Below, in pieces: positions 1-64,000 of a stretch of DNA of 64,000 nucleotides. The notes under the pieces are model-generated. The model made no database searches. It saw only the letters and a list, made by a program, of their open reading frames with translations, and was not told the origin of the DNA. This DNA comes from Caldibacillus debilis DSM 16016 (GTDB taxonomy: Bacteria > Bacillota > Bacilli > Bacillales > Caldibacillaceae), in the NCBI RefSeq assembly GCF_000383875.1, contig NZ_KB912881.1:7793-71792 (forward strand). The letters run 5' to 3'. The position numbers were made by a program, and so were the translations under genes. Position 1 is the stretch's first letter, and every line of letters begins with the position of its first letter.

Positions 1-291
<291 letters not shown>

Positions 292-321
292 TCATAACCA
301 TATTTTGGATTACTGGGAGAT

Positions 322-352
322 GTTGCATTTATTATTGCAAATTAAGCTATTT
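322..352. repeat. Probable terminal inverted-repeat end of the IS30-like element
   Basis: About 30 bp after the transposase stop there is a short palindromic stretch (TTGCATTTATTATTGCAA) followed by AATTAAGC. This resembles the outer ends of IS30-family elements and sits where the right end should be. The other end is outside the window, so no pairing or target duplication can be checked. Confidence 0.45.
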
Positions 353-423
353 ATTGTATCCACAATTTTAAGTCTTTAGTGTAGCTTTTCAACACCATAT
401 ACTATATATAGAAGTCGTTTACA

Positions 424-1962
424 TTAGTTTCCAAACTCCATAACCTTTTTCTTAAAAAACAGAATTATCTTATCTATCTCCTGTATTTTTAACATCTTAA
501 GTAAGAAAATGTAAACTACTAAACTACAAAAAATTGTAAGAAAAAATCTCAAAAACTCATTAAAATCATAAATACTGATAGATCTATAAATCATATACCC
601 CAATATATTGGCTACAACACTCGAAGATATTATCTTCAAAATATAGCTGATACTAATAAGTACTTTATACTGAAAATTTAGCTTTAAGTATGTTTTTAGC
701 AAATATATAAACGAAAAAAACATCCCAATTGTATTAGCAATTGCTATAGATATATGACCAATATGTGGAATTAAAACTACACAAATAATAACAAATGAGA
801 TTACAAAAATAGTAGATGCTATTATTGTATTTTTATAGACTTGATGACTAAACATTAACCTATTAAGGAAGTCTTTTAATACAATAAATACTATACCACA
901 TGCGAAATAAAATAATGCATCAGAAGTCATTATAGTTGCATTTTGATCAAAGGCGCCCCTTTCAAAAATTATCTTTACTACTTCTCTTTTATACATAACT
1001 AATATTGTTATTACTGGAATTAATGATAGGACTATAAATTTAAATGTATTAGTAACAATATTGTTTATGTCGTGAACATTTCCTTTATCCACACTATTAA
1101 TAATTGTTGGATAGCTTGCATTTATGATTGAAGCTCCTACAACAGTCACAGGTAACATAATTAACCTTGTTGCGTAATTCAAAGCTGCAACACTTCCTGT
1201 TTGCATTTGGGAAGCGAAGAATCGAGATATAAGTATACCTAATTGATCCACCAATGTTATTGATAAAATCGGTAGAAACATATAAAATGTACTACTTACT
1301 TCAGACTTAGATAAATTTATATGAAAATAATATCTAAATCCATGTTTTTTTAGTTTTGGATATTGTATAAATAATTGTACAATAGTACCAAATAAATACC
1401 CTATAGCTATTGCATACACGCCGATAGACTTTGAAAATACTATAATAAATACAATTACAATAACATTATTAACTACTGGTAAAAAAGCTGGAATAGTAAA
1501 AGAATTATAGGTATTTAGAATACTCGTTTGCATAAAAGAAAGCGCATAAAATAAGAGAGCAAGAAATAATATTAACGTTAAATGCTGTACCAGTTTTAAG
1601 TTTGATAAATCATTAACAAATATCATCAATATTTGTTTACTAAAAAACATAAAAACAACACCAATACAAAATAAAGATACAAAAATTAAATTTGCAATAC
1701 TACTAATGAAATTCCAAGCTTCTTGCTCACTAGATGAATTTCTTTTCTTTATATAAACAGGAATAAATACCCCAATGAAGATACTACATATTATAGATTG
1801 AAAAAAATTAGGAATTGTACTAGCTATTAAATAAGCATCAATTTCTTTTCCAACCCCTAAAAATGAAGCTACATAGACCTCCCTAAGAAATCCTAACAAA
1901 CTGCTCAAGAAACTTCCAATTAATAACACAAAAGCACTAGATACGATAATATTATTTTTCAT
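424..1962 (-). CDS. MurJ/MviN-type lipid-linked oligosaccharide flippase (Wzx role in EPS export)
   Basis: A 512-residue polytopic membrane protein with about 14 hydrophobic segments. The N-terminus (SSLLGFLREVYVASFLG) is typical of the MurJ/MviN branch of the MOP flippase superfamily, which moves undecaprenyl-linked glycans across the membrane. It is the last gene of a minus-strand polysaccharide cluster, so it most likely flips the EPS repeat unit rather than lipid II. The gene is very AT-rich compared with the core genome, a sign of transfer. The Shine-Dalgarno is weak (AAGAG). A true second MurJ for lipid II cannot be excluded from sequence alone. Confidence 0.8.
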   Translation of the reverse strand: MKNNIIVSSAFVLLIGSFLSSLLGFLREVYVASFLGVGKEIDAYLIASTIPNFFQSIICSIFIGVFIPVYIKKRNSSSEQEAWNFISSIANLIFVSLFCIGVVFMFFSKQILMIFVNDLSNLKLVQHLTLILFLALLFYALSFMQTSILNTYNSFTIPAFLPVVNNVIVIVFIIVFSKSIGVYAIAIGYLFGTIVQLFIQYPKLKKHGFRYYFHINLSKSEVSSTFYMFLPILSITLVDQLGILISRFFASQMQTGSVAALNYATRLIMLPVTVVGASIINASYPTIINSVDKGNVHDINNIVTNTFKFIVLSLIPVITILVMYKREVVKIIFERGAFDQNATIMTSDALFYFACGIVFIVLKDFLNRLMFSHQVYKNTIIASTIFVISFVIICVVLIPHIGHISIAIANTIGMFFSFIYLLKTYLKLNFQYKVLISISYILKIISSSVVANILGYMIYRSISIYDFNEFLRFFLTIFCSLVVYIFLLKMLKIQEIDKIILFFKKKVMEFGN

Positions 1963-2026
1963 TACTATTCACTCTTAACAGTTTTTTATTTTTTATTTAT
2001 AAAGACAAATAACTTTAATTTTGAAA

Positions 2027-3049
2027 CTATCTTAAAATCACTCTAGAATAAGCTTCTAATGTTTTACTTGCCACATGATCCCATGTAAAGTTATTTAAAA
2101 TGTGCCATTTTAAGTTCTCATCTTTTTTCTTATTCAAAGAACTTAACACACCTCTTTTTAATGACTCGTAGTCTCGTGGCTTTACATAATCAGCATAATC
2201 CCCAAAATATTCTTTAGTCCCTCCAACTTCAGTTATAACAATTCTTGAACCTGCTAAACCTGCTTCAAGTGCTACTAATCCTGGTGTTTCAAAATCTGAT
2301 GGTAACACTAAAGAATGTGCTGCAGCATAAGCAGATGCAAGAAGGTCATGATCATGATTTAAATGAGGGATGTGTATAATATGTTTACATCTTTGCATAT
2401 AATCATATATACTTTTTGATTTTTTTGTATTCCCCAACTCTCCAATAAGAACTAGTGGAATTTTTTCCTCATAAGCTAATCTTGCTAACAAATCATAATT
2501 TTTTCTATGTGATAGTGTTCCCACACCTAATAAAAAATCTTTTATTCCATACTTCGAATAAAAATAATCTGGATTAGCGTCTTTAAATTTTGTATCAACC
2601 CCATTAGGTACAACAAATATCTTCTCAGGACTTACTCCCCATGCTTTTTGTATATAATTTGCTTCTGCTTTTGAATTTGGTAATATAATCTTAGCTATCA
2701 TTGATAACTTTTTCCCCATTTTATTTGAAGAATATAAATGATTGATTTTATTTAATATTTTATTCTGAAGTCGTAAAAAATACGGATTAATCTCTCTATA
2801 ATAAACTGATGATAATATGACATTTCCACCTTTTCTATGAACAGCTTCCCCTAAATAATACGTTCTTAAATCTGCTCCAAATAGATGGAAGTATTGTAGA
2901 TCTTCACGTTTATATTCCTTCCATTGATCAAATAACTCTACCTTTACACCTTTTTTTTCAAGAGCTTCTTTTGTTTTTATTAACTGAGTATATATTCCGC
3001 CTTTAAAAATAGAAATACTATGAAAACTACCAAATATCACCCGATCCAT
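2027..3049 (-). CDS. Family 4-like glycosyltransferase (GT-B fold)
   Basis: 340 residues. The C-terminal half has the usual GT4 landmarks: VPNGVDTKF at the domain junction, GVGTLSHRKNYDLL, and a donor-binding block LPSDFETPGLVALEAG with the conserved E-x7-E pattern. It would add one sugar of the EPS repeat unit at the cytoplasmic membrane; donor and acceptor cannot be told from sequence. An AAAGGA site precedes the ATG. It lies 64 bp upstream of the flippase in the same direction and shares its low GC content. Confidence 0.8.
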   Translation of the reverse strand: MDRVIFGSFHSISIFKGGIYTQLIKTKEALEKKGVKVELFDQWKEYKREDLQYFHLFGADLRTYYLGEAVHRKGGNVILSSVYYREINPYFLRLQNKILNKINHLYSSNKMGKKLSMIAKIILPNSKAEANYIQKAWGVSPEKIFVVPNGVDTKFKDANPDYFYSKYGIKDFLLGVGTLSHRKNYDLLARLAYEEKIPLVLIGELGNTKKSKSIYDYMQRCKHIIHIPHLNHDHDLLASAYAAAHSLVLPSDFETPGLVALEAGLAGSRIVITEVGGTKEYFGDYADYVKPRDYESLKRGVLSSLNKKKDENLKWHILNNFTWDHVASKTLEAYSRVILR

Positions 3050-3075
3050 TTTTGAATATCCTTTCTAGATTATGA

Positions 3076-3430
3076 TCATTTCTCTAAAAATTCGCTTAAT
3101 TCTATTTAAATCCCCATCCACCATCATCTTTACTAATTCCTTAAAACTCACATCCTACTTCCAATTCAATTTCTTCTTCACTTCATACAGTCCCCCTAAT
3201 GGAAGATCTACCTTCACTGGTCTCATAAAACTTTGATATTATACCACAAATCCTTACAATCTAATCCTACATAAGAGAACATAATTTCCACTAACTCACG
3301 TACTGTGTGTATCATCTGTCACAATGACATAGTCATTTGACTCGTCTTGTTACAACATTAACCACATTGCATTTACATAATCACCGATAATCCCCCGGTA
3401 CGTTTTACATCCAAGTGACCGGGGAGTTCT
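3076..3430 (-). pseudogene. Decayed 3' remnant of a second gmd (GDP-mannose 4,6-dehydratase)
   Basis: Translating the minus strand in shifting frames recovers the last roughly 110 residues of a Gmd protein in order: GDYVNAMWLML, DYVIVTDDTHS, ELVEIMFSYVGLD, FMRPVKVDLPLG, KKKLNWK and VSFKELVKMMVDGDL. Internal stops and at least two frameshifts separate the blocks. It is related to, but clearly not a recent copy of, the intact gmd immediately upstream, and it is more AT-rich. It marks a replaced or recombined sugar-nucleotide gene at the boundary between gmd and the glycosyltransferase. Confidence 0.85.
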
Positions 3431-3492
3431 CATAAAAGTCTGTTAAGTTTATTACTTAATTTTTAAGTTTTCATGAATCTATTCATGTACTC

Positions 3493-4572
3493 TTAATCAA
3501 ACACCTTCTTGAACTTATCTTCCTTTTCGACCTTCTTCATATCCGCTTCCACCATAATACGGACTAACTCTTCAAACGGAGTTTTTGTCGGATTCCATCC
3601 CAATAATGTCTTTGCCTTTGTTGGATCTCCTAATAATTGATCCACTTCAGCCGGCCGGAAATATTTCGGATCAACTTCGATTAATACGCGACCGGTGGCT
3701 TTGTCAATCCCTTTTTCGTTTAATCCTTCGCCTTTCCACTCAAGATCAATTCCTGCATATTTAAACGCCAAAGTCGCAAATTCCCGTACTGAGTGCATCT
3801 CTCCTGTAGCTATGACGAAATCTTCAGGAGTATCATGCTGCAACATTAACCACATGCATTCCACATAATCTTTTGCGTATCCCCAGTCGCGAAGGGCATC
3901 CAGATTGCCTAAATATAATTTGTCTTGTTTTCCTTGCGCGATGCGTGCTGCAGCCAAGGTAATCTTACGCGTGACGAATGTTTCGCCGCGCCTTTCTGAT
4001 TCATGGTTAAACAAAATTCCATTCACCGCAAACATTCCGTATGATTCACGATAGTTTTTCGTAATCCAATACGCATAAAGTTTCGCCACACCATAAGGCG
4101 AACGCGGATAAAATGGCGTTGTTTCCTTTTGGGGAACTTCCTGTACCTTTCCAAACAATTCGGAAGTAGATGCTTGATAAATGCGTGTTTTTGCTGTCAA
4201 CCCCAAAATACGTACGGCTTCCAGAATACGCAATGTCCCTAATGCGTCTACATCGGCCGTATATTCCGGCATGTCAAAAGATACGCGAACATGTGATTGA
4301 GCGGCTAAGTTATAAATTTCATCCGGACGAATTTCGCTGATTAAACGTATGACATTGGAGGTATCCGTAATATCACCGTAATGTAAGTGGAAATTTTTAT
4401 TGCGTTTTAACGCATCTGCCTCTTCTTGAGACAGAATATCTTCTAAACGCTCTTGGTTATAGGATGAACTGCGACGAATAATGCCATGTACTTCATATCC
4501 TTTTTCTAGTAAAAACTCGGCTAAGAAAGATCCATCTTGTCCTGTTACCCCTGTAATTAATGCTCGTTTCAT
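3493..4572 (-). CDS. gmd: GDP-mannose 4,6-dehydratase
   Basis: Converts GDP-D-mannose to GDP-4-keto-6-deoxy-mannose, the first step to GDP-L-fucose or related 6-deoxyhexoses. An extended SDR protein of 359 residues. It has an N-terminal NADP-binding [13 protein letters not shown] motif, a STSELFG block with the catalytic Thr/Glu, and the Y-x3-K pair in YGVAK. I chose the ATG at 4572 because GGAGG lies five bases before it; an in-frame ATG 12 bases upstream overlaps that site. It is followed by the remnant of another gmd and preceded by fcl. Its GC content is intermediate between the AT-rich distal genes and the core. Confidence 0.95.
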
Positions 4573-4588
4573 TGTATCCTCCATTTTT

Positions 4589-5539
4589 TTAATTTGTTTG
4601 TCCTGCTACATTTTCTAAGAACCATTGATACACTTTCTGCAAACCTTCATCCAACGAAATGCTTGCTTTCCAGCCTAATGCATTGATCCTTGACACATCT
4701 ACCAGTTTCCGCGGCGTGCCATCCGGTTTTGATGTATCAAATTTTATTTCACCTTGATAGCCAACCACATTTTTTATTTTTTCCGCTAATTCTTTAATCG
4801 AAATATCCTTGCCGACACCAATATTGATAATTTCATTGCCTTCATAGTTTTTCATTAAAAAGATACATGCATCTGCCAGATCATCCGAGTACAAAAATTC
4901 ACGTCTCGGTGTGCCAGTTCCCCATACTTCGACATAGGGAGCATTATTTTCTTTTGCTTCATGGAACTTGCGAATTAATGCCGGTAATACATGAGACGTA
5001 TGTAAATCAAAATTATCATTTGGTCCATATAAATTCGTCGGCATGACTGAAATATATTTCGTACCGTATTGGCGGTTATACGACTGGCACATTTTAATAC
5101 CGGCAATCTTTGCAATGGCATATGGTTCATTCGTTGGCTCCAATTCGCCTGTCAATAAATATTCCTCTTTTAACGGCTGTGGAGCAAATTTCGGATAAAT
5201 ACAAGTGCTTCCTAAGAACAACAGCTTTTTGACACCATTACGATATGCCGCATCAATAACGTTCGTTTGGATCATCAAATTGTCTCGGATAAAGTCAGCA
5301 GGATATTCATTATTGGCAACTATTCCTCCCACTTTTGCCGCTGCGAGAAACACATAATCCGGTTGTTCCCTCTCAAAAAATTCATCCACTTGGTTTTTAT
5401 CCCTTAAATCTAATTCTTTTCTCGTTCTATAAACGAGGTTTTGGTAACCTTTTTCCCTTAACTTCCTCACTATGGCAGATCCTACCAAGCCTCTATGGCC
5501 AGCCACATATATTTTTGAATTTTTTTCCAACTTTTTCAC
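4589..5539 (-). CDS. fcl: GDP-L-fucose synthase (epimerase/reductase)
   Basis: Turns the Gmd product into GDP-L-fucose in two steps using NADPH. 316 residues, the usual family length, with an N-terminal [11 protein letters not shown] nucleotide-binding motif, the GSTCIYPK block and the Y-x3-K pair in YAIAKIAG. The gene lies between the sugar-phosphate transferase (3-bp gap) and gmd (16-bp gap), so it is cotranscribed and probably translationally coupled. The GTG at 5539 follows the previous stop very closely; a TTG nine bases in has better Shine-Dalgarno spacing, so the exact start is uncertain. Confidence 0.95.
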
Positions 5540-5542
5540 CCT

Positions 5543-6235
5543 TTAGTATGCGTTTTTTGACCCAAACAGGACAAAAACAGTCCTTAAAATTAATTTTATA
5601 TCTACTATTAAATTCCTTTCTTGTATATATTTCAAATCAAGTCTTACCCATTCTTCAAACGGAAGACTGTTTCTCCCATATACTTGCCAATAGCAAGTGA
5701 GCCCTGGTCTTACACTTAATCTTTGCCACTCATAAGAAGTATATTGGGCAACTTCTTCCGGGAGTGGCGGCCTTGGTCCCACTAAAGTCATTTCACCTTT
5801 TAATACGTTAAATAATTGCGGCAGTTCATCAATGCTCGTTTTTCTGATGAATCTGCCGACTTTAGTGACTCGCGGATCGTTTTTTATTTTAAATACGGGA
5901 CCTGTCACTTCATTTTGGCTCATCAATTTGGGCTTTAATTCTTCCGCGTTGGCAACCATGGAGCGGAATTTATACATTGTAAATTCTTTTCCGTCTTTAC
6001 CGACCCGAACTTGTTTAAAAATAACGGGCCCATTCCTATCTTCAAGCTTAATTAGTATGGCAACGATAATAAACAAAGGAGACAAAAAAATTATACCAAG
6101 AACGGATAATGCGATATCTAAGATTCTTTTGGTTACTAAATATGCTCTACTATCATTAGGTTTTACTTGTTGAAAGATTAAACTATTTGAATTCTGTTTT
6201 ACGATGGTAGATTCATTAGAAGTTGTCACTTCCAA
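5543..6235 (-). CDS. Undecaprenyl-phosphate sugar-1-phosphate transferase (initiating enzyme)
   Basis: A bacterial sugar transferase of the WcaJ/WbaP/EpsL family that loads the first sugar phosphate onto undecaprenyl phosphate, starting EPS repeat-unit assembly. At 230 residues it is the short form without the extra N-terminal membrane domain. One membrane segment lies at about residues 38-62, followed by the catalytic signatures KFRSM, TSIDELPQL and LVGPRPPLPEE, and RPGLTCYWQVYGRN near the end. The start is a TTG with a distant AAGGA, so a GTG two codons in is possible. It is the first gene after the putative EAR leader. The sugar cannot be predicted safely. Confidence 0.9.
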   Translation of the reverse strand: MEVTTSNESTIVKQNSNSLIFQQVKPNDSRAYLVTKRILDIALSVLGIIFLSPLFIIVAILIKLEDRNGPVIFKQVRVGKDGKEFTMYKFRSMVANAEELKPKLMSQNEVTGPVFKIKNDPRVTKVGRFIRKTSIDELPQLFNVLKGEMTLVGPRPPLPEEVAQYTSYEWQRLSVRPGLTCYWQVYGRNSLPFEEWVRLDLKYIQERNLIVDIKLILRTVFVLFGSKNAY

Positions 6236-6720
6236 TCACAAATCACATCCTTCTTTTTTCTTTTCATTTTCTTGAGCAAAAAATTTTGTTCCTTAGGATA
6301 CCTCATAATTTCTGTTTCCTGTTTTTACTAGTCACTAATTTTTATATTTTCAGGCGCAAACACATCCGTTATTTCAATAAAGCCGAATAAAGCCGAGTTT
6401 TTCTATACCAACCGTTCAGTTTCAAATTTACAGGAGACAGATTCGTTGGACCGGATGAATCCTTGAATAGCTTGATGAGATAAATATTACCGTGTATGAC
6501 TATTTCACATAGCATTTTTTAAAACAACAGATTTTCGAGTATTCCAATTAGCAAATCGATAATCGTAACGTCGGGTTTTTTCATCCGTCGTCCGTCCGAC
6601 ATAAACGATTGATGACAGGATTCACGTTAACCTTATTTTGAAAATTCTTTTAACGACTAAAAAAACCATCAATACTTTAAAAATCTCTTAAAAGAAATAT
6701 GTAAAAATTCACAGATCATC
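6236..6720. other. AT-rich leader segment with no recognisable gene
   Basis: About 480 bases between the second leader hairpin and the sugar-phosphate transferase. It is AT-rich and has no open frame that looks coding on either strand. On the transcribed (minus) strand it would be a long untranslated leader. I see no promoter or protein remnant that I can support. Confidence 0.5.
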
Positions 6721-6721
6721 C

Positions 6722-6776
6722 GATATAAAAAAGGAAATCTGCCCACATTGCCTTTAGAAAAAGGCCAGCAGGGCAG
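6722..6776 (-). terminator. Second leader terminator-like hairpin downstream of the EAR RNA
   Basis: On the minus strand an interrupted stem pairs CTGCCC with GGGCAG and AAAGG with CCTTT, and is followed by a U-rich tail (TTTCCTTTTTTAT). It lies inside the leader of the sugar-transferase genes, where a simple terminator would block the distal operon unless read-through is controlled. Confidence 0.65.
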
Positions 6777-6833
6777 TTTTCTCCCGCAAAACGAACAATG
6801 GACGGACAGGTTGCTTTTCCAAGTATGTATTTT

Positions 6834-6910
6834 TGCGGGAAAAAGAAAGAAGCCATAGATAAACCGGATTGGTTTATGGGCTGGCGCATTAAATCGGTTT
6901 ATCTATGGCT
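6834..6910 (-). terminator. Long leader hairpin immediately downstream of the EAR RNA
   Basis: A near-perfect inverted repeat: AGCCATAGATAAACCG at 6851-6866 pairs with its complement at 6894-6910, with one bulge and a loop of about 20 bases. On the minus strand it is followed by TTCTTTCTTTTTC. It looks like an intrinsic terminator placed just after the structured RNA and before the EPS biosynthesis genes. Confidence 0.7.
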
Positions 6911-6940
6911 CTCAATTTGTGATGTATTTCATTTGGCATG

Positions 6941-7120
6941 ATACACACTCAAACATCGGGCATCGAACCCGCCCTCACGCCACACTATCGACGACGAGCG
7001 TCTAAGGCAGGCAGATCCCTCTGCCGCCCACAGCATGGCCGAGTGCCTCCGTTGATAAAGGTAAGGAGACATCACCCTAAGTGATGTTCGCACCTTCCCA
7101 ACTTCCCCTTCGATTACCCT
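6941..7120 (-). ncRNA. Candidate EAR (eps-associated, epsC-type) antitermination RNA
   Basis: Begins five bases after the ywqE stop and runs about 180 nt on the transcribed strand, GC-rich and highly structured, unlike its AT-rich flank. Visible helices: ACATCAC (7069-7075) with GTGATGT (7081-7087), extended by AAGGT/ACCTT pairing; GGCAGA with TCTGCC (7010-7025); GGGC with GCCC around GGTTCGAT (6958-6974); and a long-range CACTC/GAGTG pairing. From established knowledge, EAR RNAs sit between early eps/cap genes in Bacillales and promote read-through of distal terminators. The position, the length and the two following terminator hairpins fit. I could not run a covariance search, so the family name is inferred. 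Confidence 0.68.
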
Positions 7121-7124
7121 CTGT

Positions 7125-7889
7125 TTAAAAAATTCCAAATAATCTCTTTCTCTTTATCTTTTCCGGAATTTCTTTATATACGGTCTGATTTTCTGCGGCC
7201 AGCCGGCCATTTTCCAAGAAGATTCCAAGGGTGTCCAAGCCGAACTTTTTCTCGATCGCATCGAACGCTTCCGCCATCCGGAAGCCTCGGGAACCGGTAT
7301 TATGGGCGTCGGAAGCGACGAAATGGACCAGATTCGCTTCGATCAGCCGGAAGGAAAAATCCTGGATCTTTTTCCCGAACAGCCCGCAAACGCTGGCGGC
7401 GGTAACCTGGGACAGGGCACCCTTTTCCACCAGATCGTACAGTTTATCCGGCTGCTCGGTCAATTGCTGGTTCCGTTCCGGATGGGCGATGACCGGAACA
7501 TATCCTTTCAATTGCAGTTCGTAAAAAAGACGATCGGTATAGGAAGGGACATGGTTGGAAGGGAATTCGATCAGGAGATACCGGGAATCGTTCAGCGGGG
7601 CGATTTCCCCCGTCTCCAGTTCCTCCGGCAGCTCCCCGAAAATCCGGATTTCCTGCCCGACAGACAAGGAAAGCGGAATGCCTTCGTCCGCAAAAACCGA
7701 ATTCAATTCCGCCGTTTTCTCCGAAACTTTCGATCTCGGATTATCGAAAGCTCGCAATTTATGGTGAGGGGTGACGATGATTTTTTCAATCCCCTCTTTG
7801 ACCGCTTCCCGGGCCATTTCGACGGATTCTTCCAAGCTTTGCGCCCCGTCGTCGACTCCGGGCAGGATGTGGCAGTGGATATCGATCAT
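7125..7889 (-). CDS. ywqE: PHP-family tyrosine-protein phosphatase (YwqE/CpsB)
   Basis: A manganese-dependent phosphotyrosine phosphatase that reverses autophosphorylation of the adjacent kinase and its targets, tuning polysaccharide export. 254 residues with the metal ligands of the PHP fold in order: HCH at residues 5-7, TPHHK near 40, AHPERN near 138, and SDAH near 195. The ATG has a good GAGGGGG site. It is the third gene of the ywqC-ywqD-ywqE module. In B. subtilis the next gene is the UDP-glucose dehydrogenase ywqF; here a structured leader and an unrelated EPS gene set follow instead. Confidence 0.95.
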   Translation of the reverse strand: MIDIHCHILPGVDDGAQSLEESVEMAREAVKEGIEKIIVTPHHKLRAFDNPRSKVSEKTAELNSVFADEGIPLSLSVGQEIRIFGELPEELETGEIAPLNDSRYLLIEFPSNHVPSYTDRLFYELQLKGYVPVIAHPERNQQLTEQPDKLYDLVEKGALSQVTAASVCGLFGKKIQDFSFRLIEANLVHFVASDAHNTGSRGFRMAEAFDAIEKKFGLDTLGIFLENGRLAAENQTVYKEIPEKIKRKRLFGIF

Positions 7890-8040
7890 GGCCGTTCCCC
7901 CTCACCCGTTCATTCCCGCGGCTGGCACCGCCGCATTTCTATTCCGAATAGGCCGAAAGGCCTGCCATTTGTTTAATTTTGGCAATACGCATAATGCATA
8001 TCCATCATATCATATTCTGGATTTTAAATAAAGGAGTCTC

Positions 8041-8736
8041 TTAGCTTCCGTAATAATAGTAATAGCTTTGTTTCACTTCTTTTTTATTGTTTAAAATGGC
8101 CCCCAAGAGCTTCCCGTTGGCGGCCAGCAGCAATTCCTTCGCCTTGACCGCGTAATCCCGCTCCGTTTTTCCGCTCGAGACGACAAAAAGGGTCCCGTCG
8201 CAAAGATTGGCCAAGATTTGCGCGTCGGTGACGGCCAAGATCGGCGGCGCATCGAACAGGACATAATCGAAATGTTTCTCCGCTTCCTTCAGCAGGTCGT
8301 GCATCGATTGGGAGGCCAGGATTTCCGCCGGGTTCGGCGGGATCGGGCCGCTCGTCATGACGTATAAATTTTCCACATCCGTCTTTCGGACGGCCTCGAG
8401 GACACTCGCCTGTTTCGTCAAAACATTGGTCAAGCCGATGGTGTTGGTGAACTGGAAGGTGATATGTACGGTCGGTTTTCGCATATCCGCGTCAATCAAT
8501 AACACCCTTTTTCCCTGCTGGGCGAAAACGATGGCCAAATTGGCGATCGTCGTCGATTTCCCTTCCCCGGGCGCGGTGGACGTGACGACGATGGACCGGA
8601 TTTCTTGGTCCACCGCGGAAAACTGGATATTCGTCCGGATCGTCCGGTACTGTTCGGTGATCGGCGATTTCGGATCCTGCTTGGCGATGAGCCCCCTGCG
8701 ATGCTGATGCATGCCTTTTCTTTTTGCCTTCGCCAT
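8041..8736 (-). CDS. ywqD: Bacterial tyrosine kinase (BY-kinase, CpsD/YwqD type)
   Basis: The cytoplasmic kinase half of a two-part BY-kinase; it needs the membrane activator encoded just upstream. 231 residues: Walker A at 55-62 (APGEGKST), Walker A' near 79-87 (LLIDADMRK), Walker B near 151-160 (YVLFDAPP), and a C-terminal tyrosine cluster (SYYYYYGS) that is the autophosphorylation site in the family. It starts two bases after the ywqC stop with a strong AGAGGGG site, so the two are translationally coupled. It should phosphorylate itself and sugar-nucleotide or export enzymes. Confidence 0.95.
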
Positions 8737-8738
8737 GT

Positions 8739-9467
8739 TTAACCCCTCTTTCTGCTGTGCGAACGGCTCTTTATGGTTTGCCCGTTCGCGGAAGATGAAT
8801 CAAAGGTGGAAATGACCCCGAGAACCGGGAGCTCCAAGTATTTTTGGATATCCTCTTCCGTCTTGATCGTATTGTCCAGATATTCCAACAAAAAGGCGAG
8901 CCCGACGCCAAGCATCAATCCGACGACAAAGGCGATCGCCATGTTGAGCAGCGGTTTCGGTTTGACCGGCGTCAATTCTTTCGGCAATTCCGCCTTCGCC
9001 AAAATGCTTACGTTATCCACCTTCATGAGGGAAATGACTTCCCGTTGAAACACTTCGGCGATTTTGTTCGCGATCGTTACCGCCCGCTTCGGATCCTCGT
9101 CTTCCACGGAAACATTGACGACCTGGGAATCCTTTTCGCTTTGCACATTGATCTTTTCCTTCAATTCGTTTACCGACAGATCCAAATCCAGTTCGTCGAT
9201 AACCTTGTCCAGGATTCTCGGGCTGGTGATGATCACATTGTAGGTGTTGACCAGCTGCAGGTTGGCCTGCACTTCGCTTATATTGTAGTATTCATTCGTC
9301 TGCGAGCGGTTCACGAGCAGTTGGGTGGAAACTTGGTAAACGGGGGTGATGAAAAAGTAGCTGATGATTCCTGCAATGGCCGTCGAAAGAAAGGTGATGG
9401 CGAGGATGAGCGCCAGTCTTTTCTTTAGTGTTTCAAATAACTCTTTCAGACTGATTGTTTCTTCCAT
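8739..9467 (-). CDS. ywqC: Wzz-like chain-length regulator / BY-kinase activator
   Basis: Membrane activator of the YwqD kinase and polysaccharide co-polymerase. With the start at 9467 it has 242 residues: a Wzz domain with a first membrane segment at about 18-40, an extracytoplasmic region, the Pro-rich PVKPKPLLN block and a second membrane segment at about 178-202, then a short cytoplasmic tail that touches the kinase. The start is set by an excellent AGGAGG site seven bases upstream; an open frame to 9584 lacks one and is not protein-like. It is the first gene of the EPS operon. Confidence 0.93.
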
Positions 9468-9602
9468 GAAGTCCTCCTGAATCCCAAATTTTTTCCGGAA
9501 CCGGTCAAAAAAACGAATCGGGATCCATGGCCGTTCGCCGGGACATCCTTTTCGTTTTGCCGGCCCTGGGCATTTTGACATCATTTAACAATTCACGACA
9601 TT

Positions 9603-9612
9603 AATATACCAT
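9603..9612 (-). promoter_or_regulatory. Possible extended -10 promoter for the EPS operon
   Basis: On the minus strand TGGTATATT matches the TGn extended -10 pattern about 135 bases before ywqC, in an otherwise AT-rich stretch. No good -35 hexamer lies at the usual distance, so this is a weak call. Confidence 0.4.
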
Positions 9613-10011
9613 TTCTTTTCAAGTTTGTGTTTATTTTAAACTATTTTTATACAAGAATAATGTCATGGGCGGAATTTTCTTCCTTGAATTCTTCCGTAAT
9701 AATAAAACATATTCCTATATTCAGAGACTTATCCTTGCTGCCATCCATGCTATTTGGATAAAATGGCCGTTTGATCGCATTTTCGGGATAGAAAAACCAG
9801 GAAAAATTTAGTACGATACGGATATAAGGCTGCGTTGGCCAAAAACCCTTGCTTCGCCATCGTCCGCTATCATTAATAGAAATCATAGTGAATTTATCGA
9901 ATTTTGGCAAGTCGTATCATGTAAAATTTTCATTAAATTTGCCGCAGGGTATTTTATAAATCGATCAGCCGGCGGTCTTGCGATGCCAAAAATTTGGGAT
10001 GGAGGTTCGAT
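9613..10011. other. Divergent intergenic region without a supported gene
   Basis: About 400 bases separate the EPS operon from the SGNH gene on the opposite strand. An 87-codon open frame on the minus strand (9647-9910) lacks a Shine-Dalgarno and looks like no family I know. The region must hold the regulatory sites of both transcripts, but I see no clear operator. Confidence 0.45.
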
Positions 10012-10839
10012 ATGGTTCAGCGTCTCTTCGCGTTGCTTTCCTTTCTTTTATGTGTGGCGATCATTTTTGTCGGCAGTGCCCACCTGCGGGCAACTATTCA
10101 ATCAATGGAAGAAAAAGCGGCGGAAACCGATGAAACCGGAACGCAAGAGGCGGGGAATGGGAATGGGGACGGATCCGCCGAAACGGGGGAATCCAATCCT
10201 TTCAACTTGCTCCCCGAACAGTTGGAACTGTACACGGAAACCATGCCGGAACATTTGAAAGACCGTTTCCTCCAAGCCTACGAACAGGGCGAACCGTTGG
10301 ACATCGTCTTCGCCGGTTCCCCGGCATTGGGCAGTTCCGCGGACGGTTGGAGCGTGCAAGTGAAAAAAGCGCTGGAAGACCGTTTCGGTTCCGATTTTGT
10401 CCATGTGGAGATCGTGGAATTTGACGGGACGTCCACCGCCTTTGTGGAAGAGGGGAAAGCGGAGGAAATCGCCGAAAAGAAACCGGACATCGTTTTGTTT
10501 GAAGCCTTGACGTTGGAAGACAACGGCCTTGTGACGATCGACGATTCCTTGAATAACATCCGAACCTTTGCCGAAGCTTTGGCGGAAGAAAATCCGGACG
10601 CGCTGTTCCTCCTGCAGCCGCCGAATCCGATCTACAACGCCAAATACTATCCGGTGCAGGTGGAAGAATTACGGAAGTTCGCAAAGGCGCAAAAATATGA
10701 ACTGCTCGATCATTGGAAGGCCTGGCCGGATCCGAACAGCGAAGCGATCCTGGATTATCTGGATGACGGCGGCCTGCCGAACGAAAAAGGGCACGAGTTG
10801 TGGGCCAAGTTCATCAAGGAGTATTTCGGGTTGAAGTAA
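10012..10839 (+). CDS. Membrane-anchored SGNH/GDSL-type hydrolase
   Basis: 275 residues from the ATG at 10012, chosen because GGAGG sits eight bases upstream; an earlier in-frame ATG overlaps that site. One N-terminal membrane segment (about residues 4-24), then a Glu/Gly/Asn-rich linker of about 50 residues, then an SGNH domain. Block I appears as FAGSPALGSS and the C-terminal block as GLPNEKGHELWA with the catalytic His. Such proteins often add or remove acyl groups on surface glycans. It is divergent from the EPS operon, so a role in EPS acylation is a reasonable inference, but the substrate is unknown. Confidence 0.75.
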   Translation: MVQRLFALLSFLLCVAIIFVGSAHLRATIQSMEEKAAETDETGTQEAGNGNGDGSAETGESNPFNLLPEQLELYTETMPEHLKDRFLQAYEQGEPLDIVFAGSPALGSSADGWSVQVKKALEDRFGSDFVHVEIVEFDGTSTAFVEEGKAEEIAEKKPDIVLFEALTLEDNGLVTIDDSLNNIRTFAEALAEENPDALFLLQPPNPIYNAKYYPVQVEELRKFAKAQKYELLDHWKAWPDPNSEAILDYLDDGGLPNEKGHELWAKFIKEYFGLK

Positions 10840-11015
10840 GTCCGAGGCCGCCTTTGTACCGGGGAGCGCTTTAGCCTTGCGGACAGGAAAGTGCTGGCTC
10901 AGGTCCAAAAGTTCCGCCCTTCCCGGCGCCCGCAGGGGCGCAAGCGCCCTGTCCCTGATCAACACCTTGGATCCGCGGAAAAAATTCCGGTTCCCGCCGG
11001 GACAGCGAATATGAC

Positions 11016-11047
11016 AACGTTCCTTTCCGAAAGGGACGTTTTTCTTT
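11016..11047 (+). terminator. Rho-independent terminator
   Basis: AACGTTCCTTT pairs with AAAGGGACGTT (one mismatch) around a short loop and runs into a T stretch. It lies about 180 bases after the SGNH hydrolase stop and fits the end of that plus-strand transcript. The rest of 10840-11315 shows no gene. Confidence 0.7.
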
Positions 11048-11315
11048 CATTTCGGGAAACTTCCGCACAAACACCGCCGCGGCTTTGTTTCGTTTCTCCG
11101 TGCGCACAAATATCCCAATGATTCGCTGACGGGATTCCATTTCGTCGCACCGCCGGCATCCTTCGGTTGCTTTGCCGGCGGATTTTTGCATATATAATGG
11201 ATATAGATCCGTTTCCGAATCGGTTCGGGCTCCGGCTGCGGTTTCGTCCGGGCGTATAGTTTGGATTTGATCCGTTTCCGATCGTTTTCGAGAAAATGTT
11301 TAAGGTGGTTTGGTC

Positions 11316-11927
11316 ATGAAAAACTTGTATGCGGAGCAATGGCGGCTCTTCAAAACGAAATACGGGATCCATTTCCTTTGGATCTTCATTCTTTTCTTCC
11401 TCAGCGGTTTGACGGCCTATTTTTACCTCCTGAGGGATGAAAAGCTCCTGGTCATCCTGGCGAAATGGGTGACGGCGATGTTCAATCAAAAGGATATCGC
11501 CCATCTTGACGCCCAAACCGGCGAATTGGCCTTCGGGCTCTTTTGGAACAACAGCGTGGCTTGCCTCCTCATTTTTTTGTCCGGGTTCATCCCCATTTTC
11601 CTGCCGACACTGGGGATCATTTGTTTTAACGGGGCCATTATCGGGATCATCATGGCTTATTTAAAATTCAACGGAAATTCGGTGATGGAATTTTTGCTGG
11701 CCGGGGTCGTCCCCCACGGCATCTTTGAAATCCCCGCGATCATTTTGGCCGGCGCCCTGGCCGTGACGATCACCCTCGGCGTCTATCAAAAGCTGGATAA
11801 CCGCCGGTTTCCTTTAAAACCCGTCATTTTGGACGCTTTAAAAACCTTCCTTTTCGTCTGCCTTCCCCTCCTTTTGATCGCGGCGCTGGTCGAGTCTTTC
11901 ATCACCCCCTGGTTTTTAGGCGTTTAA
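11316..11927 (+). CDS. SpoIIM/DUF95-family integral membrane protein
   Basis: 203 residues, mostly membrane-embedded, with five or six hydrophobic segments and the pattern NNSVACLLIFLSG followed by GAIIGIIMAY and PHGIFEIPA. The last is the signature of the SpoIIM (stage II sporulation protein M, DUF95) family. I place the start at 11316, where AAGGTGG lies at a normal distance; a TTG two codons earlier is too close. True SpoIIM acts in engulfment, but paralogues occur in non-sporulating contexts too. This copy is not in the usual spoIIM neighbourhood, so its role is open. Confidence 0.75.
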   Translation: MKNLYAEQWRLFKTKYGIHFLWIFILFFLSGLTAYFYLLRDEKLLVILAKWVTAMFNQKDIAHLDAQTGELAFGLFWNNSVACLLIFLSGFIPIFLPTLGIICFNGAIIGIIMAYLKFNGNSVMEFLLAGVVPHGIFEIPAIILAGALAVTITLGVYQKLDNRRFPLKPVILDALKTFLFVCLPLLLIAALVESFITPWFLGV

Positions 11928-11947
11928 TCCTTCTGCGCCGCGGGCGT

Positions 11948-11989
11948 GCCGCTTCCGTCCGGACGTGTTCCGGATGGGGCGGCTTTTTT
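11948..11989 (+). terminator. Rho-independent terminator of the DUF95 gene
   Basis: GCCGC...GTCCGGA pairs with TCCGGAT...GCGGC around a five-base loop and is followed by six T residues, 20 bases after the stop codon. Confidence 0.8.
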
Positions 11990-12278
11990 GCTGGGGCCGA
12001 CCGACTTGCCGAAGGGAATCTCTGTGCCGCCTCCGTTTCCCGCACTTTTTCGGAGGCCGGCCATCGAAAGTCTCTGCGCTGAAGCCCTCTTTCCTGTGGA
12101 TGATCGCTGAGGCCGACTTGGCCGCCAGGAAAAAAGGAGTCGGTTTTCCGCGAAAAAGGGAGGATTTTATCGTATGCGGAAAAATTTTCCTGAGAGTGGT
12201 GCGCATGTGTAAATTTTCCCGGACAGGAATATCCGATAGGCATAAAAGAAGGTGTCTAAAAAATAAAAGGGACCGCAA

Positions 12279-12366
12279 CCGCAACCTTCTTGATACGGAT
12301 TAGAAATCTACAAATCCCATCCCGACTATCTCGAACCGCAACCCCGCAACCTTCTTGATACGGATT
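12279..12366. repeat. 23-bp direct repeat, two copies 65 bp apart
   Basis: The 23-base sequence CCGCAACCTTCTTGATACGG plus ATT occurs exactly at 12279-12301 and again at 12344-12366 in the gap between the DUF95 gene and ywqB. The first copy is preceded by an extra ACCGCAA. No gene is visible in 11990-12687; short open frames there have no family resemblance. Confidence 0.85.
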
Positions 12367-12687
12367 GCCTTTCGGGCAGAGCCGAGGCCCGTCCGAAAAG
12401 AAAAGCGTCCGTAACCGTCTTTCCGCCCGACGCAATACTCCCCGACGTTGACGGGGCATACGTCGAAAACGACATCTCCACTTTCTGACCGGGGCAATGC
12501 TCCCCAGGCATAAATTTATCCTAAAAAGCGTATTCGGCCGAAAATTACCAAGAAAGGCGCCTTCTCTCTAGTAACATGGCAATGGCCACAAAATTGATTT
12601 ACAATAAAAATACGGTTCGTTTTGCGGGAACGGTACGGGAAGGCGGACCGGTGATCGACAAACAGGAATGACTGGAGGGATCGAAGG

Positions 12688-14307
12688 ATGGATGATCTGG
12701 AATACTTGATTCTCCGTTTTGGCGACCATTTGAGCCAAAACCTTCATTACCGGGATGGCAGCGATCAACACACCGTACAGCGGGGTTTGTTTCTTTACCG
12801 GCAAAACCGGGTCCGTTCCCTCCGCTTGTCCGATGACATTTTGTATGCGACCGTTCAGGATGTCGTTCCCGCCCAAGTAGAGCTGGACCTTTATTTGAAA
12901 CATGGGTCCTGCACCTGTCCGGAAAAGAGGATTTGCAAACATCAGATGGCCGCCTTTTTCGCCGTCTACGGCCGTTTTTTCCCGGTCAGCGAATGGCTGG
13001 AAACCTGGCGGGACCGATCGGAACAGCTTTCCCTCGGCATCTTTTCTTCCGCTTCCCCGAAAAAAGGTCCGGTAGCGGAGCCGAAAGGGAAAGGAAGCCG
13101 GAAGGAAATTTTGGAATCGACCGCCAGAAAAGCGGCCAAATCGTTCGTCCAATCCGTTGTTTCCGGAAAAAACGACATGTCTTCCCTCTTCTTTCAAATA
13201 TACGCGGACATGGCGATTCAAAAGATTGACGATTCCCTTTCCTCGGATTGGGAAATGACTCCGGTGGAAATGGTGTTCGCCTGTACCGTTTTTCTGCAGG
13301 GAGTTTTTGAGGAACTGGAAAAGGTCCCCGCCCTTTCCTCCGAGACGGCCGAAAACTTTCTTGACTTGTTTGATGTCTTTGTTGGAAAGATCGAGAATGC
13401 CATCGCTCGCATGCCCCGTCCCCTTCCTTTCAAGGCGGAACCGCTGTTGAATCGGCTGGCTTCCATTTCGGGAAAATTTCTGGAGCGGGAGGAACCTTTC
13501 TTTACGGTCCGTCTGTATTTGTACTGGAAGATCTGGGCGGACTTGTTGAAAGACAAATCCCGGCGGAAAAAGGAATTCGACCGGCTGTCCCGTTTGTTTA
13601 AAAAAAGCGGCGAAAACGAGCTGCTGGCACAAGCCTTTCTTTGCCACTTTTTCCTTGCCGGACGAATGAAAGAGACGTTGACAGCCCTCAATGCGTCGGA
13701 TGACGGGTACTATTTTTTACACCATATTTTCCTTTCCTATAGCCTGGATAACGGGGATTTGCGCACGGCGGAAAAAATTTTGGCTTCCATTCTTCACATT
13801 TTGCCTGGCGTCATTGAAAACAGATCCCCCGATGAAATCCGCAGATTCCATTCCTGGTTGGAAGGGAAGTTGTTTTCGTATGCGGAGGAAAGCGGGGACT
13901 ACGATCTGGCGGAAAAGCTGTTCAGCGGGCTTTTTCCCCATTCCGCCCGTTCCCTCATCCGTCTGTTCCTGAAAACGGAACAATACGGGAAACTTTCCGA
14001 TCTTCTCTTGGCGGCCGGCTACGGGGTGGACAATATCGAAGGGAAGCTGTTGAAGGAAATTTCGCGGAAAGACCCGGAGTCGCTCCTTGCGATCTATCAT
14101 TGGTCGATCCTCCGCGAAATCGAAGCGAAAAATAGGAACCACTACCGAAAGGCCGTCAGCCATTTGAAAAAACTGAAGGCGATCTACAAGAAACTGAAGC
14201 GGGAAGAAGAATGGAACCGGTATTTTGACCGTTTGCTGAAACAATTCCGCCGGCTTTCCGCCTTCCGGGAAGAATGCAAAAGGGGTAAGTTGATCCATGA
14301 GGCATGA
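12688..14307 (+). CDS. ywqB: SWIM zinc-finger protein YwqB
   Basis: 539 residues with a SWIM zinc motif at about residues 75-85 (CTCPEKRICKH, the C-x-C-xn-C-x-H pattern), a fold that binds DNA or protein. The remainder is a helical region rich in Leu, Glu and Lys that I cannot assign to a domain. The ATG has GGAGGG at a good distance. Its last 11 bases overlap the start of the SNF2 helicase gene, so the two are translationally coupled and probably work together on DNA, as the conserved ywqA-ywqB pairing in Bacilli suggests. The exact function is unknown. Confidence 0.88.
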   Translation: MDDLEYLILRFGDHLSQNLHYRDGSDQHTVQRGLFLYRQNRVRSLRLSDDILYATVQDVVPAQVELDLYLKHGSCTCPEKRICKHQMAAFFAVYGRFFPVSEWLETWRDRSEQLSLGIFSSASPKKGPVAEPKGKGSRKEILESTARKAAKSFVQSVVSGKNDMSSLFFQIYADMAIQKIDDSLSSDWEMTPVEMVFACTVFLQGVFEELEKVPALSSETAENFLDLFDVFVGKIENAIARMPRPLPFKAEPLLNRLASISGKFLEREEPFFTVRLYLYWKIWADLLKDKSRRKKEFDRLSRLFKKSGENELLAQAFLCHFFLAGRMKETLTALNASDDGYYFLHHIFLSYSLDNGDLRTAEKILASILHILPGVIENRSPDEIRRFHSWLEGKLFSYAEESGDYDLAEKLFSGLFPHSARSLIRLFLKTEQYGKLSDLLLAAGYGVDNIEGKLLKEISRKDPESLLAIYHWSILREIEAKNRNHYRKAVSHLKKLKAIYKKLKREEEWNRYFDRLLKQFRRLSAFREECKRGKLIHEA

Positions 14308-17300
14308 TAAACATTTTTCCATCCGCGCCTTTCCGACCGAAAATCACCATTTTTACCTGTACTGCCTGAACGAACGCGGGGAGCTTGTGCCACCCGCGCA
14401 ATGGGTGCCTCCCCTCTTCCGGGGGCATGCCGGTTCCTTTTACGGCACGCTGTTGAATTACGCCGAGATGCCCGAAGAGCTGCAAGCGGCCTTGCCGAAG
14501 GGCAATCCGTTGAGGATGACCGTCCCGTTCCTCGATCCTTATGAGGCCCTCGAACTGTTTTCCCAGGACAATTTTAATCCCTTTATCGCCTGGCATTTTG
14601 ACGAATTCACGGAAACGTTATTGGCTGTCGCGCCGGTTATATATGAGCAGGTAAAAAGTTTCCGCTGGCTGCCGGATTGGGAAAAGTTCCGGGAGACGGG
14701 AGATTTTTCCTGGATCGTGCCGGACCGGGTCTGGCAGGAGTTTGCGCCGGCCTTTTGGGAAGGAAGGGTGGAGAAGGGAGATTCTTTCGGGACGCCGGTC
14801 ACCCTCCGGACCTTTGCGGAACAGTGGTTCCGTCAAGGCATTCACGCGTTTTTGAGCCGGGATGAACGGCTGGCTGCCAAGCGGGAACGGCTGAGGCAGA
14901 CTTTGGCCGATTTATTGCGCCAGGAAGCCGACGTGGCAGCGGTTTGGCAAAACATCAGCCTGAAACATTGGTTTATGGGAACGGACGATCCTTCTCCCCT
15001 CGCCGTCGCCCTCCGGCTGGAAGAACCGAAGGAGGAAGGGGAATATTGGCGCCTGGAAACGGTCTTCCGCACTCCGTCCGGGAAACTTTGGACGCCTTTT
15101 TCCGGGACACATAAGTTGAGGAAACCGTGGAAAAAGTACGGCGAAGCAATCGAAGCGATCGAGATACGGATCGCCCGCGCCCTTCCCTGGCTCGCCAATG
15201 AAGAATGGCTGATGGAAAAAGAATGGGCAACGGAAGGGGGCATGTCCGATGGCCGGTCGGCGGAAAACCGGACCGATGGGCCTATAACCGATGGTCAGCC
15301 TGAGAAAATTCCGGCAGAAACGCACATGATCGAAGGTCGTGCGGCGGAAAGCCGCACGGATGACCGCATGACCGATGACCGATTGGCGGAAAGCCGATCG
15401 GAAGGACAGCCGATCGAAGGTCGACTGGCGGAAAACCCAATGGATGACCGCATGACCGATGGCCGGCTGGAGAAAATCCCATCTGCCGGGGAGGCGGAAA
15501 GCGGAACGAAAACGTCTGAAGGGGGCCCGGCCTCCGCTTCCCGGGAAAACAGGATCGTCCCCGATTCTTCCCGGACGAAAAGGGGCCCGTCCGCGGTATC
15601 CCCGGATAAGCCGCAAGTCCTTGCCGGCGGGTCCGATCTTTCCGGCAATCCTGTAAGAGAGGCGGCCGGCAAAGAAGTCGGCCTTTCGACGAAGGAAAAA
15701 TGGGTTCCCATCCTGAAAAGGGAATTGACGGACGACGAGGCCTGGGAATTTTTAACGAAGGCAAGCCAGGTCATCATGCTGCTCGGCGTGGAGATCCTCC
15801 TGCCGTCCTGGTGGGAGGCTTTAAAGGAACCGGAGGTCCAGTTGAAGGCCCGGGTCAAAAACCCCGCCGTCTCCTTCCTCGGTTTGGACGCCCTCGTCGA
15901 TTTCGAATGGCGCATCGCCCTTCAAGGGGTGGAACTGACGGAGGAAGAATTCGAACAGCTCGTCCGGGAAAAGCGGCGCCTGCTGCAAATCGGCGGCCGC
16001 TGGATCGTTTTGGATCCGGCCTTTATTAAAAAAATCCAAAAGCTGATGGAAAAGGCGGAAAAGCAAGGGATGCGGGTGCAGGATCTGATCGAACAGGAAA
16101 TGCGGCGGGATGCGCCGGAAGGGGAATCCGGCGAAAGTTCCGAAGAAGAAGCGGACGAACGGATCTTTTCCCGGATTCAAATTGAAATGGCGCCCCGCCT
16201 GAAAGGAATGATCCGATCCCTTACCGACCTGAAGGATTTGCCGCTCCTGGAACAGCCGAAAGGTTTGCGAGGAACGCTCCGGCCCTATCAAATCAGGGGG
16301 ATGAGCTGGCTTTATTTCCTCCGCGGGCACCGTTTCGGCGCCTGCCTCGCCGATGAAATGGGCCTCGGGAAGACGGTCCAGCTCCTTGCCTATCTTTTGC
16401 TTGTGAAGGAAAAGGAACCGGAGGCGGGGCCCGCCCTGATCATCTGCCCGACTTCCGTCCTGGGGAACTGGCAAAAGGAAATCGAACGGTTCGCCCCCGG
16501 CTTGAAGGTTTATCTGCACTACGGGCCGAATCGGGCAAAGGGGGAAGAATTCGTCCGGAAGGTGCTGGGCGCTCCTCCGGAACCGGCCCGTGCCTTGGAA
16601 TCCGTCGGGAAAGCCGGAGGAAAAGACGGGTCCGGGGCAGACAAGGCTTTCTTGGAAATGGCGGGCACGGTCGAAGCGGCCGCGCGGGCGGATGGAACGC
16701 CCGGACAAGCGGATGAAACGCTCCGCCATGTTCGAACGGCTTCGTTGCCTGATGAAACGGCGGCACAGCCTGTCGGGAAGGCCGGCCGGACGTCCGGGGG
16801 GACCGGCCCGGCGGAAGGAGCGGCAATCCGGGCGGATGATACGTCCGCGGGGCCTGATGAGGTGATCTTCCGGCCTGGTGATCTGGCCGAGGAGAAGAAC
16901 GGGGAGAAGCCCGACATCGTGTTAACGACCTACGGGCTGAGCCACATCGATTTCGCCGAACTTTCTTCCGTCTACTGGGGGACGATCGCCCTCGACGAAG
17001 CGCAGAACATCAAAAACGCCGGGACGAAACAATCCCGGGCCATCCGGAAATTAAAAGGGGCACATCACGTGGCGATGACCGGCACCCCGATGGAAAACCG
17101 CCTGTCCGAGCTCTGGTCGATTTTTGACTTTATCAACAAAGGCTATTTGGGGAGCCAGGCCCGCTTCCAAAAACGGTTCGCCATTCCGATCGAACGGGAT
17201 CGTGACGAAAAGAAATCGGCGCTGCTCCGCAAGCTGATCTCGCCCTTTTTGCTGCGGCGGACGAAAAAGGATGAAGAGGTCGCTTTGAACCTGCCGGAAA

Positions 17301-18043
17301 AACTGGAGCAGAAGGAATACTGTCCGTTGACTCCGGAACAGGCCGCTTTGTACGAACAATTGATCCGCGACACGATGGAAAAACTGGCCCATCTGGAAGG
17401 GATCGAACGGAGAGGCCGTGTCCTGCTTCTGCTCAATCAATTGAAGCAGCTTTGCGACCATCCCGCCCTGTTTTTGAAGGAATGGAAAGAGGGAATGGCC
17501 GTCTCCGACAGACTGATCAACCGTTCGGCGAAGATGATGAAACTCGCGGAACTTTTTGACGTCATCCTCGATGAAGGGGAACGGGGCCTGATCTTTACCC
17601 AGTATATCGGCATGGGGGAAATGATCAAGGCGGCGCTGGAAAAACGGTACAAGATCGAAATCCCCTTTTTGAACGGCAGCCTGAACAAGGCGGCGAGGGA
17701 CAAGATGATCGAAGATTTTCAGCGGGGAAAATATCCGGTCTTTCTCCTGTCTTTGAAGGCGGGGGGAACCGGCTTGAACTTGACCGCCGCCAACCACGTC
17801 GTCCATTACGACCGCTGGTGGAATCCGGCCGTTGAAAACCAGGCGACGGACCGGGCCTACCGGATCGGGCAAACGAAATTCGTCCATGTCCATAAATTGA
17901 TTACGACCGGCACCCTGGAAGAGAAGATTGACGAAATTTTATCCCGCAAGCAAGCATTAAATGACGAAATCATCCAAGGCGAACAATGGATCGCCGATTT
18001 GACGGACGAGGAACTTTACCGGCTCGTCCGATTGGAAGGCTGA
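14297..18043 (+). CDS. ywqA: SNF2-family DNA-dependent ATPase/helicase YwqA
   Basis: 1,248 residues, longer than usual for the family because of two inserts. After an N-terminal SNF2-associated region come motif I DEMGLGKT near residue 685, Ia CPTSVLGNW, motif II DEAQ near 900, motif III MTGTPMENRLSELWS, and in the second RecA domain SLKAGGTGLNL and QATDRAYRIGQ near 1183. Residues about 316-465 are a low-complexity stretch with degenerate MTDGRLAES-like repeats. About 120 residues between motifs Ia and II (750-870) are Gly/Ala/Asp-rich and unlike the flanks. It probably remodels protein-DNA complexes or takes part in repair, with YwqB. It overlaps ywqB by 11 bases. Confidence 0.93.
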   Translation: MRHDKHFSIRAFPTENHHFYLYCLNERGELVPPAQWVPPLFRGHAGSFYGTLLNYAEMPEELQAALPKGNPLRMTVPFLDPYEALELFSQDNFNPFIAWHFDEFTETLLAVAPVIYEQVKSFRWLPDWEKFRETGDFSWIVPDRVWQEFAPAFWEGRVEKGDSFGTPVTLRTFAEQWFRQGIHAFLSRDERLAAKRERLRQTLADLLRQEADVAAVWQNISLKHWFMGTDDPSPLAVALRLEEPKEEGEYWRLETVFRTPSGKLWTPFSGTHKLRKPWKKYGEAIEAIEIRIARALPWLANEEWLMEKEWATEGGMSDGRSAENRTDGPITDGQPEKIPAETHMIEGRAAESRTDDRMTDDRLAESRSEGQPIEGRLAENPMDDRMTDGRLEKIPSAGEAESGTKTSEGGPASASRENRIVPDSSRTKRGPSAVSPDKPQVLAGGSDLSGNPVREAAGKEVGLSTKEKWVPILKRELTDDEAWEFLTKASQVIMLLGVEILLPSWWEALKEPEVQLKARVKNPAVSFLGLDALVDFEWRIALQGVELTEEEFEQLVREKRRLLQIGGRWIVLDPAFIKKIQKLMEKAEKQGMRVQDLIEQEMRRDAPEGESGESSEEEADERIFSRIQIEMAPRLKGMIRSLTDLKDLPLLEQPKGLRGTLRPYQIRGMSWLYFLRGHRFGACLADEMGLGKTVQLLAYLLLVKEKEPEAGPALIICPTSVLGNWQKEIERFAPGLKVYLHYGPNRAKGEEFVRKVLGAPPEPARALESVGKAGGKDGSGADKAFLEMAGTVEAAARADGTPGQADETLRHVRTASLPDETAAQPVGKAGRTSGGTGPAEGAAIRADDTSAGPDEVIFRPGDLAEEKNGEKPDIVLTTYGLSHIDFAELSSVYWGTIALDEAQNIKNAGTKQSRAIRKLKGAHHVAMTGTPMENRLSELWSIFDFINKGYLGSQARFQKRFAIPIERDRDEKKSALLRKLISPFLLRRTKKDEEVALNLPEKLEQKEYCPLTPEQAALYEQLIRDTMEKLAHLEGIERRGRVLLLLNQLKQLCDHPALFLKEWKEGMAVSDRLINRSAKMMKLAELFDVILDEGERGLIFTQYIGMGEMIKAALEKRYKIEIPFLNGSLNKAARDKMIEDFQRGKYPVFLLSLKAGGTGLNLTAANHVVHYDRWWNPAVENQATDRAYRIGQTKFVHVHKLITTGTLEEKIDEILSRKQALNDEIIQGEQWIADLTDEELYRLVRLEG
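15242..15480 (+). repeat. Degenerate coding repeat inside ywqA
   Basis: Within the helicase gene, units of roughly 20 codons read as variants of MTDGRLAESR, MTDDRLAESR and PIEGRLAENP, with the bases GACCGATGAC and GGCGGAAA recurring. The reading frame is kept throughout, so this is a low-complexity linker and not a break in the gene. Confidence 0.75.
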
Positions 18044-18710
18044 GCCCTTCGGCGGTTTTTCCCGTTGGAATGGCGGAAAAATCATTCGGATGCCCGACCG
18101 TTCGGTGCCCCGCCTCTTTCGGGCATTCGCCGGGGCGATTGCGGCTGTCCGGCTGCAACCGTCCCGGCGTTATTTTTCAGCCGGTGCCGAAGCATCCCCC
18201 GGGATTTGCGTTCATGATCAAGCGTGGCGCTCCCTGTTCGGCTTTGGAATGGGTTTCCCCTGTTTTCCTGGTTATTGGAACAATGCGAAGATGCAAAGAG
18301 GGCCGCAGGATTTCCGCCGTCATTTTTCGCCGGCGATTTTTTTTTCCGGCTCCGGGCGGAACCTTTTGTCCGAAAGATGACGGGACGATTTCTTTTTGCA
18401 TCATTTTCTCGGATGCCGGGCGGACTATTCCCGTACGCATATTTTTAACTTGTGCCCGACGGACGGATCTTCTTTTGTCCGGCGCCGCCGGCATCGGGCG
18501 GATCCCCGTCCCCGCGGGGCTCACGCTTCGGCCCGCTCCCTCCCTTCTGTTAGCCGGGGTCTTTCTTTAATTCAGATTTCAGCCCGGGGAATGGAGGCGG
18601 TCCTTTCCTATTCCTCCCCGTTTTCCGCAAAAAGAAAGCTATTTTTCATGGTTGTTCCCGCCTTTCAAAAAAACTGAGATGTTTATACGGCCCGTCCATT
18701 TGCCAATGGA

Positions 18711-18744
18711 CAAAAAAAGATCCGGCAGGCCAGTGCGCCGGATC
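18711..18744 (-). terminator. Minus-strand rho-independent terminator
   Basis: GATCCGGC pairs with GCCGGATC around a ten-base loop, and on the minus strand the stem is followed by seven U residues. It would end a transcript coming from the 50-residue gene or ssbB to the right. Confidence 0.75.
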
Positions 18745-18899
18745 ATCCGATTCGGGAGAGGTGTTGTCGTGAGGGGATCCTATGGGGATTTTTTCGGAGG
18801 GGACAATGTTCTTCTTTATGGGGATTTGGGAGAGGAAATGAATTCCTGAAACTGTTGTTATTGCAAGCGGCCTCCATCACCTCCTTTAGTGCCCGCAAG

Positions 18900-19020
18900 T
18901 TAAACGAAGATTTTACGATCAACGTCTGGATGCAAAACCGCCATGATCGGGATTTTAATAGGTTCGTTGTCAATTTTGCGATCAACGTCTGGACGCAAAA
19001 CACCCGTGATAAATTCATCA
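18900..19020. repeat. 63-bp imperfect tandem repeat, two copies
   Basis: The core TTTTACGATCAACGTCTGGA at 18911-18930 recurs as TTTTGCGATCAACGTCTGGA 63 bases later, with related sequence on both sides. Sixty-three bases is 21 codons; on the minus strand the two units read VFCVQTLIAKL and RFCIQTLIVKS. It may be the remnant of a repeat protein. Confidence 0.75.
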
Positions 19021-19117
19021 GCATGTCGCAAGTATCAAACCTTGTCGTCTTCGCAGTTCGCCGCAGCGTGAAACGTTCCATGTTTTTTTCATTATCTTTT
19101 GAATCCGAATGAATGCC

Positions 19118-19270
19118 CTACTGTCTCATGCTTTTTTCCGCCACCGCTTCTTCCAGCCTTTTGATCCGCTCCTCGAGTTCGATCATTCTTTCATTGGCTT
19201 TACCGATGATGCGGATCAACAGCTGCACCGTTTCTTCCAGCCGCAGGCGGGAATCCTGATGCCTTTGCAA
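19118..19270 (-). CDS. Small putative coiled-coil protein with a TTG start
   Basis: A 50-residue frame starting at TTG with a strong AAAGGAGGG site six bases upstream. The protein begins MQRHQDSRLRLEETVQLL and ends ERIKRLEEAVAEKSMRQ. It is highly charged, with Leu/Ile spacing that suggests one amphipathic helix or coiled coil, and no membrane segment. It is on the same strand as ssbB, 303 bases downstream. The ribosome site and clean helical pattern support a real gene; I do not recognise the family. Confidence 0.6.
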   Translation of the reverse strand: MQRHQDSRLRLEETVQLLIRIIGKANERMIELEERIKRLEEAVAEKSMRQ

Positions 19271-19573
19271 AAACTTCCCTCCTTTCTGCAATAGTTGAAG
19301 GCGGCCGCATGCACTTTTCTTTTGCCTTGGAAGAAGGGCTTATAGGCGCCAACCGGACATTGCCCCTGCGAACCTGCAGACTCTCCCGACGTGCGAAAGC
19401 GTTTTTCCAGAAACGATCCTGGTAAATCGGAAAATTGTTGCGCCCCGCGAACCGGCAGGCCTTGCCGATTTTTCCCGACGCATGCCGTACCCGCCGGATG
19501 GTCATCATTTTGTCGATGGGCGTTCTTCCCAAGGGCTGCTCCTGCCGTCACAGCGGCTGCCCGAGCCTTTCAG
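19271..19573. other. Gap downstream of ssbB, nothing recognised
   Basis: About 300 bases between the ssbB stop and the small coiled-coil gene. Open frames exist on both strands but none has a ribosome site or resembles a known protein. I see no clear terminator after ssbB, so the two genes might share a transcript. Confidence 0.45.
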
Positions 19574-19969
19574 TCACTGGCTGACGGCGGCCTTGTTCTC
19601 TGTAATCGCCTTGTTCTCTGCAATCGCGGCCTTGTTTTCCGCGGGTTTCCCGCCGAGAAAACGGACCGTATCGGCAACCACTTCGGTGACATACACCTTC
19701 TTGCCTTCCCGGTTCTCATAGCTCCTCGTCTGGATCCTTCCGGTGATGCCGATCATCGAGCCTTTCCGGCAATATTCCGCCGCGTTTTCCGCCGCCCGGT
19801 TCCAAAGGATGCACGGAACGAAATCGGTCTCGATTTCTCCCGCGCTGTTGCGAAAGGAACGGTTCACCGCCAACGTTACGTTCGTCACCGCAGTCCCGTC
19901 CTTCGTGAACTTCAGCTCCGGATCTTTCGTCAGCCTTCCCACCAAAATGACTTCATTAATCAACCCCAC
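19574..19969 (-). CDS. ssbB: Single-stranded DNA-binding protein SsbB
   Basis: 131 residues with a complete OB fold (about 1-104), starting MGLINEVILVGRLTKDPELK and containing the typical TDFVPCILWN stretch. The short C-terminal tail is made of ENKA-type repeats and ends VSQ, without the acidic DDDIPF-like tip of the essential SsbA. That, and the location next to ywpF, make it the SsbB/YwpH paralogue, which protects incoming single-stranded DNA during natural transformation in B. subtilis. Whether this organism is competent cannot be told from the window. Confidence 0.93.
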   Translation of the reverse strand: MGLINEVILVGRLTKDPELKFTKDGTAVTNVTLAVNRSFRNSAGEIETDFVPCILWNRAAENAAEYCRKGSMIGITGRIQTRSYENREGKKVYVTEVVADTVRFLGGKPAENKAAIAENKAITENKAAVSQ

Positions 19970-20119
19970 ATCTCCCTTCCTTCTTGTCGTGTCTCCATAT
20001 TAGGAAAAAATGGCGGGGAAGTAAAAAGGACAAAAATCCCATTACTTCCCCTCCTTCCGGCAAATTTTTTTGTTTCTGCGGGAAATTTTGGCTTTTTTCG
20101 ATTCTACGGAGGCCTTTTT

Positions 20120-20900
20120 TTAAGAAATGTCCAATGGAACAAATTTTTTTCGACAAAATTCGCCCTGCCCGTCCTCTCTCCCGATGAAAAAACAGCCGAG
20201 CCTGGCGGAGAGCGGCCTGTTCCGCGATTGTATTCTGCAAGACATGGGCAATGATTTTTCGGCCCTGACGGGAACGGCTGACATTCGTTTTGTGCCCGCG
20301 ATTTGACTGTCCGACGCCGGAACGGCCGACACCCATCTTGTACCCGCGATTTGACTATCCAACGCTGGAACGGCCGGCATCCGTCTTGTACCCGCGATTT
20401 GCCTGCCCGATGCCAGAACGGCCGACATCCGTCTTGTACCCGCAATTTGACTGTCTACATCGGAACCTCCGATATCCGTTTTGATTCCGCGATCGGTCTG
20501 TCAAACATCTGAATGTCCAACATTCGTCTTGTCCCCGCCACCGGATTGTCCAACATCGGGGCCCGATGATTCCACATTTTTTCCCAAATGTTCAACATTC
20601 GATCGAGTTTGTCCAACATTTCAGGAAGTTGGTCCAACATCCTTTTAGACCGGAAGATCGATTTGTCTAAAATCGGGTCCGAACGGTTCAACATTTGAAA
20701 AAAATTGTCCAACATCGCCTGACACTGTCCATCATGAAGAGAAATTTGTTTAACATTTGAAGATTTTTGTCCATCATAGAAAAAAATATGTCCAACATGG
20801 AAGAAAATTTGTCCATCATCGCCAAAAAAATGTCCATCATCCCCTCATTTATGTCCATCATCGATCGGAGCGTCCAAAATCGGCAACGGAATGTTCAACA
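20120..20900 (-). pseudogene. Decayed gene of 7-residue and 16-residue tandem repeats
   Basis: Read on the minus strand, about 15 units of 21 bases encode heptads of the form M-(M/L)-D-(K/N/I)-x-x-x, for example MLDNFFQ, MLNRSDP, MLDKLDR. They run directly into six 48-base units encoding 16-residue repeats such as QIAGTRRMPAVPALDS. The frame is intact over long stretches but is broken by indels near 20870, 20720 and 20452. That the unit lengths are multiples of three and the break points are single-base indels suggests a former repeat protein, not random DNA. I do not know a function. It lies between ssbB and ywpF, where B. subtilis has small genes. Confidence 0.6.
20269..20545. repeat. 48-bp tandem repeat, about six units
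   Basis: The landmark TACCCGCGATTT and its variants recur at 20293, 20341, 20389, 20437, 20485 and 20533, exactly 48 bases apart. Neighbouring text (GGAACGGCCGACATCCGTCT) is conserved in the first four units and decays toward the right. Confidence 0.9.
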
Positions 20901-20901
20901 T
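20546..20901. repeat. 21-bp tandem repeat, about 15 degenerate units
   Basis: The core TTGTCCAACAT, or TGTCCATCAT, recurs at 20546, 20588, 20609, 20630, 20684, 20705, 20725, 20746, 20767, 20788, 20809, 20830 and 20851, mostly 21 bases apart, with A/T-rich variable bases between. The spacing is too short and the interspersed bases too variable for a CRISPR array. Confidence 0.9.
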
Positions 20902-21042
20902 GTTCCCATATCGTCCATTTTTCCCCGCATCGGGATGAACATCGGACGGCCGAAAAGAAACACCGCATCCAAAAAACTTAGAAACCGTTTGCGAAAGCAT
21001 GTATAATGGTACTAAAACGGACAATTATCGGAGTGTATGCAA

Positions 21043-21477
21043 ATGAAGACATTCAAATTGGCGGATTTTCAACTCATCGGCGAGGATGGTTTGACCCCCA
21101 TCCCCTTTGAGGACGGCTTGGCCATCAACCAGGAAAACGAGGAAAACACGTGGCTGATCGAAATCTTTTTGAAAAAAACGGACGCCGAACGGTTTCGGCT
21201 GGCAAACAAGGACGAGATATTCCGCGTGCAGGCCATCATTACCAAAAGGGAAAATGATCCTGCCTATTTTTCGGTGAAACTCGTTTCTTATACGGAAATG
21301 GACGATTTCGCCACGGTTCTGTTCAGGGGAAAACTCTCCGGATCGAGGAATTATTACGCCGTTTCCCTGCTGGAATGTCTGTTGAATCAAAACTTGCAGG
21401 GTGAAGAGCTTTTGGAGGCTTTTAAAGAGGGGATGAAAAAGAAACTGGCCGTCCGTGCCCCCCGCTCGGAAGATTAA
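21043..21477 (+). CDS. ywpF: YwpF-like protein
   Basis: 144 residues from the ATG at 21043, chosen for its spacing from CGGAG; an ATG two codons earlier is only three bases from that site. The N-terminus (MKTFKLADFQLIGEDGLTP) and the blocks GLAINQENEENTWLIE and AIITKRENDPAYF match my knowledge of the YwpF family found next to ssbB in Bacilli. It is soluble with no membrane segment. Function is not established. The neighbouring ssbB and the retained order support the identity. Confidence 0.8.
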   Translation: MKTFKLADFQLIGEDGLTPIPFEDGLAINQENEENTWLIEIFLKKTDAERFRLANKDEIFRVQAIITKRENDPAYFSVKLVSYTEMDDFATVLFRGKLSGSRNYYAVSLLECLLNQNLQGEELLEAFKEGMKKKLAVRAPRSED

Positions 21478-21750
21478 TCGGGAGACACCGGGGTTCCGCT
21501 CTTCCGGTTCCTGTCAGTCAGCGCAGGCGGATTTTGTTGTACGGTTGTTTCTCGATTTGATGGCCTGGAGTCCTTCTGACCAATATAGGAAATTCTTCCT
21601 TTTCCTGACGAGAAAACAAGCCCCAACTTCCGGACCTGTCAGCTTCCCCGGCGGCCTTGGAGGGGGCAAGGCATTTCCAACAGCCGCCCTGCCCTCCGGG
21701 ATTTGCGCGGGGGCCTTTTTCTCCAGGAGCTGGCCTCCCTGACTCGGCCG

Positions 21751-22131
21751 TTATTGCTTCTGATTGTTGCGGTCATTGTATTCATCGATCACATCTTTGC
21801 GCGGGGTGTTGGAATTGATTCTTAAGTTCCCCTTCTTCGGTACGCCGGGATCTTCGACGCCGGGCCGGTAGCCGTTCGGAATTTTGTCCTTGACCCGTTC
21901 GCCGCCGTCTTCTTTCGGATAGTTAACGTTGTCCCGGATGCCGTCGTTGTTCCTGTCGTCATCCAAAATATTGCCGTCGTTCCGGTTCGGATCGTTCACG
22001 TTCCTGGTATTGCCGATGCCGTCATCGTCCCCGGAATTGTTTTTCCCGACGGGGCTTCGATCCAAGTTGTTGCAGGCTGCCAAAAGGAAAAATGCAAGAA
22101 GGGAAAACCCGATCCGGCGGATCAACCTCAT
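21751..22131 (-). CDS. Small Asp/Asn-rich lipoprotein
   Basis: 126 residues from the ATG at 22131, which has AAAGGAG upstream; a longer frame to 22278 is not protein-like. The N-terminus MRLIRRIGFSLLAFFLLAAC is a lipoprotein signal with the lipobox LAAC, so Cys20 should be lipidated and the protein anchored outside the membrane. The mature part is very polar, with repeated Asp/Asn clusters such as DDDRNNDGIRDN that resemble calcium-binding thrombospondin-3-type loops. I do not recognise the family; calcium binding is an inference from spacing alone. Confidence 0.75.
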   Translation of the reverse strand: MRLIRRIGFSLLAFFLLAACNNLDRSPVGKNNSGDDDGIGNTRNVNDPNRNDGNILDDDRNNDGIRDNVNYPKEDGGERVKDKIPNGYRPGVEDPGVPKKGNLRINSNTPRKDVIDEYNDRNNQKQ

Positions 22132-22344
22132 TTTCCCGCTCCTTTCCTCATGATTTTCCCGAAAGGCCGTTTGCGGCGCGCAAAAAACGGCCAGTTGACC
22201 CCAATTTTTATGGGTGCTGCCGTTAGGTTTCCCGAAAATCGCGGAGAACTTGCATCCGGACAGATCCCTTTTGTCCAAAAGCCGTTTTCCTTTTGTCCAA
22301 ATAATGCCGGCACGCCTTTAATCCGCACGGATTCCGGTCCGCCC

Positions 22345-22375
22345 TAAAAAATCGGCGGCCGGCCCGGCCGCCTTC
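22345..22375 (-). terminator. GC-rich terminator-like hairpin
   Basis: GGCGGCCGG pairs with CCGGCCGCC around a very short loop, followed on the minus strand by GATTTTTTAG. It lies 230 bases downstream of the fabZ terminator and upstream of the lipoprotein gene. Confidence 0.55.
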
Positions 22376-22578
22376 CGATCTTCCTTCCGGCTACGGATTT
22401 TCCCTTCCGCGCAAAGAAGGAAAAAATCCCCCTCGCCGGCCTTTTCAATCCCCTCCCATTCACAAAAGCCGTCCGCCCTTCCATTACAAACGGCCGCCCT
22501 TCCGTCCTCATCCCGCTCCACCCTTTTGCGGCAAAAAAATGGCGGCCGTCCACCCCGGAAGCTCCGCCGCCCGGCCAA

Positions 22579-22611
22579 ATAAAAAACGCCGCCCGCTTCG
22601 GGCAGCGTAAA
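22579..22611 (-). terminator. Rho-independent terminator of fabZ
   Basis: ACGCTGCCC pairs with the complementary GGGCGGCGT (one G-U) around GAAG-C, followed on the minus strand by TTTTTTATTT, about 80 bases after the fabZ stop. Confidence 0.85.
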
Positions 22612-22687
22612 ACCGAAAAAATCCGGCACGCCATGGAAAAAGGACGGGCCGGCCCTTCCGATCGTTTTCCCAAGGAAGGTTTCCCCA

Positions 22688-23113
22688 TTATTTCCCCAAG
22701 GCAAACATGATCTCCGTTTCGCAGGCCACTTCGCCGTCGACGGTGGCGACGCCCTTCCCTTTGCCGACGGGCCCGCGCAGGCGGAGGATCTCCACTTCCA
22801 GGCGCAATTGGTCGCCGGGCTTCACCTGTTTCTTGAACCGGCAGTTGTCGATGCCGGCAAAAAAGGCGATTTTTCCGCGATTTTCTTCCTTTTTCAAAAG
22901 GGCGAAGGCGCCCACCTGGGCCAAAGCTTCCACGATCAATACGCCGGGCATCACGGGATATTCGGGAAAATGGCCGGCAAAAAAGGCTTCGTTGGCGCTC
23001 ACGCTCTTCAATCCGACCGCCCTTTTCCCTTCCTCCACTTCCAAAATTTTATCGATCAATAAAAAGGGATAGCGGTGGGGAATCACCTTTTGAATCTCCT
23101 GAATATCGTACAT
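22688..23113 (-). CDS. fabZ: (3R)-hydroxyacyl-[acyl-carrier-protein] dehydratase
   Basis: Dehydrates 3-hydroxyacyl-ACP in type II fatty acid synthesis. 141 residues with the hot-dog fold signature [20 protein letters not shown] containing the catalytic His and Glu. The start at 23113 ([19 protein letters not shown]) has AAGGAGAG upstream and matches FabZ length; the longer frame to 23212 is not conserved. It is the last gene before the downstream terminator and follows flhO-flhP and the EpuA-like gene, as in B. subtilis ywpB. Confidence 0.96.
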
Positions 23114-23224
23114 CCTTCGCTCTCCTTCACCGTCTTGATTGCCATTTTTCCTTCCCGGAGCGGCCGCAAGCCCCCTCGGAAAAAACGCCGGGCAAACCGC
23201 ATGCGGGCGCAAAGCGGCCGGCCG

Positions 23225-23250
23225 GAAAAAAGAGCCGGGAAACCCCCGGA
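23225..23250 (-). terminator. Possible terminator after the EpuA-like gene
   Basis: CCGG-GGGTTTC-CCGG on the minus strand is followed by CTCTTTTTTCC. Short stem, immediately downstream of the small membrane protein and upstream of fabZ. Confidence 0.45.
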
Positions 23251-23279
23251 CCGGCAGCTTCCGCCGGCCCGTTTTCCGG

Positions 23280-23552
23280 TCAATCGGGCGATTCTTTGTT
23301 CACGATATCATAAATATGCGTCCACGTCGATTTTTTAAACACGTCGAAGGGGTTGCCGTCCCCGATGACGCCGTAGCCGATCATCGCGCCGATGAAGAAG
23401 CAGACGATGATCAAAAAGAGGACGATAAGGATGCGGAGCCAAATGGGAAAGAGGCGGATCCGGATTTTTTTCTTTTTCTCCCGCTTCTCCCTTCTTGCCT
23501 CCCGTTTTTCGCTCCTTGAAAGGGTCGCCTTTTGCGCTTTCAGTCCTTCCAT
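23280..23552 (-). CDS. EpuA-family small membrane protein (often labelled RNA polymerase beta subunit)
   Basis: 90 residues: a very basic N-terminal third ([19 protein letters not shown]), one membrane helix at about 38-62 ([20 protein letters not shown]), then the conserved external tail [19 protein letters not shown]. This is the EpuA family, commonly annotated in databases as DNA-directed RNA polymerase subunit beta although it is not RpoB. It lies between flhP and fabZ. The function is not firmly known; EpuA was described in streptococci in connection with cell-surface phenotypes. Confidence 0.8.
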
Positions 23553-23591
23553 GCGTATATACCCCGCTCTATTGGACTCCTGTGCGATCTG

Positions 23592-24434
23592 TCAACGCAG
23601 CCCGTTGATCAGTCCCATCATCTGATCGGCCAAGGTAATGGAACGGGCTTGAAACTGGTATGCCCGCTGGACTTGGATCATTTTTGTCAGCTCCTCGCCG
23701 ATATCCACATTGGACTGTTCAAGGGCTTGCTGTTCCAGCCCGATCCCGATGCGGGCTCCCCCCTGGAGATTCGTTAAAATCTCCCCCTCCGGGACATTCA
23801 ATTCGGCGAAATTCTCCGGCAGGCTTAACAGATTGTCCCCGATCTGCTGCAAAAGTTGGGGTTTATGGACCTCGACGATGCCCAAAGGAATTTCCCTGAC
23901 GGTCCCGTCATCATAGGTGACCGAAAGCACCCCGCTGTCCTGGAGGCGGATGTCCCGGAAATCCCCGTCGAAGACGATCGGGTTATCGTTTTCATCAAGC
24001 ACCGGATCGCCCTGGCCGTTGACGAGGATGACTTGATCCTCGTTGACCGGCGAAAGGTAAAAGGCGCCGGCTCTCGTAAAGGAAACCGTCTCTTGATTCC
24101 CCCGGCGGGCGAGCACTTTAAAATATTGGTTTTCCACCGTCAAGGCGAAATCCAGGTCGCGGCCGGTATGGACGATACTGCCTTGGGCGAGGCTGATCCG
24201 CACCTGGGACAGCTTCGCGCCGACGCCGTAGCGGATGCCCCCCGGCGTCAGGCGGCCGGCTTCCGCATCGATGTTCGGCTGATTTTGAAATTGCTGGACG
24301 AACATTTCCGAAAAGGAGGCTTGCCGTTTTTTGAATCCCGTCGTTTGGGCGTTGGCGATATTGTTGCTGATGATGTCCAAATGTTTTTGCAGCTGGTTCA
24401 TCGTGTTGGCCGCGGTAATCATCGTCCGGTTCAA
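23592..24434 (-). CDS. flhP: Flagellar rod/hook-type protein FlhP
   Basis: 280 residues of the FlgF/FlgG rod family, with the N-terminal MNQLQKHLDIISNNIANAQT motif (Asn-Asn-Ile-Ala-Asn) and the C-terminal helix TKMIQVQRAYQFQARSI. Both ends form the coiled-coil bundle of the axial structure. The start is a TTG with GGGGTG seven bases away. It is the second of two related genes after mbl. In B. subtilis FlhO and FlhP form part of the distal rod. The other flagellar genes are outside the window. Confidence 0.92.
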   Translation of the reverse strand: MNRTMITAANTMNQLQKHLDIISNNIANAQTTGFKKRQASFSEMFVQQFQNQPNIDAEAGRLTPGGIRYGVGAKLSQVRISLAQGSIVHTGRDLDFALTVENQYFKVLARRGNQETVSFTRAGAFYLSPVNEDQVILVNGQGDPVLDENDNPIVFDGDFRDIRLQDSGVLSVTYDDGTVREIPLGIVEVHKPQLLQQIGDNLLSLPENFAELNVPEGEILTNLQGGARIGIGLEQQALEQSNVDIGEELTKMIQVQRAYQFQARSITLADQMMGLINGLR

Positions 24435-24500
24435 AAGCTTTCACCCCTGACCATTGGCGATTCCTTTATTCCTTTTCCCGAGCGGTCTTCCGGATCAACT

Positions 24501-25334
24501 TTAGCCGATTCTTCCGATTTCATTGACCGCCTTGTCCATGCTCCTGTCGTAGGCCTGGACAATTTTTTGATTCGCTTCGAAGGTGCGGTAGGCCGTCAGC
24601 AATTGGGTCATCGTTTCGGCCAAGTCCACGTTGGAACGTTCGATGTGGTTCTGTTTGACGAGGAAGGACACGTTCCCTTGCCCATAGGCGGAGGGGAGCA
24701 CCCCGTCTTCCCATTGATAGTTGCCGTCTTCCCTTTTCACGAGCGCCAGGGGATTTTCGGCAAAGGCGACGCCGATTCTGGCGACGGGGGCGCCGTCCTG
24801 GATAATCCAGCCGTCCTCATCGACCTGGAACCGGTCGCTGTCCAGGCGGATCCGGTTTCCCTGGTCATCCAGCACATACAGACCGTAGGCGTTCGTCAAA
24901 TAGCCCGCCCCGTCCAAAGTAAAATTGCCGTTTCTCGTATACAGGATCCCCCCGGCGGGATTTTCCAAGGTAAAAAATACCGTTCCTTGAAAACCCGCTT
25001 CGTTTTCCGGCATATTGATGTTCACCAGAGCCATATCGGTGGAAAATCCGGTCTCTTCCAAGTCTCCCTGTTGAAAGCGGGGGATCGTCTCCTGCACGTA
25101 TGCCCCCGTATTTAACGGGCCGACGTAGGAAAGCCTGGGCAATCTTTTGTCGGCCGTCCCGGGCAAAGCCTGATTTTCCAAGCGTTGGATCAGCATTTCC
25201 GGAAAAGCCCGGAGCACCGTTTCATCCGCTTTATATCCCGGGGTGCTGACGTTCGCCAGATTATTCGTCAAAATTTCCGTCCTTCTTTGTTGGGCAATCA
25301 TGCCGGATGCGGCCGTGTAAAACCCTCTGAACAA
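24501..25334 (-). CDS. flhO: Flagellar rod/hook-type protein FlhO
   Basis: 277 residues from a TTG at 25334 preceded by GAGGTGATCC; the longer frame to 25415 has no ribosome site. The N-terminus FRGFYTAASGMIAQQRRTEI with NNLANVSTPG, and the C-terminal MTQLLTAYRTFEANQKI, are the FlgF/FlgG family signatures. It lies 66 bases before flhP, forming an operon with it, and sits downstream of mbl as in B. subtilis. The two genes are paralogous and probably form successive parts of the rod. Confidence 0.92.
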   Translation of the reverse strand: MFRGFYTAASGMIAQQRRTEILTNNLANVSTPGYKADETVLRAFPEMLIQRLENQALPGTADKRLPRLSYVGPLNTGAYVQETIPRFQQGDLEETGFSTDMALVNINMPENEAGFQGTVFFTLENPAGGILYTRNGNFTLDGAGYLTNAYGLYVLDDQGNRIRLDSDRFQVDEDGWIIQDGAPVARIGVAFAENPLALVKREDGNYQWEDGVLPSAYGQGNVSFLVKQNHIERSNVDLAETMTQLLTAYRTFEANQKIVQAYDRSMDKAVNEIGRIG

Positions 25335-25636
25335 AAGGATCACCTCGTTTTCCGGCGGAAATTTTTTCCCGTGAAAAAAGCTTTCATTTATATTTTTCGG
25401 CATCCGCTCCGCCATTTTTTATGGATTCCGGTCTTTCTTTATGCATGAATTTTTTCCGGATCGGCCCGCCATTTTCCTGCGGCCGCCGGGCGAAAAAATC
25501 TTTTGGAGGCAAGGAAATGTTTTTTTATATCATACCACAAAATCTGACATTGCCGCGGAAAAATTTCCGGGGAAAGGGGAAAATTTTCGCGGAATAAAAA
25601 AGAATCGCCCGCGAATATCGGCGATTCTTACCGGTT

Positions 25637-26638
25637 TTAAACGAGTTTCCGTCCTTGGATTTTATCGATGCTTTCCAGCAAAATGCCGGTTCCGTTGGCC
25701 ACGCAATCCATGGGGTTTTCCGCCACATGAACGGGCACTTTCAATTCTTCGGCGAGAAGCTTGTCGATGCCGTTTAACAGGGCGCCGCCCCCGGTCAAAA
25801 TGATCCCTTTGTCGATGATGTCGGCGGATAATTCGGGAGGCGTCCGTTCCAATACGTTTTTGGCGGCTTGGACGACTTCCGAAATCGGCTCCCGCAACGC
25901 CCTTTCGACTTCGGCGGATTTGATCGTGATCGTGCGGGGCAAACCGGTCACCAGGTCGCGGCCGCGGATGTCCATTTCCTCGTTTCTCGCCCCCGGAAAC
26001 ACGGTGCCGATGTTGATCTTGATTTCTTCGGCCGTCCGGTCGCCGATCAACAGTTTATATTCCCGTTTGATATACTGCAAGATTTCCATGTCGAATTTGT
26101 CGCCGGCCACCTTGATCGACGCGGACGTGACGATATCGCCCATGGACAAAACGGCGATATCGGAGGTCCCGCCGCCGATGTCGATGACCATGTTCCCGCT
26201 CGGCTGGTAAATGTCCATGCCAGCCCCGATGGCGGCGACTTTCGGTTCCGCTTCCATGAAAACTTTTTTCCCGCCGCATTTAATGGCCGCATCCCGGATG
26301 GCGTTCTGCTCCACGCTGGTAATATTGGTGGGACAGCAAATTAAAATTCTCGGCTTGGCAAATAATCCCTTCAGTTTCAACTGGCTGAGAAAATATTTCA
26401 ACATCGCCTCCGTCACTTGGAAATCGGCGATGACACCGTCCTTTAACGGACGCAAGGCGATGATGTTGCCCGGTGTACGCCCGACCATTTTTCTCGCCTG
26501 GTTGCCCACCGCGAGGATGGAATTGGTGTTTTTGTCGATGGCGACGACGGAAGGTTCATTGAGGACAATGCCTTTTCCGCGCAAAAAAATTAATACATTC
26601 GCTGTCCCTAGATCAATACCGATGTCTCTGGCGAACAT
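25637..26638 (-). CDS. mbl: MreB-like actin homologue Mbl
   Basis: A membrane-associated bacterial actin that guides lateral cell-wall synthesis in rod-shaped cells. 333 residues with the phosphate-binding loops of the actin fold: GIDLGTANVLIFLRGKGI near the start, VIDIGGGTSDIAVLS near 150, and LTGGGALLNGIDKLL near 285. The ATG follows GGGGGAG-AAAAAGGAAT. It sits between spoIIID and flhO, the Mbl position rather than that of MreB or MreBH. Confidence 0.96.
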   Translation of the reverse strand: MFARDIGIDLGTANVLIFLRGKGIVLNEPSVVAIDKNTNSILAVGNQARKMVGRTPGNIIALRPLKDGVIADFQVTEAMLKYFLSQLKLKGLFAKPRILICCPTNITSVEQNAIRDAAIKCGGKKVFMEAEPKVAAIGAGMDIYQPSGNMVIDIGGGTSDIAVLSMGDIVTSASIKVAGDKFDMEILQYIKREYKLLIGDRTAEEIKINIGTVFPGARNEEMDIRGRDLVTGLPRTITIKSAEVERALREPISEVVQAAKNVLERTPPELSADIIDKGIILTGGGALLNGIDKLLAEELKVPVHVAENPMDCVANGTGILLESIDKIQGRKLV

Positions 26639-26773
26639 ATTCCTTTTTCTCCCCCTATCCAGACCCGTTCAACACAGTATTCTAATTGTTTATTCTATCA
26701 TATTGAAAGGGGTTTATGGATTATTTTTTGCTATTTTTTCTTAATTTTGGAATTGAAAGTCCATGCCCGCCCT

Positions 26774-27055
26774 TCACCGCCTCGCCACCTGTTCCTGCGC
26801 CCGCTCGGCCGCCTTTTTGTATTTCAATTTCGTCGCCTCTCCCCCCCGCAAATGGCGGATCGATTTATGGTAATTTAAAATTTTTTTCACTTCGTTGGCC
26901 AGTTCGGGATTGATTTCCGGCAACCTTTCCGTAAGATCCTTGTGGACGGTACTTTTGGATACGCCGAACTCCTTCGCGATGACGCGGACCGTTTTTTTCG
27001 TCTCCACGATATACTTTCCGATCTTGACCGTTCTTTCTTTGATGTAATCGTGCAC
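26774..27055 (-). CDS. spoIIID: Sporulation transcription factor SpoIIID
   Basis: A mother-cell DNA-binding protein that activates or represses many sigma-E-dependent genes and helps switch to sigma-K. 93 residues, starting from a GTG at 27055 (HDYIKERTVKIGKYIVETKK) preceded by GGGAGG. The helix-turn-helix is RVIAKEFGVSKSTVHKDL at about 24-41, followed by a basic C-terminal helix with GGEATKLKYKK. The open frame extends 70 codons upstream but that part has no conservation or ribosome site and I leave it out. Identity to the B. subtilis protein is very high by eye. Confidence 0.97.
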   Translation of the reverse strand: MHDYIKERTVKIGKYIVETKKTVRVIAKEFGVSKSTVHKDLTERLPEINPELANEVKKILNYHKSIRHLRGGEATKLKYKKAAERAQEQVARR

Positions 27056-27225
27056 ACCACTCGCCTCCCGCAATTTGGATGTGAGAAGTGTGAAATGAGA
27101 CTCGCGTTTGTCCGGAAACATGCTGCATCCACCCGCATAAAGAGGGAAATGTTTTTCTTGCCCATCCGTGCCTTTGGCCGGAAACAGCCGTTCCTTTTCA
27201 TCCAATGAAAGCGGAACTTTATGCG

Positions 27226-27247
27226 GCAGAAAGCCAAAGGCTTTCTG
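27226..27247. other. Perfect hairpin upstream of spoIIID
   Basis: CAGAAAGCC-AAA-GGCTTTCTG is a perfect nine-base-pair stem 170 bases before the spoIIID start. There is no U tail on either strand, so it is not a standard terminator; it may be a regulatory or mRNA-stabilising structure. Confidence 0.5.
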
Positions 27248-27895
27248 ATTACTTGTACGCTTCACGTCCAGCGCAACATCTGAGCTGCCTTTTACGGATC
27301 CTCACCTCAAACACTCTCTTTGTCAGGTTTGTAACATTTTATTAACTTGGCAGGGGAGATATGCACGATAAGCGCAATAAGGACAAGGGCTGGCGGGAAT
27401 TTCCTTCCTCCGGGAAAAGCGGAGCGGAAGAAAGGGGGGTCTTTCGGCATGGCCGGAGCAGGATATCCGGGATTTTTTCCTCCCGGAACAGCCGCCGGGG
27501 GAACGGTCTTTTCAACGGGGCGTCAACGGGATTTTTCGCGCTTTCGGGGGGCGGATTTTCGGCAGCTCGGCGCCGGGCAGGAAGCCGGGCGGTGCGTTCC
27601 GTTCGGAAAGAAAGATATCCCGGACCGGGCGTCCGGGAGTGTCCGTATCCGGGTTTCGGATTTTCCCGCGGTTTCAGCGATCGGGACAAGCCGGAGGGCC
27701 GTCCCCTTGGCCGGCGAGGTTCCAATACCGCCTGCCCCGGAAAGGCCAGGTGAACCGAGGCTTGAAGGATAAGAGGCCCGACCCGAGCGCCCCTTTGCCG
27801 CAGGGGCCTTCCGGGCAGCGAAATCCCGTGGCTAGACTCGCCGGGACTGCCCGTTTCCTTGTTCATCGGCGAACCCCAAATGGACCGGTAAAAAT
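27248..27895. other. Gap upstream of spoIIID, no supported gene
   Basis: About 650 bases between the spoIIID leader and the spoIIQ terminator. GC-rich open frames occur on both strands (for example 27342-27935 minus and 27347-27772 plus), but they overlap each other, have no good ribosome sites and look like no protein family. Confidence 0.5.
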
Positions 27896-27934
27896 GCAAA
27901 AAAAATTTGGGCCGATGATTCGGATTTCGGCCCA
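27896..27934 (-). terminator. Rho-independent terminator downstream of spoIIQ
   Basis: GGGCCGA (27909-27915) pairs with TCGGCCC (27927-27933), and on the minus strand the stem is followed by AAATTTTTTTTGC. It is about 180 bases after the spoIIQ stop. Confidence 0.8.
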
Positions 27935-28110
27935 TGGTTCAAAAATCTATTCGAGATAAAGGGGGATTCTTCCGTAAGAAAGCCGGCCGATGACCGGCAG
28001 CCGGATGATGCAAAATCTTCCGGATTCCGGCGCCGTCCGGTTCAAGCTGCCTTCCCCGGAGATTTTCGCGTCCGCGCCTTTTTCGCATCGGCGGTTTTCA
28101 GGCACGGGAA

Positions 28111-28917
28111 TTAATTCGTCGGTCCCTGGGTTTGATCCGGACTCGTTTGTCCTGCGTCCGACCCATCGGATTGAGAAGAATCATTCGCCTCTTCATCGAC
28201 CTTTTCGCCGGTTCCCGTGGAATTTTCGCCTTCCTTCAGCGAAGTGGCCGGTTTTTTGAAATACTCCACCGGATTGTATGCGACACCGTCTTTGCGGATT
28301 TCGAAGTGGACATGGATGCCCGCGTCTTCATTGATCAGGCTTCTTCCCGCCTTGGCGATCACTTGCCCCTGCTTCACCTTGTCTCCGGCCTTCACTTGGA
28401 TGTCACTCACCGATTGGTAACGGGTTTCGACGCCATTGGCATGTTCGATGACGATCGTGTTCCCGAGGAGGGCGTCTTCTTCCACCGCACTCACCGTTCC
28501 GCTCATGGCGGCGGTCACGTCAAAGGTTTCCCCGTTCTTTGCCACGATGTCGATGCCGGTATTGGGCTGGAAGCTGTTTTCATAGGAGACGAGCGCCGAT
28601 TCCTGTTCCTCTTGGGATGCGTTCGCGTCATAGAAAGGCGTCTTGATTTCGACTTCGTCCGCGTTCGCGACGGGCCATTCGAAATTTTCCACAGGCATGT
28701 TGACTTCCATCGCATCCTTATCCGCAAGATTCATTTCCGGATTGGATTCATAGCCGATATTTTTCGGGTTTCCCTCGTCGCCTCTACTTTGGAACCATAG
28801 GAATGAGGCCAAGATGATTGCTGCCGCTCCAATGTAGACCGCGGGGTAAACCCACCGTTTTTTGAAGAAGCGTTGGATGCCGGTTTTCCGGATCAGTTTC
28901 TTTTCTTCCTCTTTCAT
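28111..28917 (-). CDS. spoIIQ: Stage II sporulation protein Q
   Basis: A forespore membrane protein that zips with mother-cell SpoIIIAH to drive engulfment and form the feeding-tube channel. 268 residues from the ATG at 28917, spaced five bases from GAGGTG. One membrane segment at about 23-45, then an extracellular LytM/M23 domain and a disordered Ser/Gly/Gln tail. The usual first zinc ligand is replaced (NTGIDI instead of H-x-G-x-D), while HVHFEIRKDG is kept, so it should not be a working peptidase, as in B. subtilis. A sigma-F-type promoter is just upstream. Confidence 0.95.
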   Translation of the reverse strand: MKEEEKKLIRKTGIQRFFKKRWVYPAVYIGAAAIILASFLWFQSRGDEGNPKNIGYESNPEMNLADKDAMEVNMPVENFEWPVANADEVEIKTPFYDANASQEEQESALVSYENSFQPNTGIDIVAKNGETFDVTAAMSGTVSAVEEDALLGNTIVIEHANGVETRYQSVSDIQVKAGDKVKQGQVIAKAGRSLINEDAGIHVHFEIRKDGVAYNPVEYFKKPATSLKEGENSTGTGEKVDEEANDSSQSDGSDAGQTSPDQTQGPTN

Positions 28918-28936
28918 TTCCATCACCTCAGCATCC

Positions 28937-28965
28937 ATTTTGAACAGAAAACCCCGATTCTATAC
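28937..28965 (-). promoter_or_regulatory. Sigma-F-type promoter of spoIIQ
   Basis: On the minus strand GTATA is followed after exactly 15 bases by GTTCAAAAT, which fits the sigma-F pattern GYATA-N15-GGnnAnAnT except for T at the second -10 position. The spoIIR promoter in this window has the same arrangement. The predicted RNA start is only about a dozen bases before the spoIIQ ATG. Confidence 0.65.
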
Positions 28966-29641
28966 ATGAATCCCTTATTTTTTGTAAAAAAACCGGGGTT
29001 TATGCAAGATTTTTTCCCTTGGTTCGGACCGGAAAGTTTTCCCGGTTTTTCGGGGTTCCGGTTTCGGGAAACCGGGGAGGGGCGGAAGGGATGTTCCGGG
29101 ATCGTCCGGGGAAGGATCGCCCAATAATAAATGTCCGGCACATTCACATAGTCGTAAGGTTTACCGAGTTGGAAGGAAGGACCGCCCAATAAAAAATGCC
29201 CGGCGCCCCGCCGGACCGTCCGAGTTCCTTGATTCAGTTTGGAAATTCCATTCTGAATGGACGTCTATCAGCCTATGAAAAAGGATCGGCAACGATCCGA
29301 ATGGGATCGTCAGGACCGGCGCCTGCCGATTTTTTCAAGACTTTCGGCCGGCCTTCCCGGCTGCGGCGGAAGGTCGGCCTTTAAAGCCCGCCCGGTAATT
29401 TTCCAAAATCGGGTTCAAGGCTTTCATATGGTTGCCAATCGGACGGGGCTTCCTGTACGATTCCGTTATTGCCGGCCATCGAAAGGCAAAAGGAGGCGGG
29501 TAATCAAGAATAGAAGTATCCCACAACAGGAGGATACCTCTTCTTGAATATCCGGATTCCGCCAAACTGCGGCTTTCGTATCCTTGCGGATGCCCCGGAA
29601 TAGGGTCCCGGCTTGACAAGGTCCGGTATCATATGGCCCGA
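28966..29641. other. Intergenic region with repeats, no supported gene
   Basis: About 680 bases between spoIIQ and the VanZ-like gene. It contains a short inverted pair (AACCCCG near 28951 with CGGGGTT near 28996), a 30-bp direct repeat pair (29110 and 29175) and an imperfect hairpin at 29506-29548 (CAAGAATAGAAGTATCC with GGATACCTCTTCTTG). No open frame has a good start. Confidence 0.5.
29110..29204. repeat. 30-bp imperfect direct repeat, two copies 65 bp apart
   Basis: GGAAGGATCGCCCAATAATA at 29110 recurs as GGAAGGACCGCCCAATAAAA at 29175, each continuing through AATG(T/C)CCGGC; only three of 30 positions differ. Confidence 0.85.
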
Positions 29642-29704
29642 TCCCCCGTTCTTTTGTAAAATAAGGGGGAGCAAAAATCGCTGCCTCCCCCTGTTTAAGG
29701 GGGA
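29642..29704 (+). promoter_or_regulatory. Four-segment alternative-hairpin element before the VanZ-like gene
   Basis: TCCCCC (29642), AGGGGGA (29664), TCCCCCT (29686) and AGGGGGA (29698) alternate, so segments 1-2, 2-3 and 3-4 can each pair but not all at once. Mutually exclusive hairpins of this kind are typical of attenuators. No strong U tail follows, so the mechanism is unclear. Confidence 0.45.
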
Positions 29705-29725
29705 ACAAACGGAAGGAAGTGCCGC

Positions 29726-30157
29726 ATGAGAAGGTTCGCGAGAATTTTTTTGAGCGTCCTGCCATTTGTTTACATGGTTTTCATCTGGATCCTTTCGAGC
29801 CTCCCGGCGGATGCGGTGATCCGGTTTTCCTTTTACGACCGGATCATCAAGGAGTCGCTTCACCTGATCGAATTCGCCATTTTGTACGGCCTTTTCGCCG
29901 TCGCGCTGGCCGCAAACGGCAGGCTGACGAAAAAAGGGAATCTCATCGCCGCCGCCATTTCCGCCCTGTACGGCGCGATCGATGAAATCCATCAATCCTT
30001 CGTCCCGTACCGCTCCGCAGATATTTTCGATTTCGTCAAAGACATCACCGGGATCCTCATCCTGTACGTGCTGACCGTCCGCGGATATTTTGCCCCGGAA
30101 AAACGGGGGATCGGGCGTTTGTACGGCTTTTTGGAAAAATATGCGGCCCCGCGGTAA
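29726..30157 (+). CDS. VanZ-family membrane protein
   Basis: 143 residues with four hydrophobic segments and the VanZ signatures WILSSLPAD, KESLHLIEFAILYGLF and GAIDEIHQSFVPYRSADIFD. A GGAAGGAAG site precedes the ATG. VanZ-like proteins are widespread in Bacillaceae; only some confer teicoplanin resistance, and nothing here (no vanA-type cluster) suggests resistance. It is the only plus-strand gene between spoIIQ and spoIID. The cellular function is unknown. Confidence 0.85.
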   Translation: MRRFARIFLSVLPFVYMVFIWILSSLPADAVIRFSFYDRIIKESLHLIEFAILYGLFAVALAANGRLTKKGNLIAAAISALYGAIDEIHQSFVPYRSADIFDFVKDITGILILYVLTVRGYFAPEKRGIGRLYGFLEKYAAPR

Positions 30158-30237
30158 ATGCGCCGCGGCTGCCTCACCGGAGGAAAGGGCGGCCGGCGCC
30201 GCGGGCTGCTGAAAACTCCGTTTCCATTGTCGCTTCC

Positions 30238-30269
30238 AAAAAAAAACGAAAGGTTCCGCCCCCTTTCGT
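30238..30269 (-). terminator. Rho-independent terminator of spoIID
   Basis: ACGAAAGG (30246-30253) pairs with CCTTTCGT (30262-30269); on the minus strand the stem runs straight into nine U residues, about 110 bases after the spoIID stop. Confidence 0.88.
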
Positions 30270-30376
30270 GCAAGCGCCATTTTTCCTGCCGGCCCCGCCC
30301 GCCCGCCCCCGAACCGTTTTTTCCGCTCCGCCTTGCCCGGCCTGCGGATCGTTGCCGCGGATTGGGGCCGGCCGCC

Positions 30377-31393
30377 TTATTTTTTGACGACCTGCTGTTT
30401 TAAAAACGGATCATCGTCGGCGATCTCGACCCCCCGGTAATAGTATTTGATGATTTCCTCGTACGTTTTGCCTTCCTTGGCCATTCCGTTGGCCCCGTAC
30501 TGGCTCATGCCCACCCCGTGGCCATAGCCCTTCGTCCGGATGACAATATGATCCCCCTCCCGCGTCCATTGGAAGTCGGTGGAGCGGAGATTCAGCTTTT
30601 CCCGGATTTCCCGGCCGGTGAATTCCTTTCCGGCGATCTGCACCTTCTTCACCCTTCGTCCCGGGGTGAGGGAAAGGATTTTGCCCACTTCGCCGGAAGC
30701 CAAAGTGACCCCCAATTTCTCCTCAAATTCCTTGATGGGGATGACCGTTTCGTAGGCGAACTTGGGGGATTCGCTGTCCCAGGGGCTTTTTACGCTCTTC
30801 AAATAAGGGATTTCGTTGCTCCAATAATCCTCCGCGTTTTCCGTATATCCGTTGCTCGTGGAAAAATAGGCGGGCGTAATCGGCTGGCTGCCGTAGACGA
30901 TGATCTTTCCCCGCGTTTCGTATACGGCTTGGCGGATTTTATTGATTTTCCATTGATAGTCCTTTCCCCAAATTTTTTTCAGTTCTTCATCGTTTTTATA
31001 AACCTGATCCAATACGCTGTCGCCGATATCCGCCCCTTCCGGGATACCCTCTTTTTTCCCCGCCAGCAAATTTTTTACGAGGTACGTCCTGGCTGCGACG
31101 CTTTGCGCCTTCAGCGCCTCCTTTTCAAAATCCGCCGGCATCTCGGAGGCGACGACTCCGGCCACGTATTGTTCAAAGGGGATTTCTTCCACTTTTTTTT
31201 CGCCCGTCCGGTAAACCGAAACCCGGACGGGTGAACTTTCGGCGATTAATTTCCCCAGGTCCATTTGACCCAATTTTTCCGCCACCTTTCCGGTGCTGCT
31301 CTTCGAAAAAGGGAGAACGAGGATGCTCGGGATCAATAATGTGGCGATCAGTACAAACATAAGCACGGCTCCAACCGGTTTTACTTTTTCCAA
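30377..31393 (-). CDS. spoIID: Stage II sporulation protein D, lytic transglycosylase
   Basis: Cleaves glycan strands at the leading edge of the engulfing membrane, working with SpoIIM and SpoIIP. 338 residues: one N-terminal membrane anchor (about 8-30), then the SpoIID domain with the catalytic Glu84 in VVASEMPADFEKEALKAQSV and the zinc/active-site region PAYFSTSNGYTENAEDYW. It ends with GYGHGVGMSQYGANGMA. The start is a TTG with GGAGGAG six bases away. A sigma-E-type promoter lies upstream. Confidence 0.96.
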   Translation of the reverse strand: MEKVKPVGAVLMFVLIATLLIPSILVLPFSKSSTGKVAEKLGQMDLGKLIAESSPVRVSVYRTGEKKVEEIPFEQYVAGVVASEMPADFEKEALKAQSVAARTYLVKNLLAGKKEGIPEGADIGDSVLDQVYKNDEELKKIWGKDYQWKINKIRQAVYETRGKIIVYGSQPITPAYFSTSNGYTENAEDYWSNEIPYLKSVKSPWDSESPKFAYETVIPIKEFEEKLGVTLASGEVGKILSLTPGRRVKKVQIAGKEFTGREIREKLNLRSTDFQWTREGDHIVIRTKGYGHGVGMSQYGANGMAKEGKTYEEIIKYYYRGVEIADDDPFLKQQVVKK

Positions 31394-31437
31394 CTGCGAC
31401 TCCTCCCCAACGCAAGGTTATCTTCCTTTTCGTTCTA

Positions 31438-31466
31438 TATATATGGGGGTGGACAACCCTTTATGC
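31438..31466 (-). promoter_or_regulatory. Sigma-E-type promoter of spoIID
   Basis: On the minus strand GCATAAA is followed after 14 bases by CATATATA, close to the sigma-E consensus (KMATATT-N14-CATACAnT). It is about 45 bases before the spoIID TTG, and spoIID is a sigma-E gene in B. subtilis. Confidence 0.6.
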
Positions 31467-31532
31467 CTTGACTGGGAAAACCTTGATCTTCCGCAGAAGG
31501 TTCTATTTTTTCCGTTTCCTTCATAAAAAGAA

Positions 31533-31590
31533 ATAAAAAAGCCGAAGAATCGCCATGCCCCGAAAGGGCACATGCTTCTTCAGCTTTTTG
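31533..31590 (-). terminator. Rho-independent terminator of murAA
   Basis: AAAAGCTGAAGAAG pairs with ATTCTTCGGCTTTT around a loop that itself contains TGCCC-TTTC-GGGCA, followed on the minus strand by TTTTTTATTTC. Confidence 0.8.
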
Positions 31591-31716
31591 AAAATCCGGG
31601 CCGGATCCGGGAGGAATCGGGGAAAAAATCCCGTCCGTCCTTTCGCGGGGCAGGTTGGAGCCGAAGGGAAAAACTTTCCTCATCTTCGCGGCAGAAACCG
31701 TTCGGGCCTTAATGCC

Positions 31717-33015
31717 TTACTTCATATTGGCGGCCAGTTTCGGAACCCCCGCCTCCTCCGTTCCGATCCGTTCAATATCCGCGCCCAGTGCTTTCAATTT
31801 TTCATGGAACCGGACGTATCCGCGGTCCAAATGTTTCAGTTCCGTCACCGTCGTAATGCCTTCCGCCGCCAGCCCGGCAATGATCAGCGCGGCCGCCGCC
31901 CGGAGATCGGTGGCGCAAACTTCCGCCCCCTGCAATTGGCAAGGGCCGTTGATGATCACCGTCCGTCCCTCGATTTTCAGGTTGGCGTTCATCCGGCGAA
32001 ATTCTTCCACGTGCATGAAGCGATTTTCAAAGACCGTTTCCGTAACCATGCTCGTGCCTTCGGCACGCAGAAGCAATGCCATCATTTGCGCTTGCATGTC
32101 CGTGGGGAAGCCGGGGTATGGCATCGTTTTGACGTCGACGGCTTTTAATTTTTCGGGGGCGATGACCCGGATCCCGTCGCTTTCTTCGACGAAGGTGACG
32201 CCCATTTCTTCCAGCTTGGCGATGAGGGCGGAGATATGTTCGGTGACCGCCCCTTTCACATAAACGTTCCCGCCGGTGATGGCGGCAGCGGTAATGAAGG
32301 TTCCCGCTTCGATCCTGTCGGGAATGATGGTATGTTCGGCACCGTGCAAAGATTCCACGCCTTCGATGCGGATCGTTTCCGTTCCCGCGCCCTTAACGAC
32401 GGCGCCCATCTTCGTCAGGAAATTGGCCAGGTCCACGATCTCCGGTTCCTTGGCGCAGTTTTCGATGATCGTCGTTCCTTCCGCCAAAGTGGCAGCCATC
32501 ATAATGTTTTCCGTGGCACCGACGCTGGGAATATCCAGATAGATTTTCGTTCCTTTCAGCCTGCCTTCAACCTTCGCGTCGATAAATCCGTTTCCGACCT
32601 TGACTTCCGCCCCCATGGCTTCAAAGCCTTTTAAATGCTGATCGATCGGCCGTGATCCAATTGCACATCCGCCGGGAAGTGCAATTCGAGCACGACCGAG
32701 ACGGGCAAGCAAGGATCCCATAACGAGGACGGAAGCGCGCATTTTCCGGACGTATTCAAAGGGCGCCTCATCCTTTAACGGACCCGAGGCGTCAATAAAA
32801 ACGGAATTATTTTGGAAAACGACCTTCGCGTTCAAACAGCGCAAAACTTCATTAATGGTATAGACATCCGAGAGAGCCGGTACGTCATGAATCACGCTTT
32901 TTCCATCTTCAGCTAACAGCGATGCGGCGATGACAGGCAAAACGGCATTTTTGGCTCCCTCCACTTTGACCGTGCCGCTCAGTTTTTTCCCGCCGCGGAC
33001 GATGATTTTTTCCAA
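31717..33015 (-). CDS. murAA: UDP-N-acetylglucosamine 1-carboxyvinyltransferase MurAA
   Basis: First committed step of peptidoglycan synthesis: transfers enolpyruvate from PEP to UDP-GlcNAc. 432 residues with the catalytic Cys117 in [18 protein letters not shown]; Cys here means normal sensitivity to fosfomycin is expected. Starts at a TTG with GGAGGGG seven bases upstream. A second MurA (murAB) lies at the other end of the window, the usual two-gene state in Bacilli. Position between ywmB and spoIID marks this as the main MurAA. Confidence 0.97.
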
Positions 33016-33047
33016 GAGTATTCCCCTCCGCGTCCATTCTCTTTATA

Positions 33048-33800
33048 TTAATACTCAGCCGTGATAATCGGTGTGCCGATGGCGAAATTCGTTCGATTTT
33101 CCTTTTCATCCAACCGCAGAGCGATCTGCACATTAAACGGACCGTTTAATGTGCGCAATTGGCCGGCGAAAAAGGGGCTCAACCCCGTCAATGCGATGAA
33201 ATCTTTTTCATTGATCAGCTCGACGATTTCCGCCCGGAAATCCAGGGCGAATGAACGGATATTTTCCAAATCAACAAAATCAATCTTATCACTGAAAGTT
33301 CCGTTTAAACAAGTGAAAACTTCCGCGTTTTCATGAAAGATGCCTGTTATTTTTTTCCTGATTTTCGAGTCCACATGTTTACGGATGGCTTGGTTCCAAC
33401 TTGTTCCTTCGATCTTGTAGGAGGAAAAACCTTGCGCTTCTTCTTGGGTGAGGCCGGCGACCACTTGGAGGGTTTCCGTAAATGGTCCTTCGCGGTATGT
33501 TCCTTCCAGCTTCCAAGTGGTTGCTGTAACGGTTTTATCCCAACGAAAATGAGGGTAACGTGATTTCCAATGTTCTGCAGTCTTTTCGAGGTCGTAAACG
33601 GTAGCGTGACCGGGGATTTCTTCCCGAAGGAGCAACAACCAGCGTTCCACTTTACCGCCGCGGGTCTGGATCACATTAAACATTGTATTCAAATCGCCGG
33701 TTTTTGCCACCGGCCGTTCATCCCGGGCAAATCCGTGGATAAAAAGAACCAAAAGTGCGAGTGCGAAAACTGTCCATGATTTGGAAATCCAACCATGCAT
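33048..33800 (-). CDS. ywmB: YwmB family secreted protein
   Basis: 250 residues from the ATG at 33800 (GGGGGAG five bases upstream). The N-terminus WISKSWTVFALALLVLFIHGF is a signal peptide or membrane anchor. The rest is a soluble alpha/beta domain; family members were solved structurally and resemble a TATA-box-binding-like fold, but the function is unknown. The gene is 32 bases before murAA and downstream of ywzB, so it belongs to an envelope gene cluster. Confidence 0.85.
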   Translation of the reverse strand: MHGWISKSWTVFALALLVLFIHGFARDERPVAKTGDLNTMFNVIQTRGGKVERWLLLLREEIPGHATVYDLEKTAEHWKSRYPHFRWDKTVTATTWKLEGTYREGPFTETLQVVAGLTQEEAQGFSSYKIEGTSWNQAIRKHVDSKIRKKITGIFHENAEVFTCLNGTFSDKIDFVDLENIRSFALDFRAEIVELINEKDFIALTGLSPFFAGQLRTLNGPFNVQIALRLDEKENRTNFAIGTPIITAEY

Positions 33801-33934
33801 AGGGCTCCCCCTCTCCCGTCCTTGTATTAACATTTTTGGTCAACGGCTGGGGAAGCATACATGGTAAAAGTCGTCATCCTTTGACAAATTCCGCGTAAAA
33901 ACGGATGAAAGATGGAATGGAAATTTGCCTTGCC

Positions 33935-34171
33935 CTACTCGTATATGTAAGGAATCTGTTGGGACCAGGACAAATAGTCGAGGAAAAATTGGGCTGTCAA
34001 CGATCCGATGATGATCGCCAAAAAGATGAAGAGAAGCCTTGCCTGGATCGTGCGGTTTTTCCGGAGAAATTTTTCATAGTTCAAGGCCTGCAATGCCCAC
34101 CATGCCAAACCGATGAAGACCAGGTTGGCAACGATATGCAGGATGGCCATTGCACCGAAATTATTGAACAT
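33935..34171 (-). CDS. ywzB: YwzB/DUF1146 small membrane protein
   Basis: 78 residues from the ATG at 34171, supported by GGGAGGAG. Two membrane helices (ILHIVANLVFIGLAWWALQ and ARLLFIFLAIIIGSLTAQFF) separated by a basic loop, and a C-terminal tail SWSQQIPYIYE. This is the DUF1146 family that lies between the atp operon and murA in Bacilli. Function unknown. The upstream part of the open frame (to 34312) is not conserved. Confidence 0.85.
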   Translation of the reverse strand: MFNNFGAMAILHIVANLVFIGLAWWALQALNYEKFLRKNRTIQARLLFIFLAIIIGSLTAQFFLDYLSWSQQIPYIYE

Positions 34172-34825
34172 ACAGCCCTTCTCCTCCCTCGCCAACCATT
34201 CGCAGGGGCCCGGGAGATCCGTTTCAAAACGTTTCAACGCCCCCCTCTCCACGGGCTGTCCACTTTCAAAAAAACAAAAACCCTTGCGGGAGAAAGGAAT
34301 TCCCGCCTCCAAACCGGCGAATAATTGGCCCTAAAAGATATTTTATCACATTTTTTCGCTTTACCTTTTACAATTTTATTGCATTGATAAAAATTTAGCA
34401 ACTTCGGCGATGCCGCCCGAATGGTTTCATTAATAAACGGCATTGGCGTCTCTGCCCGAAGCAAAACCGGATCACGGCGGAAGCGCCGCGGGACGCGGTG
34501 CCGTCAAAAAGGTTTTTGGCCGCCATGGAATCGGAACATCCGAAAAATCGGCCCTTTAAAGGAAGCGGTTTTTTCTTAAGGAAATCCCGCCAGATGCGGC
34601 CGATGTCTGCCCGGCTGAATGGGACTGCGGAAGGGATTTGCCGGATCCGGGCCTTGCCGCCCGGAATAAGCGGATCGGGGAAAGCCTCCGTTTCGTCCAT
34701 CTGCCGGATCCCCGGCTCCGACGCTGCGATTCCGTAACATTTCCGTAAAAAAAGCGGCATTCCGACGGTTTTGCCGCAAAAATCACCCGCCTTCCCTCGG
34801 GCTCCATCGATTTGGATCTTGGCCA
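34172..34825. other. Gap between ywzB and the atp operon, nothing recognised
   Basis: About 650 bases. The first 230 bases upstream of ywzB are AT-rich and may hold its promoter. From 34430 to 34825 the DNA is GC-rich with overlapping open frames on both strands, none with a ribosome site or a known relative. Confidence 0.5.
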
Positions 34826-34861
34826 GAAAAAAATCCGAGCACCCCAAAGGGAGGCTCGGAT
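34826..34861 (-). terminator. Rho-independent terminator of the atp operon
   Basis: ATCCGAGC (34854-34861 on the minus strand) pairs with GCTCGGAT and is followed by seven U residues, starting five bases after the atpC stop. Confidence 0.9.
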
Positions 34862-34865
34862 GCCA

Positions 34866-35279
<414 letters not shown>

Positions 35280-35297
35280 TTATCCTCCTCGGTCCGT

Positions 35298-37631
<2,334 letters not shown>

Positions 37632-37661
37632 TCACCATCCTGACGTAAATTTTTCCCGCGC

Positions 37662-39176
<1,515 letters not shown>

Positions 39177-39192
39177 TCACCCCTTCATACGT

Positions 39193-39732
39193 TTACTGCC
39201 CGATAAGTTCCCGTTTGAGGCGATCCAATTTTCCCTTCAGGCTTCCGTCGAAGATCCGATTGCCCACCTGGACCTTGATGCCACCCAAAAGGTCCGTGTC
39301 GACGATGTTTTCGATCGTCAATTCGTTTTTCCGCAATTTTTTCGCGAAAAATTCGGAAACGGCCTTCGCTTCTTCTCCCGTCAATGGGCGCGCGGAAAAA
39401 ACCTTCGCTTCGGCGATGCCTCTTTTCTCGTTCCTTAATTCGTGGTACTTTTCGATCATCGGCAATAAATTGCCGATCTGGCGCTTGTCGATCAAGAGGA
39501 AGAGCGTATTCAAAACATATTGCGACAAATCGGGAAAAACCTGCTTGACGGTATTTTTTTTCACGTCCGCAGGGATGTTCGGCGTCTGCAGAAAGCGGCC
39601 CATTTCCTTCACTTGCAGGAAGGCTTGCTTCACCGTCTGCAAATCCTGCTCGATTTTTTCCGTTTGGCCGTATTTCTCGGCGATTTCAAACAGGGCAATC
39701 GCGTAACGGTTTCCGACGACCGTCTGCTTCAT
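39193..39732 (-). CDS. atpH: ATP synthase delta subunit
   Basis: Connects the peripheral stalk to the top of F1. 179 residues, with the OSCP/delta signature near the end, [20 protein letters not shown]. Its ATG overlaps the atpF stop by four bases (ATGA), so it is translationally coupled. Confidence 0.96.
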
Positions 39733-40241
39733 CGTTCTTCTCCAACCTTTTTCAGCATTTCTTGAACAAGGGCCTCATGGTCTTTTTCGTCGATTTCTTT
39801 TTCAATGACTTTCGATGCGATCAATACCGACAGGGAAGCCACTTGCTCACGCAGCGCGGCCACGGCCTTTTCCCTTTCCTGTTCGATTTCGGCCTTCGCC
39901 GCTTCCTTCAGCCGTTCGGCTTCCAGCCTGGCGGCCTCGATAATATTTTCCTTTTGGATTTCCCCTTGCCTTTTCGCTTCTTCGATGAACTTTTGGGTTT
40001 CCAATCGGGCTTCCTTCACCATTTGCCGGTGTTTTTCGAGCAATTCGTCCGCCTCTTTGCGGGCCTTTTCCGCGTTTTCGATTTCATTGGCGATGTAATT
40101 TTCCCGGTCTTGCATCACTTTCATTAACGGAGCCCAGGCGTATTTTTTCAATAACAGCATTAAAACGATGAACGCCACCAGCTGGTAGAGGCTGTCCAGC
40201 CAGGTAAATTGGGCGGCTCCGACTGCGAGGTTGGTCAACAC
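39729..40241 (-). CDS. atpF: ATP synthase b subunit (peripheral stalk)
   Basis: One N-terminal membrane helix ([19 protein letters not shown]) followed by a long charged helix rich in Glu, Lys and Ala that dimerises as the stator stalk. 170 residues from a GTG at 40241; the preceding in-frame TTG and GTG overlap the AAGGGAG ribosome site, and this start gives the usual family length. A 40-base hairpin lies between atpE and atpF. Confidence 0.95.
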
Positions 40242-40335
40242 CCTAATTTTCACTCCCTTCAACGCGACAACAGAAATCCCGGTGTATTGGAGGGCCGATC
40301 TATCTCAACCCGGTGATCAGGAAATTTTTACATAA

Positions 40336-40376
40336 AGGAATGGCGAAGTTTTTCTTCTTTCCTTCGCCATCTTTCC
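40336..40376 (-). other. Intercistronic hairpin between atpE and atpF
   Basis: ATGGCGAAG and its complement CTTCGCCAT form a nine-base-pair stem around a 13-base loop, extended by GGAA/TTCC. There is no run of U after it, so it is not a standard terminator and may stabilise the upstream atpE message. Confidence 0.65.
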
Positions 40377-40402
40377 ATAGATAAACGGTATGGGTGTTCC
40401 TG

Positions 40403-40630
<228 letters not shown>

Positions 40631-40686
40631 TCAAATTTATCGTAATGGAAATTGAGTGAGCGCTTGTTCAACTGAACGGATGTATT

Positions 40687-41792
<1,106 letters not shown>

Positions 41793-42058
41793 CAGGAAAA
41801 CTCCCGAATACAGGAATAACATTGGAATAGCATTATTTTACATCAACATTGGCAAGGAGAATTGAAAATATTATTAAAAGAAAATGACAAAATGGAGATC
41901 GCGGATGAACGTTGGGATCAAAGGGCGAATAGATGGCGATTCAGAGACTATGGGGAATACCGATAAAATCCTTTGAAACGGGCGGCGGAAACATAAAAAA
42001 AATTTCTATTCCAGAAAAGTGAAAAAATATTGAAAACCCTATCATCCTATCCCTAATG

Positions 42059-42087
42059 AGGATACAATAGGTCATACGGTTTGTCAA
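42059..42087 (-). promoter_or_regulatory. Sigma-A promoter of the atp operon
   Basis: On the minus strand TTGACA, a 17-base spacer and TATCCT lie about 270 bases before atpI. It is the best -35 match in the window. The leader between it and atpI contains no other gene. Confidence 0.8.
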
Positions 42088-42351
42088 TTATTTTCCCCAA
42101 AAAAAGTTCACATCCATGCAAAAAACGGAGGAATTATTCATAAAATGTTCAAATTTTTCCCTTTTTACACCGGATGTCTAGTCATTTTCGGCAAAACTTT
42201 TAAGAAAATGTAACGGTCCATTGTCCGTTTTTTGCCGGACCGGCGAAAGGTGGTCCCCCTTTGCCGTTTGCGTCCGTCACCGGATGACGCCCCAAAGCAA
42301 ACGCCCTTCCGGCGACGCCCTTTCGCCGGGCGGTTTTGCAAGGTTTGCCGC

Positions 42352-42406
42352 GAAAAAAGAAAGGCCGGGCCGGGGATGTTTCATTTTAAAAAATCCCCGG
42401 CCGGCC
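42352..42406 (-). terminator. Rho-independent terminator of mnaA
   Basis: GGCCGGCCGGGGAT pairs with ATCCCCGGCCCGGCC around an A/T-rich loop and is followed on the minus strand by TTTCTTTTTT, about 45 bases after the mnaA stop. Confidence 0.85.
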
Positions 42407-42448
42407 GCAGGACGCCCCTTCCGTCCCCCGCTCCGGCAATCCCTTCCC

Positions 42449-43591
42449 TCAGCTGAACTCGGCGGGGGGAGAGGGGATGCGCCGAAAATGGTAAAGGATG
42501 GCGTCGGCGATCCTTTCGGAAGCCCGGCCGTCGCCGTATGGATTCCGCGCCTTGGCCATTTTTTCATAGGCCGCCTTGTCGGTGAGCAGTTCCCGGGTCA
42601 TGGCGTAAATCGCATCTTCATCCGTTCCGGCTAGCTTCAACGTCCCGGCCCGGATCCCTTCCGGCCGTTCCGTCGTGTCCCGCAAGACGAGGACGGGGAC
42701 TCCGAGGGAAGGCGCTTCCTCCTGCACGCCGCCGGAATCGGATAAGATCAGGTATGACCTCGCCATGAAATTATGGAAGCCGATGACATCCAACGGCTCG
42801 ATCAAATGGATCCGCGGGTGGCCCCCCAACACCTCATCGGCGATATCCCGGACGGCCGGATTCAGATGGACCGGATAAACGACGTGCACATCACGGTATT
42901 CGTCGGCGATCCGTTTTACCGCCCGGAACATGCGGCGCATCGGTTCCCCCAAATTTTCCCGCCGGTGGGCGGTCAAGAGCAGCAGGCGGCCGCCGCCGAT
43001 TTTTTCGAGAAGCGGATGGGCGTATTCCCGCCTGACGGTCGTCTTCAAGGCGTCGATGGCCGTATTCCCGGTGACAAAGATCGAATCGGCCCGCTTGTTC
43101 TCCTTCAGCAGATTTTCCTTCGCCTTCATCGTCGGGGCGAAGTGGAGATCGGAAAGGACCCCCGTAAGCTGCCGGTTCATCTCTTCCGGATAGGGGGAAT
43201 ACTTGTTCCGCGTGCGCAGGCCCGCTTCCACGTGGCCGATCACCGTCCGGTGATAGAAGGCGGCCAGTGCGGCGACGAAGGTCGTCGTCGTGTCCCCGTG
43301 GACGAGGACGAGATCGGGCTTTTCTTTCTCCATGATGCCATATAGCCCGGAAAGGGCATTCGTCGTAATATCGGCCAAGGTTTGCCGGTCCTTCATGATG
43401 TTCAAATCATAATCGGGCTCGATGGCGAAAATTTCCAGGACCTGGTCAAGCATTTGCCGGTGCTGCGCCGTTACGGCGACGACCGGCCGGAATTGGCCCT
43501 CCCTCTTTTTCAGCTCGTGGACGAGGGGGGCCATCTTGATCGCCTCCGGTCTTGTTCCGAAAACCGTCATCACTTTTATTCGCCGTTCCAT
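42449..43591 (-). CDS. mnaA: UDP-N-acetylglucosamine 2-epimerase (non-hydrolysing)
   Basis: Interconverts UDP-GlcNAc and UDP-ManNAc for wall teichoic acid linkage units and other glycans. 380 residues, GT-B-like fold, with FGTRPEAIKMAPLVHEL at the N-terminus, VHGDTTTTFVAALAAFY, GHVEAGLRTRNKYSPYPEE and SDSGGVQEEAPSLG. The ATG at 43591 has no clear Shine-Dalgarno; an ATG seven codons later is possible. It lies between the atp operon and upp as in Bacillus. Confidence 0.95.
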   Translation of the reverse strand: MERRIKVMTVFGTRPEAIKMAPLVHELKKREGQFRPVVAVTAQHRQMLDQVLEIFAIEPDYDLNIMKDRQTLADITTNALSGLYGIMEKEKPDLVLVHGDTTTTFVAALAAFYHRTVIGHVEAGLRTRNKYSPYPEEMNRQLTGVLSDLHFAPTMKAKENLLKENKRADSIFVTGNTAIDALKTTVRREYAHPLLEKIGGGRLLLLTAHRRENLGEPMRRMFRAVKRIADEYRDVHVVYPVHLNPAVRDIADEVLGGHPRIHLIEPLDVIGFHNFMARSYLILSDSGGVQEEAPSLGVPVLVLRDTTERPEGIRAGTLKLAGTDEDAIYAMTRELLTDKAAYEKMAKARNPYGDGRASERIADAILYHFRRIPSPPAEFS

Positions 43592-43888
43592 CGTAACAGA
43601 GCGATGGAAATCAAGCGGAGCCGGGGCGGCCGCCTAACATGCAGGCGAAAGGCCCGGCCGCCGCAAAACACCCCGCTTCCACCGCTTCCTCCTTTCCCGT
43701 TCATGTCGGACGGCGGGTTGAAGGCCGCCCATCCCGCCAATTTTCGCGCCAAACGGACGTTGAAGACAGCCTCCCGCCCGTTTTCCGCAGCCAAATGGAC
43801 GCCCCTCCGGCTTTTCGCATCGGATTCCTTGCGGAGCCGTTTGCCCCGTTTTCGGACAAATGGGGCCGGCCTTTTGCCGTCAATGCCC
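43592..43888. other. Gap between upp and mnaA
   Basis: About 300 bases with no supported gene. GC-rich sequence with several short inverted repeats but no U-tailed terminator for upp that I can support. Confidence 0.4.
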
Positions 43889-44542
<654 letters not shown>

Positions 44543-44562
44543 TCAATTTTTCCATTCGCTTC

Positions 44563-44591
44563 ATTTTACAAAAAATACGGGCATTCATCAA
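44563..44591 (-). promoter_or_regulatory. Sigma-A promoter of upp
   Basis: On the minus strand TTGATG, a 17-base spacer and TAAAAT, about 45 bases before the upp start. Confidence 0.75.
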
Positions 44592-44761
44592 CCGATTGCG
44601 GGGCTGAAAAAGCAACGGCCGCTTGCGGCCGCAAACCGCAAATTCTCCGGTACACTTTTTCACCGGGCTGAAAAAAAGCCGCCTGCGCCCCGTCTCCCGC
44701 GAAAACCCGAAATCCCGTCATTTTTGCCGGGAAAAGGCTCCCCCCTTTTTTTTCCAAAAAG

Positions 44762-44802
44762 GAAAAAAGAGGATGCCCCTTGGAACTGTCAGGGCATCCT
44801 CC
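44762..44802 (-). terminator. Rho-independent terminator of glyA
   Basis: GAGGATGCCC pairs with GGGCATCCTC around a 12-base loop and is followed on the minus strand by TTTTTTCC, about 150 bases after the glyA stop. Confidence 0.88.
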
Positions 44803-44950
44803 TCCCGTTTCCGGTCCGTGATTCTCTTTTGCGAATGGATGATGTGCCGCTTTGCCTCGCCCGCCCGCCGGGCCTCCGGCCGGATTCCGGACTTCGGGCA
44901 TAATCACCGTTCCCTTCCGAAACCTTTGCTCATGCATTTCAGAGGCCGCT

Positions 44951-46186
44951 TCATTCGTATAAAGGATGTTTTTCCGTCAGATTCCGGACCCGGTTTTTTG
45001 CCTCACGGCGCACCGCCTCATTTTCATGGTCCTTCAATACCGAAGCGATGATTTTTCCCACTTCCTCCATATCTTCCTCGGTAAATCCCCGCGTCGTCAC
45101 CGCCGGCGTCCCGAGGCGGATGCCGCTCGTGACAAAGGGGCTTTCCGGATCGAAGGGGATCGTGTTTTTGTTCACCGTAATCCCGACTTCATCCAGTACC
45201 TTTTCCGCCGTTTTTCCGGTTATGCCGAGGGAGCGCAAATCGACCAGCAGCAAATGGTTGTCGGTGCCGCCGGAAACCAGCCGCAGGCCTTCCCCGGTCA
45301 AGGTTTCGGCCAATCGCTTGGCGTTTGCGACCACCTGTTTCGCGTAAGTTTTAAATTCTTCCCGCATCACTTCCCCGAGGGCGACCGCTTTGGCGGCGAT
45401 CACATGCATAAGGGGACCGCCTTGAATCCCAGGGAAAACGGCTTTGTCGATCGCTTTCGCGTACCGTTCCTTGCACAGGATCATGCCGCCCCTCGGCCCG
45501 CGCAGGGTTTTATGGGTGGTCGTCGTCACAAAGTCCGCGTAGGGGACGGGGCTCGGATGAACGCCGGCCGCCACCAGCCCGGCGATGTGGGCCATGTCGA
45601 CCATCAGATAGGCGCCCGTTTCATCGGCGATCTCCCGCAAAATTTTAAAATCGATAAGGCGGGGATAGGCGCTGGCCCCGGCCACGATCAGTTTCGGTTT
45701 GTGCGCCCGCGCCTTCTTCCTCACGTCTTCGTAATCGATCATTTCCGTTTGCGGATCGACCCCGTAGGCGACGAAGTTGTATTGGATGCCGCTGAAGTTG
45801 ACTGGGCTCCCGTGGGTCAAATGGCCGCCGTGGGACAGATTCATCCCTAAAACCGTGTCGCCCGGCTTCAAGACGGAAAAATAGACCGCCATGTTCGCCT
45901 GGGCGCCGGAATGGGGCTGAACGTTGGCGTGCTCGGCCCCGAATATTCGCTTTGCCCGCTCCCTGGCGATGTCTTCCACGACATCGACGAATTCGCAGCC
46001 GCCGTAATAGCGGCGCGAGGGATATCCTTCCGCGTATTTGTTCGTCAATACGGAACCTTGCGCCTCCATCACCGCCTTCGAGGCAAAATTTTCGGAGGCG
46101 ATCAGCTCAATATGGTCTTGCTGCCTTTTTCTTTCCTGTTCGATCGCTTGAAAAACTTCCGGATCCTGTTCGAATAACGCGCTCAC
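44951..46186 (-). CDS. glyA: Serine hydroxymethyltransferase
   Basis: PLP enzyme making glycine and 5,10-methylene-THF from serine, the main source of one-carbon units. 411 residues from a GTG at 46186 preceded by AAAGGGGG; the longer frame to 46423 is unconserved. The PLP lysine lies in [14 protein letters not shown] near residue 226. [19 protein letters not shown] and [15 protein letters not shown] are also present. Flanked by ywlG and upp as in Bacillus. Confidence 0.97.
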
Positions 46187-46520
46187 GCTCGATTCCCCCT
46201 TTTTATCGTTTGCCCGGCAAAAAAACGGCCCCGCCGCTTCCTTCCCGGAAACCGCAAAAAAACTCCCGCCCCCGCCGGTGAAAGATCCTTCCGGCGATCG
46301 GCCGCCTTTTCTTCGTATTTTTCTATTTTCGGAGACTTGCCATGTCTCCGTCGTCCTTCGGACGATGCCACGCCTTCGGGACCGCCGTTGCAAAGGCCGG
46401 CCAACTTGCCTTCGGCCTTGCAACCGATGCGGCCATGGCTCCTGCCGGTTTCGGCCGGAATGTCCGCCGCAACAAGGATTTCAGGTCTGGACCGGATAAG
46501 GAAAGTCCCCGAAAACGGGT
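46187..46520 (-). other. Hairpin-rich leader of glyA
   Basis: About 330 bases upstream of glyA without a supported gene. Three hairpins follow each other: GGAGAC with GTCTCC (46331-46349), TCGTCC with GGACGA (46351-46365), and one around AAGGCCG...CGGCCTT (46395-46423) flanked by TTGCAA on both sides. I see no known riboswitch core and no clear PurR box. Confidence 0.45.
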
Positions 46521-47081
46521 TCATTCCCCGGGCCTGCGGTAAACGGCCCGTTCGCCGCCGATCAGCTTCGGCCGAACCTTCGCCAAAGTAACATGGGCGT
46601 GGCCGACCTTGTTCAAGGAAGTGCGCACCGGGACAACGACCGGTTTTAAATGCATGCCGATAAAGGTGTCGCCGATATCGATGCCGAAATCGGCCCGGAT
46701 CGATTCGACCACGACGGGATCACGAAAATGCTCAAAGGCGTAGGCCGCCATGGAGCCCCCCGCCTTCGGGACCGGGACGACGGTCACTTCCTCGAGCCCG
46801 TGCCGCTCCATCACATCCCTTTCGACGACGAGCGCCCGGTTCAAATGTTCGCAGCATTGGTACGCGATGGCGATGCCCGTCGCTTTCGAGAATGCTTCCA
46901 TCCGCTCGAAGATCATCGCCGCGATGTCCAGCGATCCCGATGAGCCGATCTTTTTTCCGGCCACTTCGGAAGTGGAACAGCCGACGACCATGATCTGGTT
47001 CTTCTTGATCTCGATTTGCTGCCGGAACTGATGCAAGATTTCCGCCAATTCCTTCGCCCATTCGTCCACAGGGTAAGCCAA
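46521..47081 (-). CDS. ywlG: YwlG family protein (UPF0340)
   Basis: 186 residues from a TTG at 47081 with GGGTG seven bases before it. The Ser/Gly-rich stretches VGCSTSEVAGKKIGSSGSLD and VPKAGGSMAAYAFEHF, and the end FIGMHLKPVVVPVRTSLNKV, identify the UPF0340/YwlG family. It is placed between rpiB and glyA as in B. subtilis. The biochemical function is unknown. Confidence 0.9.
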   Translation of the reverse strand: MAYPVDEWAKELAEILHQFRQQIEIKKNQIMVVGCSTSEVAGKKIGSSGSLDIAAMIFERMEAFSKATGIAIAYQCCEHLNRALVVERDVMERHGLEEVTVVPVPKAGGSMAAYAFEHFRDPVVVESIRADFGIDIGDTFIGMHLKPVVVPVRTSLNKVGHAHVTLAKVRPKLIGGERAVYRRPGE

Positions 47082-47096
47082 TCGGATTCACCCGCT

Positions 47097-47543
47097 TTAC
47101 AAATTGGTCTCTTCGTATTTGGCGATCTTGTCGATCCGTTTCGCATGCCTGCCGCCGGTAAACGGCGTCGTCAGCCAGACCTTTGCGATTTCGCGGGCAA
47201 GCCCCGGGCCGATAACCCGTTCGCCCATGGCCAAAATGTTGCTGTCGTTATGTTCACGGGTGGCTTTCGCGCTGAAGACGTCGTGGCAAAGGGCGCAGCG
47301 GATGCCCTTTACCTTGTTCGCCGCGATGCTCATGCCGATTCCCGTTCCGCAAATTAAAATGCCCCGGTCAAATTCCCCCTTGGCCACCTTTTCGGCAACG
47401 GGGAAAGCATAATCGGGATAATCGACCGAAGTTTCGCAATTGCAGCCGAAATCTTCGTATTCAATGTTCAATTCTTCGAGCAGTTTTTTGATCTCTTCAC
47501 GGATATGGATGCCCCCGTGATCCGAAGCGATTGCCACTTTCAT
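47097..47543 (-). CDS. rpiB: Ribose-5-phosphate isomerase B
   Basis: Interconverts ribose-5-phosphate and ribulose-5-phosphate. 148 residues from the ATG at 47543, with GGTGAG at a suitable distance; the frame further upstream to 47954 is not protein-like. The LacAB/RpiB fold is shown by ASDHGGIHIREEIKKLL, the catalytic Cys in ILICGTGIGMSIAANKVKG, and REHNDSNILAMGERVIG. Starts the rpiB-ywlG pair (15-base gap). Confidence 0.95.
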   Translation of the reverse strand: MKVAIASDHGGIHIREEIKKLLEELNIEYEDFGCNCETSVDYPDYAFPVAEKVAKGEFDRGILICGTGIGMSIAANKVKGIRCALCHDVFSAKATREHNDSNILAMGERVIGPGLAREIAKVWLTTPFTGGRHAKRIDKIAKYEETNL

Positions 47544-47952
47544 TTCGCTCACCGCTTTCTTTGTGGATTCTGCTTTTATTTTGGCATAAGTTCGAAAAAT
47601 ATACAATTGAAGGAACCCTTCGTTTCGAACGGCCGCGGGACATTGGCTGAAAACGCATTTTATGGGCCTGCGGCCCCGGGCGGAATCCCCATCGTAAAGA
47701 GGCCCGCCCGGCGGCGGCCAAAAAGACCCTCCGGAGACAGATTCCTTCCCTTTTTCCCCCGCGGTGCCAGGCGCCGGAAAAATCCCGGCGGAAATCCGGC
47801 GATGTTTGGCACCGGAAGCCTTGCCGCTTGCCTTTGCCAAGCCGGGGCCCCGGCCGGATGCGACATTCCCGTTCTCCCGGCCGGCGCGGCCCGGGCATAA
47901 TCCGCCGTTTGACAAGGGAAGGGCCCTTAAATGGGCACGGGATGTCCGGCGC
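47544..47952. other. GC-rich gap upstream of rpiB
   Basis: About 400 bases between the chemoreceptor terminator and rpiB. Overlapping open frames on both strands lack ribosome sites. AT-rich bases just upstream of rpiB (47570-47620) may hold its promoter. Confidence 0.4.
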
Positions 47953-47995
47953 AAAAGAAAAACCGGGTTTGATGGACCCGGTTCCCCGTTTTTTT
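47953..47995. terminator. Bidirectional terminator after the chemoreceptor gene
   Basis: AACCGGGT (47961-47968) pairs with ACCCGGTT (47976-47983). The minus strand runs into TTTCTTTTGC, and the plus strand reaches seven T residues after CCCCG. Confidence 0.75.
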
Positions 47996-48129
47996 AATTT
48001 GACAACTTTATCACGCTCGTTAACTTGTTTTCGCCTCAAAAAAATAAACCAAAGCAAAGCTCTTATTTCCAGGGACGCATCGAAAACGGGACGCTGCAAC
48101 GGAAAAAACTTGCGGCGGACCGTCCGCTC

Positions 48130-49419
48130 CTACATTTTAAACTGGACGACCGTCTTCTGCAGTCTTTCCGCTTGTTCCTTCAATTCGGCCGCCATTTTTT
48201 CCACGTTGGCCATGACTTCCGTCTGCCGTTGGGTCGATGCGGCCACCTCCTGGGCCCCCGCGGAAGTTTCCTCGGCAATGGCGGCCACTTCCTGGGATTG
48301 GACGGAAGTGCTTTGGATGCTTTCCATCTGCCTGTCGACCAGCTGGGAAATGGTTTGGACCGATTTTGCCACTTCGTAAATCGTTTCGGCCATTTCCCCC
48401 ATTCTTTCATTGGTCGAGGACCCTTTTTTGGCTTCTTCGTTCGCCTTTTCGACCAGCAGGGAAATCTGTCCGACGACGTTATCCACATCGACTTGCATAT
48501 TTTGAACGAGCTCAGAGATGTCCTGGACGGCTTTGGCGCTTTCATCGGCCAAATTCCGCACTTCATCGGCGACGACAGCGAATCCTTTGCCCTGTTCCCC
48601 CGCCCGGGCCGCTTCAATGGAAGCGTTCAAGGCGAGCAAATTCGTCTGATTGGCGATATCCCCGACGAGCTGAATGATGTGTTCGATTTTTTTCGCGTTT
48701 TCTTCCAGGCGTTTGACCGCCTGCAAAGAAAGCTCGTTCTCTTCGGCCAGGTTTTTGATGCCTTCGACAAGGGAAGTGATGATTTCCTGGCTTTTGTGCA
48801 ACTCATTCAGCATCTCGTTCGAGACTTGCTCGGATTTCTTCGCCTTTTCCTGCACTTCCTTGGCGATTCGGGTCACCTGCTCGATGGCTTCCACCGTCGA
48901 CTGGATCGAATGGGCCGAATTTTCCGCGCCCTGGGAAATTTCGCCGATCGTCTTGGAAATATATTCCGCCGTCTCCGACGCCTTCGTCGCCTCGCTGGAG
49001 ATGGCCAGCACTTTATCGTTGGTCGCCTTCACGTTTTCATTGATGTGGGAGACGATCGACCGGATGTTTCGGATCATCTCGTTGAACGCGATGCCGACGG
49101 ACCGGATCTCGTCATCCTGTTTGGAAACCTTTACATCCGTCCCGATATTTCCGCTTGCGACATGCAGGGCGGCTTCCTCCAAATTTTTTAACGGATTGAT
49201 CAGCAGGCCTGCGGCGATAAAACTCAGGATCCCCGTCCAAATTACGCCCAAAAGCAGCGTGATGATGGCGAAGAAAAACTGGTCGATGGTCCCTTTAAAA
49301 AACATCGGATATAATATGTAAATAAAAAATGCGCTTGTGGAATAGGTGATCAGCGCCAAGATGGTGACGAACAGCACGAGCTTTTTCCGCAGGCCAAAAC
49401 GGTATCTTCTTTTTTCCAC
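48130..49419 (-). CDS. Methyl-accepting chemotaxis protein without an extracellular domain
   Basis: 429 residues from a GTG with GGGGGG five bases upstream. Two membrane helices (about 12-34 and 44-72) are separated by only some ten residues ([11 protein letters not shown]), so there is no room for a ligand domain outside. A HAMP domain follows (about 70-122), then a long coiled-coil signalling domain whose tip reads [18 protein letters not shown]. It should signal to CheW/CheA and sense something in the membrane or cytoplasm. It sits between ywlE and rpiB. Confidence 0.9.
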
Positions 49420-49435
49420 GATTTTCCCCCCTAAT

Positions 49436-49885
49436 TTATGTATCGTCAGCAGGCAACATTTTTTTCAGGGACAGGCGGATAAATTCTTTTAATACGGAAA
49501 ACGTTTCCCGATACGTTTCCAACGGGCCGCCGTAAGGATCCGGCACGTCTCCCTCTTCTCCCGTGGCATATTCTTTGATGGTGTAGATCTTTTCCTTGGC
49601 ATGGGGGTATTTCCTCACCAATTCCGCCTTATGGGACTTCGTCATCGCCAAGATCAGGTCCGCCCACTCGATTTCCCGCTCGGTTAAAGGTTTGGAAACA
49701 TGGGCGAATTCCATGTCGTTTTCCTTCAATACTTCCCGGGCGTTTTCGGAGATTTCCATTCCCGGCACGGCAAAAATGCCGGCCGATCTCGCCTCGATCC
49801 CCTCGACGCCCATATGGTTCAAAATCGCTTCCGCCATCGGGCTGCGGCACGTGTTGCCCGTACAGACGAACAATACTTTCGCCAT
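49436..49885 (-). CDS. ywlE: Protein-arginine phosphatase YwlE (PtpB)
   Basis: 149 residues of the low-molecular-weight phosphatase fold. The P-loop CTGNTCRS has nucleophile Cys8; Thr12 in place of Ile/Leu is the residue known to give arginine specificity in B. subtilis YwlE. The general-acid Asp lies in [11 protein letters not shown]. It reverses McsB arginine phosphorylation, which marks proteins for ClpCP. GGAGGG upstream of the ATG. It is transcribed with the chemoreceptor 16 bases downstream. Confidence 0.93.
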
Positions 49886-50098
49886 TCCACACCCTCCATT
49901 GTTTTATTATAAGGAAATTTTTCCATGATTGAAATGCGGGAAAAGAAATTTTCCTCATGATCCGCCGTTTCTTCCGGCCGCTTTTCAGGCGGGGAAGGGA
50001 AGGGGGCCGGAAAATTCCGAAAAACCCCGGGAACGGGCCGGCGGATCCCCGGAGCGGACGCCGGCCGGCCGTACTCCTTCGGCGAACAGCGCCCGTCG

Positions 50099-50653
50099 TC
50101 AAGGAAGCAGCAGTTTCAGGCCCAAAAAAAATAAGATGCTTCCCCCGAAGGCCTGGCTGTAATGGCCGAACCAGCCCTTCATCGTCTTCGCGAACAAAAT
50201 GCCCGTCCAGGTGAGGATGCAGGAGAAGAAGCCGAAAAGCAGGACCGCCAATGCCGTTTTCGAACCGAAAAGCCCCAGCGTCAAACCGACGGGCAAACTG
50301 TCCATGCTTACGCTCAAGGCGGACATGATCATCCCGATCCCCTTCGGGAACAGCATCTTTTTTCGCCTGTTCCGTCCGAAACTTCCGAGGAACATCTCCA
50401 GCCCGATCGCGATCAGCAGAACCGCGCAAACTTGGGTGGTGTAAAAGCCGAGCTGATCGGAAAGAAGCCGCCCGGCGAAAATGCCGGCCAACGGAAGGAA
50501 AACGTGAAACATGCCGACGGTCAGGCCGAGGCGGAAAACCTGTTTGATTTTCAACGGAGCCAAACCGAGGCCGAGTCCGACGGAAAAGGCATCCATGCTG
50601 ACGGCAAAGGCCATGATCGATAAGGTGACCAGCTCTTGGATCAAGAATTCCAT
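50099..50653 (-). CDS. mntP: Manganese efflux pump MntP
   Basis: 184 residues from the ATG at 50653, with six hydrophobic segments in two related halves. The Asp-containing repeats are AFAVSMDAFSVGLGLG and ALSVSMDSLPVGLTLG, the DUF204/MntP signature that forms the metal path. It exports Mn(II). In B. subtilis mntP (ywlD) can be controlled by an Mn riboswitch; I see no obvious copy of it here. The frame upstream to 50848 is not conserved. Confidence 0.92.
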   Translation of the reverse strand: MEFLIQELVTLSIMAFAVSMDAFSVGLGLGLAPLKIKQVFRLGLTVGMFHVFLPLAGIFAGRLLSDQLGFYTTQVCAVLLIAIGLEMFLGSFGRNRRKKMLFPKGIGMIMSALSVSMDSLPVGLTLGLFGSKTALAVLLFGFFSCILTWTGILFAKTMKGWFGHYSQAFGGSILFFLGLKLLLP

Positions 50654-51004
50654 TCCCCCCACTCCCCGATGGACAGACCTTATTCCAGCATATGCCCGGA
50701 AGCGGGGGTTTAGAAGGAAAGTTTTCGCTTCTCCTTGAATCTGTCCGCCCGCCGAGCCGCCCATAAGGGAGGCCGGGCGAAAGGGGTTTTTCCGCCGAAA
50801 GGGGGAAGGCCGGTTTGTGCCGGAAAGGGGCTCGGTCGGGACCCGCAAGGGGAAAGCCCCGGCAAAGGGATTTATCGGAAGAAAAAATTTTCTCCCGGAA
50901 GCCGGCAGGCTATCGCCCCGCTTTTCCCATCCGGCGGCCGTTTGCCGTCAAGTCCGAAAAAGGAGCCGCGGATTGCCGCTTTCCGCCCCTTCCGGGACCG
51001 CCGA
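50654..51004. other. GC-rich gap between ywlC and mntP
   Basis: About 350 bases with open frames on both strands but no protein-like sequence and no convincing terminator or riboswitch that I can recognise. Confidence 0.4.
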
Positions 51005-52054
51005 TCATCCTTCCCGGATCACCTTGCCCCCCGCCGCTTTGAAGAGCCGGTTCATAACGGCGGCACCGATTCCTTCTTCCTCGAAGGTTTCGGCGAAGAT
51101 CACATCCACCCCTTCTTCGTCAAAATATCGCAGGCAATCGTACAGCCGCCGGGCCACGGTCGCCAAATCCGCCCGCCTGCCGCAGAGAGCGGCGGCGTCC
51201 GCTTCGTAAAAACCGTTCCGCTCCTCCGTCGTTAAGACCCCCACCCGTTTCCCCAAGGACCGCTCCTTTTTGATCAACCCTTGGATGTATTCCTTGCTGC
51301 CTTCGACGAGATAAAGGGGAGCCCGGGGGGCATAATGGGTGTACTTCATCCCCGGAGACCGGGGCGCCTTTTCTCCCTCCGGGGAAAAATTCGAACCGCT
51401 CCGGACCGGGCCGATGACCTCCTCGATCTTCTCCTTGGAGATGCCGCCGGGCCTTAAGATGGCGGGAAGATCCAAGGTGCAGTCAATGACCGTCGATTCG
51501 ACGCCGACCCCCGTTTCCCCGCCGTCGACGATTCCGGCGATTTTTCCTTCGAGATCCATCAGGACGTGTTCCGCCTTCGTCGGGCTCGGTTTCCCGGAGC
51601 GATTGGCGCTCGGGGCGGCAATCGGAAGCCCGCTCGCCCGGATGAGGGCAAGGGCGACCGGATGATCCGGCATGCGCACGGCCACCGTCGGCAAACCGGC
51701 GGTGGCCGCCTCCGACAAAACCCCTTTCCTTTTTTGAAAAACGACCGTCAGCGGTCCCGGCCAAAATGTTTTCATTAATTTTTCCGCTTTGGCGGGCACC
51801 TTTTCCACATATTTTTCAAGTTCGGACAGGCTGCTGATATGGATGATGAGCGGATTGTCCGAGGGCCTTCCCTTCGCCGCGTAAATTTTGCCCACGGCGC
51901 CGTCGTCGCAGGCATTGGCCCCCAATCCGTAAACCGTTTCCGTCGGGAAGGCCACCAGCTCATTTTGCTGCAGCAAGCGGGCCGCTTCCCGGATGGCTGG
52001 ATGCCCGGCCAAGTTTTCCACAGATTTATCCACTTTCCATCGTTTCGTTTCCAT
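51005..52054 (-). CDS. ywlC: Threonylcarbamoyl-AMP synthase (Sua5/YwlC)
   Basis: Makes the L-threonylcarbamoyl-AMP used for t6A37 modification of ANN-decoding tRNAs. 349 residues, the long Sua5 form: an N-terminal YrdC domain (about 20-215) with FPTETVYGLGANA, KGRPSDNPLIIHI and IAAPSANRSGKPSPT, and a C-terminal Sua5 domain starting near PGMKYTHYAPRAPL. The ATG at 52054 has AAGGAG eight bases upstream. DnaA-box-like sequences overlap its first codons and extend upstream. Confidence 0.95.
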   Translation of the reverse strand: METKRWKVDKSVENLAGHPAIREAARLLQQNELVAFPTETVYGLGANACDDGAVGKIYAAKGRPSDNPLIIHISSLSELEKYVEKVPAKAEKLMKTFWPGPLTVVFQKRKGVLSEAATAGLPTVAVRMPDHPVALALIRASGLPIAAPSANRSGKPSPTKAEHVLMDLEGKIAGIVDGGETGVGVESTVIDCTLDLPAILRPGGISKEKIEEVIGPVRSGSNFSPEGEKAPRSPGMKYTHYAPRAPLYLVEGSKEYIQGLIKKERSLGKRVGVLTTEERNGFYEADAAALCGRRADLATVARRLYDCLRYFDEEGVDVIFAETFEEEGIGAAVMNRLFKAAGGKVIREG

Positions 52055-52241
52055 CCTTCGGTCTCCTTCTGAAGCTTCGCTGAAAATGCCTTTTATATTA
52101 GAAATTATAAGCCTTTTTTCGGGGAATGGAAAATCCGGCCCGCCTTGAAAGGAAAAGGAATTGTCCACAATATGTGGATATATTTGCAAATTTTGTGCAT
52201 AACTCTGTGGATAATTGCCGTTCCGGGAAGATTTATCCACA
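52014..52241. promoter_or_regulatory. Cluster of DnaA-box-like sequences (ywlC-spoIIR)
   Basis: Two exact TTATCCACA boxes lie at 52233-52241 and, on the other strand, 52206-52214. One-mismatch boxes are at 52161-52169 (TTGTCCACA), 52173-52181 (minus), 52014-52022 (TTTTCCACA) and 52026-52034 (TTATCCACT). Six sites in 230 bases, most of them between two divergent genes. I recall the ywlC region as one of the DnaA-box clusters bound by DnaA in B. subtilis, so this may be a conserved replication-control or DnaA-regulatory site. Confidence 0.7.
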
Positions 52242-52336
52242 AAACCCCCGCTTTCCCGCAACGGTTATCCCTGTTTACGAAAAGGGAAAAGCGCTCATCC
52301 CTATCCCCGTTCCTCCCCGGAAACCGGAATTTCAAT

Positions 52337-52365
52337 GTATAAGATTGATAGATTTTGTTCATAAT
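52337..52365 (+). promoter_or_regulatory. Sigma-F-type promoter of spoIIR
   Basis: GTATA, 15 bases, then GTTCATAAT, about 25 bases before the spoIIR ATG. It fits the sigma-F pattern except for T at the second -10 position, the same deviation as the spoIIQ promoter. Confidence 0.7.
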
Positions 52366-52390
52366 GGGTGACGGAAGGGAGAGGAAGCGT

Positions 52391-53056
52391 ATGTGGGGCA
52401 AAAAAATACCGGCATTGCCGTTCTTTTTTCTGACCTTAACTTTGGCCGCCATCCTGCAGCTCTATGCGCCGAAGCCGGCCTACGGGGGCCGGGAAGTGAT
52501 CATCCCGGAGGATGCCATCCGCCTGCGGATTTTGGCCAACAGCAATTCGGAAGAAGACCAGCGGATCAAACGGAAAATCCGGGACGAAGTCAATGCGGAA
52601 ATCACCCGATGGACGAATCATTTAACTTCCCGCGAAGAAGCGAGGAAGGTCATCGCCGAAAAGCTTCCCGAGATCCGGGCGATCGCCCGGAGGGTCTTGA
52701 AAAAGGAAAACCCGTCCCAGGACGTGCAAGTCGTATTGGATAAAGTCTATTTTCCGACAAAATTGTACGGAAACTTTCTGTATCCGGCAGGCCGTTACGA
52801 GGCAGTTCTCATCACGATCGGGGAAGGGAAAGGGGCCAATTGGTGGTGCGTCCTGTTTCCGCCCCTCTGCTTTTTGGATTTTTCCAGCGGCGCCGCGGTG
52901 AAAAAACCGGACGAAAAGACCGGGGTAAAGGACGGCGGCCGGGAGGAGAGCCGCGGCGAAAAGGCGGAAGACGCGGGCCGGAAAGAAGATGAGGTGGAGG
53001 TCAAATTCTTCGTCGTTGAACTGTTTGAAAACATCCGGGATTTTTTCAAAGATTGA
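52391..53056 (+). CDS. spoIIR: Stage II sporulation protein R
   Basis: A forespore-made, secreted signal that activates the SpoIIGA protease in the mother cell, which then processes pro-sigma-E. 221 residues from the ATG at 52391 (GAGAGG upstream). A signal peptide (IPALPFFFLTLTLAAILQLY) is followed by the conserved DAIRLRILANSNSEEDQRIK block and GNFLYPAGRYEAVLITIGEG with NWWCVLFPPLCFLDFS. The charged Lys/Glu/Gly stretch near the end is variable in the family. Divergent from ywlC. Confidence 0.96.
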   Translation: MWGKKIPALPFFFLTLTLAAILQLYAPKPAYGGREVIIPEDAIRLRILANSNSEEDQRIKRKIRDEVNAEITRWTNHLTSREEARKVIAEKLPEIRAIARRVLKKENPSQDVQVVLDKVYFPTKLYGNFLYPAGRYEAVLITIGEGKGANWWCVLFPPLCFLDFSSGAAVKKPDEKTGVKDGGREESRGEKAEDAGRKEDEVEVKFFVVELFENIRDFFKD

Positions 53057-53092
53057 AAGCCGCAGCAGGCTTCCTTTCCTGCCGCGGCTTTA
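53056..53092 (+). terminator. Rho-independent terminator of spoIIR
   Basis: AAAGCCGCAGCAGG pairs with CCTGCCGCGGCTTT directly after the stop codon; the tail (ATACTT) is poor in T. Confidence 0.65.
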
Positions 53093-53141
53093 TACTTGCG
53101 GCAAACCCCGGCGGCGTTCCGGTCCCCGGGAAAACGGCAAA

Positions 53142-53186
53142 GCGGGTGTCCGAATTTGGCAAGGGATCCGGACACCCGCGTTTTTT
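53142..53186 (+). terminator. Second terminator between spoIIR and prmC
   Basis: GCGGGTGTCCG pairs with CGGACACCCGC and is followed by G and six T residues. It faces the end of prmC on the other strand. Confidence 0.85.
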
Positions 53187-54049
53187 CAAGACGATTCCCC
53201 ATGCAAAAAAGCAAAAACCATTCTTTCCTTTCGATTGATGTCCCGTTCGATTTCCACAATCGCTCCGGGAAAAGCCCGTTCGATCAAATCCTTCACCTTA
53301 TCCCCCTGGCCGTCGCCGATCTCAAAGGCGGCCAGCGCCCGGCTATTGATGACCATAGGAAGCTGGCCGATGATCTTCCTGTAGGCGTCCAGCCCGTCCT
53401 CCCCGGCGAAGAGGGCGATCCCCGGCTCATGGTCTTTCACGACATCCGGAAGCTTTTCTTTTTCCCCAAGGGGAATATAGGGCGGATTGGAGACGACCAC
53501 GTCGAAGGCCTTTTCCCCGAAAAAGGGGGCGAGGAAGTCCCCCTGCCGGAAATCGATGCCGGCGCCATGAAGCTCCGCGTTTTTTGCCGCCACTTTCAGC
53601 GCCTCTTCGGAAATATCCGAAGCCGAAACTTCGAGGGCGGGCATCTCCAGGGCGAGGGTGACGGCGATGGCGCCGCTTCCCGTCCCGGCGTCCGCCGCCC
53701 GCAAAGGGGAGGTCCCGGAAAAATATTTCCTGATCCTTTCCAACGTCCCGGCCACCAATTCTTCCGTCTCCGGCCGCGGGATCAGGACGTGCCCGTTCAC
53801 GAAAAATTTCCTTCCGTAAAAATATTCGCAGCCGGTCAAATATTGCACGGGAACCCCGGCGGCATGTTTCCGGACGAGCTCCCGGAATTCTTTTTGCCGC
53901 TCCTCCGGCAACTCCATGCGCAGATGGGCGAGCAATTGGTATTTTTCCATTTTCAAGACGTGCTGCAAAAGGATTTCTCCCGCATTTTCGTCACGGCCGC
54001 AGGATTTGAACACGGAAGACGCCCAGCGGAGGGCTTCAAAGACCTTCAT
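53186..54049 (-). CDS. prmC: Release factor glutamine methyltransferase
   Basis: Methylates the Gln of the GGQ motif in RF1 and RF2. 287 residues from the ATG at 54049 (MKVFEALRWASS), which lines up with family N-termini; an ATG six codons upstream overlaps the prfA end. The SAM-binding site is ADAGTGSGAIAVTLALE and the substrate motif is VVSNPPYIPLG. One base separates it from the prfA stop, so the enzyme is made together with its substrate. Confidence 0.95.
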   Translation of the reverse strand: MKVFEALRWASSVFKSCGRDENAGEILLQHVLKMEKYQLLAHLRMELPEERQKEFRELVRKHAAGVPVQYLTGCEYFYGRKFFVNGHVLIPRPETEELVAGTLERIRKYFSGTSPLRAADAGTGSGAIAVTLALEMPALEVSASDISEEALKVAAKNAELHGAGIDFRQGDFLAPFFGEKAFDVVVSNPPYIPLGEKEKLPDVVKDHEPGIALFAGEDGLDAYRKIIGQLPMVINSRALAAFEIGDGQGDKVKDLIERAFPGAIVEIERDINRKERMVFAFLHGESS

Positions 54050-54050
54050 A

Positions 54051-55114
54051 TTAGCCGAGGTTTTCATTTTGCAGTTTTTTCGCCTGCTCGTCGAGGATCA
54101 GCACATCGATGATTTCGTCCAGTTTTCCTTCCAGCACCTGATCCAATTTTTGCAGGGTCAGGCCGACCCTGTGGTCCGTGACGCGGTTTTGCGGAAAATT
54201 GTAGGTGCGGATCCTTTCCGACCGGTCGCCCGTTCCGACGGCCGATTTCCGTTTGGCGTCGTATTCGGCCCGGGCTTCTTGCCGATATTTGTCCAGGATG
54301 CGGGCGCGCAACACTTTCATGGCCTTCTCTTTATTTTTAATTTGGGATTTTTCGTCCTGGCAGGAAACGACGATTCCCGTCGGGATATGGGTCAAACGGA
54401 CGGCGGACATGGTCGTATTGACGCTCTGTCCCCCGGGGCCGCTGGAGGCGAAGGTGTCCACCCGGATATCCTTTTCGTTGATCTCCACTTCCACCTCTTC
54501 CGCTTCGGGAAGACAGGCGACGGTCGCCGTGGACGTATGGATCCGGCCGCCGGATTCCGTTTCCGGCACCCGTTGGACCCGGTGGGCGCCGTTTTCGTAT
54601 TTCAATTTGGAATAGGCCCCTTTCCCGTTGATCATAAAAATGATTTCCTTGTAGCCGCCGAGACCGGTCGGATGGGCATCGATCACATCGATTTTCCAGC
54701 CCTGGGATTCGGCGTATTTCGTGTACATCCGGAACAAATCGCCGGCGAACAGGGCCGCCTCTTCCCCGCCGGCCGCCCCGCGGATTTCCATGATCACGTT
54801 TTTCTCGTCATTCGGATCTTTCGGGATCAATAACAGCTTCAGCTGTTCTTCCAGTCCGGCGATCTTCTCTTCCAAGTCGCCGATTTCTTCTTTCACCATC
54901 TCCCGCAGTTCCGGATCCAGTTTTTCTTCCAGCATCGATTTGGCGTCCTGCAGCTGTTTCTTCGCTTCCTTATATTGCCGGTAGGTTTGCACCGTTTCTT
55001 CCAAATCCGATTGTTCTTTCGAATATTTCCGCAGCTTTTCCGGATCATTGAGGACTTCCGGGTCGCTCAACAATTCCGTCAGCTTGTCGTATCTGTCCTC
55101 GATTGCCTTCAACC
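54051..55114 (-). CDS. prfA: Peptide chain release factor 1
   Basis: Reads UAA and UAG and triggers peptidyl-tRNA hydrolysis. 354 residues from the ATG at 55114 (GGGAGGTG upstream); the longer frame to 55631 is spurious. The GGQ motif is in [12 protein letters not shown], and the PAT-type codon-reading region precedes it. Sits directly before prmC. Confidence 0.97.
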
Positions 55115-55527
55115 GATCAAACATCTGTTTCACCTCCCCGGTTACTTTCCCCCAACAGATCGGAACCGGCTCCCGAACCTTCCCGGCTCCTTCCTGCGAA
55201 AGGATGCATCGGCCGCCCGAAAACCGGTCTTTTTCGCAAACGCCCCCTCGGAGGAAAAAATGCAAGGGCAAACCGCCGATGGAAGATGGGGGCCGGCGGA
55301 TTGCAAACAACAGGAAATAGGATGAAAGGCTGCCCGCTTTGCCGGCGATCCGGAGGAACCGGCCCGATGCCAAAGCCCGGCACGGCGGCGCCCCGTGACC
55401 GGGAAGGCGGCGGGGACCCTTCGCCTTTTCCTCCTGCCGAAGTCTCTTTAAGGCGGGAACGGCCCAAAGCCCCCGGTTTTTCCGGCGTCCGTCCGCCGGC
55501 GGAAAACGGCCGCCCGCTTTTTTTCGG
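55115..55527. other. Gap between tdk and prfA, no gene seen
   Basis: About 410 bases where B. subtilis has a small gene. Open frames here lack ribosome sites and conserved features. No clear tdk terminator is visible. Confidence 0.45.
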
Positions 55528-56145
55528 TCAACGGCCGCTTTCTTCCATGGCCGGCACATTCCGTTTCGGGGCATGGGGGACGTCATGATGGAGCCGGCAC
55601 CTGGCTTCATAGCTCTCGCTCGCTCCGACAAGAATGACCGGATCGTGGAAGGATGCAGGCTTTCCGTTGATCAGCCTTTGGGTGCGGCTGGCCGGATGTC
55701 CGCAAACGGTGCAGACGGCCTGCAGTTTCGTCACCTGTTCAGCCACGGCCATCAGTTTGGGCATCGGACCGAAGGGCTCGCCGCGAAAATCCATGTCCAA
55801 TCCGGCGATGATCACGCGATACCCTTGATCGGCGAAATCCTGGACGATGGGAACGATGGAATCGTCGAAAAATTGGGCTTCATCGATAGCAATGACATCA
55901 ATATCCTTCGTGACCAGCGGGATCATTTCTTCCGGACGATTGATCGGTTTGGCGGTCACGGAATTGCCGTTGTGGGAAACCACTTCTTCCTTCTTGTACC
56001 TGTCATCGATCGCCGGTTTGAACACGAGGGTCTTTTGCCTGGCCAATTGGCAGCGGCGTATCCTCCTGATCAGTTCCTCCGATTTTCCGGAAAACATGCT
56101 CCCGCAAATGACTTCGATCCAACCGCTTTCATTTTTTAAATACAT
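55528..56145 (-). CDS. tdk: Thymidine kinase
   Basis: Phosphorylates thymidine with ATP. 205 residues from the ATG at 56145 with AAGGAG eight bases upstream. P-loop [14 protein letters not shown] near 14-27, catalytic region [11 protein letters not shown], and a zinc lasso with CTVCG and the late Cys/His pair. Followed by prfA, preceded by rpmE. Confidence 0.96.
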
Positions 56146-56267
56146 TTTGCCGACTCCTTCCATTATCACGATCCGTGGTTCGTCCGCCGGATTCGCACCG
56201 CCGCATTCCTTACCTATCATATTAATCCAAAATTTGAAAGGGCGATACGCCTTTTCGGCGGATTTCA

Positions 56268-56302
56268 AGAAAAAACAGGCAAGCCAAATCTCCTTGCCTG
56301 TT
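56268..56302 (-). terminator. Rho-independent terminator of rpmE
   Basis: AACAGGCAAG pairs with CTTGCCTGTT around an eight-base loop and is followed on the minus strand by TTTTTTCTTG, about 45 bases after the rpmE stop. Confidence 0.88.
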
Positions 56303-56348
56303 TCATCCGTGCATCTTTAGACGATTCGTCCGCCGCAATATTCGGACG

Positions 56349-56549
56349 TTATTTTATGCCGTATTTTTTGTTAAAGCGTTCCACGCGCCCGTCTGCAGCA
56401 ACAAATTTTTGCCGGCCGGTGAAAAACGGATGGCAAGCGGAGCAGACTTCAACCCGCACTTCTTCCTTTGTCGACCCGCTTTCAAATTCGTTGCCGCAAG
56501 CGCATCGAACGATCACGCGATGGTATTTGGGATGGATACCCGGTTTCAT
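56349..56549 (-). CDS. rpmE: 50S ribosomal protein L31 (zinc form)
   Basis: 66 residues from the ATG at 56549; a GTG two codons earlier is closer to AAGGAG and is less likely. It has the zinc ligands of the C+ form, with CACGNEF and [10 protein letters not shown], so it is the zinc-containing L31 that is replaced by a zinc-free paralogue under zinc starvation in Bacillus. Confidence 0.96.
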
Positions 56550-56620
56550 CCGCACTCAACTCCTTCTGCCCTGGTTTCCTGCAAAACCAGAGTTTTTTCG
56601 CTTTTTCGCACACTGCAACT

Positions 56621-56649
56621 ATTATAGCAGGGGGCGGCCCGATTTGCAA
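56621..56649 (-). promoter_or_regulatory. Sigma-A promoter of rpmE
   Basis: On the minus strand TTGCAA, a 17-base spacer and a perfect TATAAT, about 70 bases before rpmE. Confidence 0.85.
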
Positions 56650-57034
56650 CAGCGCGCGACCGCCCATGGAAAATCTTACAGAAAAGGATTTGGTTCCCTC
56701 GCAGCAAAATCTTGCTGAGCATCTGCAAGGGGATGGGTCAGCCAAAGAATGGGCGGCCCTCCGTCCCCGGCAGGAATTCCCATCGCCGCGGACCCTTCCC
56801 GCGGGAGGAAAGGAGTCTTTCCTCCGCCGACGGACCGCCCCAATTGCAATTTCCGCCAAAGCTCCGGTCAAAAAAGAATAAACCTTCGGTGCAAAACCCC
56901 GGAGTTTTTCCTCATCCGCGTTCCGGAACCTCGCCGGCCTTCGGAAAGCTTCCGGCAAGGCGATTTCCTGAAAGGGCCGCCAAGTCCGGCCCCTTCCCCG
57001 GGAACCTCCGCCGGACTCCGGAAAGGCAGGGGGT
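56650..57034. other. Gap between rho and the rpmE promoter
   Basis: About 385 bases of mixed sequence with no protein-like frame. A weak hairpin (AAGGCAGG with CCTGCCTT) overlaps the end of rho at 57023-57058. Confidence 0.4.
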
Positions 57035-58300
57035 TCAGGCCCCGTTCCGCCTGCCTTTTAATTCTTCGCTGACGACTTCGATAAATTCCGCATTGGATTT
57101 GGTCGCCATCAGCTTCCGGATCAGCTTTTCGGCAAAATCCGGGGAGTCGCTCATCGATTTCCGGATCGCCCAGACGATCTCCAAATGGGATTTGGGGAGC
57201 AGGAGTTCCTCTTTCCTCGTTCCCGAACGGCGGATGTCGATGGCCGGGAAAATCCGCCGTTCCGCCAGGGAACGATCCAAATGCAGCTCCATGTTTCCCG
57301 TCCCTTTAAACTCTTCGTAAATGACATCGTCCATCCTCGATCCGGTGTCGATCAGCGCAGTTGCCAAAATCGTCAGGCTGCCGCCTTCCTCGATGTTTCT
57401 GGCGGCTCCGAAAAACCGCTTCGGCCGGTGGAAGGCGGCCGGATCGATCCCGCCGGACAACGTGCGTCCGCTCGGGGGGATCACCAGGTTATAGGCGCGG
57501 GCCAGGCGGGTGATGCTGTCCATCAGGATGATCACGTCCCGCTTATGTTCGACGAGGCGCATCGCCCTTTCCAAGACGAGCTCCGCCACTTTAATGTGGT
57601 TTTCCGGAACTTCATCGAAGGTGGAGCTGACCACTTCCGCGTCCACGGAACGTTCGATGTCCGTCACTTCTTCCGGCCGTTCGTCGATCAAAAGGACGAT
57701 GAGTTCGGCTTCCGGATGATTGGTGGTGATGCTGTTGGCGATCTGCTTCAGGAGCATCGTTTTCCCCGCCTTCGGCGGAGCCACAATCAATCCACGCTGG
57801 CCGAAACCGACCGGGGTAATCAGATCCATGATCCGGGTGGAGATGATGTCCGGTTCCGTTTCCAGCTTGATTTGCCGGTTCGGATAGAGGGGGGTCAAGG
57901 CCGGGAAGTGGACCCGTTCTTTCGCGACTTCCGGATCTTCGCCGTTCACCGCTTCCACGTGAAGAAGGCCGAAGTACCGTTCGTTTTCCTTGGGGGGCCT
58001 TACCTTCCCCGACACCTTATCCCCGTTTCTTAAATCAAACCGGCGGATTTGCGAGGCGGAGATATAAATATCTTCCGAACTCGGAGAATAGTTGATCGGC
58101 CGCAAAAAGCCGAACCCTTCGGTAGGGATGATCTCCAGAACGCCCTCCATAAAAAAATATCCTTCTTTTTCCGCCCGCGCCTTCAATATGGCGAAAATCA
58201 GTTCTTTTTTCGTCAATTTGCTGTAATAGGAAATTTGGTATTTCTTCGCCAATTCGTACAATTCTTTTAACTTCATGTTTTCCAAGGTGGAAATATTCAT
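57035..58300 (-). CDS. rho: Transcription termination factor Rho
   Basis: Hexameric RNA helicase ending transcription at rho-dependent sites. 421 residues from the ATG at 58300 ([17 protein letters not shown]), with GGAAG eight bases upstream; this matches the B. subtilis start. N-terminal helical domain, cold-shock-like RNA site [12 protein letters not shown], Walker [16 protein letters not shown] near 180, Walker [19 protein letters not shown], and the secondary RNA site. Downstream of a strong promoter with a long leader. Confidence 0.97.
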
Positions 58301-58587
58301 ATTGGCATCTTCCAAATCGTTCACCACACTTTTATTCAATTGTTACAATCCGTTTATGGAATAGGGTTTTCGGAATGATGAAGGGAAAGGGAAGCAGGTC
58401 TTTTGAATCGCTTTCGGAGGCAAGTTCCGGCAAAGGATCGGCCGCCTGTCAGTAAAATTTCGGAAATGAAAAAAGAAAACAAACATCATGGGAACCGTGC
58501 AGCAGAGGGATAACCGTTCTTTTTCTTTAATCACCATTTCATTATATAAAGCAAACATGGCCGTGTAAAGGACAAAGATCCAAAAAA

Positions 58588-58616
58588 ATTATACTTTTTC
58601 AGACAGTATTGCACAA
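58588..58616 (-). promoter_or_regulatory. Sigma-A promoter of rho
   Basis: On the minus strand TTGTGC, a 17-base spacer and a perfect TATAAT. The RNA would have a leader of roughly 280 bases before rho, which is room for autoregulation. The rest of 58301-58798 shows no gene. Confidence 0.8.
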
Positions 58617-58798
58617 TTCCCGCCATTTCATCCCAAAGGCCTTGTCAAAAATTCCGCGGCCGCGGCAAATCGGTCATATTTGTAGGAAGGATCCTGTGGA
58701 GAAACGGCATGGCGGCGGAGATGGGGAAAGGGATCCCGGCGTCGGAAACACCGGCATCCGGAAAGGAAAATCCGAGGAAGGGAAATCCAAGGGAAAGA

Positions 58799-59761
58799 TT
58801 ATTTCATGACGAGGTTCGGTTTCTTCTTTAAACTGTGCCTGCCTTCAATGAACCGGACGGTGCCCGATTTCGCCCGCATGACGACGGAATGGGTCAACCC
58901 GTAGGAGCCTTTGTATTGGACGCCCCGCAGAAGTTCGCCGTCGGTGACTCCCGTCGCGGCGAAGATGGCGTCGTCGCCGGAGACGAGATCCTCCATCCGC
59001 AGCACTTTGCCGACGTCAAGACCCATCCGTTTGCACCTTTCCACTTCCTGGTCGTTTTGCGGCACGAGGCGGCCCTGAATTTCACCGCCGAGGCATTTTA
59101 AAGCGACCGCGGCCAATACCCCTTCCGGCGCGCCGCCGATGCCGAATAAAATGTCCACGCCCGTATGGTCGAAGGCCGTATTGATCGCCGCCGCCACATC
59201 CCCGTCGTTGATCAGTTTGATCCTCGCTCCGGCATCCCGCAGCCGCTGGATGAGTTCCGCGTGCCTCGGGCGGTTTAACACGGTGGCGACCACGTCTTCC
59301 ACGTCCTTGTTTTTCGCCTTCGCCACGGCCTTCAAATTGTCTTCCACCGACGCGTCAATGTCAATTTGCCCGACCGCTTCCGGCCCCACGGCGATCTTTT
59401 CCATGTACATATCGGGGGCATGGAGCAGGCTTCCGTGATCGGCCACGGCGACAACGGCCAGGGCATTCCAGCCCCCCGACGCGACGATATTGGTCCCTTC
59501 CAAAGGATCGACGGCCACATCCACCCGGGGACCGTAGCCGTTGCCCAGTTTTTCGCCGATGTAAAGCATCGGTGCTTCATCCATTTCCCCTTCGCCGATG
59601 ACGACCGTGCCCTTCATCGGCACCGTGTCGAATACGTCGCGCATCGCCTTGGTGGCCGCATCATCGGCCTCATTCTTCTTTCCCCTGCCCATCCACCGGG
59701 AAGAAGCGAGGGCTGCGGCTTCCGTGACGCGGACCAACTCGAGGGATAAACTTCTGTCCAT
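58799..59761 (-). CDS. glpX: Class II fructose-1,6-bisphosphatase GlpX
   Basis: Gluconeogenic hydrolysis of fructose-1,6-bisphosphate. 320 residues from the ATG at 59761 (GGGGGAGG upstream); the longer frame is spurious. Metal and substrate motifs of the GlpX family: [27 protein letters not shown] and [17 protein letters not shown]. It lies between rho and murAB as in B. subtilis ywjI. Confidence 0.96.
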
Positions 59762-59876
59762 CTTTTTTCCTCCCCCACCAAAAAACAGTATAACACAATC
59801 GTATATATATTGTACCACAATTAGAAAGGGGGAGGGGAAAATATCTCCCGGATTTTGAAAAAATTTCAGGGAGGGA

Positions 59877-61163
59877 TCAGGAGCTTTGCATCTGCTCCGC
59901 TTCCTGTTCCGTCATCTCTTCCCGCCAAATTTCCGCGCCGATGCCTTGCAATTTTTCCACGAGATTGCTGTATCCCCGGTCGATATGTTCCACGCCGGAG
60001 ATCTCCGTCACCCCCTCCGCCATGAGCCCGGCGACGACGAGGGATGCCCCGGCCCGCAGGTCGGTGGCCCTGACTTTCGCCCCGTGCAGCTGGACCGGCC
60101 CCTTAATGAGGGCGGATCCCCCTTCCACCTTGATGGATGCGTTCATTCTCCGCAATTCGTCCACATGCTTAAACCGGGAAGGGTAAATGGTATCGGTGAC
60201 CACGCTTGTTCCGTCCGCCTTCGTCAAAAGGGCCGTGATCGGCTGCTGCAGATCGGTGGGGAATCCGGGATATACGAGGGTTTTAATATCCACCGGCTTC
60301 AACTTTTCCGGCCGGGCGATAAAGATTTGATCGTTTCCCGTTTCCACATGGACGCCCATCTCCCGCAGCTTGGCGATGACCGATTCCAAATGGAGGGGTA
60401 TGACGTTGTCGATGACGACGCCATCGCCCATGGCTGCCGCAAGAATCATGTATGTACCCGCTTCGATCCGGTCGGGAATAATCGTATGGCGGCATCCGGA
60501 CAGCCGTTCGACCCCGTCGATCCGGATGACGTCCGTCCCCGCTCCTTTTATTTTCGCCCCCATGTTGTTCAACAAAGTGGCCACATCGATGATCTCCGGT
60601 TCTTTCGCGGCGTTTTCGATGATCGTCCGCCCTTTGGCGCGGACGGCCGCCAGCATGATGTTGATCGTGGCGCCGACGCTGACCACGTCCAAATAAATCC
60701 GGGCGCCGGTCAGCTCTTCCGCCCTCAAATAGATGGCGCCTTGTTCGTTCGTCACCTTGGCCCCCAGCGCCTCAAAACCTTTGATATGCTGATCGATCGG
60801 ACGGGGGCCGAGGAAACATCCGCCCGGCAGGCCGATGACCGCCTGCTTGAAGCGTCCGAGCATGGCGCCCATCAAATAGTAGGAAGCGCGGAGTTTTTTC
60901 ACCCTTCCGTTCGGGAGCGGCATCGGGATCATGCGGGCAGGGTCGATAATCATATCCGAACCGCGGACTTCCACTTTGCCGCCGATTTCTTCCAATAGCC
61001 CCTTCAAGATCTCCACATCGGATATCTTCGGCACCCCTTCGATGGTGACGGGGGAATCGGCAAGAATGGCCGCGGGAATCAGCGCGACAGCGCTGTTTTT
61101 CGCTTCGCTGACCCGAATATGTCCTTTTAGCGTCCGCCCTCCAACGATCTTTAGTTTTTCCAT
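59877..61163 (-). CDS. murAB: UDP-N-acetylglucosamine 1-carboxyvinyltransferase MurAB (MurZ)
   Basis: Second MurA paralogue. 428 residues from the ATG at 61163 with GGGAG seven bases upstream. Catalytic Cys116 in [18 protein letters not shown]. It differs from the MurAA in this window at many positions but keeps the fold. Located between tal and glpX, the MurZ position, and expected to be secondary to MurAA. Confidence 0.96.
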
Positions 61164-61302
61164 GGCAATCTCCCTTCGTCTATCATCCGAACCGTTTTCA
61201 AAATGCCCGCCGGCCGTGCGGCCGGTCCGGGCCCGTATCTTCCGCATCGTCCAGAAAATCGGTGAAAGGCAAGGAAATTTGCGAAAAACTTTGCCTCTTC
61301 TT

Positions 61303-61331
61303 AATATAGAACTTTTTAAAAAAGGAAGCAA
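61303..61331 (-). promoter_or_regulatory. Sigma-A promoter of murAB
   Basis: On the minus strand TTGCTT, a 17-base spacer and TATATT, about 140 bases before murAB. The rest of 61164-61466 holds no supported gene. Confidence 0.65.
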
Positions 61332-61466
61332 TCGGTAATGTTGGAACCGATTGCTTCTGCTGGAAACGGGCGAAGATTGAAAAATACAACGGCATCGAAA
61401 TATATCTTTGTCATCTCCCGACCCGGCCGGCCGGAAGACGGATCATCCGCAGCCGGATCCGGAGGC

Positions 61467-62111
61467 CTATTCTTTCGCTTTTTCCCAATCCGCCAAAAAT
61501 CTTTCAATGCCGATATCCGTCAGCGGATGCTTGATCATTTGCATCAGCACCTTATAGGGGACCGTGGCGATGTGCGCCCCCCGCTTTGCGGCTTCGGTCA
61601 CATGGACCGGATGGCGGATGGATGCGGCGATGATCTCGGTTTCGATATCGTGCAGGGCAAAAATTTCCGCAATGTCGGAAATTAAGTCGAGCCCGTTATG
61701 GCCGATGTCGTCCAGGCGGCCCAGGAAAGGAGACACATAGGTCGCGCCGGCCCGCGCCGCCAGGAGGGCCTGGTTCGCGCTGAAAACGAGGGTCACGTTC
61801 GTCCGGATCCCTTCTTTGGAAAAGGCGGAAACCGCCTTTAACCCTTCCGCCGTCATCGGCACTTTGATCGTGATGTTCGGGGCGATGGCCGCCAGTTCCC
61901 TGCCTTCCCGCAGCATCCCTTCCGCATCGAGGGAAATGACTTCCGCGCTGACCGATCCGCTGACGATGGCGGTAATTTCCTTCAACCGGTCGTGGAACGA
62001 AACGTTTTCCTTGGCGACGAGGGAAGGATTGGTCGTCACCCCGTCGATCACGCCCAGCGCGTAGGCCGTCCGGATCTCGTCAATATTCGCCGTGTCGAGA
62101 AAAAATTTCAT
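61467..62111 (-). CDS. tal: Transaldolase-like protein (short FSA/TalC type)
   Basis: 214 residues from the ATG at 62111 with GGAGG nine bases upstream. TIM barrel with [15 protein letters not shown] at the start, the Schiff-base Lys in ITIKVPMT, and [16 protein letters not shown]. This is the small transaldolase/fructose-6-phosphate aldolase family (ywjH). It follows fbaA with an 82-base gap, so the two are probably cotranscribed and act on overlapping sugar phosphates. Confidence 0.94.
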
Positions 62112-62193
62112 GGTCATCAGCCTCCGTTCGTTTTGGGTTCCCCTTTCGGAAGACCTTTGCAGGGTGCGAAATCCGCCGCCTGCTTTTCCGTCT

Positions 62194-63054
62194 TTATTCC
62201 GCTTTGCCGCTGGATCCGAATTCCCGCATCTTTCCGATGACCGTTTCTTTGATGGCTTCCCTTGCCGGACCCAGGTATTTCCGCGGATCATACAATTCGG
62301 GATTGGCCGCCAGCACTTCCCGGACTTTTTTCGCGGATGCGATTTGGTTTTCCGTGTTGACGTTAATCTTTGCCGTTCCTAAAGAAATGGCCTTTTGAAT
62401 ATCCTTCGTGGGGATGCCCGTACCGCCGTGAAGCACCAGCGGCAAACCGGTCCGTCTGCTGATTTCTTCCATTTCTTTAAAGCCGAGTTTCGGTTCGCCT
62501 TTATACGGGCCGTGAACGGATCCTAAAGCGGGCGCCAAGCAGTCGATCCCGGTGCGTTTGGCAAGGGCCTCGCACTCATCCGGATTGGCGTAAATAATCC
62601 CTTGTCCGACCACATCATCTTCCTGCCCGCCGACGATGCCGAGTTCCGCTTCCACGGAGACGCCGTGCAAATGGGCCAGCTCCACCACTTTGGAGGTCAA
62701 TGCCACGTTTTCTTCAAAGGGTTTGTGGGAGGCGTCGATCATCACGGAAGTGAATCCCGCGTGGATCGCCTTGGCACAGGATTCGAAACTGGAACCGTGA
62801 TCCAGGTGAAGGGCGACCGGGACGGTGATCTTATATTCTTCCATCAGGGCTTTCACCATCGCGGCGACGACCTTGTAGCCCCCCATGTAGCGTCCGGCCC
62901 CTTCCGACACGCCGAGAATCACCGGGGATTTTTCCTCCTGGGCCGCCTGCAAAATCGCCTGGGTGAATTCCAGATTGTTCAAGTTAAATTGTCCGACCGC
63001 ATACTTTTCGGCTTTTGCTTTTTTCAACATTTCCGTCATCGAGACTAAAGGCAT
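62194..63054 (-). CDS. fbaA: Class II fructose-1,6-bisphosphate aldolase
   Basis: Central glycolysis/gluconeogenesis enzyme, zinc-dependent. 286 residues with [13 protein letters not shown] (Asp and zinc His), [14 protein letters not shown], and the zinc His in [18 protein letters not shown] near residue 210. A GGAGG site precedes the ATG and an extended -10 lies about 85 bases upstream. Between spo0F and tal. Confidence 0.97.
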
Positions 63055-63136
63055 CCTGGTTCCTCCTTATCGAGATTTCCTAATGATTCAAGCCGAAGGG
63101 GTGGCTGGGAAAAAATTAAGAATATTATTATTATTT

Positions 63137-63145
63137 ATCATACCA
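63137..63145 (-). promoter_or_regulatory. Extended -10 promoter candidate for fbaA
   Basis: On the minus strand TGGTATGAT (TGn plus TATGAT) about 85 bases before fbaA in an AT-rich stretch; no strong -35. Confidence 0.5.
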
Positions 63146-63251
63146 AACCCTTTATCATTTTACCATGGATCCCGTGTTTTCATGAAAGAAACATTTGAAC
63201 AGTTTGAGAAAAGGGCAGATGATGGAAGAAATAAGCGTGCCGGCGGGCGGA

Positions 63252-63614
63252 TCAGGCCCCCAGGCGATTTTTTACTTCCCGGACCAGCTGATCGATGTCA
63301 AAGGGTTTCGTGAAGGACGTGAGGGCGCCCAGCTCCAGCGCTTCTTCGATGATGTCCAGTTCTTCGTAGGCCGTCATGATGATGACTTTAATATCCGGGC
63401 TGATCTTTTTCAAGTTCTCCAAAATTTCCAAACCGTCCATGCCGGGGATTTTCATGTCCAGCAAAACGAGGTCGGGATTTTCCGTTTTCACGAGTTCGAT
63501 CGCGTTCGGCCCGTTGGCTGCCTCGAAGGTCCGATAACCCTCCCTTTGAAAGACTTCTCTCAATAAAATCCGGATGCCGAATTGATCATCGACAATAACG
63601 ATTTTTTTGCTCAT
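63252..63614 (-). CDS. spo0F: Sporulation phosphorelay response regulator Spo0F
   Basis: Single-domain receiver that takes phosphate from sporulation kinases and passes it to Spo0B. 120 residues from the ATG at 63614. The acidic pocket is VDDQ (9-10), phospho-acceptor Asp53 in [13 protein letters not shown], then the Thr in IIMTAYEEL and the Lys in TSFTKPFD. The upstream frame to 63803 is not part of the protein. Its control region has a sigma-H-type promoter and an 0A-box-like site. Confidence 0.97.
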
Positions 63615-63655
63615 TCTCCATATCCTTTCCGTAAAATGCGTTTTTCCAATTTGAA

Positions 63656-63685
63656 CAATTCGACAAATCCGGAAAGATAACCTGC
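63656..63685 (-). promoter_or_regulatory. Sigma-H-type promoter and 0A box of spo0F
   Basis: On the minus strand GCAGGTTAT, 12 bases, then GTCGAATTG, close to the sigma-H consensus (RnAGGAwWW-N12-RnnGAATww). The core TGTCGAA (63659-63665) also matches the Spo0A box TGnCGAA. In B. subtilis spo0F is driven by sigma-H and controlled by Spo0A. Confidence 0.6.
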
Positions 63686-63721
63686 AATTCCGGCAATAAT
63701 TCCTACTTTTTCTAATCATTC

Positions 63722-63752
63722 TTGCATCCTCCCGGATATTTTTTGCTAAAAT
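63722..63752 (+). promoter_or_regulatory. Possible promoter of ywjG
   Basis: TTGCAT, 19 bases and TAAAAT preceded by TGC (extended -10), about 30 bases before the GTG start of the divergent gene. Confidence 0.4.
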
Positions 63753-63783
63753 ACTTGATAAAATATGGAGGGAGGGGTCTACC

Positions 63784-64000
63784 GTGCTGAAAATTTTTAC
63801 CACCCAATTGATCGGACGCCTGAAGAAGATCGAAGACAGCGCAGAATTTTCATTGGAAGATGCCGCCAGACTGCTGGCCCAGGCCCTTGTCGGCGAAGGG
63901 CATATCTATCTGTATGGGGATAAGGAAATGAAGGGCGTATATCATGAAGCTTCCCAGGGACAGGAACCTTTGGCGAAATTGAAGGAACTGACGCCCGAAT
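63784..64000 (+). CDS. ywjG: YwjG (DUF2529) protein, 5' part only
   Basis: Starts at a GTG with a strong GGAGGGAGGGG site and runs off the window after 72 codons. The N-terminus [20 protein letters not shown] and [20 protein letters not shown] match the DUF2529/YwjG family, and the place next to spo0F is that of ywjG in B. subtilis. The sugar-isomerase-like Rossmann start suggests a nucleotide or sugar-phosphate fold; function unknown. Confidence 0.85.

Follow-up and report, generated by a model that had tools for sequence, protein, structure and literature searches.

An EAR RNA followed directly by terminator-like hairpins between the regulatory and biosynthetic genes of an exopolysaccharide operon in Caldibacillus debilis

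The EAR RNA of Bacillus subtilis lies between the second and third gene of its operon and allows RNA polymerase to pass distal as well as heterologous intrinsic terminators (PMC7858274, PMC10653937; these and all following papers are cited from excerpts), natural intrinsic terminators being passed as well (PMC7858274). The LoaP/dfn leader of Bacillus velezensis provides an experimentally shown checkpoint of RNA hairpin and then terminator (PMC12691694); similarly to the locus described below, a long operon is headed there by a cis RNA hairpin with an intrinsic terminator behind it, both upstream of its first gene. Unlike EAR, LoaP/dfn depends on a NusG paralog, LoaP, together with a small UNCG hairpin (PMC12691694); the likeness drawn here is one of arrangement. 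Further RNAs of processive antitermination are put of phage HK022, conAn2 of pLS20, and canT of Tn916 (PMC8955417, PMC11658703), of which conAn2 acts with the protein ConAn1, while direct action of canT on polymerase is its authors’ suspicion. These three serve phage or conjugative-element operons and are likened to EAR by description only. In the excerpts of PMC10653937, PMC7858274, PMC12691694, PMC8955417, PMC4935679, PMC11658703, PMC5540618, and PMC2864571, a hairpin directly after EAR goes unmentioned; Irnov and Winkler (2010) lies outside this set and may mention proximal terminators. In PMC2864571, the epsC section and the excerpts name terminators for crcB and pfl and not for epsC.

The window, by which we mean the whole analysed stretch of 64,000 nt from Caldibacillus debilis DSM 16016, holds a bona fide EAR RNA in an ordinary location (Table 1). 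The match to RF01735 (epsC/EAR) by cmscan against Rfam reaches 119.3 bits (E 3.3e-20), compared with a gathering cut-off of 42, and spans positions 1-117 of the 117-position model. This score is the fifth-highest in an EAR search of 397 genomes. RF01735 is the sole Rfam match at gathering threshold across the whole window, and no second EAR was found in the assembly (3.06 Mb, 40 contigs, 95%-complete). The RNA lies on the sense strand of an EPS/capsule operon, 3' of the Wzz, BY-kinase, and YwqE genes. A first-pass annotation, which had suspected an EAR-like RNA here and proposed a covariance search, was thus right about its identity, but not about its dimensions: it had described a 180-nt segment beginning five bases after ywqE, whereas the RNA matched by the model measures 121 nt and starts 47 nt past the ywqE stop (ywqE ends at 7125). 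Both the full-length covariance match and the site between kinase-module and biosynthesis genes liken this EAR to those of B. subtilis eps and of Bacillales capsule operons. In contrast to known EAR systems, its client is a GDP-fucose type cassette, GalU is missing, and a 721-nt gap follows the RNA. The putative terminators of the window are proximal, while those described for B. subtilis EAR in the excerpts of PMC7858274 are distal.

Table 1. Features of the exopolysaccharide operon in the window, listed in the direction of transcription
Feature	Position	Strand	Evidence
Candidate operon promoter TTGCCA-17-TATGAT, ~300 nt upstream of wzz	9882..9910	-	10/12 matches
Wzz-type chain length determinant / kinase modulator	8739..9584	-	Pfam PF02706, PF13807
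BY-kinase	8041..8736	-	Pfam PF13614
YwqE / CpsB phosphatase	7125..7889	-	Pfam PF19567
EAR (epsC) RNA, RF01735, processive antitermination element	6957..7077	-	119.3 bits, complete model
T1: 16-bp perfect hairpin, 28-nt loop, U-rich tail; arms are a dispersed palindrome of the genome	6840..6910	-	Folding, repeat copies
Third hairpin (UUUUUCCCGCAAAA / UUUUGCGGGAGAAAA), without a U tail of its own	6778..6844	-	Folding
T2: GC-richer intrinsic-terminator-like hairpin with U6 tail	6722..6785	-	Folding
AT-rich spacer, without convincing gene remnant or promoter of at least 9/12	6236..6721	-	tblastn, promoter scan, GC
Priming sugar transferase (Bac_transf)	5543..6235	-	Pfam PF02397
Fcl-type GDP-fucose synthase (putative name fcl)	4589..5539	-	Pfam PF01370
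Gmd, GDP-mannose 4,6-dehydratase	3493..4584	-	Pfam PF16363
Group 1 glycosyltransferase	2027..3049	-	Pfam PF00534
MurJ/Wzx-type flippase	424..1962	-	Pfam PF03023

The Pfam assignments place the Wzz, BY-kinase (which we take to be of the YwqD/EpsB type), and YwqE genes upstream of EAR and the sugar transferase cassette downstream, an arrangement that the first-pass annotation had described correctly. In the direction of transcription, EAR is followed by T1, a further hairpin, T2, the AT-rich gap, and the genes for the priming transferase, Fcl, Gmd, the glycosyltransferase, and the MurJ/Wzx flippase. The candidate operon promoter comes from a scan whose promoter-like matches were at chance level overall (30 found, 29.5 expected). 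Beyond window position 1, at 7097-7369 (+) of the window locus (L059), an ORF piece with a Pfam HTH_38 match, presumably from an IS30-type transposase, breaks into the operon behind the flippase gene; another ORF piece close by (L059 7680-7994) is without a Pfam match.

Two U-tailed hairpins lie directly downstream of EAR and before the initiating glycosyltransferase, as had been noted from the sequence. The stem of T1 is perfect over 16 bp, with arms at 6895-6910 and 6851-6866 and 28 nt between them, and leads into the U-rich tail TCTTTCTTTTT; with each hairpin folded by itself, the z of T1 is -6.5, and none of 200 shuffles was equally stable. T2 (6785-6732) ends in the six-T/U6 tail TTTTTTATAT and has a z of -3.4, with 2/200 shuffles equally stable. 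Between the two we find a third strong hairpin that the first-pass annotation had not mentioned (z -4.3; 0/200 shuffles as stable), and which ties up part of T1’s U-rich tail by pairing. Both T1 and T2 have the structure of an intrinsic terminator, namely a stable hairpin with a U-rich tract immediately behind it. A simple consensus terminator scanner for loops of 3-8 nt listed neither of them, the loop limit of 8 ruling out T1; the same scanner gave 18 matches in 14 kb, compared with 17.5 by chance.

Across the 721 nt from EAR to the transferase, no sigma-A-like promoter with at least 9/12 matches occurs on the same strand, and the best match in a laxer scan is 8. As far as the sequence tells, the start from a promoter inside 6236-6720 that had been named as the alternative to read-through thus finds no promoter of 9/12 or better, which makes read-through from the upstream genes plausible. 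The AT-rich spacer of ~480 nt could house a promoter for another sigma factor. With T1 and T2 directly behind EAR and no good promoter after it, a checkpoint is the simplest reading. Transcription would start upstream of wzz and run through wzz, the BY-kinase gene, and ywqE to EAR; the folded EAR would modify the elongating RNA polymerase in cis, and the modified polymerase would pass T1 and T2 into the priming transferase-fcl-gmd-glycosyltransferase-flippase genes. Where EAR does not work, transcription would mostly stop at T1 or T2 and yield the regulatory module only. The first terminator, set at the antiterminator itself, would then act as a checkpoint, and EAR with a U-tailed hairpin would form a recurrent two-part Bacillales design. 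We consider it probable that the window carries such an EAR with a built-in first terminator (T1/T2) gating the biosynthesis genes. Antitermination in this organism would be expected by analogy with B. subtilis EAR, and termination at T1/T2 as well as the location of the promoter are what we infer from the arrangement.

A strong U-tailed hairpin after EAR recurs in other genomes. EAR is present in 255 of 397 genomes of the order and in 61 of 398 in a class sample, and we assembled 80 EAR loci, drawn from 78 genomes in 76 genera and including the window locus (genome G000). The next gene after EAR encodes EpsC in 42 and GalU in 23 of these loci (65/80 together), and 74/80 have a gene for Wzz, a BY-kinase, or YwqE upstream in the same orientation. 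The recurrence test took the 75 loci, window included, whose next CDS shares the strand of EAR and starts no fewer than 30 nt from it; as strong we counted a hairpin that folds at -15 kcal/mol or lower and has a U tail ahead of the next gene. Such a hairpin follows EAR in 39/75 loci. The controls were 8/300 for dinucleotide shuffles, 14/75 for reverse complements, and 34/197 for further same-strand spacers from these loci (Fisher). Among held-out loci, of which 39/40 entered and which mostly belong to genera already seen, 23/39 carry one, compared with 6/234 shuffles and 11/39 reverse complements. Sense U tails thus outnumber antisense ones by 39 to 14 of 75 and, in the held-out set, by 23 to 11 of 39 (p 0.011). 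Counted by genus, at least one strong hairpin is found in 36/71, the locus counts not being independent owing to shared descent; 36/75 loci are without a strong U-tailed hairpin. At the same junction of EAR-less loci, 1/16 spacers (from 11 of 13 such loci) reaches -15, compared with the 39/75 in EAR loci. At -12 or better the two are close (7/16 and 41/75), and weaker terminators at this junction are therefore not special to EAR. The post-EAR stems are AU-rich (GC 0.28, compared with 0.50 in 13 terminators between convergent genes), and several loci have a hairpin without U tail (for example L079, L111, L112, L127, L017, L018, L065), from which it follows that termination is not the sole conserved role of the hairpin.

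A number of loci differ in arrangement; for the 25 loci with short flanks and for L007, the reading is by eye alone. In genus g48 (L017, L018, L030, L065), a GC-richer hairpin without U tail stands between EAR and the apparent ribosome-binding site of the next gene, which encodes EpsC in L065. L076, L082, L022, L023, and L038 have, as read by eye, a TATAAT-like box soon after EAR and then what seems to be a different small ORF, and EAR may lie before an independent promoter in these loci. A divergent Wzz gene precedes EAR in L066 (G023; with a BY-kinase gene as well) and in L135 (G545), where EAR would appear to belong to a 5' leader rather than to the interior of the operon. L125, from a GC-rich genome of another order in the same class, has two EAR matches on one strand ~540 nt apart, apparently in tandem (G450:C42, 5107-5222 and 5759-5877; 55.9 and 102.5 bits). 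In L240 (G124), a Bacillaceae-1 RNA (RF01690; 979-1046, -) lies 2 nt upstream of EAR (855-976) on the same strand. A strict EAR pattern run over a collection of named genomes returned one locus, in Rossellomorea marisflavi, the pattern being over-strict.

Two groups of these hairpins are alike in sequence and pairing. The first comprises 12 hairpins with CTAATGAAA-like arms and compensatory change at 14/23 pairs, and the second 14 hairpins with compensatory change at 19/22 pairs. Both alignments derive from loci picked for hairpins, so that the pair counts lean to structure; the control is the blind search with R1, the covariance model of the first group (R2 being that of the second). The R1 hairpin lies outside Rfam’s 117-position EAR model. 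Fifteen of 16 whole genomes, 12 of them seed sources, were matched by R1, with the best site just after EAR in each and three weak sites (E 0.004-0.022) elsewhere in the 16. Over the order, with stricter filters than in the 16-genome search, R1 found 58 distinct sites in 57/397 genomes at E 1e-4. Where an EAR was already listed on the same contig, all 28 sites lie 5-186 nt downstream of it on the same strand; for the remaining 30, an Rfam scan placed an EAR directly upstream of 25 (-1 to 96 nt, median 24). In total, 53/58 sites (41/46 excluding the 12 seed sites) fall within 190 nt downstream of an EAR, which makes the R1 hairpin a good marker of EAR. The five sites without EAR are L258, where the hairpin stands just before a GalU gene and no EAR scores even at E 1, and four sites without any tested EPS gene nearby. 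R1 hairpins mostly finish in a U-rich tail, and they are absent from many EAR loci, for example where the next gene begins 34-36 nt after EAR. Over 96 loci, R1 matched two places not close behind EAR, one being ~880 nt downstream (L037). The other (L117, G332; 11165-11234, -) lies between YwqE and GalU and precedes the EAR of its locus by 3.2 kb, as if EAR and hairpin had been separated. One contig (G108:C10; L243 and L244) has two EARs at a distance of ~6 kb, with a separate R1 hairpin behind each of them.

R2, run on the 80 loci only (1.06 Mb, E 0.1), matched 25 loci including its 14 seeds, with one site each and all downstream of EAR: 21 sites start at 0-120 nt, two at 1 nt before the EAR end, and two at 363 and 452 nt. 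R1 (18) and R2 (25) together mark 43/80 EAR loci without overlap, 26 of these being seeds. Both models are palindromic and therefore also match the opposite strand, which scores higher in L256 and L127. The other genomes of the window’s family with an EAR (G001, G002, G004, G007) have an R1 hairpin 75-92 nt after it, a second EAR of G007 being without. T1 and T2 of the window have no match to R1 (locus at E up to 1, genome at E 0.1, and the order search), nor does the window locus match R2 at E 0.1. We tentatively propose, as a possibility short of an even chance, that in many Bacillales EAR may form one element together with a second part, a co-evolving partner hairpin, one per EAR and mostly <200 nt downstream, which would serve as a dedicated first terminator; the window would show this design with unrelated terminators as partner. 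The partner hairpin has the consensus ~AATAAATATCTAATGAAAG..CATTAGATATTTATTTTT or belongs to the second, structurally similar family. That many Bacillales carry a covarying partner hairpin behind EAR is new, unless the founding EAR paper already describes it. Counting against the checkpoint reading of the window are T1, which has no R1/R2 match and is dispersed in the genome, the AU-rich stems, the untailed hairpins, and the 36/75 loci without a strong U-tailed hairpin.

Membership of T1 in the EAR-linked hairpin families was in fact rejected, T1 being a dispersed palindrome. The genome holds three more exact copies of its 16-nt arm; when up to 2 mismatches are allowed, the arm has 13 genome matches, compared with 5 for a reversed control pattern, and single-arm matches are therefore partly due to chance. 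The pattern GATAAACC-gap-GGTTTATC forms 4 hairpins in the window genome, none in 7 other genomes of the family, and 4 sites in 3/13 further relatives searched. We note that the palindrome (A)GCCATAGATAAACC..GGTTTATCTATGGC with a U-rich flank occurs at 6851-6910 of the window and in the same genome at C1:293114-293182, C28:192-260, C40:116651-116697, and C35:35075-35200; several copies are U-rich-flanked, two lie near the ends of predicted ORFs, and the C28 copy is close to a transposase-like HTH_38 ORF. T1, a small palindrome dispersed in this genome, thus either works as a terminator or has landed here.

The 721-nt distance from EAR to the next CDS is the second longest of 77 loci with a same-strand next gene, and the window is one of four loci among the 80 with a priming transferase directly after EAR. 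GalU, the first gene after EAR in 4/5 other EAR loci of the family, is missing. A GalU or EpsC remnant in the gap was sought by tblastn with the downstream proteins of the 79 other loci and was rejected, the best match (E 0.007) consisting of short, unconvincing pieces. The three genes before EAR have a third-position GC of 0.62-0.72 and the five behind it one of 0.17-0.37, polysaccharide genes being AT-rich in general, and the GC shift (+0.156) ranks second of 78 loci. The transferase-fcl DNA with its leader matches 112/397 genomes, the window’s own included; the best of the others reach 70-72% and belong to other families, and within the family (a sample of 8 genomes) only G007 matches besides the window’s genome. 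None of the listed matches from other genomes reaches the first 562 nt of this query, and the gap sequence is therefore unique among the sampled genomes. At least six genomes from five other families (G071, G170, G254, G259, G324, G366) have the order EAR-GalU-transferase-Fcl; in these, the match over both genes starts 1.1-1.3 kb after EAR, with GalU between. The window looks like this order minus GalU.

The first-pass annotation had proposed here a host RNA governing an imported, foreign cassette. The GC shift and the nearest DNA relatives in other families agree with the import part of that claim and, with a family sample of only 8 genomes, make horizontal import no more than plausible. The arrangement itself is not peculiar to a foreign cassette, EpsC or GalU being next in 65/80 loci and the kinase module upstream in 74/80; with EAR and GalU directly upstream in at least six relatives, this type of cassette is a regular EAR client.

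The same junction could be read otherwise, with T1 and T2 as leftovers of an older operon or of a repeat insertion, the cassette behind having its own promoter and EAR being no longer the control point. GC falls from 0.41 (6800-6701) to 0.24 (6700-6601) per 100 nt at ~6700, right after T2, and this fall is consistent with such a history, as are the missing GalU with its 721-nt gap, the dispersed palindrome in T1, and the transposase-like HTH_38 piece further down the same operon. We nonetheless consider it unlikely, since the gap is without a promoter of at least 9/12, an EAR as well preserved as this one (119.3 bits) would be unexpected without a client, and a U-tailed hairpin after EAR is frequent elsewhere (39/75; 23/39). 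Quite improbable, in our judgement, is that the post-EAR hairpin is an element of RNA stability or processing, which protects the distal mRNA at its 5' end or sets that end, or else a part of the EAR fold used for recruitment or pausing. Long, AU-rich stems would suit such roles; moreover, R1-type arms conserve sequence (CTAATGAAA) besides pairing, several loci are without a U tail, and some hairpins end directly before the next gene. The excess of sense-strand over antisense U tails (39 compared with 14 of 75; 23 compared with 11 of 39), the mostly U-rich tails of R1-type hairpins, and the resemblance of T2 to an ordinary terminator argue against it. That T1 and T2 are chance structures is rejected by shuffle folding (0/200 and 2/200).

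EAR with its own terminator offers a short natural template on which read-through could be measured in vitro, as done for LoaP. If the checkpoint reading is true, the decision point would lie where the regulatory genes meet the biosynthetic ones, and not only at distant terminators, which would give a reason for EAR’s place in the operon; any cassette put behind EAR would inherit the same gate. If, as tentatively proposed above, EAR has a dedicated partner hairpin, transcription would be governed by a polymerase-borne attenuator, with either a default stop at that hairpin or remodelling by EAR and a run through the whole operon.
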